Both the position numbers and the translations under genes were made by a program. A DNA stretch of 64,000 bases, from positions 1 to 64,000 of the forward strand of contig WNDX01000003.1 in NCBI GenBank assembly GCA_009914615.1, written 5' to 3'. The notes beneath the pieces were generated by a model. The model saw nothing but the letters and a program-made list of their open reading frames with translations. It ran no database searches and had not been told where the DNA came from. Positions within the stretch are counted from its first letter, which is position 1. The number at the start of each line of letters is the position of its first letter. This document shows positions 1-64,000 of the stretch, in pieces. The DNA is from Herbaspirillum frisingense. GTDB lineage: Bacteria; Pseudomonadota; Gammaproteobacteria; Burkholderiales; Burkholderiaceae_D.

Positions 1-90
1 TGAGAACCTCTATATTCTCACTTTGGGCACTCGATGCCGCCGGAACGTGAGGATCCACCTCTTACCGCAACTCCCTCACTTCAACTTTAG

Positions 91-1194
91 CATCTCGCCC
101 TTACGGGGGAGGCGTCCATTCCATTTCCTGGCATCGACTTCACCAACGACCCGCTGCTGCAAGGGCGCATCCACTCCTACCTGGATACCCAGATCAGCCG
201 CCTGGGCGGAGTCAATTTCCATGAGCTGCCGATCAATTCCCCGCTGCGCGCCGTGCATAACAACCAGCGCGACGGCATGCACCGCCAGGCCATCCATCGC
301 GGACGGGTCTCCTACGAACCCAATTCACTGGGCGGCGGCTGTCCGTTCCAGGCTGGCGCGGCGGGATTTCGCAGCTTCCCGCAGCCGGTGGACGGCGACA
401 AGATCCGCGCCAAGCCGGAGAAGTTCGCCGACCACTTCTCGCAGGCACGGCTGTTCTGGAACAGCCAGCCGCTGGCCGAGCAACTGCACATCGTCCATGC
501 CTTCCGCTTCGAACTGACCCGCGTGCAGACGCCGGCCGTGCGCCAGCGCGTGGTGTCGCTGCTGGTCAACGTCGATCCCATGCTGGCGCAGCAGGTGGCC
601 GAGGGGCTGGGCTTCCCGGTGCCGGAGGCCGCCCCCGTCATCAGCGCGCAGCCGATGACCGACTACAGCGCATCGCCGGCGCTGTCGCTCACGGCCTACC
701 CCGGCAACACCGGCATCGCCACCCGGCGCGTGGCAGTGCTGGTGGCCGATGGCGTGGATGGCGCGATGGTGCGCGACGTCTATGAACACCTGTTGCAGCA
801 AGGCGCGGTGCCGCGCCTGGTGGGACAAAAACTGGGGGCGATCAAGGACGCCGACGGTGGTGAACTGCAGGTGGAAATCTCGCTGGCAGCGGCGCCTTCG
901 GCCCTGTACGACGCCGTCGTGCTGCCGCATGGAGAAAACGCATCGACGCTGCTGGCGGCCGATCCGCTGGTGGCCGACTTCGTGCGCGACCAGTATCGTC
1001 ACTGCAAGCCGCTGCTGGCGCTGGGCAGCGCCACCGCCATCCTCGACAAGGCCGAACTGCCCGATGTATTGCCCAGCGGCGACGACGACTTCTCGATGGC
1101 CGTGGGCGAGGCGGATCAATTGACCGAACTGCTGCCGCAGTTCGTCGAGGCGCTGGGCGGACAACGGGAGCTGGGGCGCGAGACCCTGACCTGA
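91..1194 (+). pseudogene. katE: Large-subunit (HPII/KatE-type) catalase, C-terminal part only; 5' end absent
   Basis: Frame 1 reads ...PGIDFTNDPLLQGRIHSYLDTQISRLGGVNFHELPINSP...HNNQRDGMHRQAI...YEPNS, then a C-terminal flavodoxin-like domain. In-frame TAG at 88-90 and no start codon before the catalase homology begins near 121-127. Confidence 0.85.
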
Positions 1195-1237
1195 GTGAGG
1201 CGGCGTCGGGATGGCGGCGGCGGTCGCCGGAGGGATT

Positions 1238-1470
1238 TCAGCGATGCAACACAGGAAGGCGCTCATCGATCGCCTTCCTTGCCCAGGCCATGCCGGCCGT
1301 CTTCACCTCGTCGAAATCCTCGTAGCGGGTTTCCCTATCGCGCCAGGTCGGCCAGGGAGCTTGCCAGGCCGGCTTGATCTGCACGGCCAGGTGCCAGCCG
1401 TCCAGCATGCCGATGCCGACGATGCGGATATCGTGGTCGCGGTAGCGGCTGGTGTAGATGGAAGACTGCA
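1238..1470 (-). CDS. Small hypothetical protein (MQSSIYTSRYRDHDIRIVGIGMLDGWHLAVQIKP...)
   Basis: Open frame within ORF 1238..1606; start chosen at an internal Met; coding-like composition. Confidence 0.5.
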
Positions 1471-1642
1471 TCGGATTTCCGGGCGGAAAATTCCCTTCAG
1501 TATAGTGCGACGCAAAATAAAAGCGATGGCCATTCCAGCAACTCTTCGCTGCCTGGCGGAAATCAGGAAATGCCCGATAGCCCGGCGGCGGCTTCCGGTT
1601 CACCATCTGCTTACCGATCCATCATCGCGAGAGCAGACCAAC

Positions 1643-2002
1643 ATGAACAAGACCGCACTCATCGCCGCCTCCCGTGCAGACGAAAGCCGGGCCCTGACCG
1701 AATGGCTGGCATTCAATGACATCGATATCCAGACCGCGGGCAGCGGCAACGGCGCCATCGAGCAGATGACGCACGGACGACCGGACATCGTGCTGGCCCA
1801 ACTGTCGATGGACGACATGAGCGGACTGCGCCTGGCGCACTATCTGAAGGCGCACGACGGCTTCTCGGCGGTGCCGGTGATCCTGCTGTGCCGCGATGAG
1901 CGCGAAATGAAACTGGTCAACGGCCAGTGGCCGGCCTTCATCTTCGAGGCGCCGCTGAACCAGGCGCTGATCTCGGAGCTGAAGCGCGAACTGGTCAACT
2001 GA
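1643..2002 (+). CDS. Receiver-like (pseudo-receiver) domain protein
   Basis: MNKTALIAASRADESRALTEWLAFNDIDIQTAGSGNGAIEQM..PDIVLAQLSMDDMSGL..VPVILL: CheY-like fold pattern, but the phosphoacceptor position is Q. Confidence 0.75.
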   Translation: MNKTALIAASRADESRALTEWLAFNDIDIQTAGSGNGAIEQMTHGRPDIVLAQLSMDDMSGLRLAHYLKAHDGFSAVPVILLCRDEREMKLVNGQWPAFIFEAPLNQALISELKRELVN

Positions 2003-2031
2003 CCCATCGATCGCCAGAGATTCCCGACATG

Positions 2032-2061
2032 AAAAAGGCGGACCGCATGGTCCGCCTTTTT
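2032..2061. terminator. Bidirectional intrinsic terminator
   Basis: AAAAAGGCGGACC-GCAT-GGTCCGCCTTTTT, 13-bp perfect stem between convergent genes. Confidence 0.85.
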
Positions 2062-2080
2062 CATTGTTGACCTTCCGGCA

Positions 2081-4600
2081 TCAGGCGTCAGAACGCCGGC
2101 GACGGCGGATCAGCGCGATGCCGGAGGCGCCCGCCAGCACCGCGGCCAGCAGCATCGCGGCGCTGGCGGTGCGATGTTGCGCAACCCAGCGGCGCGCGCC
2201 GCGCCAGGCCTGCACGTAGGGGAAGCGCGCGGCGGCGCCAAAGTCCGGCTCGACGCAGTTCTGGCCGAAGTCCGCCGCGAAGGGCACGGCCGCGCCCTCC
2301 TTCACGTAGCGCCGATAGAGTTGACTGGCGCGTTCCTCATCGTAGAAGACGAAGTTGGTGCCCTGGCACAGCACCGCGGCGAAGGCCTGGGAGCGCGCCG
2401 GCAATTCGTCGGCGGACTTGAGCGCGTAGTCGGCGGCGATGTCGCGGTAGTGGAAGCGCTTGTAGGGCTTGGCTTCGCTGGCGGCATAACGCTTGCGTTC
2501 TTCCTCGGTCACCAGCGGGCCGGGCAGATCGGCCAGCGCGCGCGCCTGCGGCGTATCGGGACGCGGCTTGCTGGTGTCGTAGCTCGGCGCGCCGTCGCGT
2601 CCGGCCCCGTAGGTATAGCCGCCGCCGTAGGCGGCGTAGTCCGGCCCCTCTTCATACCCCATGATTTCCATACCCTGGCGGCGTGCAATGACCGCTGCAC
2701 GGTACCACCCTTCGGCGCGCCGGGTGGAGCGCCAGGCATGCCGGCCCTGTTCCAGCGCTTCGCCGTATTCGCGGGCCTTGGCGCGGGTGCGCCAGGGAAC
2801 CGGGGTTTCCTTGCCGTGCTCGTCGTAGCTGCTTTCGATGAAGCGCTCGTCGCGTTCATCCGGGAAGTAAGGCAACGCCTCTTCCACGCGGCCCTCGCGC
2901 ACCAGGCGGCGCGCCAGCAGCTGGCGCAGGCGGTCATCGGCGGTGGGGGGCGACAGGCTCATGGCGGCATAGCGGGTCGGCATCCTGGTCTGCTGGCTCT
3001 TGGCGGCCTTGGCGACGGCATCGGCGGACGGCATCGGCGAACCCGGCACGTTCTTGTCCACATAGGTCTTCAATTCATCCACGGTCAGCACGCGCTCGGC
3101 GACGTAGCTCAGGTCGTTGAGGTAGTTGCCGTAGGACGGATAGTAATAATCGTCGTCGCTCTGCCGGGCGCTGCCCAACGCGGCGCGGCGGAACTGGTCG
3201 AGCGCTTCGACGTACTGGCCGCGCGACAGCGTCAGTACCGCCTGCTCGCCCATCAGCAGGCCGGCGCTGCCCCGTTCCAGGCTGCCGTCGATCTTGGGGA
3301 AGGCTTGCGCGGCGCGCGCATAGGCTTGCGCCGCGGCCTGGTGGTCGCCGGCGCGCATGGCCAGCTTGGCGCGCACCCACCAGGCCAGCGCCGTGTCCTG
3401 CTTCTGCACCAGCGCCTGCGCCAGCTCGTAACGGCCGGTGCGATAGGCCAGCGACGCCAGGCGATCGGCGCCGCCGGCATTTTCCAGGCCGCGCTGCTTG
3501 AGCGCATCGACCAGGTTCACCAGATCGCTGTTGGGCTGGATGCCGCCGCCGCGCGCCGCGTCGGGGTAGCCCGAGGCGCCGCTGTTGCCGGAGCCGACGT
3601 CGTATTCGTAGATGCTTTCCTTGCTGCCGTCCACCATGTCGCCCACGCGCGCCAGCGCATAGGTCACCAACAGCTTCTGCGCCACGGGGTCGTCGATCAG
3701 GGAGCCGGTGGTTCCGGCGTTGCCCAGCGCCCAGGACGCGATGGTCTGCAACGAGGCCACCGCGCTTGCCGAACCGCGCGCGGCCTGCTCGGCATAGAAG
3801 CGGATCGCCAGCTTCAGGTCGGCCGCGCTGATGTCTTCGACGCAGTCCTTGGCCTGATTGAAATCGTACCAGCCACATTGTCCGCCCTTGCCGGCAAGGT
3901 AGAGGCGCCCCTGTTCGCCGTAGCTGGCCACGGCCAGTCCCAGCGGATCCGATGCGCCCGCCAGCGCCAGCGCACGCGTCTTCTCAAAGTAGGCGGCGGC
4001 CTGCTTGCGTTCGGCGGCGGCGTCCATGCCAGCGGCGCCGATGTTGGCCGCGTGCAGCCGGCCCAGCATGTAGGCGGCCCAGACGGCGCGCTCGCCGGCA
4101 TCCTGCGGCGGCAGCGCCAGCACGGCTTCGAAGCGCTTCTGCGCGCGGACGTACAGGTCGGCCGGCGGCGGCGCCTGGCCGTCGCCGCGCGCGGCGTGAT
4201 AGTCCTGCGCGCCGGCGGTGTAGAGCCGCACCGCCGCCGGCAAGCCTTCGCCCGCGGCATAGGCCGCCTCGCCGTCGGCCTGCGCGCGCATGGCTTTGAG
4301 CCTGGTGAACTGGGCGTCGTCCAGCTTGCCCTTCTCCAGCATGCGCATGGATTTGGGATCATCCTCGCGCCGGTTTTCATGGCCGACGCCTTCACCGGCC
4401 TTCAGCTGGTCGGCGGCCGTCACCAGATGGGCCGCTTCCCATGCGAAGGAGTTGGCCGGGGTGTTTTGCAAGGTGCCGACGCGGTCGTCCAGCAGTTGCA
4501 GGGGGAAGTCCGGCCCGCACGCCACCACCGTGGCGGCGCCGATGACGATGAAGCCGCCCAGGGCACAGGCGATCTTGGTGGTCTTGCCGAGTTGTTTCAT
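2081..4600 (-). CDS. Large TPR/Sel1-like repeat protein with lipobox-like N-terminus and C-terminal TM-RRRRR tail
   Basis: Start MKQLGKTTKIACALGGFIVIGAATVVACGPDF; ends AAMLLAAVLAGASGIALIRRRRRSDA; TGATG overlap with the upstream gene. Confidence 0.75.
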   Translation of the reverse strand: MKQLGKTTKIACALGGFIVIGAATVVACGPDFPLQLLDDRVGTLQNTPANSFAWEAAHLVTAADQLKAGEGVGHENRREDDPKSMRMLEKGKLDDAQFTRLKAMRAQADGEAAYAAGEGLPAAVRLYTAGAQDYHAARGDGQAPPPADLYVRAQKRFEAVLALPPQDAGERAVWAAYMLGRLHAANIGAAGMDAAAERKQAAAYFEKTRALALAGASDPLGLAVASYGEQGRLYLAGKGGQCGWYDFNQAKDCVEDISAADLKLAIRFYAEQAARGSASAVASLQTIASWALGNAGTTGSLIDDPVAQKLLVTYALARVGDMVDGSKESIYEYDVGSGNSGASGYPDAARGGGIQPNSDLVNLVDALKQRGLENAGGADRLASLAYRTGRYELAQALVQKQDTALAWWVRAKLAMRAGDHQAAAQAYARAAQAFPKIDGSLERGSAGLLMGEQAVLTLSRGQYVEALDQFRRAALGSARQSDDDYYYPSYGNYLNDLSYVAERVLTVDELKTYVDKNVPGSPMPSADAVAKAAKSQQTRMPTRYAAMSLSPPTADDRLRQLLARRLVREGRVEEALPYFPDERDERFIESSYDEHGKETPVPWRTRAKAREYGEALEQGRHAWRSTRRAEGWYRAAVIARRQGMEIMGYEEGPDYAAYGGGYTYGAGRDGAPSYDTSKPRPDTPQARALADLPGPLVTEEERKRYAASEAKPYKRFHYRDIAADYALKSADELPARSQAFAAVLCQGTNFVFYDEERASQLYRRYVKEGAAVPFAADFGQNCVEPDFGAAARFPYVQAWRGARRWVAQHRTASAAMLLAAVLAGASGIALIRRRRRSDA

Positions 4601-5877
4601 CAGGATCCGATCTGTAATGCGATGTCGTTTTGGCGCCCGGCGCCGTCCGCGCAGCGCAGCCAGCCAATGTTGCGCCGGGCGCCGGCGCGCAGCAGGCCGT
4701 GCTGGGTCAGGCGCAGGTAGCGGCCGTGGCCGTCGTTTTCCATGGCGTAGCCGTTGATGCCGTCGCCGGCCAGGTCGGCCGCGCAGGCGCCGCCGATGCG
4801 GATGCGCGCGGGCAGCGGGGCATCGGCGTTGCCGGGGTTGTCCAGCATGATCTCGCGCGGTGCGCCGTCGGCTTCGCCGGTGGTGGCCAGGCGCACCACC
4901 AGGCCCTCTTGCAGCGGACGGCGTTCCAGCACGGCCAGCCATGTGGAAAGACTCCAGGCGCGCCGATCGTCGCCGGTGGGCAAGCGGAACCAGGCGATCC
5001 CGGCCAAGCCGCGCGGCTGGCGTTGCAGGGTGTCCGTGACGAAGCGCGCCAACACGCGCGGCGTGGCCACCAGTTCGCTGGCCACGCCGCCGGCCAGCAC
5101 CGGACGTTCGCTCTCGACGGCGACGAGGGCGCCATTGTTGTCCCACACCACGCGCGAGCCATAGGCCGGCAACGCTACGTGCCAGGGGCGCCTGGTGCGT
5201 TGTGAAAATTGCGCCATCCAGTCATGCGCGCGCTCCGGGTCGAACAGGCCCTGGCGCGGGTCGAGCACGGCGTGCACTTGCAAGGTGGATTCGTCGGCGG
5301 CGGCCAGCAAGGCATCCAGGCGCGGGCTACCCAGCCAGGTCGGCAAGGCGGTGATGGCCAGCGCGGTATCGCCCAGCCGGGGCTTGAGGCGGTTCAGAAA
5401 AGCGGTGTATTCGGGCAGCTTGGCCGTGGCGCAGTCGTAGTCGATTTCCAGCGCTGCCGGCGACAGGCCGCGCTGGCGCCAGTCCGCCAGCAGTTGCAGG
5501 ATGCGCGCCTCGATCGCCGGTGCGTCGAAGCGCGCCAGTTGGCCGTTGATGCGTACCGTCATCAGCAGCGGCTTGCCGGTGCCGGACAGCAATTTGCTGT
5601 CCGGCGTGACATCGATCCAGCGGCCGGACGCTCCCAGTTCCGCAGCCAGCACATGCCAGCGCGCCACCTGGGCGTCGGAGGCGGTCAGCGCGGCGCGCAG
5701 CGCGGGAGTCCATTGGCGCTGCCAGATATAGACATCCTGGGGCAGCGCCGATTGCGGTGCCGGGTCGCGCGAGCAGGCTGCCAGCAGCAAAGCGCTCAAC
5801 AGGAGAAAGACGGCACGGCGCCACCGGCGCGCTCGCGCAAGCGACGGGGAAAGCAGTGGATGGAGGAAGGCGGACAT
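4600..5877 (-). CDS. DUF3142-type lipoprotein
   Basis: Signal peptide LLLSALLLAACSRD; YIWQRQWTPALRAAL..., LQVHAVLD..., WFRLPTGDDRRAWS. Confidence 0.75.
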   Translation of the reverse strand: MSAFLHPLLSPSLARARRWRRAVFLLLSALLLAACSRDPAPQSALPQDVYIWQRQWTPALRAALTASDAQVARWHVLAAELGASGRWIDVTPDSKLLSGTGKPLLMTVRINGQLARFDAPAIEARILQLLADWRQRGLSPAALEIDYDCATAKLPEYTAFLNRLKPRLGDTALAITALPTWLGSPRLDALLAAADESTLQVHAVLDPRQGLFDPERAHDWMAQFSQRTRRPWHVALPAYGSRVVWDNNGALVAVESERPVLAGGVASELVATPRVLARFVTDTLQRQPRGLAGIAWFRLPTGDDRRAWSLSTWLAVLERRPLQEGLVVRLATTGEADGAPREIMLDNPGNADAPLPARIRIGGACAADLAGDGINGYAMENDGHGRYLRLTQHGLLRAGARRNIGWLRCADGAGRQNDIALQIGS

Positions 5878-5945
5878 GAACGACGTCGTTGGCGCGGCGA
5901 ATGGGTCCTTTGCAATTGGACGGCATTGTACGTGAGCCGCGCCCG

Positions 5946-5990
5946 AAAAACACCAGGCCCGGAGCCGCCTTGCGGTCTCCGGGCCTGGTG
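5946..5990 (-). terminator. Intrinsic terminator for the MFS gene
   Basis: CACCAGGCCCGGAG/CTCCGGGCCTGGTG, 14-bp perfect stem (5951-5990), followed on the minus strand by TTTTT. Confidence 0.8.
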
Positions 5991-6027
5991 CCGCGCATCC
6001 GGGAATGCGCGGGGAGGGTATGCCGGC

Positions 6028-7338
6028 TTAAGCCTTGTAGCCCTTGCTGCTCATCGGCACGAACGCCAGCAGCACGCCCAGGATGGACAGACCGATCACG
6101 TAGTGCGCCGGGCCTTGCGGATCGGCCTTGATCCACAGCGAGATCAGCACCGGGGTCAGGCCGCCGAACACGGCATAGGCCATGTTGTAGGCGAAGGACA
6201 GGCCGGTGAAGCGCACCGGCGGCGGGAAGGCGCGGGTCGAGACGATCGGCGTGAGCGAGATGCTGCCCACGAACAGGCCCACCAACGCGTAGCCCCACAC
6301 CAGCGACTCGGGCGAGCCTGGCAGATGGCCGTAGAACCAGAAGGTGGACAGGCCCAGGCCGCCCCAGCCGATGATCATGCAGGCGCGGGTGCCGATGCGG
6401 TCGCACAGCCAGCCGATGGCCAGGCAGCCCACGGTCAGCATCAGGGTGCCGGCGCAGTTGGCCTGCATCACCAGCTTGGCCGGCAGGTGGTGCACGGTCT
6501 GCAGGTAGGACGGGGTCATCAGGATCACCACCACGATGGCGCCCGACAGGCACCAGGTCATGCCGGCGGTCAGCACGCTGGCGGCACGGTGCTCGCGCAG
6601 CACGGTCTTGAGCGGCAGTTCATTGGCCTGGGCGCGGCGCGCGGCCAGTTCGCGGAACACCGGTGTTTCTTCCAGGTAGCGGCGCAGGTACACCGACACC
6701 AGGCCGAACACGCCGCCCAGGATGAAGGGAATGCGCCAGGCATAGCCGGCCACGTCGGCGGGTTCGAACACGCTGTTGATGAAGATGCCCATCAGCGAAC
6801 CCAGCAGGATGCCGCCGGTGATGCCGGCGGTCAGCGAGCCGACGCCGAAGGAATAACGGTTGGCCGGCACGTGCTCGGCCACGAACACCCAGGCGCCCGG
6901 CATTTCGCCGCCGATCGCCGCGCCTTGCAGGGTGCGCATCAGCAGCAGCAGGATGGGCGCGGCCACGCCGATGCTGGCGTAGGTCGGCAGCAGGCCGATC
7001 ACCAGCGTGGGCACGGCCATCAGGAAGATCGATAGCGTGAACATGCGCTTGCGGCCGATGACGTCGCCGTAGTGGGCGATGATGATGCCGCCCACCGGGC
7101 GCGCCAGGTAGCCGGCGGCGAAGATGCCGAAGGTCTGCAGCATGCGCAGCCATTCCGGCATGTCGGCCGGGAAGAATAGTTTGCCGACCACTGCCGCGAA
7201 GAACACGTAAATGACGAAGTCATAGAACTCCAGCGTACCGCCCAGGGCGGACAGGCCGAGCGTCTTGTAGTCGGACGAGGAGAGAGGTCGATGCTGGGAC
7301 TCGTTGAGAGCCCCGGTAAATTCAGCGGAAGTGGTCAT
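6028..7338 (-). CDS. MFS transporter, metabolite:H+ symporter (ProP/ShiA-like) family
   Basis: GGTLEFYDFVIYVFFAAVVGKLFFP; ARPVGGIIIAHYGDVIGRKRMFTLS; 12 hydrophobic segments. Confidence 0.85.
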   Translation of the reverse strand: MTTSAEFTGALNESQHRPLSSSDYKTLGLSALGGTLEFYDFVIYVFFAAVVGKLFFPADMPEWLRMLQTFGIFAAGYLARPVGGIIIAHYGDVIGRKRMFTLSIFLMAVPTLVIGLLPTYASIGVAAPILLLLMRTLQGAAIGGEMPGAWVFVAEHVPANRYSFGVGSLTAGITGGILLGSLMGIFINSVFEPADVAGYAWRIPFILGGVFGLVSVYLRRYLEETPVFRELAARRAQANELPLKTVLREHRAASVLTAGMTWCLSGAIVVVILMTPSYLQTVHHLPAKLVMQANCAGTLMLTVGCLAIGWLCDRIGTRACMIIGWGGLGLSTFWFYGHLPGSPESLVWGYALVGLFVGSISLTPIVSTRAFPPPVRFTGLSFAYNMAYAVFGGLTPVLISLWIKADPQGPAHYVIGLSILGVLLAFVPMSSKGYKA

Positions 7339-7757
7339 GGTCGTTCACTATCGGGAAAGCAGAAATCCGGCCCCGCGCCGGACATCGCGTTAGCGACGGC
7401 AATGGCGCTGCGGGCTGGAAGGCCGGCTTCATCTTTTTCGGGCGGGTGGTCGCAGACGGCATGTCTGCGAATGACAGGATCGGCGGGAAACGTAAAGCGA
7501 AGTTCTACGATTTAGCGGCGAAACTGGGAACAGGATACCCGAAAGCGGTAAAACTTCCGCGACGCAGCATTTCTTGCCGTGTTTTCGGCCAGCGGCAGCA
7601 TGTGCTTCACCGGCGCACTCGACACAATGGAGCGGCCAAGTCGACCGCGTTGCAGCATGGCCCGCAAGGCGAGTGGCGGCGCATCGCCGCCGCGAGCGGC
7701 GCCGGCACGACGAGGCCCTCCCCGGCTCCCGATCTCGGAAAACCGGGCCCCGAAAGC

Positions 7758-7793
7758 AACATGGCCGCATGCGAATCATGCGGCCATGTTTTT
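7758..7793. terminator. Hairpin, probable terminator
   Basis: AACATGGCCGCATG-CGAAT-CATGCGGCCATGTT then TTT; 14-bp perfect stem. Confidence 0.6.
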
Positions 7794-7808
7794 GCGAGCA
7801 GCGAGCCC

Positions 7809-8519
7809 TCAGGTATCGAGCACGATATCGACGCCGGAACTCCGGCGCAGCATCAGGAAGCCTTCGCCATAGATGTTGCGGATCTGCATCGGCGCCTCGT
7901 CCAGCGAGCGCAGTTTCTGCCGCACGCGATAGATCAGCGCGTCGATGCGGTGCGCATCGTATTCCTCGGCGCCGGAACGCAGCAGGTCGAACAACTGGGT
8001 GTGCGAGACCGGGTAGTTGGGACTTTGCAGCAGCGCCGCCAGCGCGGTGCTCTCCTTGTCGGTGAATTGCAGCGCCACCGAGCCGTTGTTGGACAAGCGC
8101 CCCGACTTGCGGTTGAAGCTCCACTTCTCCGACTCCGGCGAGCTCTGGTGCGGCGCCGTCTTCATGCGGCGGGCCAGTGCGGTCAGCGTGGCGGAGACTT
8201 CCTCCAGCTTGACCGGCTTGACCAGATAATAATCGGCGCCGTCGCTCATGCCCCGCACGCGGTCTTCAAGACGCGTGGTGGCGGTGACGATCACGATGCC
8301 CATCGACGGAAAGTGCTGGCGGATGGACGCCAGCTCCGGCAGCAGGTTGCCGTCCGGCAGACCGGCGTCGGCAATCAGAATATCCGGCTGGCGGCTCTTG
8401 AGAATATCAAGCGCCTCCGCCAGAGCCGAGCAGCCAGCCGCTTCGTAGCCCAATCCCCCGACATGTGCGGCAAGCGTATTGCGCCAGTCGATTTCGCCTT
8501 CAACGATTAATACTTTCAT
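7809..8519 (-). CDS. OmpR-family response regulator (receiver + winged helix)
   Basis: MKVLIVEGEIDWRN...PDILIADAGLPDG...YYLVKPVKLEEV...HRIDALIYRVRQKL. Confidence 0.85.
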   Translation of the reverse strand: MKVLIVEGEIDWRNTLAAHVGGLGYEAAGCSALAEALDILKSRQPDILIADAGLPDGNLLPELASIRQHFPSMGIVIVTATTRLEDRVRGMSDGADYYLVKPVKLEEVSATLTALARRMKTAPHQSSPESEKWSFNRKSGRLSNNGSVALQFTDKESTALAALLQSPNYPVSHTQLFDLLRSGAEEYDAHRIDALIYRVRQKLRSLDEAPMQIRNIYGEGFLMLRRSSGVDIVLDT

Positions 8520-8718
8520 TACTCTAGCGTTCCGGACGAACCTGTTTTTATGACTGCCGGCGCATCGCCGCCGCGTCCCTGCGGACGCGCATCCGGGCCC
8601 CACCCCACAGGCGCGGAGATGCTTACCATAATCACAACGTTATACAGAAAATATCCGTCGAGAAACTCATAAAAACTCGCAGATATTTCCCCCCCAAAAA
8701 AACTTGCCGATCGCGCTC

Positions 8719-9141
8719 TCAGCGCAGCAGTTGGGCCACCGTGGACAACAGGTGATCAACCGAACACGGCTTCAGCAAGAAAGCCGAGATTTCTGGAAAA
8801 TGCGCGCTCGCCGCCGGCAGGTTGGCGCTGATCAGCGCCACCGGAATATGGCCGTAGCGGTCATGCGACTTGATGTAGCGCGCCAGCTCGATGCCATCCA
8901 TGCGCGGCATGCTCATGTCGGTGAGAACCACGCTGGGCACCTGCGATTGCATGCGCTCGATGGCTTCGATGCCATTGGCCGCCGCTATCACCGACAGGCC
9001 GCTGTGTTCCAGGATTTCGCAGAGCAGCTCGCGCGAATCCTCATGGTCTTCCACCACCAACACCGTCTTGTCTTTTCCCTTGCTTGCCACGTTCTCATCC
9101 TCCTTGCCCGCCCCGCCCGATCTGGCGGGCAGTGAATCCAT
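8719..9141 (-). CDS. Single-domain response regulator (CheY-like)
   Basis: KTVLVVEDHEDSRELL...VVLTDMSMPRMDGIEL...FLLKPCSVDHLL. Confidence 0.85.
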   Translation of the reverse strand: MDSLPARSGGAGKEDENVASKGKDKTVLVVEDHEDSRELLCEILEHSGLSVIAAANGIEAIERMQSQVPSVVLTDMSMPRMDGIELARYIKSHDRYGHIPVALISANLPAASAHFPEISAFLLKPCSVDHLLSTVAQLLR

Positions 9142-9253
9142 GTGAGCGATAGTGATCTTTGGCGATAATTCGCGGTATCAGGATTTTCCTGATTAAAAAG
9201 ACAACATTTTAATTATGACAACAAATCTCGTGGAATAACCAGGGAGCGCTAGA

Positions 9254-9739
9254 ATGGCGCGTTTCCCGAAGGCCCGACTGACCATGACCGACAAGCCGCA
9301 AACGCCCGCCCCAGAGGCATTTGAAAGACGAATCACGGAAATCCGCATCGCCGCCGCGCTGTTGTTGCGCAGCGACGGTGCCATGCTGGTGGTGCGCAAG
9401 CGCGGCACCACGCACTTCATGCAGGCCGGCGGCAAGATCGATGGCGGAGAGGATGCGCAGAGCGCGCTGCTGCGCGAATTGCAGGAAGAATTGGGCATTG
9501 CGCCCGCCGCGGCGGCGCTGGAAGACCTCGGCATGCACAGTGCGGTGGCCGCCAATGAGGCGCACAGCGTGGTTCATTGCCGACTGTTCAAGGCCGACTG
9601 GAACGGCGCGGTCATGCCGGCGGCGGAAATCGAGGAAGCGCGCTGGATCATGCCGGCCGATGCCGCCAGCCTGCTGCTGGCGCCACTCACCCGCGACGCA
9701 GTGCTGCCGCTTTGGCAAGCCGCGCTGCGCCGACATTGA
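9254..9739 (+). CDS. NUDIX hydrolase
   Basis: Nudix box GGKIDGGEDAQSALLRELQEELGI. Confidence 0.9.
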   Translation: MARFPKARLTMTDKPQTPAPEAFERRITEIRIAAALLLRSDGAMLVVRKRGTTHFMQAGGKIDGGEDAQSALLRELQEELGIAPAAAALEDLGMHSAVAANEAHSVVHCRLFKADWNGAVMPAAEIEEARWIMPADAASLLLAPLTRDAVLPLWQAALRRH

Positions 9740-10172
9740 CGACAGCGGCTTCCTACACGCACTTGCTCGCTGCGCCGATGGCGCGAGGGCAGTCGGCGGC
9801 CTCACCATGTGCTTCCACCGTGCGCGGGCGCTTCAGGCGCTTCACCACAGCGGCGCCCCAACCGTGAGGAACACATGATCCCAGCCAAGCCCGGCAGCGT
9901 CGCGCTGCACTTTTCCACCTGCCTGCCCTTCCCGTTGCACGGCTCGGCGCTGCCGGCCTCACGCGCCGGTGCGGACGCCGGCGTGATCCGGCGCCGCAAG
10001 GGACGCAACGAGGAACGCAAGAAACCGAACCGCAGCCGCTGGCAGGGCTATTACTGCCCGGGACGCCTGGACGGCTGACAAAAAACGGACAAAAAGAAAA
10101 GCGGGAGCAAAGCCGCCCGGCGCGCCCGCAGGCGGGGAAGCCCGAAAAAGGCTCACTGGACTCAGGGACGGA

Positions 10173-10574
10173 TCAGGGCCGCATCGGCAGCAGGCGCTGC
10201 ACCTCTTCCAGCAGACGGTCGAAGAACACCGGCTTGCGCAGGAACAGGTTGTGGCTGGACGTGGTCAGGTCATGCAATTCCGGCGCGCCGCTGCACAGGA
10301 TCACCGGCAGCTTGTCGCCGCCCGGCAAGAGCCGCAGCGCGGCGCAGAAATCCAGGCCATTCATCACCGGCATCATGCAATCCGAAATCACCAGGTCGGG
10401 CAAGGCCAGTTGCGCCTTGGCCAAGCCATCCGCGCCATGGCTGGCCACCACCGCCTTGAAACCGTGCAGCTCGAACAGCATGGCATAGGTATCGGTGATG
10501 TCCACTTCATCATCCACGATCATGATGATGGGCAGCGCAACTACCTGGGATGGCGAAGCAATGGACATGGTCAA
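10173..10574 (-). CDS. Single-domain response regulator
   Basis: IIMIVDDEVDITDTYAMLFELHG...PDLVISDCMMPVMNGLDF...LFLRKPVFFDRL; overlaps the KaiC-like stop/start by 4 bp. Confidence 0.88.
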   Translation of the reverse strand: MTMSIASPSQVVALPIIMIVDDEVDITDTYAMLFELHGFKAVVASHGADGLAKAQLALPDLVISDCMMPVMNGLDFCAALRLLPGGDKLPVILCSGAPELHDLTTSSHNLFLRKPVFFDRLLEEVQRLLPMRP

Positions 10575-12046
10575 CGCCCGTCCAGAACCGATGGCCCGGA
10601 TGCAACGGCGAGGCCATCGATTTCGATACCGGCGTCGGAGATGTTCATCAGGCGATTGGCGCCGTCGTAACCGTTCTCGCGCAGCTTCATCACGGAGATC
10701 TGACGGCGGTTGACTTCGTACTGGGCGATGTATTCCAGCAGCATGACGTTTTCATATAGCTGCGACGAACTGGGATCGACCTGCGGCCGCGATTCGCGGA
10801 AATACGGCAGTTGCTCGGTGATGAAGGTGGTCACGCCGCGCGCCCTCAATTCGTTGGTCAGCGCCACCAGGAAAGGCCGCATGCGCTGCTGCTGCACCAC
10901 GATGCTGCGCAGCCCATCCACGCCATCGATGAGCAGGCGCGTCACGCCACGCGCGGCGATGTTGTCCAGCATGCGCTTGGCGACGTCGTCGCACAGCATT
11001 TCCAGCGGTAGCTGCCAGATCATCTCCAGCGCGCCCTTGTCCATGTAGGCGTCAAGCTGCATGCCCGCCTTGCGCGCCTTGGCCAGCAGGCGCTCGGGCG
11101 ATTCATAGAAGCCCACGATCAGGCAGCGTTCGCCATCCTTCAAACCCTGTTCGATGAAATGCAGGCCCATCAGGGTCTTGCCCACGCCCGGGCTGCCCAA
11201 GAGGCAAGTGATGGAACCGCTCACCACGCCGCCGCCGATGCACTTGTCCCAGGAGGGAATGCCGACGCTCACATAACGGTCCGAGGTGCCCGGCACCTTG
11301 CCGGCGCGGGTCGCGATGGCTTCGAAACGGGGGAAGATCTGCACGCCGCCGGCATTGATCTCGAACACGTGCTTGCCCAGCATGTGGTTGGCGCCGCGTA
11401 CCTTGAACACCTTGATCTCGCGCACCAGCTGCATGCCGGATTCGTACTGACTGTGCTCGATCACGCCATCCACCAGCGTGTTCTCGGACTCGGGCATGTT
11501 GCCCTCGACCGGCGAGAGCAGGATGGTGGTGCAATTCATCGTGAACACCAGCGAGTTCAGCGCATGCATGAATTCCGACAGGTTCAGATCCGACGGCCCC
11601 GAATCGCGCACCGAGCGGAAGCCGTCGATGATCAGCATGCCGGGGCGGTGGCGGTTGAGTTCGGCCGTGATCAGGCGCAGCAGGCCGCGCAGGCCTTCGC
11701 TGGCGAGGCTGGCGTAGCCGCTCAACATCAGCATGCGGCTACCCACCAGGCTGTCGTCGAAGAAATCGAAATTGCTCACGTGGTTGAGCATCTTGGCATG
11801 CGACTCGGCGATCAACGTGAGCACCATCACCTTCCTGCCTTCGCGCGCCTGCATGAAGCCGATCTGGCAGGCCAGGGTGGTCTTGCCGCTGCCGGCCAGG
11901 CCCTGGATCAGGTACAGGCTGCCTTCGGGCAGGCCGCCGCCGAGGATCTCGTCGAAGCCGGCAATGCCCGTGCGCAGCAGGGGGATGCGATTGGATCGCC
12001 CCGGCTTGCCTTCGGTCTCTCGGATTGTCTTCTGGTTGTCGCTCAT
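10571..12046 (-). CDS. KaiC-like ATPase with two RecA domains
   Basis: Walker A GLAGSGKTT and GSPGVGKTL; RTGIAGFDEILGGGLPEGS; Walker B-like GMLIIDGFRSV. Confidence 0.88.
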   Translation of the reverse strand: MSDNQKTIRETEGKPGRSNRIPLLRTGIAGFDEILGGGLPEGSLYLIQGLAGSGKTTLACQIGFMQAREGRKVMVLTLIAESHAKMLNHVSNFDFFDDSLVGSRMLMLSGYASLASEGLRGLLRLITAELNRHRPGMLIIDGFRSVRDSGPSDLNLSEFMHALNSLVFTMNCTTILLSPVEGNMPESENTLVDGVIEHSQYESGMQLVREIKVFKVRGANHMLGKHVFEINAGGVQIFPRFEAIATRAGKVPGTSDRYVSVGIPSWDKCIGGGVVSGSITCLLGSPGVGKTLMGLHFIEQGLKDGERCLIVGFYESPERLLAKARKAGMQLDAYMDKGALEMIWQLPLEMLCDDVAKRMLDNIAARGVTRLLIDGVDGLRSIVVQQQRMRPFLVALTNELRARGVTTFITEQLPYFRESRPQVDPSSSQLYENVMLLEYIAQYEVNRRQISVMKLRENGYDGANRLMNISDAGIEIDGLAVASGPSVLDGR

Positions 12047-12246
12047 GTGGGATGGATGGCCTTGGATATTATTTTGCGAAAGAGACAATTTTTATTCACA
12101 TTATACTTTCGCCCACTATGTGATTAAGGCGTACATTTTGGCGGAAAGTTGCAATGCCGCACGAAGAAAGCGCATGTGGGGCATCAAGATCGGCGGCGCT
12201 CCGACGATAGAGAAGAGATACCCGCCAGGGACAGAAGAACACCATC

Positions 12247-12696
12247 ATGCAGATTTCGGCTTTTATCCCCTCATTCACCGACGCCACCGACGCCACCGAC
12301 TCCACCTATTCCGCCGCAGCCTCGCAGGCCAGCGCCGGCGCGGCGGCTGCGGCGGCCGGCACGCGCAAGCCGGCCACGCCGGCTCCCGCTGCCGCCAGCA
12401 CCGTCACGCTCTCGGCCGAAGGCCGGCAGCTTGCCGCCGCGACAACATCACAAGATGCGCCGCCCCCGGACGACATCACCCAGCTGGAACGGACCGTGGC
12501 CGCGATTCCCGACCCCGTTCCCCTCCAAACGCGCGTCAAGACCGCGCAGCAGCGCAAGAAGGAAAAGGAAAGCTCGCTGGTCATGCTGGACGTGGACGGC
12601 TTCCGCAACCTGCGTGAAAAGCTCAAGGCCAAGATAGAACAGCGCGCGGAAAAACCGCCGCTCCAACAGCAGCAACAGGACGACGCCAAGTCCTGA
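12247..12696 (+). CDS. Hypothetical low-complexity Ala/Gln-rich protein
   Basis: MQISAFIPSFTDATDATDSTYS...STVTLSAEGRQLAA...; plausible start and frame. Confidence 0.55.
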   Translation: MQISAFIPSFTDATDATDSTYSAAASQASAGAAAAAAGTRKPATPAPAAASTVTLSAEGRQLAAATTSQDAPPPDDITQLERTVAAIPDPVPLQTRVKTAQQRKKEKESSLVMLDVDGFRNLREKLKAKIEQRAEKPPLQQQQQDDAKS

Positions 12697-12834
12697 GCAC
12701 CACCCTGGCGGCGTTTCCGGTCACGCAGGCTCGGCAAGACGCGCCGCCCCGGCCCTCACTGTCGCCGGACCGACTGTGACGGCCGCCGATCTTTGCTATG
12801 GTAAGGGTTCCCGCCACCAGCCCACCCCATCCGC

Positions 12835-13614
12835 ATGCGTCTGCTGATCCTCTCCGACCTGCATCTCGAAGTCTGGCGCGAGAACGCGCCCGCCATCCGT
12901 CCTGAGCTGAGCCGCCCCGACGCCGTCATCCTGGCCGGCGACATCGACAAGCCGGAGCGCGCCCTGGCCTGGGCCGAAACCAAGTTCGCCGGGCTGCCGG
13001 TGATCTACGTCAGCGGCAACCACGAAGGCTACGGTCGCACCTGGGAAGGCGCGCTGCGCGAACTCCGGCGGCAGGCAGCAAGCGCATCCAATGTGCGCGT
13101 CCTCGACCGCGGAGAAACCGTGATCGGCGGCGTGCGTTTTCTCGGCGCCACGCTGTGGACGGACTATGCGCTGTTCGGGGAAGACAAGAAGGACGCCGCG
13201 ATGACCGCGGCCGCGCCGGTGATGCTGGACTATCGCCGCATCGAAGTGGAAGACGGCGGCCGGCACATGATGACGCCGGGCGACACGGTCAGGCTGCACC
13301 AGGCCGACCTGGCCTGGCTCAAAGACAAACTGGACACCCCATTCGAGGGCCGCACCGTGGTGGTCACCCACATGTCGCCGTCGCTGCGCTCGGTGGCGCC
13401 GCGCTATGCGCAAGACCTGGTCTCGGCCGCATTCTCCTCCAACCTCGACGCGCTGGCCGAACGGGCCGACCTGTGGGTGCACGGACACACGCACGATTCA
13501 TTCGACTATCGCATCGGCCGCTGCCGCGTGGTGTGCAACCCCTGCGGCTATGTGCGGCGCGACGGCGGGCAGGAAAACCCGCACTACAACCCCGACCTGA
13601 TCGTGGAAATCTGA
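12835..13614 (+). CDS. Metallophosphoesterase
   Basis: MRLLILSDLHLEVW...VILAGDID...VSGNHEGYG...VVVTHMSPS...WVHGHTHDSFDY. Confidence 0.9.
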   Translation: MRLLILSDLHLEVWRENAPAIRPELSRPDAVILAGDIDKPERALAWAETKFAGLPVIYVSGNHEGYGRTWEGALRELRRQAASASNVRVLDRGETVIGGVRFLGATLWTDYALFGEDKKDAAMTAAAPVMLDYRRIEVEDGGRHMMTPGDTVRLHQADLAWLKDKLDTPFEGRTVVVTHMSPSLRSVAPRYAQDLVSAAFSSNLDALAERADLWVHGHTHDSFDYRIGRCRVVCNPCGYVRRDGGQENPHYNPDLIVEI

Positions 13615-13722
13615 AACGGCGACAGGCCGAACATGTTCGGCCTGTCGAAAATCCGTGCACTCGTCCCGACCAGGAGCGGGTTTCAGCGACGCTGCCGCCC
13701 GGCCGGGATCCGAACGGCAAGC

Positions 13723-14376
13723 TCAGATATCGGTGAACACCGTGGCATCCGTCAGGCGCGACTTCGGCAGCTTGGCATTGAAGTCATCCGCGCCGCTATA
13801 TCCCAGGCCCGCCAGCACCACGCTGGTGAAACCCTTGTCGCGCAGGCCCAGTTCCTCGTCCAGCACCTTGGCGTTGAAGCCTTCCATCGGCACCGCGTCG
13901 ATTTCCAGCGAGGCCGCGCCCAGCAGCAGCGTGCCCAGCGCCAGATACACCTGCTTCTCCATCCAGTGCTGCGCGTCCTTCAGCTCGTAGCGATGCAGAT
14001 TGCTGTACATCAGGCGCGAGCCGCGCTGGCCGGCCTTGGCCTCGGCGTTGACGAAACGTCCGTCGTGTTCTTCCTGCGCCAGCAGCGCTTCCAGGTGGGC
14101 TTCGCTGATCGCGGTGCGGGCGCACAGCACCAGTACGTGCGAGGCATTGACGATCTTGGGTATGTTGTAGGGATATCCGGCCTCGGCGGCCTTGGCCACG
14201 CGCGCCTTGCCGGCCTCGGTGGAGGCCAGCACGAAGTGCCAGGGCTGGGAATTCACCGAGGATGGCGACAGGCGCAGCAGTTCGCGCAATTCGGCGATCA
14301 CGCCTTCGGGAATCTTGCGGCTGGGATCGAAGGCCTTGGTGGAATGGCGCTTGCGGGCGAATTGGACGATGCTCAT
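13723..14376 (-). CDS. nfsB: Oxygen-insensitive NAD(P)H nitroreductase
   Basis: RHSTKAFDPSRKIP...LLRLSPSSVNSQPWHFVLAST...DAVPMEGFN. Confidence 0.88.
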   Translation of the reverse strand: MSIVQFARKRHSTKAFDPSRKIPEGVIAELRELLRLSPSSVNSQPWHFVLASTEAGKARVAKAAEAGYPYNIPKIVNASHVLVLCARTAISEAHLEALLAQEEHDGRFVNAEAKAGQRGSRLMYSNLHRYELKDAQHWMEKQVYLALGTLLLGAASLEIDAVPMEGFNAKVLDEELGLRDKGFTSVVLAGLGYSGADDFNAKLPKSRLTDATVFTDI

Positions 14377-14494
14377 GGCGGTTCTCCTGAATGGGGTCAA
14401 ATGCGGATGACGGGCTGGACGGTGCAAACGCCGTCCTTGGAATGCATCATCGGCGATACGCCGCTTTCAAAAAAGAAGAGCGCGGCAGAAACAT

Positions 14495-14513
14495 TTTCAA
14501 AAATATTTTGAAA
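14495..14513. promoter_or_regulatory. Operator-like inverted repeat in the nfsB/LysR divergent promoter region
   Basis: TTTCAAAA-ATA-TTTTGAAA. Confidence 0.5.
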
Positions 14514-14558
14514 GTACAATGGCGCGCATCCTCTCATCACCGCCTTGCGCCCCGCGTC

Positions 14559-15464
14559 ATGATCCGACTGGAAGACCTCGCCATCTTCGTCTGCGCCGCC
14601 GACAACGGCAGCCTCTCCGCCGCCGCGCGCCAGCACGACGTCACGCCGGCGGTGGCCAGCGCGGCGATGAAGCGGCTGGAAGGCGAACTCGGCGCACGCC
14701 TGCTGGCGCGCTCCACGCGCAGCCTGCGCCTGACGCCCGACGGCGAACGCTATCTGCAATACGCGCGCAACGCGCTGGCCGAGGTCAATGCCGGACGCGA
14801 CGCCGTGGCGCACGGCCGGCGCGTGGTGGGCGGCAATCTCTCGCTGTCTGTGCCTTCCGATTTCGGCCGCAACCTGATGTGCCGCTGGCTGGATGAGTTC
14901 CAGGCCCTGCATCCGGCGGTGACGCTGCAGGTGCGCATCAGCGACCGCGTCGCCGACATGTATCGCCAGCCGGTGGAAGTGGCGATCCGCTACAGCCCGC
15001 CCGAGGATTCCAGCCTGGTGGCGCTGCCGCTGGACGCCAATAACCGCCGCGTGCTGTGCGCCTCGCCCGACTATTTCGCGCGTCACGGCCGCCCGCGCAC
15101 GCCGGCCGACCTGCGCCAGCACAATTGCCTGCGCTACCTGCTGTCGGACATGCTGCATTCGCAATGGAGCTTCATGAAGGATGGCGCGCCGCTGCAGATG
15201 ACGGTCAGCGGCGACCGCGTCTGCGACGACGGCGAACTGGTGCACCGCTGGGCGCGGGATGGCCGCGGCATCGCCTACAAGTCGCGCCTGGACATCCTGG
15301 ACGACTTGCGCAGCGGCAGGCTGGAAACGGTGCTCGACGACTACGACGGCGAACCGGCGCCGCTCAACCTGGTGTGCACGCACCGCATGACGCTGTCGCC
15401 CACGGTGAAGGCGCTGCGCGAGATGCTGACCGAGCGTATCGCCCGCTATCTCGCGGGCCGCTGA
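14559..15464 (+). CDS. LysR-family transcriptional regulator
   Basis: MIRLEDLAIFVCAADNGSLSAAARQHDVTPAVASAAMKRLEGELGARLLARSTR. Confidence 0.92.
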   Translation: MIRLEDLAIFVCAADNGSLSAAARQHDVTPAVASAAMKRLEGELGARLLARSTRSLRLTPDGERYLQYARNALAEVNAGRDAVAHGRRVVGGNLSLSVPSDFGRNLMCRWLDEFQALHPAVTLQVRISDRVADMYRQPVEVAIRYSPPEDSSLVALPLDANNRRVLCASPDYFARHGRPRTPADLRQHNCLRYLLSDMLHSQWSFMKDGAPLQMTVSGDRVCDDGELVHRWARDGRGIAYKSRLDILDDLRSGRLETVLDDYDGEPAPLNLVCTHRMTLSPTVKALREMLTERIARYLAGR

Positions 15465-15482
15465 AGGAAACGAGAAGGAGAA

Positions 15483-16439
15483 TCAGCCCTTGGCCGCCAG
15501 GCGGCGCAGGCCGATGCCCGGCAGCGCCGGCAGGATCAGGCCCAGGCACAGCAGGCCCATGCCCATCATCAGATCAGGCGACAGCTTTTCGCCGAACACG
15601 AAGGACGACAGGGTCAGCCCCACCACCGGCACGCCCAGCATGCACACCGACACCGTCACCGGCGACAGGCGCTGCGTCATCTGCAACACGATCAGGAAGG
15701 TCAACGCGGTGGCCAGCGGGCCGGTGTAGGCGATCACGTACCAGGAATGGCTCTCGGCCAGGAACAGCGGCGCGCCCTCGAAGGCGAAGGCCAGCACGCA
15801 CAGCGGCAAGGCCGCCACCAGGGTCTGCCAGGGCAGCAGGTCGAAATCCAGCTTCACGCCCGGGGTCAGCTTGATCTGCAGTATGTTCATGGCCCACGAG
15901 AGCGAAGCCACGCCCAGCATCAGGTAACCGATCATGCTGTGCAGGTCGGCATGCGGCAGCGCTGGCAGCACGATCACCGCCATCCCGGCATAACTGCAGA
16001 CGGTGGCCAGCGATTGTTGCGGGCTCAGCTTCTGCTTCAGCACCAGCGCCGCGCCCGGCACCACCCAGATCGAGGTGGCATAGGCGATCAGCGAGGCGCG
16101 CCCCGGCATGACGAAGTGCAGCGCGCCGGTCACCAGCGCCGTGAACAAGCCCATCTGCAGCACGCCCACGCCGGCCACGATGGGCCATTCCCGGCGCGTG
16201 GGCAGGCGCAGCTTGCCGATGGCAAAGGCGATGAGAAAACTCAGGATGGCCGCCGACAGGAAGCGGCTGGCGGCGAACCACAGCGGCGGAATGTACTGGC
16301 TGCCGAACTTCATCACCGGCCAGTTGCCGCCCCAGATGCAGATCGCCACCACCACGCAGACCAGGAACAACCCGCTCAGGGGCTTCTGCTTGGTTGCGGC
16401 TTTAGCGGTGGCGCGGCTGGCCGCGGTTTCGGTCGACAT
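15483..16439 (-). CDS. EamA/DMT-family transporter
   Basis: CIWGGNWPVMKFGSQYIPPLWFAASRF... ten hydrophobic segments. Confidence 0.88.
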   Translation of the reverse strand: MSTETAASRATAKAATKQKPLSGLFLVCVVVAICIWGGNWPVMKFGSQYIPPLWFAASRFLSAAILSFLIAFAIGKLRLPTRREWPIVAGVGVLQMGLFTALVTGALHFVMPGRASLIAYATSIWVVPGAALVLKQKLSPQQSLATVCSYAGMAVIVLPALPHADLHSMIGYLMLGVASLSWAMNILQIKLTPGVKLDFDLLPWQTLVAALPLCVLAFAFEGAPLFLAESHSWYVIAYTGPLATALTFLIVLQMTQRLSPVTVSVCMLGVPVVGLTLSSFVFGEKLSPDLMMGMGLLCLGLILPALPGIGLRRLAAKG

Positions 16440-16755
16440 CTGAGGCTCCATGATCAAAAACGGAGCGCCGCGGGCCGAAAAACACGCCGGCATCGAGGGC
16501 CGGCGCATGCATGCTGCAGCGCATCCAAACGGCCTCAATGGTAGAGAAGAGACGGCAAATAGTGCTGCCGTATTGGGTCAGGAGAAACACCGTTTGCAGC
16601 ATTTCATGCTGCAAATTCCCATTTTTCAGATTTATTATTTTTTCAAACCATTTTGGAGCAGCATGTGCAGCTCCGGGGTGCAATGGCGGGGCTGGCGGGC
16701 TTGGGCTGCCGTGGCGCACAAGCCCGCCGTCAGAACGCAGAAGGCGCCGCCGGCG

Positions 16756-18381
16756 TCAGCCCAGCAAAGGCGCCCGGCGGCCACCCAGTTGCGGCGCGCC
16801 CGCTGCGGCGCCCTGGCTGCCGCGATCCAGCGTGAACACGCCCACCAGGCGCACCAGCTTGTCGGCCTGCTCCTGCAACGACTGTGCGGCGGCGGCAGCT
16901 TGCTCCACCAGCGCGGCGTTCTGCTGCGTGGTTTCATCCATCTGGGTAATGGCGTGGCCGACCTGCTCGATGCCCGCGCTCTGTTCATGGCTGGCGGTGG
17001 CGATCTCGTGGACCACGGTGGACACCCCCTGAATGCTGGCAACCACCTCCTGCATGGTCTGGCCCGCCTGCTGCACCAGGTGCGTGCCGGCATCGACCTT
17101 GCCCACGGAGTCGTCGATCAGGGTCTTGATCTCCTTGGCCGCGGCCGCCGAACGCTGGGCCAGCGAGCGCACTTCCGACGCCACCACGGCGAAACCACGG
17201 CCCTGCTCGCCGGCGCGCGCCGCTTCCACCGCGGCGTTCAGCGCCAGGATATTGGTCTGGAAGGCGATGCCGTCGATCACGCTGATGATGTCCACGATCT
17301 TGCGCGAAGACGCGTTGATCGAGGCCATGGTATCGACCACCTGCCCCACCACTTCGCCGCCCTGGATCGCCACCTTGGAAGCACTCGACGCCAATTGGTT
17401 GGCATGCTGGGCGTTGGCCGCGTTCTGCTTCACGGTGGACGTCAGCTCTTCCATGGCCGACGCGGTCTCTTCCAGCGAGCCGGCCTGTTGTTCGGTACGG
17501 TTGGACAAGTCCATGTTGCCGGTGGCGATTTCATCCACCGAGGTCTTGATCGATTCGGTGGCGTTCTGGATGCCGTGCACGGTATCGACCAGGCGGTCGC
17601 GGGTGTAGGCCACGGCCGCCACCAGGCTGCTGTTGTCGCCGCCGGTGGTGCGGATGGTGCCGGTCAGGTCGCCGGCCGCGATCTTGCGCGCCATGTCGGC
17701 CGCCTCGGTCGGTTCGCCGCCGATGGAGCGGAAGATGTTGCGCGAGACCATGCCGGCGATCAGCGACAGCAGCACGCCCAGGCCCACCAGTACCACCACC
17801 GCCTGGATCAACGCGCGACGGAAATCGGCTTCGATGTCATCCGAATACACGCTGCAGATCAAGTCCCAGCCCCAGGGCTTGAAGCGCTTGACGAAGCCCA
17901 GCTTGGGGCTGGGCTTGTCGGTGCCGGGCCGCGGCCACCAGTATTCCAGGTAACCCTTGCCCGACGCCGAGACGCCGGTGGCGGCGATCATCTTGTAAAG
18001 CGCGTTGCCCTTGGCGTCCTTGAAATCGATCATGTTCTTGCCGTCGAGCTTGGTATTGATCGGGTGCATCACGATCACCGAGTCGGCGCCCACCACGGTC
18101 ACATAGCCGTCGCCGGTGTAGCGCTGGTCGCGCACGCGCGCGATGGCGCCTTTTTGCGCATCTTCACGGGAAAGCTTGCCGTCGGCTTCCAGCTTGGCAT
18201 AGCCGGCGATGGTCGAATAGGCCATTTCGGTCACGTCTTCCAGGCCGCGCTGGCGCTCGGCGATCTGCAGGTCGCGGGTCTGGTAGGCATGCCAGACCGA
18301 AAGGAAGAGCAAGGCGATCCAGGAAAAGACCAGGGGCAGCCAGAGTTTTTTCTTGAGCGAAAGATTGTTCATCGTCGGCAT
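16756..18381 (-). CDS. Methyl-accepting chemotaxis protein with single-Cache-like sensor
   Basis: [23 protein letters not shown]...; signalling tip [44 protein letters not shown]. Confidence 0.93.
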
Positions 18382-18559
18382 CGGGATGTTGTTGAAAGAG
18401 TCCGGGGTACCGATGGCAAGCAGCCGCGTATTGCCTCAAGGCAATACGCGGCGACCCATGCCGGCCGTAGCCGGCGTCCACCTCCCCAGCGATGTTTACG
18501 GCGCGCGGGATGGCCCGCTAAAGGGTAGGAGGCGGAAGAACGAGATTATTTATTTCCCG

Positions 18560-19984
18560 TCAGCCAGGAAGCACTTTCTTGGGGCGGGCCGGATCGGGCA
18601 AGCCGCAGGCCAGGAACTGCCCGCGGCCGACCGCGCCCAGCACGCGGCCGTCCTCCCACACCACCTCGCCGCGCGAGATCGTGGTTTCCGGCCAGCCGGT
18701 GAGGCGCATGCCTTCGTAGGGGGTGTAATCGACGTGATGGTGCAGCATCTCATTGCGCACGGTGACTTCCTTGTGCGGATCCCAGATCGCGATGTCGGCG
18801 TCGCTGCCGATGGCGATGGTGCCCTTGCGCGGATACAGGCCGTACATCTTGGCCGGATCGGTCGCGGTCAACGCCACGAAACGGTTGAGGTCGATGCGGC
18901 CCTTGCCCACGCCCTCGGAGAACAGGATAGGCATGCGCGTCTCCAGGCCCGGCGTGCCGTTGGGGATGTAACGGAACGGCACTTCCTTGCCGCCCGGCTT
19001 CTTGCCCTCGGGATCGTCATAGCGGAACGGCGCGTGGTCGGAAGAAAACACCGTGAACAGGCCGCTGGCCAGCCCGTCCCACACATATTGCTGGTTGGCC
19101 TTGTCGCGCGGCGGCGGGCTGCACACGCACTTGGCGCCGTGATAACCGTCATCCAGGTGGTCGGCGGTCAGCACCAGGTATTGCGGACAGGTCTCGGCGT
19201 GGATGCGCAGGCCGTGGCCGTGCGCCCAGCGGATCTGCTCGATGGCTTCCTTGCCCGAGACGTGCACGATCAGGATGGGCACATCCACCAGTTCCGACAG
19301 CGCGATGGCGCGGTGCGTGGCTTCGCGCTCCACCATCATGGGCCGCGAATGGGCGTGGTACTTGGGCGCGGTCAGCCCAGCTCCTTCCAGTTGCTCGGTC
19401 AGCCAGCCGATGCAGTCGGCATTCTCGGCATGCACCATCACCATCGCCCCCTCGCGCCGCGCCAGCGCCAGTAGATCGAGGATCTGGCGGTCGTTGAGCT
19501 TGAGGTCGTCATACGTCATGTAGATCTTGAAGGAGGTATAGCCCTCGCGCACCAGTTGCGGCAGTTCCTCTTTGAGCACCTTTTCGCTGGGATCGCTCAC
19601 GATCATGTGGAAGGCATAGTCAATCACCGCCTTACCCTCGGCGCGGCGGTGATAGTCTACGACCGCGGCGCGCAGCGACTGCCCCTTGGCCTGGGCCGCG
19701 AACGGGATCACCGTGGTGGTGCCGCCGCAGGCGGCCGAGATGGTGCCGCTTTCGAAATCGTCGGCCATCTTCAGGCCCTCTTCCATCGGCTGGTCCAGAT
19801 GGCAATGGGCATCCACGCCGCCGGGCAGCACCAGCTTGCCGGCCGCGTCGATCTCGCGCTTGCCCGGTGCCAGGCCGCGGCCCAGCATGGCGACCTTGCC
19901 ATCCTTGATGCCGACGTCGCATTGCATGATGTCGGAGGCGGTGGCCACGGTACCGTTGCGGATCACTACATCGAATTGTTCCAT
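18560..19984 (-). CDS. hydA: Dihydropyrimidinase / D-hydantoinase
   Basis: GGVDAHCHLDQPMEEG; FKIYMTYDDLKLND; HAENAD; SSDHAPF. Confidence 0.9.
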   Translation of the reverse strand: MEQFDVVIRNGTVATASDIMQCDVGIKDGKVAMLGRGLAPGKREIDAAGKLVLPGGVDAHCHLDQPMEEGLKMADDFESGTISAACGGTTTVIPFAAQAKGQSLRAAVVDYHRRAEGKAVIDYAFHMIVSDPSEKVLKEELPQLVREGYTSFKIYMTYDDLKLNDRQILDLLALARREGAMVMVHAENADCIGWLTEQLEGAGLTAPKYHAHSRPMMVEREATHRAIALSELVDVPILIVHVSGKEAIEQIRWAHGHGLRIHAETCPQYLVLTADHLDDGYHGAKCVCSPPPRDKANQQYVWDGLASGLFTVFSSDHAPFRYDDPEGKKPGGKEVPFRYIPNGTPGLETRMPILFSEGVGKGRIDLNRFVALTATDPAKMYGLYPRKGTIAIGSDADIAIWDPHKEVTVRNEMLHHHVDYTPYEGMRLTGWPETTISRGEVVWEDGRVLGAVGRGQFLACGLPDPARPKKVLPG

Positions 19985-20071
19985 GGGGTTTCTCCAGAAC
20001 GCGAGGCAAGACCGCCCCGCTGCCGCTCTTGAGCGGCATGCTGTACAGCGATGAAAGAGCGCGCGCGTCGC

Positions 20072-20800
20072 TTACTTGACGTCGCGGAACAGGCTGCCCC
20101 AGCCGCGGATGCGCGACGGATCGGCGCCGGCCTGCTTGAGCGACTTCCACACCACGGTCGAAATGGTGTCGTAGATCGGGATGCCGACTTCCTTCTCCAG
20201 CTCTTCCACCAGCGGCGCGCCGCGCAGGTTGGTGCAGAAAATGGTGATGGCTTGCGGCTGGTCCCTGGCGACTTCGCGCACCATGGCGCCCAGTTCCTCG
20301 GCGCCGACTTCGGAGAAGGAGAAATTGTCCTGCTTGCGCAGATGGCGCTCCGACACGCACTCGTAGCCGGCGCCGCCGTAGTTCTTGATGATGGCGGCCT
20401 GGACGTCGTCCAGGTAGGGCGTGACCAGGCCGAAGCGCTTGACGCCGGTGAGATCGAAGATCTCGTTCAACGCCAGCACCGAGGTGCAGGCCGGGATGCC
20501 GGTGGCTTCGGTGATGCGCCGGCACAGGCGTTCGTCGGCCTCGAAACCGAGCCAGCCGGAGGACGTGCCGTTCCAGCCGATGCTGCCGACCTTGGCATGC
20601 GACAGCAGTTCGGCCGCGCGCAGGATCTCGCTGTCGTCGAACTGCGCCAGCGCCTGGTTGGACAGTGCGATCTCGGTCACGCGGAAGCGGCCGAAATGGG
20701 CGCTGGCTTCCGGGATGTCGCCGAGCATGGCGGTGGTGACCGGCTCCAGCGTGGTGTTGGAGGACAGCGTGAGCATGCCGAGCAGGGTGCGTTGAGTCAT
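20072..20800 (-). CDS. Aspartate/glutamate/hydantoin racemase or maleate-isomerase family protein
   Basis: TLLGMLTLSSNTTLEPVT...GWNGTSSGWLGF...TGIPACTSVLALNEIF...FCTNLRGAPLVEELEKEVGIPIYDT. Confidence 0.82.
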   Translation of the reverse strand: MTQRTLLGMLTLSSNTTLEPVTTAMLGDIPEASAHFGRFRVTEIALSNQALAQFDDSEILRAAELLSHAKVGSIGWNGTSSGWLGFEADERLCRRITEATGIPACTSVLALNEIFDLTGVKRFGLVTPYLDDVQAAIIKNYGGAGYECVSERHLRKQDNFSFSEVGAEELGAMVREVARDQPQAITIFCTNLRGAPLVEELEKEVGIPIYDTISTVVWKSLKQAGADPSRIRGWGSLFRDVK

Positions 20801-20811
20801 GGGATGTCCTT

Positions 20812-21603
20812 TCAGGCCGCCAGCCTGGCGGCGTCGGCATGCGCCAGCGCCGATTCCTCGCGGATCAGGCTCAGCACATGGCGCTTGTATTGGTTGAATT
20901 CCTGCGTGGTGGTGTCGCGCGGGCGCGGCAGGTCGATGTCGATCAGCTCGCGCATGCGGCCGGGGCGATGCGTCATCACCGCCACCTTGGTGGCCAGGAT
21001 CAGCGCCTCGTCCACGCTGTGGGTCACGAACACGATGGTACCTTCATAGCGCTGCCACAGCGCGACCAGTTCTTCCTGCATTTCCATCTTGGTCTGCGCA
21101 TCGAGCGCGGCGAAGGGTTCGTCCATCAGGATCACCGACGGATTCTGCAGCAGGGCACGGGCGATGCCCACCCGCTGCGCCATGCCGCCGGACAGCTCGC
21201 TGGGATAGTGGTTCTCGAAACCCTTGAGCTTGACCGTCTCGATGAAGGGCTGCGCCGCGGCGCGCCGCTCGATGGCGCTCTTGCCCTGCAGCTTCAGCGA
21301 GAAAGCGACGTTGTCCCAGACCGGCAGCCAGGGCATGAGGTTGGCTTGCTGGAACACCATGCCGCGGTCGGCGCCGGGGCCGGCGATGTGCTTGCCGGCC
21401 ACCTTGACCTCGCCGCCGGTCGGGAACTCGAAACCGGCGATCATGTTCAGCAGCGTGGACTTGCCGCAGCCCGAGGGGCCGAGCAGGCAGAGGAATTCCT
21501 TCTTCTCCAGCTTCAGGCTGACGTGGTCGATCGCCAGCATGTCGGTGCCACGTTTGCGATCCTTGAACACCTTGACGATGTCGTTCAATTCGATGAATGC
21601 CAT
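20812..21603 (-). CDS. SsuB/TauB-like ABC transporter ATP-binding protein
   Basis: [25 protein letters not shown]...LSGGMAQRVGIARALLQNPSVILMDEPFAALDAQTK. Confidence 0.92.
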   Translation of the reverse strand: MAFIELNDIVKVFKDRKRGTDMLAIDHVSLKLEKKEFLCLLGPSGCGKSTLLNMIAGFEFPTGGEVKVAGKHIAGPGADRGMVFQQANLMPWLPVWDNVAFSLKLQGKSAIERRAAAQPFIETVKLKGFENHYPSELSGGMAQRVGIARALLQNPSVILMDEPFAALDAQTKMEMQEELVALWQRYEGTIVFVTHSVDEALILATKVAVMTHRPGRMRELIDIDLPRPRDTTTQEFNQYKRHVLSLIREESALAHADAARLAA

Positions 21604-21614
21604 GATGATCTCTC

Positions 21615-22430
21615 TTATGCCTTGCCTTGGACGGTGGAAACCTGCTGCCAGCGCAGCATCGAATTCATGATCTGCTTCAGGATCCAGTCCGCCAGGAAGC
21701 CCAGCAAACCGATGCTGATCATCGCCGCGATCACCAGGTCGTAGCGCAGGAAATAATACGAATCCCACAGCGCATAGCCCAGGCCGCTCTTGACCGCCAC
21801 CATCTCGGCCGTGACCGTCAGCATCCAGGCGCTGCCGATGCCGATGCGCAGGCCGGCGAAGATGCTGGGCATGGCCGCCGGCAGGATCACGAAGCGCAGC
21901 AACTGGCCCTGTCGGGCGCCGGCCATGGCGGCGGCGCGCAGCAGGTTGCGGTCGGCCGTCTTCACGCCGTGCACGGTATTCATCAGGATCGGGAAGAAGG
22001 CCCCCAGGAACACCAGGAAGATGGCCGGCTTGTTGGCGATGCCGAACCAGATGATGGCCAGCGGGATCCACGACACCGGCGGGATCGGACGCAGCATCTG
22101 CACGGTCGGCTCGATGGCGCGCTCGACCCAGCGCCACCAGCCGATCGCCACGCCCAGCGCGATGCCGGAGACGGCGGCGATCAGATAGCCGGCGGTCACC
22201 CGCAGGCAGCTGGCCAGGGCGTCGTAGATCCACTTGCCGCTGCTGTCCTGGGCCGACTCGTTGATGCCGAAGATCCAATCCATCCAGGTCGAGAATACCC
22301 GCGACGGCGCCGGCAGCAGCGATGCCGGGATCACGCCGGAACGCGAGAACGCCTCCCAGAACAGCACCAGCAGCAGCGGAACCGCGAAGCGCCACTTGGC
22401 CTCCGACAGGGAACGCATCAATCCATTCAT
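21615..22430 (-). CDS. SsuC/TauC-like ABC transporter permease
   Basis: WVERAIEPTVQMLRPIPPVSWIPLAIIWFG...FAGLRIGIGSAWMLTVTAEMV. Confidence 0.92.
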   Translation of the reverse strand: MNGLMRSLSEAKWRFAVPLLLVLFWEAFSRSGVIPASLLPAPSRVFSTWMDWIFGINESAQDSSGKWIYDALASCLRVTAGYLIAAVSGIALGVAIGWWRWVERAIEPTVQMLRPIPPVSWIPLAIIWFGIANKPAIFLVFLGAFFPILMNTVHGVKTADRNLLRAAAMAGARQGQLLRFVILPAAMPSIFAGLRIGIGSAWMLTVTAEMVAVKSGLGYALWDSYYFLRYDLVIAAMISIGLLGFLADWILKQIMNSMLRWQQVSTVQGKA

Positions 22431-22454
22431 GGCGACTCCTTCCTCGATCCCGGA

Positions 22455-23494
22455 TCAATAACCCAGCTCGGACTTCGGCTTGCCCGTGACGCTCATCAGG
22501 AAGCTGTAGTCCATGTTCTTCTCGGCCTGCGCCGAGACATCGCTGGAGACGTACTTCAGATCCTTCATCATGCCGGCGATGGCCTTGGTCTGGGTGCGGT
22601 ACATGCGGTAGTCGGGATAGGCGTTGTTGAGCGCCTCGGTGGCGATCTTGGGACCAGGCCGGTGCCCTTGACGATGCTGTTGATCCAGCCCTGCTTGTCC
22701 TTCTGCAGACCGTCCACCAGCTTGACCACCGCAGCCACGGTTTCCTTCACCTCGGCCGGATGCTCCTTGATCACGTCCGAACGGGTCACGATCAGGTTGG
22801 TCAGGCGGCCGGCGGCCTGGTCATACGGATAAGCGAAATGCTTGCCCACGCCGGTCATGCGGATCTGCGACGCGAAGGGTTCGACCGAGCAGATCAGCTC
22901 GACCTCGCCGCGCGACAGCGCCGCCGCGTGGTCGGACGGATTGGGGATGTTCACGAACTGCACGTCCTTGGACGGATCGATGCCATGCCCGGCCAGCTCG
23001 CCGCGCATGTGCAGATCCTGCGCGTTGCCGCGCGAGGCGGCGATGCGGAAGGGCTTGCCCTGGGCCTTGTACTCGGCGATCAGCTTCTTCAGGCCGGCCC
23101 AGTCGTCGGAGGCCAGCTTGGTGTCCTTGCCCACCAGCATCTCGGAACCGCCGTTGACCTGGCCCGACACCGCCACCAGATCGAAGCCCTTGTCCAGGCC
23201 GCTCACGTAAGCCAGGTAAGTCACCTGGGCGATATCCACGCTCTTGGACACCAGCGCGGTCAGCGCATCGCTGCCGGCGGTGAAATTGATGCCTTCGATC
23301 TCCACGTTCTGCGCCAGCGCCGGCACCATGGACATCGACATGCAATGCGCGCATTTGGCATAAGCCAGCTTGATCCTGGGCTTGGACTGGGCGGCGGCGG
23401 AACCGGCGGCCAGCGCGCCGCAGGCCAGCACGGCGGCCAATGCGGCGGCTTTCAGGAACAGGCCGGACGAGGACTTGCGATCTTGCTTTTGCAT
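22455..23494 (-). pseudogene. SsuA/TauA-like substrate-binding protein, frameshifted near 22650
   Basis: Frame 1 ends ...VKGTGLVPRSPPRRS; the other frame continues IATEALNNAYPDYRMYRTQTKAIAGMMKDLKYVSSDVSAQAEKNMDYSFLMSVTGKPKSELGY*. Span is 1040 nt (not a multiple of 3). Confidence 0.85.
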
Positions 23495-23527
23495 CGTTTT
23501 TCTCCTTCAGATGAACAAACCACAGAC

Positions 23528-23542
23528 AAATTGTGACAATTT
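23528..23542. promoter_or_regulatory. Palindrome AAATTGTGACAATTT (candidate FCD operator, copy 1)
   Basis: Perfect 7-1-7 inverted repeat upstream of the transporter operon; core repeated at 23787. Confidence 0.6.
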
Positions 23543-23786
23543 AATTTTTCATTGCCACGATTTATGCAAATGGTGTGCCAGCAAAGAGAATTGCTCTGGG
23601 AAAATTGGGACGAGGTCTCGGGAAGCCCTATTTATATGAGGCAGAGATCACATCGCCGTGGAAGATTCCTTGGAAGAAAGGGAGAAAAATCGCACCAATC
23701 TGCGACCTGATGACGGTGCACCGGCGGAAAACTGCGCCAAAAACGTGCGCCAAACAGAAAATTTTATGTGGAAATATTTTTATAAA

Positions 23787-23797
23787 ATTGTGACAAT
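23787..23797. promoter_or_regulatory. Palindrome ATTGTGACAAT (candidate FCD operator, copy 2)
   Basis: Identical 11-mer core, about 95 bp upstream of the FCD regulator start. Confidence 0.6.
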
Positions 23798-23889
23798 AAA
23801 ATTCCACAATTTTCGGCTATCATGACGCCACCCTATCGCAGTCTTCGATCCAGCCAAACACAAGCGCTACGCGCACACGCCGAGACGAC

Positions 23890-24660
23890 ATGAGCACCAG
23901 CACCGCCGTATCCGGCCGCAGGAAAAGCGGCAGCAGCAAGCAGGACAAACCCGACAACAGCCCGCTCCCGGGCCAGGCCATCAGTGCCCGGCCGATGGCC
24001 GGCGACGCCATCTACGAACGCATCCTGGGTTCGATCATGGAACACCGCCTCACGCCGGGCACCAAGCTGGTCGAAGAAAAGCTGGCCGGCATCTTCGGCG
24101 TCAACCGCACCCGCGTACGCGAAGTGCTGGCGCGCCTGTCGCACGAAGGCCTGATCACCACCATCCCCAACCGCGGCGCCTTCGTCGCCAGCCCGACGCC
24201 GGAAGAAGCGCGCAACATCTTCGCCGCCCGCCGCCTGCTGGAGCCGGCCCTGCTGCGCCACCTGTGCGAGCAGACCCGTCCCGAACACATCGCCCAGCTG
24301 CGCGCCCACGTCGCCGAAGAAGCGCGCGCCCGCGAAAGCAACGACCGCCGCGCCATCATCCGCCTCTCGGGCGAATTCCACATCCGCATCGCCGACATGG
24401 TGGAAAACACCGTCATGAGCAAGATGATGCGCGAACTGGCCTCGCTCACCTGCCTGATCATCGTCCTCTACGACTCCCCCACGGTTCCCGCCTGCACCCA
24501 CGACGAACACGGCGACATCATCAACGCCATCGCCGCCGGCCGCACCGAAGACGCCGTGGCGGCAATGCTGGAACATCTCGACCACATCGAGGAAGTGCTG
24601 GATATGTCGGCGCCGCCGGGGGAGGATGAGGATCTGGAGGCGATGCTGGGGATGGTTTGA
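23890..24660 (+). CDS. GntR-family (FCD) transcriptional regulator
   Basis: IYERILGSIMEHRLTPGTKLVEEKLAGIFGVNRTRVREVLARLSHEGLITTIPNRGAFVA. Confidence 0.92.
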   Translation: MSTSTAVSGRRKSGSSKQDKPDNSPLPGQAISARPMAGDAIYERILGSIMEHRLTPGTKLVEEKLAGIFGVNRTRVREVLARLSHEGLITTIPNRGAFVASPTPEEARNIFAARRLLEPALLRHLCEQTRPEHIAQLRAHVAEEARARESNDRRAIIRLSGEFHIRIADMVENTVMSKMMRELASLTCLIIVLYDSPTVPACTHDEHGDIINAIAAGRTEDAVAAMLEHLDHIEEVLDMSAPPGEDEDLEAMLGMV

Positions 24661-24931
24661 CGCGCGGCGTATCAAGGAAGAAAGCGGGCATGGGAACACG
24701 TCCGCTTTTTTTGCGAGATTGCGCACGCCAGCGTTGGTACGCAGCGGTACGGCTGCTCAGCCCTAACCACGTCCGATGAAGCGCAACCGACGTCACCGGA
24801 TCCCGGCCTGCGCCGGGCCGACGGAGGTGGTGGCAACCTAGCCTGCCTTGTCAGTTTTTGGGCGTGTCGTCCTGAAGAACGTCAGGAAACGGCGTCTTTC
24901 ATCACATCAAGCGGCGCAAGAAAACGCACGC

Positions 24932-25576
24932 TCACTCCTTCAACATCCCCACCACCAGCCCCACCAATTCATCCTCGAACTGCCGGGTTCCCAACAACGG
25001 CGACTCCTCCAGGGAGGCGCTCCGGATCACCCCCATCACCGCCCGCGTCAACACAAACAGCGTGGCCGCATTCGCCGGCCGCAAGCCGCTTCCTTCCATC
25101 CGCGCCAGTGCCACGGAGATATGCTCCGCCCCTTCGCGCATGGCCTGCATGATGTTTTCGTGGTGATCCATGCGCCAGGCCAGCCGTATCATCGAGCGCT
25201 TGAACGGCCCGCCCGCGCCGAACGCCTCGATCAGCAGGCGGATCCGCTCGCGGATGATGCGCTCCGGCGGCGCGCCCTCGGCCACCGACTTCGCCAGGGC
25301 CGCCTGCATCTCATCCATCACCTTGCGCCGCCCGCGATGGATCATCGCCAGCAGGATCGCTTCCTTGGTCGGGAAGTACTGATACAACGTACCGATGGAA
25401 AAACCGGCCCGTTCGGCGATCTTGTTGGTGGTGAGCTGCGCCTCGCCTTGTTCATCGACGATCTGAGCAGTCGCATCGAAAATGGTCTCGATGGTGCGCT
25501 GCGCCCTGTCCTGCACCGGCTGCTTGCGCATGGCCTGCGCGGCTTCCGGGGTTTTCTTCTTGCGCCCAAGTGCCAT
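24932..25576 (-). CDS. TetR-family regulator
   Basis: IFDATAQIVDEQGEAQLTTNKIAERAGFSIGTLYQYFPTKEAILL. Confidence 0.92.
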   Translation of the reverse strand: MALGRKKKTPEAAQAMRKQPVQDRAQRTIETIFDATAQIVDEQGEAQLTTNKIAERAGFSIGTLYQYFPTKEAILLAMIHRGRRKVMDEMQAALAKSVAEGAPPERIIRERIRLLIEAFGAGGPFKRSMIRLAWRMDHHENIMQAMREGAEHISVALARMEGSGLRPANAATLFVLTRAVMGVIRSASLEESPLLGTRQFEDELVGLVVGMLKE

Positions 25577-25662
25577 GGTGAAAACTGAGCCCTAAACGAG
25601 TTGAGGAAGATCCTGCAAAACTGAATAATGCTCATATTCCAAGTCCGCAGCAAGTCCAGATC

Positions 25663-26499
25663 ATGAGCATCGCCGTCCCCGACCTGCCCGTCCGCAAGCT
25701 GACCATCGACCTCGCCGCCGGTTTCGCCCGCCACTGGCATGGCGGCGACGCCTATCGCAGCATGTACTTCAACGCCCTGTCGATGAGCTTCCCGGTGGGC
25801 GAGCAATTCTTCATCGACTCGGTACGCGCCGGCCTGGCCGCCTTGCCGGACACGCCCGCCCATGCGCCGCTGCGCACGCTGGCCGCGCAGTTCATCGGTC
25901 AGGAAGCCACGCATCGCCATCTGCACGCCCTGTACAACCGCCACCTGGAACAGCAGGGTCTGCGCAATCACTGGCAGCATTGGGCGCAGCGCCGCGTCGA
26001 TTACTGCCGCCGCAGGCGATTCTCCGCCGTCAACCAGTTGGCCATCACCGCCGCCTACGAACACTTCACCGCCGTGCTGGCCGGCGCCGCGCTCGGCCAT
26101 CAGTGGCTGGAAGGCGCCGACGAGCAGATGCAGACGCTGTGGTACTGGCATTCGGCCGAAGAAACCGAACACAAGGCAGTCGCGTTCGACCTGTATCGCG
26201 CGCTGGGCGGCGGCCGCCTGCGGCGCATCGCGTGGTACGTCTATATCTTCGCGGTCTTCGCCACGGAAAGCACGCTGCAGACCCTGATCAATCTGCGGCG
26301 CGACCGCAACCTGTGGCGGCTGCGCACCTGGGGTTCGGCGCTGCGCTTCTGGTGCGGCGGCAACGGCATGCTGCGCCGCTGCGCACTGCCGCTGCTGGAT
26401 TACCTGCGTCCCGGCTTCCATCCCGACGACGACGATAATCGCGCCAGCGCCGCGCGCTGGCTGGAAGACAACCGCCATCGCTGGACCCGCGTGAAATAA
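25663..26499 (+). CDS. Predicted metal-dependent hydrolase (PF10118-like)
   Basis: FPVGEQFFIDSVR...FIGQEATHRHLHALYN...WYWHSAEETEHKAVAFDLY. Confidence 0.85.
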   Translation: MSIAVPDLPVRKLTIDLAAGFARHWHGGDAYRSMYFNALSMSFPVGEQFFIDSVRAGLAALPDTPAHAPLRTLAAQFIGQEATHRHLHALYNRHLEQQGLRNHWQHWAQRRVDYCRRRRFSAVNQLAITAAYEHFTAVLAGAALGHQWLEGADEQMQTLWYWHSAEETEHKAVAFDLYRALGGGRLRRIAWYVYIFAVFATESTLQTLINLRRDRNLWRLRTWGSALRFWCGGNGMLRRCALPLLDYLRPGFHPDDDDNRASAARWLEDNRHRWTRVK

Positions 26500-26578
26500 T
26501 TGCAAGCACGGCGACCACGCCCCTTGCCGCAGATCGCGCTACCATCTCCCCATACCGATACCGACAAGGAGACAGCCG

Positions 26579-27379
26579 ATGAACGCCGCGGGCGACGCCC
26601 CCTCCCCCATCCTGCTGCGCGACGACAGGCAAGGCATCGTCACGCTGACGCTGAACCGCCCGCAGCAATTCAATGCCCTGTCCGAAGCCATGCTGGAAGC
26701 GCTGCAAACCGAGCTGGACCAGCTCGCCGCGGACGACAGCGTGCGCTGCGTGATCCTGGCCGCCAGCGGCAAGGCCTTCTGCGCCGGCCACGATCTGCGC
26801 GAGATGCGCGCCACGCCGGAATTCGAGTATTACCAGAACCTGTTCCGCCGCTGCAGCCGCGTGATGCAAGCCATCCAGGCGCTGCCGGTGCCGGTGATCG
26901 CGCGCGTGCAGGGCGTCGCCACCGCGGCCGGTTGCCAGTTGGTGGGCAGCTGCGACCTGGCGGTGGCCTCGCATGCGGCGCGCTTTGCGGTATCGGGGAT
27001 CAACGTCGGCCTGTTCTGCGCCACGCCCGCGGTGGCCTTGACGCGCAACGTACCGATCAAGCGCGCCTTCGAAATGCTGGTCACCGGCAAGTTCATCGAT
27101 GCGCGGACGGCCTCCGATTGGGGCTTAATCAATCATGCGGTGGAGGAGGAAGAACTCGACGCCGCCGTCTCCGCGCTGGCGGCGCAGATCGCCGCCAAGA
27201 GCCCGGCCTCGGTGCGCCACGGCAAGGCCATGGTGTATCGCCAGAAACAGATGATGCTGTCCGATGCCTACGACTATGCCGCCGACGTCATGGCGCGCAA
27301 CATCATGGAAGCGGATGCCATGGAAGGCATCGATGCCTTCCTCGACAAGCGTGCGCCCAGGTGGGCGCCGCCGGTGTAA
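26579..27379 (+). CDS. Enoyl-CoA hydratase/isomerase family protein
   Basis: VTLTLNRPQQFNALSEAMLEAL...CAGHDLREM...ATAAGCQLVGSCDLAVAS. Confidence 0.92.
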   Translation: MNAAGDAPSPILLRDDRQGIVTLTLNRPQQFNALSEAMLEALQTELDQLAADDSVRCVILAASGKAFCAGHDLREMRATPEFEYYQNLFRRCSRVMQAIQALPVPVIARVQGVATAAGCQLVGSCDLAVASHAARFAVSGINVGLFCATPAVALTRNVPIKRAFEMLVTGKFIDARTASDWGLINHAVEEEELDAAVSALAAQIAAKSPASVRHGKAMVYRQKQMMLSDAYDYAADVMARNIMEADAMEGIDAFLDKRAPRWAPPV

Positions 27380-27490
27380 ACGGCCGGCGCGATTTTTTAC
27401 GGCGCGTTAACGCCGCGCCGCCAAAGTTTTACCAGGATTAAACGCGCCCCCGCCTAAGCTGGATGCTCTTCAACCCGTGGAGCTTTCAGC

Positions 27491-28339
27491 ATGAACCGCA
27501 AGACAGAACAAGAACAGCCGACCTTCCCGCAGCATTCTCCGCTGGGCCGTCGCCGCCTGCGCAACGCGCAGTTCGCCGGCCTGGCCACGCTGGCCGCGGC
27601 CGGCGCGCTGCTGGCCATCGCCGTGATCGCGCCGGCCCAGGCGGCCGAAGAAGCGCCGGCGGCCGATGCGTCGCCGCTGCACCTGACCGGCAACATCGGC
27701 GTGGTCAGCCAATACATCTTCCGCGGCACCACCCAGACCAACGAAAAGCCGGCGCTGCAAGGCGGCTTCGACCTCAACCATGACAACGGCCTGTACGCCG
27801 GCGTCTGGCTGTCCAACGTGAGCTGGATCTCCGATACCAATCCGGCCGCCTCGGCCAGCCTGGAGGCCGACGTCTACGGCGGCTGGAAGCCGGCCCTCAC
27901 CGACTGGCTCAGTGGCGACATCGGCGTGCTGCACTACGCCTATCCCGGCAGCTATCCGTCCGGCATGACCAAACCCGACACCACCGAGCTCTACCTCGGC
28001 CTGGACGCCAAGTGGATCGCCTTCAAGTATTCGTACAGCACCGGCAACACCTTCGGCAACCCCGACACCAGCGGCAGCACCTATGCCGACCTGAGCGTGA
28101 ACCATGAACTGTTCGCCGGCATCAACGGCATGGTCCACATCGGCCGCCAGCGCTACACCGGACCCAACTCGTCGGCGCTGTCCTATACCGACTGGAAGAT
28201 CGGCCTTAGCCGCGACTTCTCCGGCTACGTGCTGGGCGTGGCCTATACCGACACCAACGCGTCCGACGCCGGCTACACCATCCGCGGCAAGAACATCGGC
28301 CGCAGCCAGGTGGTGCTGTCGCTGAACAAGACCTTCTGA
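27491..28339 (+). CDS. TorF-family putative porin (Gcw_chp-like)
   Basis: LTGNIGVVSQYIFRGTTQTNEKPALQGGFDLNHDNGLYAGVWLSNVSW...; C-terminal VVLSLNKTF. Confidence 0.88.
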   Translation: MNRKTEQEQPTFPQHSPLGRRRLRNAQFAGLATLAAAGALLAIAVIAPAQAAEEAPAADASPLHLTGNIGVVSQYIFRGTTQTNEKPALQGGFDLNHDNGLYAGVWLSNVSWISDTNPAASASLEADVYGGWKPALTDWLSGDIGVLHYAYPGSYPSGMTKPDTTELYLGLDAKWIAFKYSYSTGNTFGNPDTSGSTYADLSVNHELFAGINGMVHIGRQRYTGPNSSALSYTDWKIGLSRDFSGYVLGVAYTDTNASDAGYTIRGKNIGRSQVVLSLNKTF

Positions 28340-28437
28340 GGATTGCCACGCCCTCTCCCGGCACCCAGAACAACGCACCACCACGCCGTTCCGGCCACCA
28401 CCGGAGCGGCGGATTCCTGCATCGGAGGCCCTCCATC

Positions 28438-28836
28438 ATGCGCACCCGTCTCCACCACATCGACCGCATCCACCCGTTCTCGCCGCGCCACCTGTTCCTG
28501 CGCACCGGTCATCGCCGACATTACCGCCGCGTGCTGGCGGCGGTGTTGGTCTTCATCGTCTGCGCCAGCATGGCGCCACTGGTCCAGGCCGTTGTGCCCT
28601 ACCGCTCGCCGGACGACTACGGCCCCTCGCTGCAGGCGAAACAGCACCGCGACGACTGCCGCCATCAGGTGCTGCAGACGCTGGACGGAAAGATAGAAAG
28701 CGAAGACTTCGTCGCCCGCACCGACCGCGAATACTTTCGCTACGTGGTGCGCAAGGACTTGCGCGAAGTCCTGTTCATCTGCGACGCCCGCACCGGGGAG
28801 ATACGCCGGCAGATCGACGTCTGGGGGGATCTTTAG
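28438..28836 (+). CDS. Hypothetical protein with one N-terminal hydrophobic segment
   Basis: MRTRLHHIDRIHPFSPRHLF...VLAAVLVFIVCASMAPLVQAVVPYRSPDDYGPS. Confidence 0.6.
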   Translation: MRTRLHHIDRIHPFSPRHLFLRTGHRRHYRRVLAAVLVFIVCASMAPLVQAVVPYRSPDDYGPSLQAKQHRDDCRHQVLQTLDGKIESEDFVARTDREYFRYVVRKDLREVLFICDARTGEIRRQIDVWGDL

Positions 28837-28933
28837 GTTCATCTCCCGCCAGCCATGAAGCGCCGCGCCAGGATGGACAAAGCCGGGGACTCGCGGCAAG
28901 ATGCGCCATCGCATCCCTGTCCGGCCCACCTTC

Positions 28934-29524
28934 ATGCACATCGACTACAGCAACGTCCTGCCCTGGATCTACCTCTTCAATTCCATCGCCCTGATCCACA
29001 TGGCCTTGAAGCAGCTCCGCAAGCGACGCGCCGGCAAGCCGGTGGACGCACGGCTGCAGCAGACCGCGCAGGCCGAAGCGCAATGGACGGGCAGCGTCCC
29101 CGACGCCCTGGTACAAAAACTGGGCAAGGAATCCAACTACGGCGACTTCGATTTCGGCACCTGCGTCTACCAATGGCAAGGCGACCGTTTCATCCTGGAA
29201 GCCTGGTATAAGAATCGCGAATTCACCGGCTTCCAGCTACGCCAGCGCGACAGCGCCTTCCCCGATCTCGGCACCTACTTCAACTGCAGCATCCTGGCCG
29301 CGCTGGCCTGTTCGTGGAAATTGCTGGCGGGACTGGCGGTCCTGCACGAGGCCACCGATGCGCTGCCGGTCGGCACGGCGCTGAAGCAGTATGTGATCAA
29401 CTTCGCCCTGTTCATGCTGGCGGCGTGGATCATTTCCTTCGGCCTGAAACGCCATCAGCTTTTGCTGAGCGCGGGCTGCATTCTCATGACCTTGCTGAGC
29501 TTGCCTCTGATCGACTGGCCTTGA
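28934..29524 (+). CDS. Hypothetical membrane protein
   Basis: MHIDYSNVLPWIYLFNSIALIHMALKQLRKRRAGK...; multiple C-terminal TM segments. Confidence 0.65.
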   Translation: MHIDYSNVLPWIYLFNSIALIHMALKQLRKRRAGKPVDARLQQTAQAEAQWTGSVPDALVQKLGKESNYGDFDFGTCVYQWQGDRFILEAWYKNREFTGFQLRQRDSAFPDLGTYFNCSILAALACSWKLLAGLAVLHEATDALPVGTALKQYVINFALFMLAAWIISFGLKRHQLLLSAGCILMTLLSLPLIDWP

Positions 29525-29536
29525 AATCCGCCCGGA

Positions 29537-30007
29537 TCAGGACCGGCGCACTTCGTGGACGTCGGCAAATCCTTCTTCCAGCGTGGGCGGCTCGAAGTTC
29601 TCGCTCACCGCATGAATGGCTTCCTCCGGCACCTGCTCGTCCGCCGGCCGCAAGCGATTCCAGCTGAGCGCCGTCTCCAGCGGGGTGTTGATCCATACCG
29701 CCTCGGCGCGGCAGCCGTAGATCCCGGCCAGCGTCACCGCCCGCGCGCGGTGGCGGGCGCCGGGCAGCGCGGCGTCGAGCACGACCGCAGGCGCGGCCAG
29801 GGTGTGCAGATTGTCGCGGATCCAGGATGACTTGCCGCCGCCCTGGATGCCGCACACGATATACAGCGTGGCCGCGCCCGCATGGCGCTGCAGGAAGGTT
29901 TCCAGGTCGCGATAGCACGCTTCCCAGGCTTGCTGGTTGCGCTCGGGCGTCCAGATCCTGGGCGTGCCGAGATAGTGGTCGGGATTGAGGTGCAGAGGCT
30001 GATTCAT
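29537..30007 (-). CDS. P-loop kinase-like protein (polynucleotide kinase/zeta-like AAA)
   Basis: YIVCGIQGGGKSSWIRDNL...; AVWINTPLETALSWNRLRP. Confidence 0.75.
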   Translation of the reverse strand: MNQPLHLNPDHYLGTPRIWTPERNQQAWEACYRDLETFLQRHAGAATLYIVCGIQGGGKSSWIRDNLHTLAAPAVVLDAALPGARHRARAVTLAGIYGCRAEAVWINTPLETALSWNRLRPADEQVPEEAIHAVSENFEPPTLEEGFADVHEVRRS

Positions 30008-30068
30008 GGCATGGCTCAGGCTGGCGTCGTGGCGAAGGTCCGCATGTTGCCGTCAGGACGACGGGCGC

Positions 30069-30779
30069 TCATCCCCCCACGACTTCCGCCACCCGATACC
30101 CCACCCCGATCTCGGTCAGGATATGCACCGGCTGCGCGGCGTCGCGCTCCAGCTTCTGGCGCAGGCGCTGCATGTAGATGCGCAGGTAATGGTGATCTTC
30201 CGCATGCGACGGCCCCCAGCCGGCCACCAGCAGTTGCCGGTGCGTGATCACGCGGCCGGCGTCGCGCAGCAGCGTGGCCAGCAGGCGGTATTCGATCTGG
30301 GTCAGGTGCAGCGCTTCGCCGTTGCGGGTCACGCTGCGCGCGGGCAGATCGACCACCACCTCGCCCAGCCGATAGCGGCCGCTGGGCTTACCTTCGCCGG
30401 AGGCGCGCGCGTGGCGGCGCAACTGGGCGCGCATGCAGGCCAGCAGTTCGGGCATGCCGAAGGGCTTGACCAGGTAGTCGTCGGCGCCAGCGTCGAGCGC
30501 TTCGACCTTTTCCGACTCCTGGGTGCGGGCCGAGAGAATGACGATGGGCACGCTGCTCCAGCTGCGGATCTCGGCGATGACTTGCTTGCCGTCGCTGTCG
30601 GGCAGGCCGAGATCGAGGATCACCAGGTCCGGCTTGCGGGTCCCGGCTTCGGTCACGCCTTCACGCGCCGTCCGTGCTTCGTGGACGATGAAGCCTTCCT
30701 GCTCCAGCGCGCTTTTCACCAGCTTGCGGATGTGCGGGTCGTCTTCGATGAATACGATGTTGCCTGCGTGTTCCTGCAT
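30069..30779 (-). CDS. kdpE: KdpE response regulator
   Basis: IVFIEDDPHIRKLVKSALEQEGF...LVKPFGMPELLACMRAQLRRH...LTQIEYRLLATLLRDAGRVITHRQLL; adjacent to kdpD. Confidence 0.95.
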   Translation of the reverse strand: MQEHAGNIVFIEDDPHIRKLVKSALEQEGFIVHEARTAREGVTEAGTRKPDLVILDLGLPDSDGKQVIAEIRSWSSVPIVILSARTQESEKVEALDAGADDYLVKPFGMPELLACMRAQLRRHARASGEGKPSGRYRLGEVVVDLPARSVTRNGEALHLTQIEYRLLATLLRDAGRVITHRQLLVAGWGPSHAEDHHYLRIYMQRLRQKLERDAAQPVHILTEIGVGYRVAEVVGG

Positions 30780-30789
30780 GTTGTTGTCC

Positions 30790-33543
30790 TCATTCTTCCG
30801 GCAGGGCCGGCTGGGTTTCCACCGGCAGCGTGAAGCAGACGCTGGCGCCCTGCCCGGCTTCCTGCGGCGCGATCCAGATCTTGCCCTGGTGGGCCTCGAC
30901 GATGGCGCGGCAGATCGCCAGGCCCAGGCCGACGCCGGGGGTGCTGGATTCATTGTCGCCGCGCGTGAATTTTTCAAAGGCATGCTGCGCCATGGCGGGC
31001 GGGAAACCGCGACCATGGTCGCAGACGCAGACCTTGACCTGTGCGCCCCCCTCGCCGTCCTCGACATGGGCAGTGACGGTGATGCCGCTGCCGGGTGGCG
31101 AATACTTGACCGCGTTCTCCACCAGATTGGCGAAGACACGTTCCAGCAGCACCGCGTCCACCCGCAGCAGCGGCAGGTCGGCGCGGATGCGGGTCTCGAC
31201 GCTGCGACCTTCCAGCGCCTTGGCGAGCAGACGCAGCGCCGAGCCGATCAGTTCTTCCAGCGCGTTCCATTGGCGGTTCAGCGTGACCACGCCAGCCTGC
31301 AGGCGCGCCATGTCGAGCAGGTTGTTCATCAGGCCGACCATCTTCTGCGACTGTTCGCTGATGGTGCGCGCCATGGCGCGGGCATCGTCGTCCAGCCGGG
31401 CGTTGGCGGCCAGCACGTCGGCGCTGCCCACCAGCGAGGTCAGCGGCGTGCGCAGGTCGTGCGAGATGGCCGACAGCAGCGAGTTGCGCAGGCGCTCAGA
31501 TTCCATCGTCACCAGAGCATCCTGGGCCACTTCGGCATAGTGCAGGCGTTCGATTGCCATGGCGATCTGGGAGCAGAAGATTTCCAGCATCTGGCGGTTC
31601 TCGGGCAGCGCCAACTGGGCGGCCGCCAATTGGCGCTCCTCCTCGCTGGGCGCCTCGATGGCGAAGGCCAGCACCCCGCGGGTGCGCATGGTGGCCGTGA
31701 GTGGCAGATAAAGCGCGGCCGCCGAAGGCAGGGTGGCGGTGCCCTTGCCGGCCGCCTGGCCGTTGTCATAGACCCATTGCGCGACGCCTTCATCGACGCT
31801 ACGCAGCACGTGAGCGCCGCCGGCGTCCTGCTCGGGCTCGGCCAAGCGCAGTTGGTCGGCGCTGTCCGGCAGGAAAAAGGCGATGCGCGCGCCGAACACG
31901 GCGGCCAGGTGGCGGCGGCCGATTTCCAGGATCTGGTCCAGCGTCAGCAGCGCCGACAATTCCTTGCCCAGCATGTAGAGATTGCCGGCGCGCGCTTCGC
32001 GCTGCATGGCCACGCTGGCCTGGCGGCGCAGGCGCGCGGTCAGCGAGCTGATGAACAGCGAGACCGCCAGCATGACCACCAGCGTCAACAGGTATTGCGC
32101 GTCCGATACCGAGATGGAAAAGCGCGGCGCGACGAAGAAGAAATCGAAGCTCAGCACCGATAGCACCGAGACCAGTATCGATGCCGAACGGCCGTAGCGC
32201 ATCGCCACCAGCATCACCCCGACCAGGTAAAGCATGATGACGTTGGCCGGATGCAATTTGCCGTCCAGCACGAAGGCGATCGCCGTGGTGGCGGCGCAGC
32301 TTGCCACCGCCCACAAGGTGCCGCGCGTGCGGCGGCGGCGCGTGAGCAAGGCTTCGGCCACCGTGGCTGCGCTATCGACGGACTCGTCGGCATGGCGCGC
32401 GGCGCGGCTGCGCGCGACCGTGTAGATATCGATATCCTCGCCGGAACCGGCGATGCGCTGCGACAGCGAGCCGGCCGGCCAGCGCAGCCATCGGCGCAGG
32501 CCGCCGCTTTCCTGCCCGATCACCAGCTTGCCGGCATTGCGGCCCTTGGCGAATTGCAGCAGCGCGCCGGCCAGGTCTTCGCCGCTGATGCTGGCGGTTT
32601 CCGCGCCCAGCGATTGCGCCAGCTTGAGATAGCCGACCACCCGTTCACGGCCGGCCATGGCCTGGCGGTCGCCCGGCAGGTCGACGTGCACCGCCAGCCA
32701 TTCGGCCTGCAGCTTGGCGGCCAGGCGCGCGGCTTCGCGGATCAGGCGCTCCTCGCCCGGGCCGCTGCCGATGGCGGCGACGATGCGTTCGCGCGCCTGC
32801 CACAACTGGGCGATGGAACGGTCGGCGCGGTATTCGCGCATGTCGGCATCGACGCGATCGGCGGTGCGGCGCAAGGCGATCTCGCGCAACGCGATCAGAT
32901 TGCCCTTGCGGAAGAAATTGCGGCCGGCCTTCTCGGCCTGCTGCGGCAGATAGACCTTGCCTTGCTTCAAACGGGCCAGCAGTTCGTCGGGCGGGATGTC
33001 CACCAGCATGACGTCGTCGGCCTCGTCGAACACGTGATCGGGCACGGTCTCGAAGACGCGGATGCCGGTGATCTGGCCGACCACGTCGTTCAGGCTTTCA
33101 ATGTGCTGGACGTTGAGGGTGGTATAGACGTCGATGCCGGCGCGCAGCAGTTCATCGATGTCTTGCCAGCGCTTGGCGTGGCGCGAGCCTGGAACGTTGG
33201 AATGCGCCAGTTCGTCCACCAGCATGACGCGTGGCTTGCGTTCCAGCGCGGCGTCGAGATCGAACTCGGGCAACTGGCGATCGCGATAGGCCACCATGCG
33301 CATGGGCAGACGCTCGATGCCCGCCAGTTGGGCTTCGGTATCGGCGCGGCCATGGGTCTCGACCACGCCGGCGACCACGTCGGTCTCTTGCGCGGCCAGC
33401 GCCTGCGCCGCTTCCAGCATGGCGAAGGTCTTGCCGACGCCCGCCGAGAAGCCGAAGAAGACCTTCAGGCGGCCGCGCGCCTGGCGCTCTTCGTCGCGCA
33501 TCACGCGTTCCAGCAGGTCGTCGGGATCGGGGCGGGTGTTCAT
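30790..33543 (-). CDS. kdpD: KdpD sensor histidine kinase
   Basis: GRLKVFFGFSAGVGKTFAMLEAAQ...VDELAHSNVPGSRHAKRWQDIDELL...SAISHDLRTPLTSLVGSADVL. Confidence 0.97.
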   Translation of the reverse strand: MNTRPDPDDLLERVMRDEERQARGRLKVFFGFSAGVGKTFAMLEAAQALAAQETDVVAGVVETHGRADTEAQLAGIERLPMRMVAYRDRQLPEFDLDAALERKPRVMLVDELAHSNVPGSRHAKRWQDIDELLRAGIDVYTTLNVQHIESLNDVVGQITGIRVFETVPDHVFDEADDVMLVDIPPDELLARLKQGKVYLPQQAEKAGRNFFRKGNLIALREIALRRTADRVDADMREYRADRSIAQLWQARERIVAAIGSGPGEERLIREAARLAAKLQAEWLAVHVDLPGDRQAMAGRERVVGYLKLAQSLGAETASISGEDLAGALLQFAKGRNAGKLVIGQESGGLRRWLRWPAGSLSQRIAGSGEDIDIYTVARSRAARHADESVDSAATVAEALLTRRRRTRGTLWAVASCAATTAIAFVLDGKLHPANVIMLYLVGVMLVAMRYGRSASILVSVLSVLSFDFFFVAPRFSISVSDAQYLLTLVVMLAVSLFISSLTARLRRQASVAMQREARAGNLYMLGKELSALLTLDQILEIGRRHLAAVFGARIAFFLPDSADQLRLAEPEQDAGGAHVLRSVDEGVAQWVYDNGQAAGKGTATLPSAAALYLPLTATMRTRGVLAFAIEAPSEEERQLAAAQLALPENRQMLEIFCSQIAMAIERLHYAEVAQDALVTMESERLRNSLLSAISHDLRTPLTSLVGSADVLAANARLDDDARAMARTISEQSQKMVGLMNNLLDMARLQAGVVTLNRQWNALEELIGSALRLLAKALEGRSVETRIRADLPLLRVDAVLLERVFANLVENAVKYSPPGSGITVTAHVEDGEGGAQVKVCVCDHGRGFPPAMAQHAFEKFTRGDNESSTPGVGLGLAICRAIVEAHQGKIWIAPQEAGQGASVCFTLPVETQPALPEE

Positions 33544-33666
33544 CGCGGTCGGTGTCTGTGATGACGCATTGTAGTGGGAAAAACCGGGCTTGAAGGCGCG
33601 CAAATGCAAAACGCCGCCGCTCCCGGCCGTGGCCGGAACGGCGGCGGGCCTCACGGCCGGTCAGGC

Positions 33667-34281
33667 TTATCGCGTTGCATCCGCCTTGGGCATGGGCGCG
33701 GCATCATCCAGCGCCAGGTTCAGCTTGAGCACGTTCACGCGCGGCTCGCCGAACAGGCCCCACTGCGGCGACTCGCTATTGTCGCGGATCAGGGCGCGCA
33801 CCTTGTCCAGGCCGATGCCGCGCGCCTGCGCCACGCGCTGGGCCTGGTAGTCGGCGGCGTCCGGGCTGATGTGCGGGTCCAGGCCGCTGCCGGAGGCGGT
33901 CAGCAGGTCCATTGGAATCGGACGCTGGCTGTTGTCGCCGGCTTCGCGCAGGGCCTTGGCGCGATCTTCCGCGGCCTGCTTCAGGGCCGGATTGGTCGGG
34001 CCCAGGTTGCTGCCGCCGGAGGCCAGGCCGTTATTGGGGAAGGTGCCGCTGGCCGAAGGACGGCCCCAGAAATAGGCCGGACCGGTGAAGTTCTGGCCGA
34101 TCAGTTCGGAACCGACCGGCTCGCCCTTGCGTTCGATGATGCTGCCGTTGGCCTGCTTGGGGAAGAAGGCTTGCGCCAGGCCGGTGACGACGGCCGGGTA
34201 GATCCCGCCCAGCAGCACGCCCAGCAGGATGAACAAGGTCAGCGCGGGACGCAGCGTGCTCTTGGTGGTGGAGTGTTTCAT
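33667..34281 (-). CDS. kdpC: KdpC, potassium-transporting ATPase subunit C
   Basis: YFWGRPSASGTFPNNGLASGGSNLGPTNPAL...VNVLKLNLALD. Confidence 0.97.
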   Translation of the reverse strand: MKHSTTKSTLRPALTLFILLGVLLGGIYPAVVTGLAQAFFPKQANGSIIERKGEPVGSELIGQNFTGPAYFWGRPSASGTFPNNGLASGGSNLGPTNPALKQAAEDRAKALREAGDNSQRPIPMDLLTASGSGLDPHISPDAADYQAQRVAQARGIGLDKVRALIRDNSESPQWGLFGEPRVNVLKLNLALDDAAPMPKADATR

Positions 34282-34308
34282 GATGGTTTCCCTCTTGGTT
34301 CAGTGCGT

Positions 34309-36504
34309 TCAGACCAGGCCGAAAGCGGCCAGCAGCATGTCGATCAGCTTGATGCCCACGAACGGCACCAGCAGCCCGCCCACGCCGTAGATCAGCAGGT
34401 TGCGACGCAGCAGCACGGCCGCGCCCAGCGCGCGGTAGCGCACCCCGCGCAGCGCCAGCGGAATCAGGGCCACGATCACCAGGGCGTTGAAGATCACCGC
34501 CGACATGATGGCCGAGTCCGGGCTGGCCAGATGCATCACGTTGAGCGCGCCCAGTTGCGGATAGGTGGCGGCGAACATGGCCGGGATGATGGCGAAGTAC
34601 TTGGCCACGTCGTTGGCGATGCTGAAGGTGGTCAGGCTGCCGCGCGTCATCAGCATCTGCTTGCCGATCTCGACGATCTCGATCAGCTTGGTCGGGTTGG
34701 AATCCAGATCGACCATGTTGCCGGCTTCCTTGGCGGCCTGGGTGCCGCTGTTCATGGCCACGGCGACGTCGGCCTGGGCCAGCGCCGGCGCGTCGTTGGT
34801 GCCGTCGCCGGTCATCGCCACCAGCTTGCCTTCGGCCTGGTGCTGGCGGATCAGGGCCAGCTTCTGCTCGGGCGTGGCTTCGGCCAGGAAATCATCGACG
34901 CCGGCCTCGGCGGCGATGGCGGCCGCGGTCAGGCGGTTGTCGCCGGTGATCATCACGGTCTTGATGCCCATGCGACGCAGTTCGCCGAAGCGTTCCTTGA
35001 TGCCGCCCTTGACGATGTCCTTCAGCTCCACCGTGCCGAGGATGCGGATGGGCGCGCCATTGTGGATGACCGCGGCCTCGTTGTTCCACTCGATCACCAC
35101 CAGCGGCGTGCCGCCGCGGCGGGCGATGGCGTCGATGTCGTTTTCGACCTGGCTGGGCAGGCGCTGGTCGGCCGAGCGCGCCAGCTTGCGGATGGCGTCG
35201 GCCGCGCCCTTGCGGATGCGACGGGTGCCGATGTCGATGCCGGAGACGCGGGTCTGCGCCGAGAACGGAATGAACTGCGCGCCCAGGCCGGCCATCTCGC
35301 GTTCACGCAGATTGAAGCGGTTCTTGGCCAGCACCACGATGCTGCGGCCTTCCGGCGTTTCGTCGGCCAGCGAGGCCAGTTGCGCCACGTCGGCCAGCTC
35401 ACGCTCGGACACGCCCGGCGCCGGCATGAAGGCGGCGGCCTGGCGGTTGCCCAGGGTGATGGTGCCGGTCTTGTCCAGCAGCAGCACATCGACGTCGCCG
35501 GCGGCTTCCACCGCGCGACCGGAGGTGGCAATCACGTTGGCCTGCATCATGCGGCTCATGCCGGCCACGCCGATGGCCGACAGCAGGCCGCCGATGGTGG
35601 TCGGGATCAGGCACACCAGCAACGCCACCAGAGCCGTCACCGAGACCGGCGAACCGGCGCCGGCGGCGCTCACCGAGAACAGCGAGAACGGCAGCAGGGT
35701 CACGGTGACCAACAGGAACACCAGGGTCAGCGCCACCAGCAGCAGCGTCAGCGCCAGTTCGTTGGGGGTCTTCTGGCGACGGGCGCCTTCGACCATGGCG
35801 ATCATGCGGTCGAGGAAGGCTTCGCCGGGGTTGACCGAGACGCGCACCACGATCCAGTCCGACAGCACGCGCGTGCCGCCGGTCACGGCCGAGAAGTCGC
35901 CGCCCGATTCACGGATCACCGGGGCCGATTCGCCGGTGATGGCGCTCTCGTCCACGGTGGCCACGCCATCGATGACGTCGCCGTCGGCCGGCACGGTGTC
36001 GCCGGCCTCGATCAGCACCAGGTCACCCTTGCGCAGGCTACCGCCTTCGACCGCTTCGCATTGGTCGGCGGAGACGGCGGCGCCCTGGATGCGCACCTGG
36101 TCGGAGCGGCGCAGCTTCTTGGCCATCACGCTCTTCTTGACGCCGCGCAGCGCGGCGGCCTGGGCCTTGCTGCGGCCCTCGGCCAGCGCCTCGGCGAAGT
36201 TGGCGAACAGCACCGTGAACCACAGCCAGGCGGCCACGGCGAAGATGAAGCCGGCCGGCGCCTCGCCCTTGCCCACCAGGGCCTGGATGAACAGCAGCGT
36301 GGTCAGGATGCTGCCGAGGTAGACCACGAACATCACCGGATTGCGCCATTGCACGCGCGGCGACAGCTTGCGGAAGGAATCGGCCAGGGCCGGCTTGACG
36401 ATCTTGGGATCGAACATCCAGCGCGCGGTCTGCGCGGCGGACGGGATGACGTCGGGCGCGGCGTTGGCGACGCCCGGCTGGGTATGGGGAGAAGGGGTAG
36501 TCAT
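34309..36504 (-). CDS. kdpB: KdpB, potassium-transporting P-type ATPase subunit B
   Basis: [53 protein letters not shown]. Confidence 0.98.
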
Positions 36505-36568
36505 ATCGGTATCCAGTTCTGGTTTTCGCACCCCGCGCCATGGGCCGGGGTGCGATGCATCAGCTTGC

Positions 36569-38350
36569 TTACATCGCCAACATCTGCAGGTGTTCCACCA
36601 CCGGGCCCAGGGCCAGGGCCGGCACATAGGTCAGCGCGCCGACCAGGATCACCGCGCCGATCAACAGGGCCACGAACAGCGGGCCGTGCGTGGGCAGGGT
36701 GCCGGAGGTGGCCGACAGGCGCTTCTTGCCCGCCAGCGAACCGGCCATCGCCAGCACCGGCACGATGATGCCGAAGCGGCCCAGCCACATCGCGATGCCG
36801 GTGGTGACGTTGTAGTAAGGCGTGTTGGCCGAAAGCCCCGCGAAGGCGCTGCCGTTGTTGTTGGCGGCCGAGCTGAAGGCGTACAGGATCTCGCTGAAGC
36901 CGTGCGCGCCGGGGTTGGCGATGCCCGCCAGGCCGTTCTCCACCATCACCGAGATGGCGGTGAAGATCAGCACCAGCGCCGGCGTCATGAGGATGGCGAT
37001 GGACATCATCTTCATGTCGAACACGCCGATCTTCTTGCCCAGGTATTCCGGCGTGCGACCGATCATCAGGCCGGCGATGAACACCGCCAGCACCGCAAAG
37101 ATCAGCATGCCGTACAGGCCGGCGCCGACGCCGCCGTAGATCACCTCGCCCAGCTGCATCTGCAGCGTCGGGATCAGGCCGCCCAGCGGCGACAGCGAGT
37201 CATGCATGGCATTGACCGCGCCGCAGGAGGCCGCCGTGGTGATCGCCGCGAACAGCGCCGAGGCGGTGATGCCGAAACGGGTTTCCTTGCCTTCCATCAT
37301 GCTCGGCCCCGAGGCGTGCAGCGAGGCCAGCATGGTGTTGGGCTGCGACTCGAAGTACATCAGCACCAGCGTCATCGCCACGAACAGGATGGTCATCGAG
37401 GCCAGGATGGCCCAGCCTTGGCGGCGGTCGCCGACCAGCACGCCGAAGCTGGTGCACAGCGCGGCGGGGATGATCAGGATCGCCAGCATTTCCAGGAAGT
37501 TGGACAGCGGGGTCGGGTTCTCATACGGGTGCGCCGAGTTGGCGTTGAAGAAACCGCCGCCGTTGGTGCCCAGCATCTTGATCGCCTCCTGCGAGGCTAC
37601 CGGGCCCATGGGCAGGGTCTGCTTGTCGGTGCTCTGGGCCTCGGTCAACGGTTCGCCCTTGGCATCCTTCAGCGGTTGGCCGGCGGCGTCCAGCTTGGGC
37701 ACGGTGTAGTTGGTGACTTCCAGCGTCTTCACCTCCTGGTAGGGACGGAAGTTCTGGATGCTGCCCTGCTGCACCAGCACCAGCGCCAGCACCACCGACA
37801 TCGGCAGCAGCACATACAGCGAAGAGCGCGTCATATCGACCCAGAAGTTGCCGATGCTCTTGCTGCTGTGGCGCGCAAAACCGCGGATCAGCGCGAAGGC
37901 GATGGCGATGCCGGTCGCGGCCGAGACGAAGTTCTGCACCGCCAGCGCCGCCATCTGCGTCAGGTAGCTCATGGTCGATTCGCCGACATAGCCTTGCCAA
38001 TTGGTATTGGCGACAAAGCTGATGGCGGTGTTGAACGAGGAATCGGTGCTGACGTTGCCCAGGCCCTGCGGGTTCAGCGGCAGCCATTGCTGCACGCGCT
38101 GCAGGCCATAGACGAAGATCAGGCCGAGGAAGTTGAACAGCACGGCCGCAATGGCGTACTGCTTCCAATCCATCTCGGACTCGCGGCTGATGCCGCACAG
38201 GCGATAGAACACGCGCTCGACGCCGCCGAACAGGCGGTTCACGCGCGACTTGCCTTCCATCACGCGGGCGATGTACCAACCGAGCGGCACCGAAAGGACC
38301 AGCAGCACGGCCAGGTAGAGGGCCAGCTGGATGTAGTTGTTGCCGTCCAT
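36569..38350 (-). CDS. kdpA: KdpA, potassium-transporting ATPase subunit A
   Basis: [48 protein letters not shown]. Confidence 0.98.
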
Positions 38351-38351
38351 G

Positions 38352-38441
38352 TCAGAAATCCTCCGGCTTGATCAGGGCATAGACCAGATACAGCAGCAGG
38401 GCGACCGAAACGGCCAGGCCGAGCAGATACATGGCGTTCAT
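38352..38441 (-). CDS. kdpF: KdpF small subunit (29 aa)
   Basis: MNAMYLLGLAVSVALLLYLVYALIKPEDF immediately upstream of kdpA. Confidence 0.93.
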   Translation of the reverse strand: MNAMYLLGLAVSVALLLYLVYALIKPEDF

Positions 38442-38554
38442 TTTTTCTCGCCTTCCTGCCGTTCCAGACGGCTGCACAGGGCGACGAAGGCCCACATCGA
38501 GATGCCGCACAAGAGCAGCATGCCCACATAGAGAAAGTCCATTTCCCACTCCAT
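38438..38554 (-). CDS. 38-aa single-TM microprotein upstream of kdpF (not in the ORF track)
   Basis: MEWEMDFLYVGMLLLCGISMWAFVALCSRLERQEGEKK*; its TGA overlaps the kdpF ATG (ATGA). Confidence 0.8.
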   Translation of the reverse strand: MEWEMDFLYVGMLLLCGISMWAFVALCSRLERQEGEKK

Positions 38555-38880
38555 TGTTGACGTTGTTCAATCCGTTCCTGCGAGGGAATCGGAGACAGTC
38601 GAACGATAGAGGGCGGGGCGTTAAATCCTGGTAAAACTATGGGGAGGGGGTGTAAACAAGATGTAAACAGAATGACCGGGGCTGGTGATGGCGGCCGGGG
38701 AAACGGGCGTGCCGGGCGGCTCGATGCGACTGCTCCGATACGGTTCGGCTCGTGGTGGCGGTATTTCGCTTTGGGGATGGTGCAGGAACCGGCGCAGGTC
38801 AGCCCCAGCGTCGTTCAACGGACTGTCGATTCGCAACGAACGCCACTGGGTCCCGGCGTGCGCCGGGACGACGGTGGGTG

Positions 38881-39447
38881 AGTCAGCGGAGTCCATGAAA
38901 ATAAGAGATCTACTCGGCGCCTCTGCCCGCGACGCCGGTTGCAACGACAAGTTGCCCCGCCCCCCGCTCCGTCGTCCTGACGAAAGTCAGGACCCAGCGT
39001 CGTTCAACGGACTATCGATTCGCGACGAACGCCACTGGATCCCGGCGTGCACCGGGACGGCGGTGGGTGAGTCAGCGGAGTCCATGAAAATAAGAGATCT
39101 ACACGGCGCCTCTGCCCGCGACGCCGGTTGCAACGACAAGTTGCCCCGCCCCCCGCTCCGTCGTCCTGACGAAAGTCAGGACCCAGCGTCGTTCAACGGA
39201 CTATCGATTCGCGACGAACGCCACTGGATCCCGGCGTGCACCGGGACGGCGGTGGGTGAGTCAGCGGAGTCCATGAAAATAAGAGATCTACACGGCGCCT
39301 CTGCCCGCGACGCCGGTTGCAACGACAAGTTGCCCCGCCCCCCGCTCCGTCGTCCTGACGAAAGTCAGGACCCAGCGTCGTTCAACGGACTATCGATTCG
39401 CGACGAACGCCACTGGATCCCGGCGTGCGCCGGGACGACGGTAGATA
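38881..39447. repeat. Three tandem 189-bp repeat units, plus a partial fourth (about 38806-38880)
   Basis: AGTCAGCGGAGTCCATGAAAATAAGAGATCTAC... begins at 38881, 39070 and 39259 (exact 189-bp spacing); units nearly identical. Confidence 0.95.
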
Positions 39448-39510
39448 AATTATCGAAGCGGACAGCAAAAGGTAGGAGAAGCAGAAACGCAGGAGAAAGA
39501 ACGAAGGCGG

Positions 39511-39554
39511 AAGAAGAAGAAGAAGAAGAAGAAGAAGAAGAAGAAGAAGAAGAA
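39511..39554. repeat. (AAG)n microsatellite, about 14.7 units
   Basis: Uninterrupted AAG run read directly. Confidence 0.95.
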
Positions 39555-39626
39555 CGCTCGAAGGAAGAAAAACAAAAGCAAGAACGGCAATGGGAAACAA
39601 CGACCCACCGTTACCCCGCCCCGCCC

Positions 39627-41856
39627 TCACGCATCCGTGATCTTGCCCACCTCGACCCGGTTCTTGCCCCGGCGCTTGGCCGCGTACATGGCCTTGTCGG
39701 CCATCGCCAGCAGTTCTTCGGGCCCGATTTCGCCGTCTTCGTCCGGCAGGTAGACCGCTACGCCGATGCTGCTCGAGACGTGCACCCGGGAGTGCGTCAG
39801 TTCGAATGGCACACGCATCGCGTTGAGGATCTTGTCGGCCACGTTGAGCGCATCCTGCTGGGTCTGCAGGCTTTCCAGGATCACCACGAACTCGTCGCCG
39901 GCGAGACGGGCGACGGTATCGACGTCGCGCACTGCGCTCTGCAGGCGCTGCGCGAACTGGATCAGCAATTCATCGCCGGCTTCGTGGCCGTAGCGGTCGT
40001 TGACGCCCTTGAAGCCGTCGATGTCCATGAAGAAGCTCATGCGCGCGGCGCGCGCGCATCATGCCTTCGGGCAGGCGGTCGCTGAAGGCGCGGCGGTTGG
40101 GCAGGCTGGTCAGCATGTCGGTCAGCGCCAGCTCGCGCATCTGGTCGCGGAAGGCCAGGCGCTCGGTGATGTCGTGCAGGAAGGCGATGAACAGGTGGCC
40201 GTTGTGGCGCTTGACGTGGCCCACGGTGATCTCCACCGGCAGCTCGTGGCCGTCGTGATGCAGGGCTTGCAGCTCGATGCGGTTGTTGATCACGACGCTG
40301 GTGCCGTGCTCCAGGAATTCTTCCATGCCGCGGTAGTGCGCGGCGCGCATGTCTTGCGGGATGAGCAGCTCGGCCATCTGGCGGCCGATCGCGGCGGCGC
40401 GCTGCCAGCCCAGCAACAGCTCGGCCTGGCGGTTCCATTCGACGATGACGCCGTTCTCGTCGGCGGCGATGAAGGCGTCCTGGGCGTTTTCCAGGATCGC
40501 GCGCAATTCGGCCGCGCTTTCTTCCAGCTTGATCTGGTTGGCGTGCTGCACGTCCAGCGACTGCTGCAGCGCGGTGGCGGTTTCGTGCAGACGGCTGGTG
40601 CGCTCGGCCACGCGCTCTTCCAGGCTTTCGTTGAGCGAACGCACTTCGCGCAGGTAGCGCTCCTCGCGCTCGACCATGTTGACCAGCGTGGAGGACAGCA
40701 GCTGCACTTCGCGGTAACTGTTGACCAGCGGGATGGGCACATCCTGCATGCCCAGCGCGCGCTGCTCCAGCGCAGCGGACAGGTTGTTGACCGGCGCCAC
40801 CAGGCGGCGCGTCAGCACATAGGCCAGGGTCACCAGCACCACGCCGATCAGCGCGCCCACCAGGATCACGCGGCGTTCCAGGTCGCGGAAGGCTTCCAGC
40901 GCCACGGTCTCGGGCTGGCGCACGATCACGCTCCATTTGAGCATCATGCGTTCGTCATGGCCGGTGCGCGAGAAGCCGGTGATGTAGCGGCGGCCGTCGG
41001 GCCAGCGCTCCACCACCGCGCCGCCGGCGGCGGCCTGCTGCGAGGCGCGGAAGCTGTCGCTGTTGATCTTCTTTTCTTCCAGTTCCTTGGGGCCGAGCAG
41101 CACGGTGCCGTCGGCGCGCACGATCAGGACTTCGACGTCATAGCGGTCGCCGGCCGGATTGAGCAGCTTGGACGCGATCTCGCGCGCCCAGGCCCAGGAC
41201 AGGTGCATGCCCATCACGCCCATGTAGCGGCCCTGCATGTCCAGCACCGGCATGGAGATATCGACGAAGCGCCAGGGCTCGGGCTGCGGCGGCAGCTTCT
41301 TTTCCAGCAGCAGGGCCGGATGGTAGTCGGCGGAGTAGGTGTTCTTCTGGCCTTCCTTGAACCACGGGCGCTCGCCCACGCTCTGGCCTTCCAGCAAGCC
41401 GTTGGTGGCCACCAGCACGGTGCCGTCGGGCTTGGCCATGCCTATCCACGCGTAGTTGGGAACGTTGGCCTGGAGTTCGTTGAGCACCGCGCGCATGCGC
41501 GGCAGATCCTTACCCGCGCGGATGGAGGGACGCGCCACCAGGATGCGCATGTCGATCTGGCGCTCGGTCATGCTGCGTTCGAGCGCGTCCTGCATCTGCC
41601 AGGCCAACTGCTTCAGACGCGTCTCGGCTTCCGAGCGTGCGTAACCGCGGGTGAACTGATCCACCAGGATCAGCACCGACACGGTTGTGATCATTACGGT
41701 AACAACCACCCCCAGCGTAATCAGCGATGACAGATTCGGTGGAGATGGGGCTTTTTTCTTATTCAATTGGACCAAAATGCGGCGATACGTCTGAATGCAT
41801 GACGGCTCCCCCTGTGAACCGCGTGTGTATACACGGCATCTTGCCAGATAGCTCAC
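39627..41856 (-). pseudogene. Membrane dCache-PAS-GGDEF protein (diguanylate cyclase), frameshifted near 40040-40060
   Basis: Sensor/PAS frame ends ...LTDMLTSLPNRRAFSDRLPEGMMRARRAHELLHGH; the second frame continues MSFFMDIDGFKGVNDRYGHEAGDELL...RDVDTVARLAGDEFVVIL. Span is 2230 nt (not a multiple of 3). Confidence 0.88.
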
Positions 41857-42133
41857 GGTTTTTCACCGGCTTTCCAAAAAAACTGCGATAAATATTTTCC
41901 ACAAAGAAACTCACAAAAACTCCATATTTCTCAATAATTTAGGCGTGCGCCAGCAAGCCAGACGGCAAGCACCAGAGCGGCCGGCGGCATGGCCAAAGGC
42001 TTCCCGGCGGACTGCGTTTTCCTGGCGAGGGGGAGATGCAAAAAGACAACGGACGGCAGGCCATCCGAAGATCGCCTGCCGTCCGTCAGGAACGGTCAGA
42101 TTAAAAAGGAGAGGAAAGCGGCGAAACCGGCGC

Positions 42134-43711
42134 TCAGACCCCGGCGCAGATCCCATCCGCGCGCGGATCGGTGGCGCCCTCGATGACGCCGTCCGGATGC
42201 ACGCACACCGCGCCGGCGTGACCCATCATGTCGGTGTAATCCTCCACCACCTGCACGTCGTGGCCGGCGCGGCGCAAGGCCTCGATGGTCGCGGCCGGAA
42301 CGCGGCCCTCCAGTTTCAGGTTGGTGGACACGTCGCCCCAGGTGCGGCCCAGCAGCCAGCGCGGCGCGCTGACCGCGGCCTGCAGGTTCTGGCCGAACAG
42401 CACGTGGCGGGTAAACACCGCCGCCTGCGTCTGCGGCTGCCCTTCCCCGCCCATGGTGCCGTAGGCCAGCGTGCGGCCGTCATTCAGGCGCGCCAGCGAA
42501 GGGTTCAAGGTATGGAAGGGCAGCTTGCCCGGCTGCAGCTGGTTGGCGCCCTCGTCCAGCGTGAAGCTGGCGCCGCGGTTCTGCCACACGATGCCGGTAT
42601 CGGGCGCCACCACGCCGCTGCCGAACTCCCAGAAGATGCTCTGGATATAGCTGACCACGCGCCCCTGCGCATCGGCCGCGCCCATCCAGATGGTGTCGCC
42701 CGGCTTGGCCGGGTGCGGCCAGGGGGCGGCGTTGCGCGGATGGATGTGCGCCGCTTCGCGGTCCAGCGCGTCGGCCAGCAGCCAGCTCGCGGCATCCACG
42801 CTCATGTGGGCCGGATCGGTGACGTGCTGGTTGCGCAGGATGAAGGCCCGCTTGGTGGCCTCCACCAGGCCATGGATGTGCTCGAAGCCCTCCGCGTCCT
42901 TGATGCCCAGGCGGTCGAACAGCCCGATGATCATCAGCGCCGACACGCCCTGCGTCGGCGGCGGCAGGTTGTACACGCGGCCCGACTTCAACTGCACCAT
43001 CAGCGGCTGCAACACCTGCGCGCGGAAGGCCGCGAGGTCGGCGGCGCGCAGCGGGCTGCCCGCTGCGTCGAGTCCGGCGGCGATGGTGGCGGCCAGGTCG
43101 CCGCGATAAAAGTCATCCAGCCCGGCCTCGGCCAGGCGCGTCAGCGTGGCCGCCAGCGCCGGCTGCTTCAGCACCGCGCCCTGCGCGGGAATGCCATGGT
43201 CCGCATAGGTGGCGGCGAAGCCCGGCTGATCCTTCAGCTCATGCCATTTGTCGCGCGTGAGCTCATGCTGCGAGCGCGTGACCGGAACGCCGGCCTGCGC
43301 GTGACGGATCGCATCGCCCAGCAGGTTCTTCAGCGGCAGAGGGCGGCCGAAGCGCTGCGCATAATCCAGCGCCGCCGCCCAGCCCCCCACCGCGCCGGCC
43401 ACCGTCAACGCCGCGCGCGGGCCGCGCGTGGGGATCGCCAGGTCGCCGTGCGATGCGTAGAAATCCTTGGTCGCCAGCGCCGCCGAGGGGCCGCACGCCT
43501 GGATCGCCACCGGCTCGCGGCCGGGTTCGCTGATCACCCAGAAACCGTCGCCGCCGATGCCGTTCATGTGGGGATAGACGACCGCGATCGCCGCCGCGAC
43601 CATCGCTTCGACGGCGTTGCCGCCTTCGCGCAGGATGTTGGCGCCGGCTTGCGCGGCCAGGTGGTGAGGGGCGGTGACCATACCGCCTAGACAGGTCTTG
43701 CTGTACAACAT
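42134..43711 (-). CDS. Gamma-glutamyltransferase family, HpxW (oxamate amidohydrolase)-like
   Basis: GGMVTAPHHLAAQAGANILREGGNAVEAMVAAAIAVVYPHMNGIGGDGFW...PGDTIWMGAADAQGRVVSYIQSIFWEFGSGVVAPDTGIVWQNRG. Confidence 0.85.
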   Translation of the reverse strand: MLYSKTCLGGMVTAPHHLAAQAGANILREGGNAVEAMVAAAIAVVYPHMNGIGGDGFWVISEPGREPVAIQACGPSAALATKDFYASHGDLAIPTRGPRAALTVAGAVGGWAAALDYAQRFGRPLPLKNLLGDAIRHAQAGVPVTRSQHELTRDKWHELKDQPGFAATYADHGIPAQGAVLKQPALAATLTRLAEAGLDDFYRGDLAATIAAGLDAAGSPLRAADLAAFRAQVLQPLMVQLKSGRVYNLPPPTQGVSALMIIGLFDRLGIKDAEGFEHIHGLVEATKRAFILRNQHVTDPAHMSVDAASWLLADALDREAAHIHPRNAAPWPHPAKPGDTIWMGAADAQGRVVSYIQSIFWEFGSGVVAPDTGIVWQNRGASFTLDEGANQLQPGKLPFHTLNPSLARLNDGRTLAYGTMGGEGQPQTQAAVFTRHVLFGQNLQAAVSAPRWLLGRTWGDVSTNLKLEGRVPAATIEALRRAGHDVQVVEDYTDMMGHAGAVCVHPDGVIEGATDPRADGICAGV

Positions 43712-43859
43712 GGGAGCTCCTGATGGTTCTTCTTGATTGGGTATGAAGGATGATACCTGTGGATGAAATGGGTTTCAGGGAGTAGCCCGGATTGGCATCA
43801 GGGACGGTTGTGCTGCTGCGGTCCTGGGTGGTCTGATGTTGCTCATTGGTGTGAACGCC

Positions 43860-44105
43860 GTTCCGCCAGGGCGACAAACGACGCCGGGTCCCGGCCTGCG
43901 CCGGGACGACGGAGATGATGCAGACGTCGTCGGTTTTGCTATCTCCCTCTCTCGCAGCAACATGACGTCGACCGCGCAGATGTGGCCGGTTTCAGTTGGG
44001 CGCCTGCCCGTCGTCCTGACGAAAGTCTGGACCCAGCGTCGTTCGGCGGACTGTGAACCAGAACCAACGACACTGGGTTCCGGCTCACGCCGGGACGGCG
44101 GAGAG
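43860..44105. repeat. Diverged REP-like element related to the 38.8-39.4 kb array
   Basis: CGGGTCCCGGCCTGCGCCGGGACGACGG ... CGTCGTCCTGACGAAAGTCTGGACCCAGCGTCGTTCGGCGGACTGTGA ... CACTGGGTTCCGGCTCACGCCGGGACGGCGG. Confidence 0.8.
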
Positions 44106-44188
44106 AATTGAACGGCAAGAGGGAATACGTCACTCCTCCCAGGATCCACCGCCAGCCTCGATACGCCAGGCTCCGGCATACGGCCAAG

Positions 44189-44598
44189 CTACTTCATCTC
44201 CATCCACGAAACATGCGCCGCCACAATCCGCCAGCCCTGTTCGAAGCGCACCCAGGCATGGCTCTGCCGCCCGACGCGCGGCTCTCCCGCGCGGGTGAAC
44301 TCGGTATTGGCCACGGCGTAATCGCACCCGTAAGTCGTGATCACCGTCCTCTGCAATACACGCATCAGGTTCTTGGGAGACCGCCCCTGCCGGAACGCCC
44401 GGATCTCATCAACCCCGACCAGATTCTCGGTCGCCCCATAGCGCACCGTATGCGGCCCATCCAGAAACAATTCATCCAGCACATCCACCTGATTGGTCGT
44501 GAGCGCAACTTCATAACGTTCAAAGGCCGCGCGCACCTCGGCCACGACCTCGGGAATATTCACCTCGAAGGGTAAGGTAGTTTCCAAGAAAATCCTCC

Positions 44599-44602
<4 letters not shown>
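44189..44602 (-). CDS. hpxZ: HpxZ/AtzH-like protein (DUF3225)
   Basis: RAAFERYEVALTTNQVDVLDELFLDGPHTVRYGATENLVGVDEIRAFRQGRSP...NTEFTRAGEPRVGRQSHAWVRFEQGWRIVAAHVSWM. Confidence 0.88.
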
Positions 44603-47184
<2,582 letters not shown>

Positions 47185-47188
<4 letters not shown>

Positions 47189-48063
47189 ACCTTTTTCACC
47201 TGTGCGCGGCCGAACAGGCCATTGGGACGGATGGCCAGCACCGCGATCACCAGCGCGAAGGTGATGATCTGGGTATAGCCGGAGCCGAGCGTGGCCGTGA
47301 TCAGCGCCTCGGCGATGCCGAACAGCAGGCCGGCCACCATCACGCCCCAGGCGCTGGTGATGCCGCCCAGGATGGCCACGGCGAAGGCCTTGAGCCCGAA
47401 CAGCGTGCCCATGTCGGCGTTGACGTTGAACAGCGGCGCGATCAGCACGCCGGCCACGCCCGCCAGCAGCGTGGACAAGGCGAAGGCGGCGGCAATCGCG
47501 CGCGTGATCGGGATGCCCATCAGGCGCGCGGCATCGCGGTTCTGCACCACCGCCAGCAGGGCCGTGCCCCAGCGCGTGCGGCGCGAGACGGTGTGCAGCA
47601 GCGCCGCCAGCGCGAGGCCGATGGCCGGGATCAGCAGGTGCAGCGGATACACCCCCAGCCCGACGCCGCCCACCTCGATGGACGACAGCGCCAGCGGCGA
47701 CGGCAGGCTGCGCGGCTCCTTGCCGAAGGTGTGCATGACCAGGTTGTCCAGCACGATGCCCAGCGCCACGGTGGACATCAGCCAGGCGTTGGACCCTTGC
47801 CGCGCAAAGGGGCGCACCGCCAGCACCTCGACCAGCACGCCGTACACCGCGCACAAGGTCAGCGCCAGCAGCACCGCCAGCCACATCGGCCAGCCCAGCG
47901 TCTGGGCAAACGTGAAGCACAGCACGGCGCCCAGCATCATGGAGCTGCCCTGCGCGAAATTGACGGTGCCGGAAACGGCATACGTCATGTAAAAACCGAG
48001 CGCCATCAGACCGTACATGCTGCCCAGTCCGAATCCGCTGATGAGTGCCGATAACAGCAGCAT
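47185..48063 (-). CDS. LivH-like branched-chain ABC transporter permease
   Basis: LLSALISGFGLGSMYGLMALGFYMTYAVSGTVNFAQGSSMMLGAV; overlaps livM start. Confidence 0.92.
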
Positions 48064-48145
48064 CGTGTTCTCCCTGCTCCGCGCCGGGCTGCCGGCGCGG
48101 ATCTTTCCCGTTGGTGTCGCTTGTGTGATGGGGGCGCGCGGCGCC

Positions 48146-49330
48146 TTACTGGCTCAGGCCCACCGGCAGGATGCGGTTGTCGATGAACTGGGCCCAGACG
48201 TAGTCATCGGCTTGCAGCGCGTCGTGCACCGTGGGGCTGAAGGGCTTGACGTAGGTCTTGATCAGGCCTTCGTAGCGATCGATCTTGTAGAAGCCTTCGC
48301 GGATGGCGTCGCCGTTGGTGGAACCGGCCTTGGCGATGGCCAGCGCGGCCAGCTGCATGCCGTCATAGGCGTTGGCCACGCCGACCGCCGGGGTGATGTC
48401 GTCCGGGCCCTTGATCGCGGGATACTTGGCTTTCAGCTCGCCGACCACTTTCTCGCCCACCGGCGACAGCTTGCCGAAGAAGCTGAAGGTCTGGACGAAA
48501 TGAACGTTCTTCGCGTTCGGTCCGGCCAGTTCGGTGAAGCGGCCGCCGGCCGGGCCCCAGTGCGAGACCACCGGCACCTTCCAGCCCATGCGATCGAGCG
48601 ACTTCACGACCTGCGCCGAGGGCCCGACGTTGCCGACCAGGTAGAGCGTATCGGCGCCGGCCGCCTTCAGGCGGCTCAGTTGCGGCACCACATCGACGTC
48701 GCTGGCTTCGAACTTCTCCACGCCGGCCGGCTTCAGGCCCTTCTCGGCCAGTGCCGCGACAATGCCTTTTTCGTTGGATTCGCCCCAGGGGTTGTTGACC
48801 AGGATCAGGCCGGCCTTGCTGCTCTTGAAGGTCTTTTGCGCATAGTTCAGCATGGCCTTGTCCACCAGTTCATCCACCGCCGACACGCGGAACGCGTAGT
48901 TGGGGTTGGCGCCGTTCTTGGTCACGCCGGTGCCGGCCGCCCACGGGCCGACGAAGGGCACCTTCTCCTGGTTGACGATGGGCACGATGGCCATCGACAC
49001 CGGGGTGTCCAGGCCGCCGAACAGCACCGCCACCTTTTCCTTGAAGATCAGTTCGCGCGCCGCGACCACGCCCTTGGCCGGATTGCCCTCGTCGTCGCGG
49101 CGCACCAGTTCCAGCTTGCGCCCGCCCAGCAGGCCGCCCTTGGCGTTGATCTCGTCGATGGCAATCGTCATGCCGCGGGTCAGGGCTTCGCCGGCTTGCG
49201 CGGATTGCCCCGACAGCGCGGTGACCAGGCCGATCTTGATGGTGTCGGCGGCCAGCGCCAGCGGCGACAGGGCGGCGGCGACGGTGGCGGCTGCGGCGGC
49301 GATCAGGGTGCGGCGAGTGAAACGGATCAT
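48146..49330 (-). CDS. LivK-like ABC transporter substrate-binding protein
   Basis: IKIGLVTALSGQSAQAGEALTRGMTIAIDEINAKGGLLGGRKLELVRRDDEGNPAKGV. Confidence 0.93.
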   Translation of the reverse strand: MIRFTRRTLIAAAAATVAAALSPLALAADTIKIGLVTALSGQSAQAGEALTRGMTIAIDEINAKGGLLGGRKLELVRRDDEGNPAKGVVAARELIFKEKVAVLFGGLDTPVSMAIVPIVNQEKVPFVGPWAAGTGVTKNGANPNYAFRVSAVDELVDKAMLNYAQKTFKSSKAGLILVNNPWGESNEKGIVAALAEKGLKPAGVEKFEASDVDVVPQLSRLKAAGADTLYLVGNVGPSAQVVKSLDRMGWKVPVVSHWGPAGGRFTELAGPNAKNVHFVQTFSFFGKLSPVGEKVVGELKAKYPAIKGPDDITPAVGVANAYDGMQLAALAIAKAGSTNGDAIREGFYKIDRYEGLIKTYVKPFSPTVHDALQADDYVWAQFIDNRILPVGLSQ

Positions 49331-49517
49331 GGTGACTTCCCTCCAGGTTGGCTAAGTGGTTGGTATTGCTCCCGGCATGACTTATGCAAGGGCTATGCCA
49401 AGCGCCGCAGTGGAAGGTAATTTTTGCCGACAATATTTACTTAATATATGTAGCAAATATCTTCATTTATTGCCGCTGATAATGAAATTACTTTGCAGCA
49501 AATAACGCACAAAACAT

Positions 49518-49982
49518 GTGCAAGACATGGAGAAAATGATGCAAGCCGCACCATCATCAAACACGCCGCAGGACAACGCCCTGCCCTACGATCCCGCCGC
49601 CCTGGTCGATGAATACCTGCGCGTGCTGATGATTCCCGACCCGGCGGCGGCGCGCCGCTTCGTCTCGCCGGCGCTGAAGATCCGCTTCACCGGCGGGCGC
49701 GAGATGATCGATCCGGCGCAATGCGCGGCCTTCAACGCCACCCGCTACGGCTGGGTCAAGAAGCGCTTCGAGGGCACCGAGGTGGTGGCCGGCGCCAGCG
49801 CCGAGGAAGCGGTGGTCTACAACCGCGGCAGCCTGTACGGCGTGTGGCCGGACGGCGAAGCCTTCGACGGCAACCGCTACGTGGACCGCTATGTGATCCG
49901 CCACGGCCTGATCGTGCAGATGGACGTGTGGAACGACAGCGCCGAGCGCCTGCTGGCGCGCGCCGGCCTGGCCGAACTGTGA
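49518..49982 (+). CDS. NTF2/SnoaL-like protein
   Basis: LVDEYLRVLMIPDPAAARRFVSPALKIRFTGGREM...GVWPDGEAFDGNRYVDRYVIRHGLIVQMDVWNDSAE. Confidence 0.75.
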   Translation: MQDMEKMMQAAPSSNTPQDNALPYDPAALVDEYLRVLMIPDPAAARRFVSPALKIRFTGGREMIDPAQCAAFNATRYGWVKKRFEGTEVVAGASAEEAVVYNRGSLYGVWPDGEAFDGNRYVDRYVIRHGLIVQMDVWNDSAERLLARAGLAEL

Positions 49983-49993
49983 AGGACGCCGCG

Positions 49994-50962
49994 ATGCACG
50001 CCACCATCCTGCCGCCCGACGCCGGCGAGGCGCTGGGCCACGACATCGCGCCGCCTCCCTTCGGCGCGCTACGCGGCCACGGCCGCTTCGGCTATGCGGC
50101 CATCCACCGGCGCCCGCAATACCGCTGGCCCAACGGCGCCCGGCTGGCGGTCTACCTGGGCTTCAACATCGAGCATTTCGCCTTTGGCGAAGGGTTGGGC
50201 GCCAAGCTGGGGCCGGTGTGCCCGGAGCCGGACGTGCTCAACTACGCCTGGCGCGAATACGGCAACCGCGTCGGCGCCTGGCGCTGCCTGGAATTGTTCG
50301 AGCAACTGGCGCTGCCGGCCGGAGTGCTGATCAACACCGCGCTGTACGACCACTGCCCGGAACTGGTCGCCGCTTTCGCCGCGCGCGGCGATGAAATCAT
50401 CGGCCACGGCCACACCAACGCGCAGCAGCAAGGCACGCTGGCCGAGGCCGAGGAACTGGCCCTGCTGCGCCATTGCCGCGCGCGCATCGCCGCCGAGAGC
50501 GGCGCCGCGCCCGCCGGCTGGCTCTCGCCCTGGATTTCGGAAAGCCTGCTCACGCCCGACCTGCTGCGCGAATCCGGCTACCGCTACAACCTCAACTGGG
50601 CGCACGACGACCAGCCGGTGCGCATGCGCACGCGCGACGGCGGCAGCCTGTGGTCCATCCCCTATCCGCAGGAATTGAACGACATCCCGATGATCGTGGC
50701 GCGCCAGATGGATGGCCGCGACTTCGCCCGCATGATCGTGGACAACTTCGACGAAATGCTGGTCCAGTCGGCGCAACAACCGCTGGTGATGGGCATCGCC
50801 TTGCATCCTTACCTGGTGGGCCAGCCCTATCGCCTGCGCCATCTGCGCGGCGCGCTGGAGCACCTGGCCGCGGCGCGCGACCGCGGCGAGATCTGGTTCA
50901 CCACGCCCGGCGCCATCTGCGAGCACGTGGATGCGCTGGAAGAACTGCGCCAGGCTTTCTGA
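49994..50962 (+). CDS. Polysaccharide deacetylase / PuuE-like family protein
   Basis: RWPNGARLAVYLGFNIEHFAFGEG...GDEIIGHGHTNAQQQGTL...GWLSPWISESLLTPDLLRESGYRYNLNW. Confidence 0.85.
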   Translation: MHATILPPDAGEALGHDIAPPPFGALRGHGRFGYAAIHRRPQYRWPNGARLAVYLGFNIEHFAFGEGLGAKLGPVCPEPDVLNYAWREYGNRVGAWRCLELFEQLALPAGVLINTALYDHCPELVAAFAARGDEIIGHGHTNAQQQGTLAEAEELALLRHCRARIAAESGAAPAGWLSPWISESLLTPDLLRESGYRYNLNWAHDDQPVRMRTRDGGSLWSIPYPQELNDIPMIVARQMDGRDFARMIVDNFDEMLVQSAQQPLVMGIALHPYLVGQPYRLRHLRGALEHLAAARDRGEIWFTTPGAICEHVDALEELRQAF

Positions 50963-50978
50963 GCGCATCGACAAGACC

Positions 50979-52220
50979 ATGGAGAACAGCTTGAACCAAG
51001 CCCCCGCATTGCATACCGCCGCCTTCGACATCGACGACCGCGTCGGCGCCTTCGTCCCGCACGGACGCTACCGCATCGCCGGCGCCGCCAACGGTCCGCT
51101 GGCCGGCCTGCGCTTCGCCGTGAAGGATCTGTTCGACATCGCCGGCCAGCCCACCGGCGCTGGCAATCCCGACTGGCTGCGCACCCATGCGCTGCCCACC
51201 CGCAGCAACGCCCTGGTGGACAGCCTGCTCAACGCCGGCGCCAGCATGGTCGGCAAGACCCTGACCGATGAGATCGCCTACAGCATCCACGGCGACAACC
51301 ACCACTACGGCACGCCCATCAACAGCGCCGCCCCGGATCGCGTGCCGGGCGGCTCTTCCAGCGGTTCGGCGGCGGCGGTGGCGGCGCGCCTGTGCGACTT
51401 CGCGCTGGGCACCGACACCGGCGGCTCGACCCGCGTGCCGGCCAGCTATTGCGGCGTGTGGGGCTTGCGCACCACCTTCGGCCTGCTGTCCTGCGCCTCG
51501 ATGGCGCCGCTCTGCCCGGGCTACGACACCGCCACCTGGCTGGCGCACGATGCCGATACCTTCGAGCGCGTGGGCCAGGTCTTGCTGCCGCAGACCGGCG
51601 GCACGGCCTTCAAGCGCGCGCTGCTCCCTTTCGACGCGCTGGAGCAGGCGGATGCGGTATTCCGGCCGGCCATCGAACAGGTCTACGGCGCGCTGCGCGC
51701 GCTCATGCATGCAGAACATTGCCGCCTGAGCGCCGACGAAGGTGAATTGGAACGGTGGCGCCGCACCTACATCAGCGCCTCCGCCTACGAAGCCTGGCAG
51801 ACGCACAAGGGCTGGATCGAGCAAACCCGCCCCAGCTTCGGCCCCGCGGTACAGGGCCGCTGGGACATGGCGCGCGACACCAGTCCGGAGACCGCTCACG
51901 CCGCGCGTGAAAAACAGGTGCTGGTGCGCCATCAGGTGCGCTCGCTCCTGGGCACGGACGGCGTGGCGGTGATGCCCTCGGCGTCCAGCGTGGCGCCCTT
52001 GCGCGATGCCTCGGCGGCCGAGATCGATCAGGTGCGCGCGCGCACCTTCCGGCTGACGTGCATCGCCGGATTGTCGGGCCTGCCGCAGGTCAGCATCCCC
52101 TTCTTCACGCCCGACGGGCTGCCGATCGGCGTATCATTGCTGGGTCCGGCCGGCAGCGACCTGGCCCTGATCCGGCTCGCCGCCGGCATCCGGCGTTCGC
52201 TGCAAGACCCGGCGCAATAA
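50979..52220 (+). CDS. Amidase-signature family protein
   Basis: LRFAVKDLFDIAGQPTGAGNPDW...VPGGSSSGSAAAVAARLCDFALGTDTGGSTRVPASYCGVWGLRTTFG (Ser-cisSer-Lys). Confidence 0.92.
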   Translation: MENSLNQAPALHTAAFDIDDRVGAFVPHGRYRIAGAANGPLAGLRFAVKDLFDIAGQPTGAGNPDWLRTHALPTRSNALVDSLLNAGASMVGKTLTDEIAYSIHGDNHHYGTPINSAAPDRVPGGSSSGSAAAVAARLCDFALGTDTGGSTRVPASYCGVWGLRTTFGLLSCASMAPLCPGYDTATWLAHDADTFERVGQVLLPQTGGTAFKRALLPFDALEQADAVFRPAIEQVYGALRALMHAEHCRLSADEGELERWRRTYISASAYEAWQTHKGWIEQTRPSFGPAVQGRWDMARDTSPETAHAAREKQVLVRHQVRSLLGTDGVAVMPSASSVAPLRDASAAEIDQVRARTFRLTCIAGLSGLPQVSIPFFTPDGLPIGVSLLGPAGSDLALIRLAAGIRRSLQDPAQ

Positions 52221-52287
52221 GCCGATAAGCCGGCGCCTTCCCGCGCCAAGGGAAGGCCGGCGGCGCGACAGACCAATCCACACGACG

Positions 52288-53151
52288 ATGAGCGACACTT
52301 CCACCCGCAATACCGCCAAGCGCGCCGACAAAACCGGCGCCGCAGACAAGAACGCCACCAAGCGCGGCGGCAAGCATGCGGAACCCGCCCCGGCGCCGGC
52401 CCGCCAGAGCCGCGCCGGACGGCCGCGCGTGCGGCACGACACGCTGGCTGACGCCTCGCTGCTGCAGACCGACACCGACGCCGGCGACGATATCATCGGC
52501 CGCATCTATCACACGGTGTTCGACAGCGTGATGAGCCAGCGCCTGACGCCCGGCACCAAGCTGCCGGAAGCGGCGCTGTGCGAACTGTTCGGGGTGGGCC
52601 GCACGGTGGTGCAGAAGGCACTGCAGAAACTGGCGCACGAACACATCGTCGAACTGCGTCCCAATCGCGGCGCGGTGGTGGCGATGCCGACGCCGGAAGA
52701 AACGCGCGAGATCTTCGAGGCGCGCCGCGCGCTGGAGGCGGCCATCATGCGATTGGCCGTGAACAACGCCACGCGCGCCGACCTCACCAGGCTGCGCCGC
52801 CAGCTCAAGGAAGAACACGAGGTCATGCACAGCTACGCCCAGACCCGCTGGGCGCGGCTGGCCTCGTCCTTCCACATGCGGGTGGCCGAACTGTCGCGCA
52901 ATGCGACGCTGCAGCGCTACCTGAGCGAACTGGTATCGCGCTGCTCGCTGATCGTGGCCCTGCATGAACCGGCCGGCTATGCCGCCTGCGAACATGACGA
53001 ACACACCCTGATCGTGGACCTGATCGAGCGTGGCGATGCCGAAGGCGCGGTAGCGGCGATGGAGGCGCATCTGGTGACACTGGAAGAACACATCCATCTG
53101 GTCAGCGAGAAGAGCGGCAACAGCCTGGCGCGCATGCTGGGGATGGAATAA
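52288..53151 (+). CDS. GntR-family (FCD) transcriptional regulator
   Basis: IYHTVFDSVMSQRLTPGTKLPEAALCELFGVGRTVVQKALQKLAHEHIVELRPNRGAVVAMPTPEETREIFEARRALE. Confidence 0.92.
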   Translation: MSDTSTRNTAKRADKTGAADKNATKRGGKHAEPAPAPARQSRAGRPRVRHDTLADASLLQTDTDAGDDIIGRIYHTVFDSVMSQRLTPGTKLPEAALCELFGVGRTVVQKALQKLAHEHIVELRPNRGAVVAMPTPEETREIFEARRALEAAIMRLAVNNATRADLTRLRRQLKEEHEVMHSYAQTRWARLASSFHMRVAELSRNATLQRYLSELVSRCSLIVALHEPAGYAACEHDEHTLIVDLIERGDAEGAVAAMEAHLVTLEEHIHLVSEKSGNSLARMLGME

Positions 53152-53172
53152 CGCCTGCCTGTTGCGCCATCA

Positions 53173-53213
53173 AAAAAAGCGGCATTGCCCTGGTGAGGCA
53201 ATGCCGCTTTTTT
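53173..53213. terminator. Bidirectional intrinsic terminator
   Basis: AAAAAAGCGGCATTGCC / GGCAATGCCGCTTTTTT, 17-bp perfect stem, convergent genes. Confidence 0.92.
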
Positions 53214-53257
53214 CATGGGCGAAGCACCGGGAACGCCTGACGTCCCGGCGAGCCGCG

Positions 53258-54271
<1,014 letters not shown>

Positions 54272-54358
54272 GTATGGATCCTTGGGGCGCGCCGGGATCG
54301 CCGCCGCGCCGGGTTGCCGGGTGGTTCGCCCGGAATCGCTGCAAGCCGCGCCGGACGC

Positions 54359-55387
54359 TCAGTCCAGCTTGACCACCAGCTTGCCGAAATTCTTGCCTTG
54401 CAACAGGCCCATGAAGGCTTGCGGCGCGTTCTCCAGGCCATGTGCGACATCCTCGCGATAGCGCAGCAAGCCGTCCTTGAGCCAGCCCGCGACGTCGTGC
54501 TGGAAGGCCGCGTGCAGGTCGGGACGGTTGACGTAGTAATCGAAGATGATGAAGCCCTGGATCTGGATGCGCTGGGTCAGCACGCGGCGCAGGAAGGCGG
54601 TGCTGTCGGTGGCGACCTTGCCGCCGTTGTAATGCGCGATCAGGCCGCACACTGGGATGCGCGCATGCACGTTGAGCAGCGGCACCACGGCGTCGAACAC
54701 GGCGCCGCCGACGTTTTCGAAATAGATGTCGATGCCCTTGGGACAGGCCGCCTTGAGCTGCGCGCCGAAATCGGCCGCGCGGTGGTCGATGCAGGCGTCG
54801 AAGCCCAGTTCCTTGACGGCGTATTCGCACTTCTGCGCACCGCCGGCCACGCCGACCACGCGGCAGCCCTTGATCTTGGCGATCTGTCCCACCAGCGAGC
54901 CGACGGCGCCGGTGGCGGCGGCCACCACCACGGTCTCGCCGGCGCGCGGCTGGCCGATGTCCATCAGGCCGGCATAGGCGGTGTAGCCGGGCATGCCCAG
55001 CACGCCCAGCGCATGCGAGGGGTGTTCAAAGCCTGCCGGCAGCCTGGTGACGCCAGAACCGTCAGACACGGCGTATTCCTGCCAGCCGGTGTAGGCCATC
55101 ACCAGATCGCCTTCATGGAAGCCGGGATGGCGCGAGGCCGCCACGCGCGAGACGGTGCCGCCGGTCATGACCGCGCCGATCTCGACCGAGGGCGCATAAG
55201 ACGGCGCGTCGCTCATGCGGCCGCGCATGTAGGGATCGAGCGACAGCCATTCGGCGCGCAACAGCAATTGGCCGTCTTCCAGTGTAGGGATGGCGACTTC
55301 TTCCAGCCGGAAATTGTCCGCCGTGGGGGCGGCCGCGGGACGCGAGGCAAGGACGATCCTGCGGTTGACTGTGGGCGTGGCGCTCAT
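54359..55387 (-). CDS. NADP-dependent oxidoreductase (CurA/leukotriene-B4-dehydrogenase-like)
   Basis: LSLDPYMRGRMSDAPSYAPSVEIG...GMPGYTAYAGLMDIGQPRAGETVVVAAATGAVGSLVGQIAKIKGCRVVGVAGG. Confidence 0.92.
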   Translation of the reverse strand: MSATPTVNRRIVLASRPAAAPTADNFRLEEVAIPTLEDGQLLLRAEWLSLDPYMRGRMSDAPSYAPSVEIGAVMTGGTVSRVAASRHPGFHEGDLVMAYTGWQEYAVSDGSGVTRLPAGFEHPSHALGVLGMPGYTAYAGLMDIGQPRAGETVVVAAATGAVGSLVGQIAKIKGCRVVGVAGGAQKCEYAVKELGFDACIDHRAADFGAQLKAACPKGIDIYFENVGGAVFDAVVPLLNVHARIPVCGLIAHYNGGKVATDSTAFLRRVLTQRIQIQGFIIFDYYVNRPDLHAAFQHDVAGWLKDGLLRYREDVAHGLENAPQAFMGLLQGKNFGKLVVKLD

Positions 55388-55430
55388 GGGGAGTCCTTTC
55401 AGGAATGGGATGCGGTCGATGGGCGGGAGA

Positions 55431-56039
55431 TCACTGCGGCGGCACCAGCACGCGCCGCGTGACCAGCATCGCGCTTTCCATCGGCACGCGGTCACGGCTG
55501 AGCTTGGACAGCAGGCTGGCGCCCAACCATTGCTGGTACAGCATGGTGGCGGTGGCCAGCGGTTCCAGCACGGTGTGCAGCGAACCTTCGGCCAGGCCTT
55601 CGGCGATGCAGTCGGCAATGCGCGCGATGAAGCGCCCGGTGCCTTCGTGCAAGGCCTCGCGCATGTCGTTGGAGAGATCGGCCACTTCAGCCGAGAGTTT
55701 CACGACCAGGCAGCGCTGTTCGAATTCCTGGCAGCACTGGCTCTCCAGCCAGTAGCCCCAATAGGTCAGCAGGCGCTCGCGCGCGCTGGCGCCATAGGCG
55801 GCGCCGCCCAGCACCTGGCCCAGCAGTTCCAGGTAGCCGGCCACGTAGTGCTCGATGAGCTCGCGGCCGTACTGCTCCTTGGAACCGAAGTAGTGATAGA
55901 AGGAACCCTTGGGAATATCGGCGGCCGTCAGGATCTCTGACAGGCCGACGCCAGAGAAGCCTTTCTGCGCGATGATCGCGCGTCCGGCCATCAGGATGTT
56001 CCGTTTGTTTTCGCCGTAATTTTCTCGCATGGCGGCCAT
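55431..56039 (-). CDS. TetR-family regulator (NemR/AcuR-like)
   Basis: ILMAGRAIIAQKGFSGVGLSEILTAADIPKGSFYHYFGSKEQYGRELIEHYV. Confidence 0.92.
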   Translation of the reverse strand: MAAMRENYGENKRNILMAGRAIIAQKGFSGVGLSEILTAADIPKGSFYHYFGSKEQYGRELIEHYVAGYLELLGQVLGGAAYGASARERLLTYWGYWLESQCCQEFEQRCLVVKLSAEVADLSNDMREALHEGTGRFIARIADCIAEGLAEGSLHTVLEPLATATMLYQQWLGASLLSKLSRDRVPMESAMLVTRRVLVPPQ

Positions 56040-56051
56040 TCTAGCGAAAAA

Positions 56052-56068
56052 TTAGACCGGTCGTCTAA
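56052..56068. promoter_or_regulatory. TetR operator-like palindrome TTAGAC-CGGTC-GTCTAA
   Basis: 6-5-6 inverted repeat 13 bp upstream of the TetR start codon. Confidence 0.65.
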
Positions 56069-56111
56069 GACCGGCTTTTTTCCGGGAAAACCGCCCTGCT
56101 TCAATGGCGCG

Positions 56112-57344
56112 TCACTTGCCTTGCGGCGCCGGGAACAGCGGCCGCACCATCAGCGCCACCACCGCCATGGCCAGCCACACGGCGGCCCATCCACGCCATT
56201 GCAGCAGCGGCGGCACGGCCTGCGCGGTCAGGAAGAACACCGTGAACACGCAACTGTTGCCCAGCCCCAGCGCGGTACCGATCTGGGCGGAGCCAGCCAT
56301 CACCGCCAGTTCGGTGTAAGCCACGCCATGCCAGGCCGAGACCGCGACGCCGGCGGCTACCAGCGCCGGCGCCAGGATCATCGCTCCCGCATGACTGCCC
56401 AACGCCAGCACGCCGAGCAAGGCGAACAGCGCCGCGCTCAACATTGCGCAGCCGCGCAGATAGGCGCGCCGGTTGCCGCGCCGGTCGGTCCAGCGGCCGC
56501 TGGCGATGCGGCATACCGCCGCGCCGATCTGCACCGCGGTCAAGGCGGCGCTGATGAGCACCAGCCCGGCATGCCCGGCCTCTTGCAGGAAGATGCCGCC
56601 GAAGCTGATCAACGCCACCTGCGGCGCGCACAGCAGGCCGGTGGCCAGCGCCAGCCGCCACACCACGGCGCTGCGCAAGGCCGGCGTGCCGGTCGCGGCA
56701 TGTGCGGGCGCCTGCGTTGCCGCAGGCGGTTCGCGCAGCCAGATCAGGGTCAGCCAGACGCTGGCCAGGCAACCCGCGATCAGCGCGCCATACACCGCGC
56801 CGAAACCGGCGTGCGCCGCCAGCGAGGGCAGCAGCAGCGCGCCGATGCCGCCACCCAGCGGCACGGCGGTCTGCCGAATGCTCATCGCCAGCCCGCGTTC
56901 GCCGTCGCGGAACCAGCCCATCACCGCGCGACCGCTGGAACCGTTGACGCTGCCGCCCAGCAAACCCGCCAGCATCAGCCCCGCGCAGAGCCAGGCATAA
57001 GTCGCGCCGCCCTGCCCCGGCAAGGCGAACAGCACCAACAGCCACAGCGCGGCCACCGTGCCGAGCAGGCCGGCCAGCAATACCTTGCGGTCGCCCAGCT
57101 TGTCGGTCAGCACGCCCCACGGCAGCTCGCCCAAGGCCACGCCCAGGCTCAGCAGGCCCAGCGCCAGGCCAAGCTCGGCATTGCTGAGCCGGTAGTCGGT
57201 GCGCAACACCACCGAAGTCACCGGGATACCGGAAAAGATCGCGGAAAAGCTGGCGTTGGCGGCGACGCCGGCGGCCAGCACCTTCCAGCGGTGACGGGCG
57301 GCGGGATCGAGATCGGTCGTGGCGACGGCGGCGGTGTGCTCCAT
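56112..57344 (-). CDS. MFS transporter
   Basis: FSGIPVTSVVLRTDYRLSNAELGLALGLLSLGVALGELPWGVLTDKLGDRKVLLAG. Confidence 0.9.
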   Translation of the reverse strand: MEHTAAVATTDLDPAARHRWKVLAAGVAANASFSAIFSGIPVTSVVLRTDYRLSNAELGLALGLLSLGVALGELPWGVLTDKLGDRKVLLAGLLGTVAALWLLVLFALPGQGGATYAWLCAGLMLAGLLGGSVNGSSGRAVMGWFRDGERGLAMSIRQTAVPLGGGIGALLLPSLAAHAGFGAVYGALIAGCLASVWLTLIWLREPPAATQAPAHAATGTPALRSAVVWRLALATGLLCAPQVALISFGGIFLQEAGHAGLVLISAALTAVQIGAAVCRIASGRWTDRRGNRRAYLRGCAMLSAALFALLGVLALGSHAGAMILAPALVAAGVAVSAWHGVAYTELAVMAGSAQIGTALGLGNSCVFTVFFLTAQAVPPLLQWRGWAAVWLAMAVVALMVRPLFPAPQGK

Positions 57345-57446
57345 GGCAGGCTCCAATTGAGAGGGACCTGCGCAGTGTGCCCGGCAAGGCGGCGTCCAAA
57401 ATGTCATAATTCCGGCAATTCAAGCCATCACCATGGAGCGCCCGCC

Positions 57447-58424
57447 ATGCCCACCCGCGACACCGCCTTTCTGATTTTCGCCGATTGCAGCATGCTCGAT
57501 TTCACCGGCCCGTTGTCGGCCTTCGACGCCGCCAACCGGGTCTCGGGCAAGGCGCTGTACCGGCTGTCGCTACTGTCCGAACCGGGCGGCATGATCCGCA
57601 GCTCGGCCGGCGCCAGCATCCTGACCGAACGCATCGGCGCGGCCACTTACGACACCCTGGTGGTGGCCGGCGGCGGCGCGCCGCGTGAAGGCTTGGTGTC
57701 GGAAGCATTGCGCCGCTACATCGTGCGCGCGGCCGGGCGTTCGCGGCGGATCGCCGGCGTCTGCACCGGCGCCTTCGTGCTGGCGGCGGCCGGCGTGCTG
57801 GACGGCAAGCGCGCCACCACGCACTGGCGCATGGCAGCCAAGCTGCAGAAGATGCATCCCAAGGTGTTGGTGGACAGCGACCGCATCTATTCGCGCGACG
57901 GCGCGGTCTGGACCTCCGCCGGTATCTCGGCTGGCATCGACCTGGCACTGGCGCTGGTGGAAGACGATCACGGCGCCGACCTGGCGCGCGCGGTGGCGCG
58001 CGAGCTGGTGGTGTATCACCGCCGTCCGGGCGGGCAGTCGCAGTTCTCCGCACTGCAGGAGATGGATGGCGGTTCCGAGCGCATCCGCCGCGCGCTCAGC
58101 TTCGCGCGTGAGCATCTGCAACAGGACTTGACGGTGGATATCCTGGCCGAAGTTGCCTGCCTGAGCCGCCGCCAGTTCGACCGCGCCTTCGCCGCGGAAA
58201 CCGGCCAGACGCCGGCCAAGGCGATCGAACAGATGCGCGCGGAGGCAGCGCGCATCCGCATCGAGGACTCACAGGATTCGCTGGACAGCATCGCCCGCGC
58301 GACGGGCTTCGGCGACGCCGATCGCATGCGGCGCGCCTGCATGCGGCTGTTCGGCCAGCCGCCGCAGGCCTTGCGCCGGCTGGCGCGGCTGGATGTGGAA
58401 AGCGGCGCCGGGAGCGCCGCTTGA
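57447..58424 (+). CDS. GlxA-type AraC-family regulator (DJ-1/PfpI + HTH)
   Basis: DTAFLIFADCSMLDFTGPLSAFDAANR...RIAGVCTGAFVLAAAGVLDGKRATTHWR...HLQQDLTVDILAEVACLSRRQFDRAFAAETG. Confidence 0.92.
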   Translation: MPTRDTAFLIFADCSMLDFTGPLSAFDAANRVSGKALYRLSLLSEPGGMIRSSAGASILTERIGAATYDTLVVAGGGAPREGLVSEALRRYIVRAAGRSRRIAGVCTGAFVLAAAGVLDGKRATTHWRMAAKLQKMHPKVLVDSDRIYSRDGAVWTSAGISAGIDLALALVEDDHGADLARAVARELVVYHRRPGGQSQFSALQEMDGGSERIRRALSFAREHLQQDLTVDILAEVACLSRRQFDRAFAAETGQTPAKAIEQMRAEAARIRIEDSQDSLDSIARATGFGDADRMRRACMRLFGQPPQALRRLARLDVESGAGSAA

Positions 58425-58457
58425 AAAAACCGGATCGCAGAAGATATCGACGAAGAA

Positions 58458-59615
<1,158 letters not shown>

Positions 59616-59975
59616 GGATGGCTTTCTTGTTGTTGGAACATGAAAAGCGCCCGCCCGGCTCAGCCGTGGGCCTTGCCGGGAAAACGCGATGAAAAGCTTG
59701 CATCGATAGGGAAGATATGGCGCCCCTTGCCGTCTTTTCAACCGAAAACCCGACAAAATGCCCCAAACCCGCTTCCGGATTGAGCTTGAGGCGGATGCAA
59801 GCGGTTCCGGCCGCAGAAAAAATCGGCGGGAAGCATGCAAGAAGACGAACAGAGGAGGATAATATTGCCTCGATCCCCCCATTTTTAATTCGCGCGACCC
59901 TGGCGGCCGTTGGCCGCACCGATGACATCGATGACATCGACAGGAGGCCGCGCCTGCATCATTGAAAGACCTATT

Positions 59976-60524
59976 TTGAGTTCAAGCAAAACCAAACGCT
60001 GGCATGGCAACGTCGAGGCAATCAAGCCGGAATTCCTCAACGGCGTGATCACGCAGATGACGGCTTACGGCGACCGCGTGCATTTCAGCATGTTCGGTTC
60101 GGTGCAGAAACCGCACTACGAAGTGATCAACAGCTTCGACAAGAAGATGGCCTTCGATGGCAACCACCACCTGCACCGCGCCGAAGAGGCCGAATTCGGT
60201 CCCGGCAACGTGACGCCCATCTTCACGGTGGAACAGATCAAGCGCATCGTCGCCACCGGCGGCAGCGGCGCGCGCAGCAGCATCCCGCGTTCGGCCCGCG
60301 CCGCCTCGGCGCGCAGCACCGGCACCGCCGGCGCGCGCCCGACGACCGCCGCCGCCCGTGCACGCGAAGCGGTGGACAGCGAGAAGTACGCCTATTTCAA
60401 GGCCAACCGCGAGATGCTGCCGGAAGGCATCAACCAGCATTCCGACGAGATCAGCGCGCTGATGCTCAAGGGCATGTCGGCCGAGCAGGCCTTCGGCGAG
60501 ATCATCGAAAAGCATTTCGGCTGA
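59976..60524 (+). CDS. Hypothetical protein (possible TTG start)
   Basis: SSSKTKRWHGNVEAIKPEFLNGVITQMTAYGDRVHFSMFGSVQKPHYEVINSF...; no ATG near the conserved-looking N-terminus. Confidence 0.7.
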   Translation: MSSSKTKRWHGNVEAIKPEFLNGVITQMTAYGDRVHFSMFGSVQKPHYEVINSFDKKMAFDGNHHLHRAEEAEFGPGNVTPIFTVEQIKRIVATGGSGARSSIPRSARAASARSTGTAGARPTTAAARAREAVDSEKYAYFKANREMLPEGINQHSDEISALMLKGMSAEQAFGEIIEKHFG

Positions 60525-60557
60525 TCGCCCGCCCCGCCCTGCGCAGCCCGCAGAAAC

Positions 60558-60590
60558 AAAAATGGCCGGAGAGTTTCTCCGGCCATTTTT
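60558..60590. terminator. Bidirectional intrinsic terminator
   Basis: AAAAATGGCCGGAG-AGTTT-CTCCGGCCATTTTT, convergent genes. Confidence 0.92.
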
Positions 60591-60618
60591 TCTGCCTGCG
60601 CGCCGCGCAATCAGTCGA

Positions 60619-61530
60619 TCAGTAGTATTCCGGCACGATCATGTTGTCCGGCACCGGATGACGTTCGTAGTCCTCGTGGCGCTCGCGCTCCGGCAGGACC
60701 ACCGGCGGGTGCGGCACTTCCTGATAGGGCATCTGCTGCAACAGGTGCTGGATGCAGTTCAGGCGGGCCTTCTTCTTGTCCACGGCCTGCACCACCCACC
60801 ACGGCGCCTCGGGGATGTGAGTGCGTTCCAGCATCACTTCCTTGGCCTTGGTGTATTCCTCCCAACGACGGCGCGATTCGAGATCCATCGGGCTCAGCTT
60901 CCATTGCTTCAGCGGATCGTGGATGCGCGAGAGGAAGCGCATGTGCTACTCTTCGTCCGTGATCGAGAACCAGTACTTGATCACCTGGATGCCGGCGCGC
61001 GTCAGCATGCGCTCGAATTCGGGCACCGAGCGGAAGAATTCCTCGTACTGCTCGTCGTTGCAGAAGCCCATCACGCGCTCGACGCCGGCGCGGTTGTACC
61101 AACTGCGGTCGAACAGCACGATCTCGCCGGCCGCCGGCAGGTGCGAGACGTAGCGCTGGAAGTACCACTGGGTGCGCTCGCGGTCGTTGGGCGCCGGCAG
61201 CGCCGCCACGCGGGCCACGCGCGGATTCAGGCGCTGGGTGATGCGCTTGATCACGCCGCCCTTGCCGGCCGCGTCGCGGCCTTCGAACACGATCACGACC
61301 TTGTGGCCGGTCTTCACCACCCAGTCCTGCAGCTTGACCAGTTCGCCCTGCAGGCGGAACAGTTCGCGGAAGTACAGACGGCGGTACTCCTTCTCCGCAT
61401 CGCCATGGGCGCTGGAAATCTCGCCGGTGACCGGATCGACGGTGCGGTCTTCCAGTTCGAGCTCCATCTCTTCGTCGTAGCTGTCGGCCAGTTCGCGGTG
61501 AATACGCTTGACCAGTTCTTCGTTATCCAT
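60619..61530 (-). pseudogene. ppk2: Polyphosphate kinase 2 with in-frame TAG at 60946-60948
   Basis: MDNEELVKRIHRELADSYDEEMELE...VIVFEGRDAAGKGGVIKRITQRLNPRVARVAALPAPNDRERTQWYFQRYV...KYWFSITDEE*HMRFLSRIHDPLKQWKLSPMDLESRRRWEEYTKAKEVML...; same frame on both sides of the stop. Confidence 0.92.
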
Positions 61531-61763
61531 TGTTTCCTCTTGTGCAAGATAAAACGGCGAACGCGGGGCTTCTCTTCGCCGGAAAAGTGCGAGACAACAT
61601 ACATGTCCATTGTGACGAAGCCGTGACAGAACGATAACACCGGTGCACGGGCCAGGCCAGGCCGGCGGCGGCGGAGCGTCTGCTGGCCGGGCGCCCGAGG
61701 CGCCGCGGAACCCGCCATGCGAAAATACGCTATAGTCTTCGAAATCGGATTCGGCATAACAGC

Positions 61764-62711
61764 ATGACACTCACAGAACTCAAATACATCGTGGCCGTCG
61801 CTCGCGAAAAGCACTTCGGCCACGCGGCGGAAGCCTGTTTCGTCGCCCAGCCCACGTTGTCGGTGGCCATCAAGAAACTGGAAGATGAACTCGGCGTAGT
61901 GATCTTCGAACGCGGCGGCACCGAGGTGTCGGTCACGCCGCTGGGCGCGCAGATCGTGGCCCAGGCCGAGCGCGTGCTGGAGCAGACCGCCGCCATCAAG
62001 GAAATCGCCAACCAGAACAAGGACCCGCTGTCGGGGCCGCTGCGCCTGGGCATCATCTACACCATCGGCCCCTACCTGCTGCCGTCGCTGGTCAAGACCA
62101 TGATCGAGACGGTGCCGCAGATGCCGCTGATCCTGCAGGAGAACTTCACCACCCGCCTGATCGAGCTGCTGCGCCAGGGCGAGCTGGACGCGGCCATCAT
62201 GGCCCTGCCCTTCCCCGAGCATGGCCTGAACGTGCTGCCGCTGTACGACGAGGAATTCATGGTGGCGCTGCCGCGCCAGCACAAGTGGGCCGACCGCAAG
62301 GAAATCGACGCGCGCGAACTCAAGAGCGAAACCATGCTCCTGCTGGGCAACGGCCACTGCTTCCGCGACCAGGTGCTGGAGGTGTGTCCGGAGATGTCGC
62401 GCTTCTCCACCAGCGGCGACGGCATCGCCCGCACTTTCGAAGGCTCCTCGCTGGAAACCATCCGTCATATGGTGTCGTCAGGCATCGGCCTGACCGTGCT
62501 GCCCAAGGCCTCGATCGCCGATGCCGGCGCCCGCGACGGCATGGTGCGCTACGTGCCCTTCGTCGCGCCGGCGCCGTCGCGCCGCGTGGTGATCGCCTGG
62601 CGCAAGAGCTTCACCCGCCAGGCCGCCATCGACGCGGTGCAAAAGGCGGTCTTCGCCTGCAATCTGAATGGCGTGGAGATGCTGACCGAAGCGGAAGCCA
62701 TCGCCGGCTGA
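61764..62711 (+). CDS. oxyR: LysR-family hydrogen-peroxide regulator OxyR
   Basis: MTLTELKYIVAVAREKHFGHAAEACFVAQPTLSVAIKKLEDELG; redox Cys pair in LLLGNGHCFRDQVLEVCPE. Confidence 0.95.
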   Translation: MTLTELKYIVAVAREKHFGHAAEACFVAQPTLSVAIKKLEDELGVVIFERGGTEVSVTPLGAQIVAQAERVLEQTAAIKEIANQNKDPLSGPLRLGIIYTIGPYLLPSLVKTMIETVPQMPLILQENFTTRLIELLRQGELDAAIMALPFPEHGLNVLPLYDEEFMVALPRQHKWADRKEIDARELKSETMLLLGNGHCFRDQVLEVCPEMSRFSTSGDGIARTFEGSSLETIRHMVSSGIGLTVLPKASIADAGARDGMVRYVPFVAPAPSRRVVIAWRKSFTRQAAIDAVQKAVFACNLNGVEMLTEAEAIAG

Positions 62712-62734
62712 CGCCCGCGGCAACAGCGGCGATA

Positions 62735-62763
62735 AAAAAGGCCTCGCACCGCGAGGCCTTTTT
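62735..62763. terminator. Bidirectional intrinsic terminator
   Basis: AAAAAGGCCTCGC-ACC-GCGAGGCCTTTTT, convergent genes. Confidence 0.9.
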
Positions 62764-62783
62764 CATTGCACGGCGCTGGACGA

Positions 62784-63875
<1,092 letters not shown>

Positions 63876-63892
63876 GTTTGTACGGGATAAGT

Positions 63893-64000
63893 TTATTTTT
63901 CGGAATCGACCAGGCCCTTGACGAACCATTTCTGCATCACCACCACCACCAGTCCGGGCGGCAGCATGGCCAATATCATGGTGGCCATCACCAGGTTCCA
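63893..64000 (-). CDS. ugpE: ABC transporter permease UgpE, C-terminal fragment (runs off the window)
   Basis: [35 protein letters not shown]. Confidence 0.85.

Follow-up and report, generated by a model that had tools for sequence, protein, structure and literature searches.

The main high-affinity K+ pump of bacteria, KdpFABC, serves as a model P-type ATPase. Sensor kinases and P-type ATPases are often modulated by peptides of a single helix, and the kdp operon encodes one small protein of this build in KdpF, a probable accessory subunit of about 30 aa. In 1997 Treuner-Lange reportedly described, 5' of kdpA, a pair of small ORFs for putative hydrophobic peptides, and Schleussinger in 2006 is said to have named the operon of Alicyclobacillus acidocaldarius kdpZFABCN. 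To our knowledge, neither a function nor a wider family has been described for the kdpZ gene of A. acidocaldarius or Clostridium acetobutylicum, and it has apparently never been characterized. PMC5401905, citing Treuner-Lange (1997), gives the C. acetobutylicum genes as a single transcript, kdpZYABCXDE. In both species kdpZ (orfZ in C. acetobutylicum) is a small first kdp gene preceding the position of KdpF, and it is likened by position, not by sequence, to the Herbaspirillum frisingense ORF described below. Loci from Bacilli and some Clostridia carry the family of this ORF at the operon position of kdpZ, and the two earlier names probably denote the same gene. Because of this earlier naming the name KdpZ is suggested, and the gene is not claimed as one never seen before. 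Searches of an open-access literature collection found no study of it; within that collection, the pan-bacterial family, its tie to kdp and the standing of E. coli as an exception seem to be unreported.

The kdp operon of Herbaspirillum frisingense

The window analyzed is a stretch of 64,000 nucleotides of H. frisingense DNA (contig WNDX01000003.1), and all kdp genes in it lie on the minus strand. The small ORF is followed by kdpF (38352..38441, 29 aa; Pfam PF09604 at E=2.1e-10, and TIGR02115), kdpA (36569..38350, 593 aa; PF03814 at E=1.3e-244), kdpB (34309..36504, start inferred at MTTPSPH), kdpC (33667..34281, from position and sequence), the sensor kinase gene kdpD (30790..33543) and the response regulator gene kdpE (30069..30779), the last two recognized by sequence and with inferred starts. 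The motifs DKTGTIT and TGES identify kdpB. As the original prediction stated, the stop codon of the small ORF shares an ATGA with the start of kdpF (38438..38441, minus strand), an overlap that suggests translational coupling. The two frames differ, and a reading of the ORF as the hydrophobic beginning of an extended kdpF was abandoned for this reason.

The frame proposed originally, a 38-aa ORF at 38438..38554 (minus strand), holds, in that MEWEMDFLYVGMLLLCGISMWAFVALCSRLERQEGEKK is its exact translation and the frame is conserved, whereas its start probably does not. Translation most likely begins at the second ATG (38542) and not at 38554, giving a CDS at 38438..38542 and a 34-aa product, MDFLYVGMLLLCGISMWAFVALCSRLERQEGEKK, because a GGAG lies 6 nt 5' of the second ATG, the second ATG is kept in 28 of 28 aligned genus loci, and the first is missing in the second subclade. 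Three loci there (L025, L026 and L028) have an in-frame TAG just upstream of the second ATG, and the first ATG is not conserved outside subclade 1. The GGAG or GGGAG is conserved upstream of the second ATG in the aligned genus loci, and in many sister species the product, MWQTDFLY..., likewise starts at that codon. The 12 nt ahead of the second ATG (ATGGAGTGGGAA, 38543..38554, minus strand), comprising the first ATG and the "EWE" codons, are best read as the Shine-Dalgarno region of the gene and not as an N-terminus. The product has one hydrophobic segment, long enough for a helix, and ends in a charged tail, in agreement with the one transmembrane helix foreseen.

A KdpE-like box, TTTACATCTTGTTTACAC(CCCCTCCCC), i.e. 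TTTACATCTTGTTTACACCCCC, lies at 38650..38667 (minus strand), 125 nt upstream of the corrected start. It resembles the E. coli kdp sequence TTTATACTTTTTTTACACCCCGCCCG (TTTATACTTTTTTTACACCCCG), the KdpE site there, and the strict pattern TTTAYA-N(4-6)-TTTAYAC occurs in 14 of the 28 genus loci, with both subclades represented. From the position of this box upstream of the ORF, the ORF would be first in the transcript, and the earlier placement of it as the first gene of the operon is borne out, with kdpF, A, B, C, D and E following on the same strand.

Other features of the window were observed around the operon. Between it and the next gene lies a tandem array (38804-39442; period 189 bp, 3.4 copies, 98% matches), and just past this array a (GAA)15 run (39510-39554). 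A sensor/GGDEF-type gene (39627-41856, minus strand) is apparently split by a frameshift near 40000: ORF 41856..39970 loses frame within GGDEF and ORF 40040..39627 (MSFFMDIDGFKGVNDRYGHEAGDELL...) continues, which appears to reflect a sequencing error or a pseudogene. Beyond kdpE, an ORF on the plus strand (27491-28339) resembles a TorF-type porin by eye. An annotated TorF-family porin lies directly upstream of the kdp operon of Sphingomonas parapaucimobilis (L068:362-1213), and such a porin is a possible recurrent kdp neighbor.

Conservation and selection within the genus

Strong matches to the ORF were found in 28 of the 33 other genus genomes. Three further genomes with kdpA carry a diverged copy at the same place with the same ATGA overlap; of the remaining two, one is 63% complete and without kdpA, and the other has only part of kdpA, at the end of a contig. 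The frame is kept in every genus genome with a readable kdp 5' end (28 strong and 3 diverged). Comparison of substitution rates, suggested with the original prediction, indicates purifying selection: aggregate dN/dS (NG86) is 0.24 in subclade 1 (18 sequences) and 0.21 in subclade 2 (10 sequences), with values of 1.0-2.5 in the other sense frames, and none of 200 column shuffles reached a ratio as low in either subclade. In one antisense frame the ratio is also low in subclade 1 (0.35; 0.69 in subclade 2), as expected where sense and antisense degenerate positions fall together. Lack of conservation of frame or start across species had been named as the outcome that would speak against the gene, and the opposite was found, the frame being kept next to kdp across bacterial phyla. 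The ORF is almost certainly a real gene. Most records inspected leave it unannotated, as had been claimed, but a homolog in Mycetohabitans endofungorum (WP_212667346.1; L062:1308-1412, 34 aa) was called by PGAP under the name "potassium ABC transporter ATPase," which is misleading for so short a product.

A single-helix family beside kdp

KdpZ-like proteins are defined here as having 26-40 aa, one helix, an N-terminal (M)D, a mid-helix aromatic pair and a C-terminal end C[DE][RK]L, encoded directly 5' of kdpF or kdpA. Among 189 unique aligned sequences, D2 is present in 92% and the cysteine in 78%, the latter followed by D/E, R/K and L/I, and the two aromatic positions are F in 61% and 74%. 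The Herbaspirillum product belongs to the family by sequence (MD..., and C23 followed by SRL) and, with its ATGA overlap, by position; it retains the family-conserved D2, C23 and L26, and varies in having CG instead of the aromatic pair and S instead of D/E after the cysteine. It scores 48.5 and 45.6 bits against two KdpZ-like profiles, both of whose alignments include its own sequence. Periodicity of the conserved residues along one face of the helix was not significant (p=0.11-0.23). Scans of Pfam, NCBIfam and PHROG with the protein and 31 relatives gave chance-level matches only, and PDB searches by sequence and by profile returned no match covering the protein. The small cytochrome bd subunits CydX/CbdX/AppX (PRK14749, PDB 7oy2) are also single-helix accessories of a membrane complex and show weak similarity. 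Membership in that family was rejected, since the score is 15.6 bits against an equivalog cut-off of at least 57, the PDB match has E=0.54, and the gene is linked to kdp instead of cydAB/appBC. KdpZ-like proteins form a widespread, uncatalogued single-helix family.

The spread of the family was followed with KdpA as anchor, the regions 5' of KdpA loci being read for KdpZ-like ORFs. Loci were sampled from the order, the phylum, plasmids, named genome contigs, Actinomycetota, Bacillota and the phylum of a Melainabacteria locus (cyanobacteria). The profile was built from 23 seed sequences, iterated on the first locus set only and used at a threshold of 12 bits, with the opposite strand of these regions as antisense control in place of shuffled DNA. 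A relative scoring at least 12 bits lies directly 5' of kdpF or kdpA in 207 of 275 KdpA loci, over which the best antisense score is 9.7 bits; about a dozen additional loci have a similar ORF as judged by eye. Among 37 further loci (Bacilli, Clostridia and one Sinorhizobium, most not used in profile building), 24 score at least 10 bits and none does on the antisense strand. At least nine phyla are represented, among them Pseudomonadota, Acidobacteriota, Bacillota, Chloroflexota, Myxococcota, Actinomycetota, Gemmatimonadota and Deinococcota. Hosts include Rhizobium, Mesorhizobium, Bradyrhizobium, Sphingomonas, Methylobacterium, Myxococcus, Paenibacillus, Ruminiclostridium, Ktedonospora, Acidobacteria, Gemmatimonadetes and Deinococcus radiodurans. 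Most bacteria with a Kdp pump have a version of the gene at the same position.

Linkage to kdp is near-exclusive across phyla. Of 250 genomes of the order, 55 have a profile match at E<=1e-3, all of them within the 85 that are KdpA-positive (hypergeometric p ~1e-33), and every match adjoins kdpA except one, which lies within a 160-aa frame (G186:C102). Over the KdpA loci, a KdpZ-like ORF and kdpF occur together in 214, the KdpZ-like ORF alone in 5, kdpF alone in 35, and neither in 20. The distance to kdpF runs from -4 to +65 nt, with a single outlier of 307; the 4-nt overlap is found in 70 loci, in the order and beyond. In three loci the order is kdpF - kdpZ-like - kdpA, and the gene is therefore not a fixed leader of kdpF. 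On a KdpA tree (FastTree, with long branches present) its presence and absence require 15 changes; the gene is thus stable and probably old, with several losses.

Some lineages lack the gene. No KdpZ-like ORF was found between the KdpE site and kdpF of E. coli K-12, in Enterobacterales- and Pseudomonas-like loci (judged by KdpF), in a group of Bacillota-phylum loci, or on a haloarchaeal and a Lactiplantibacillus plasmid, and many cyanobacterial kdp loci have neither this ORF nor kdpF. Two Actinomycetota loci without a profile match (L245 and L246) have another small membrane ORF 5' of kdpF (for instance MIRILLWGLIVFLVLVIVLRQLANRRKR), which may be an unrelated replacement or a diverged one. A search of KdpA against the PDB (E<=1e-5) gave only E. 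coli-type matches (three near-identical 557-aa sequences), and the solved Kdp structures are all from E. coli, i.e. an organism without the gene. Since E. coli KdpFABC works without a KdpZ-like protein, the protein is dispensable for the basic mechanism.

Possible roles of the product

The product likely serves KdpFABC as an accessory subunit or modulator built of one helix. The first proposal, that it is an accessory subunit or regulator of Kdp and not KdpF itself, is the best-supported reading, the frame being conserved next to kdp and almost nowhere else. The ORF would encode a true membrane protein of 34 aa with a single span. As the first cistron of a KdpE-controlled kdp transcript, coupled to kdpF by ATGA, it would be translated along with the pump genes under K+ scarcity. 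Under the positive-inside rule, topology can be read from charge. The first five residues have a mean charge of -0.96 and the tail one of +0.65, and because of this acidic N-terminus and basic tail the helix most likely inserts N-out/C-in. Most likely it would also pack against KdpFABC as an additional helix and there stabilize or tune the pump, comparable to KdpF in E. coli KdpFABC, CydX in cytochrome bd and sarcolipin on SERCA. The gene travels with kdpF and has a KdpE-like box ahead of it, both in favor of such a role. Comparison of KdpA columns with loss of the gene yielded none surviving multiple-test correction, with 12 independent pairs, too few for the purpose. The eukaryotic peptides sarcolipin and phospholamban, which act on P2A ATPases (reviewed in PMC10654040), are alike in their proposed job as one-helix modulators of a P-type pump, by analogy only. 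A part in assembly or in sensing by KdpD would fit the linkage to kdp as well.

A regulatory rather than structural role, in which the helix would act on KdpD or inhibit the pump and thereby fine-tune K+ signaling, appears rather unlikely. MgrB acting on PhoQ and phospholamban on SERCA are possible analogs, KdpB is directly regulated by KdpD (PMC11018627), and kdpDE lie downstream in the same operon here. The gene, however, adjoins kdpF and kdpA, not kdpD. It is present in D. radiodurans, for which a split kdpD has been reported (PMC5716572, PMC11018627), whereas E. coli, with its full KdpDE, is without it; the gene therefore does not track full-length KdpD.

It is distinctly improbable that the ORF is a leader whose translation matters and whose product does not, opening the mRNA, feeding ribosomes to kdpF through the ATGA, or attenuating the operon. 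The 70 loci with a 4-nt overlap would suit such a leader, as would Caulobacter, where kdp shows both falling RNA reads past kdpF and Rho-dependent control (PMC8552747). The variable gap to kdpF and the three loci with kdpF in front do not, and between phyla it is amino acids, not just the frame, that are conserved, as seen in the cysteine and D2 and in a dN/dS of about 0.2.

That the protein is a duplicated or divergent KdpF is more doubtful still. The two proteins share size, position and the possession of one helix, but the KdpZ-like protein has no PF09604 or TIGR02115 match where kdpF itself matches readily, KdpZ-like ORFs score near 0 bits on a KdpF profile, and profile-profile comparison (hhalign) gives a probability of 8% over 1 aligned column. 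The C-terminal ends also differ, KdpF having [KR]PE.F, and the two genes stand side by side in the 214 loci with both. The claim of distinctness from KdpF is upheld on these grounds. A chance ORF in a GC-rich upstream region, where short ORFs are frequent (90 of at least 25 aa in the surrounding 10 kb), can safely be set aside given the conservation of frame, start and residues between species, the selection and the linkage to kdp.

E. coli, the source of all solved structures, is without the gene, and the KdpZ-like protein is thus probably an overlooked extra subunit or modulator of the pump. Whether the Kdp pump of most bacteria is a KdpZFABC complex of five subunits, with E. coli, Pseudomonas and some Clostridia lacking KdpZ and the textbook four-subunit pump and its structures representing a reduced form, we consider evenly balanced. 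A profile for KdpZ could be added to Pfam and NCBIfam, so that the gene is no longer missed or given the name of an ATPase. A conserved helix missing from the sole organism with structures would alter the view of KdpFABC composition, and KdpZ may explain differences between species in the activity or regulation of the pump.
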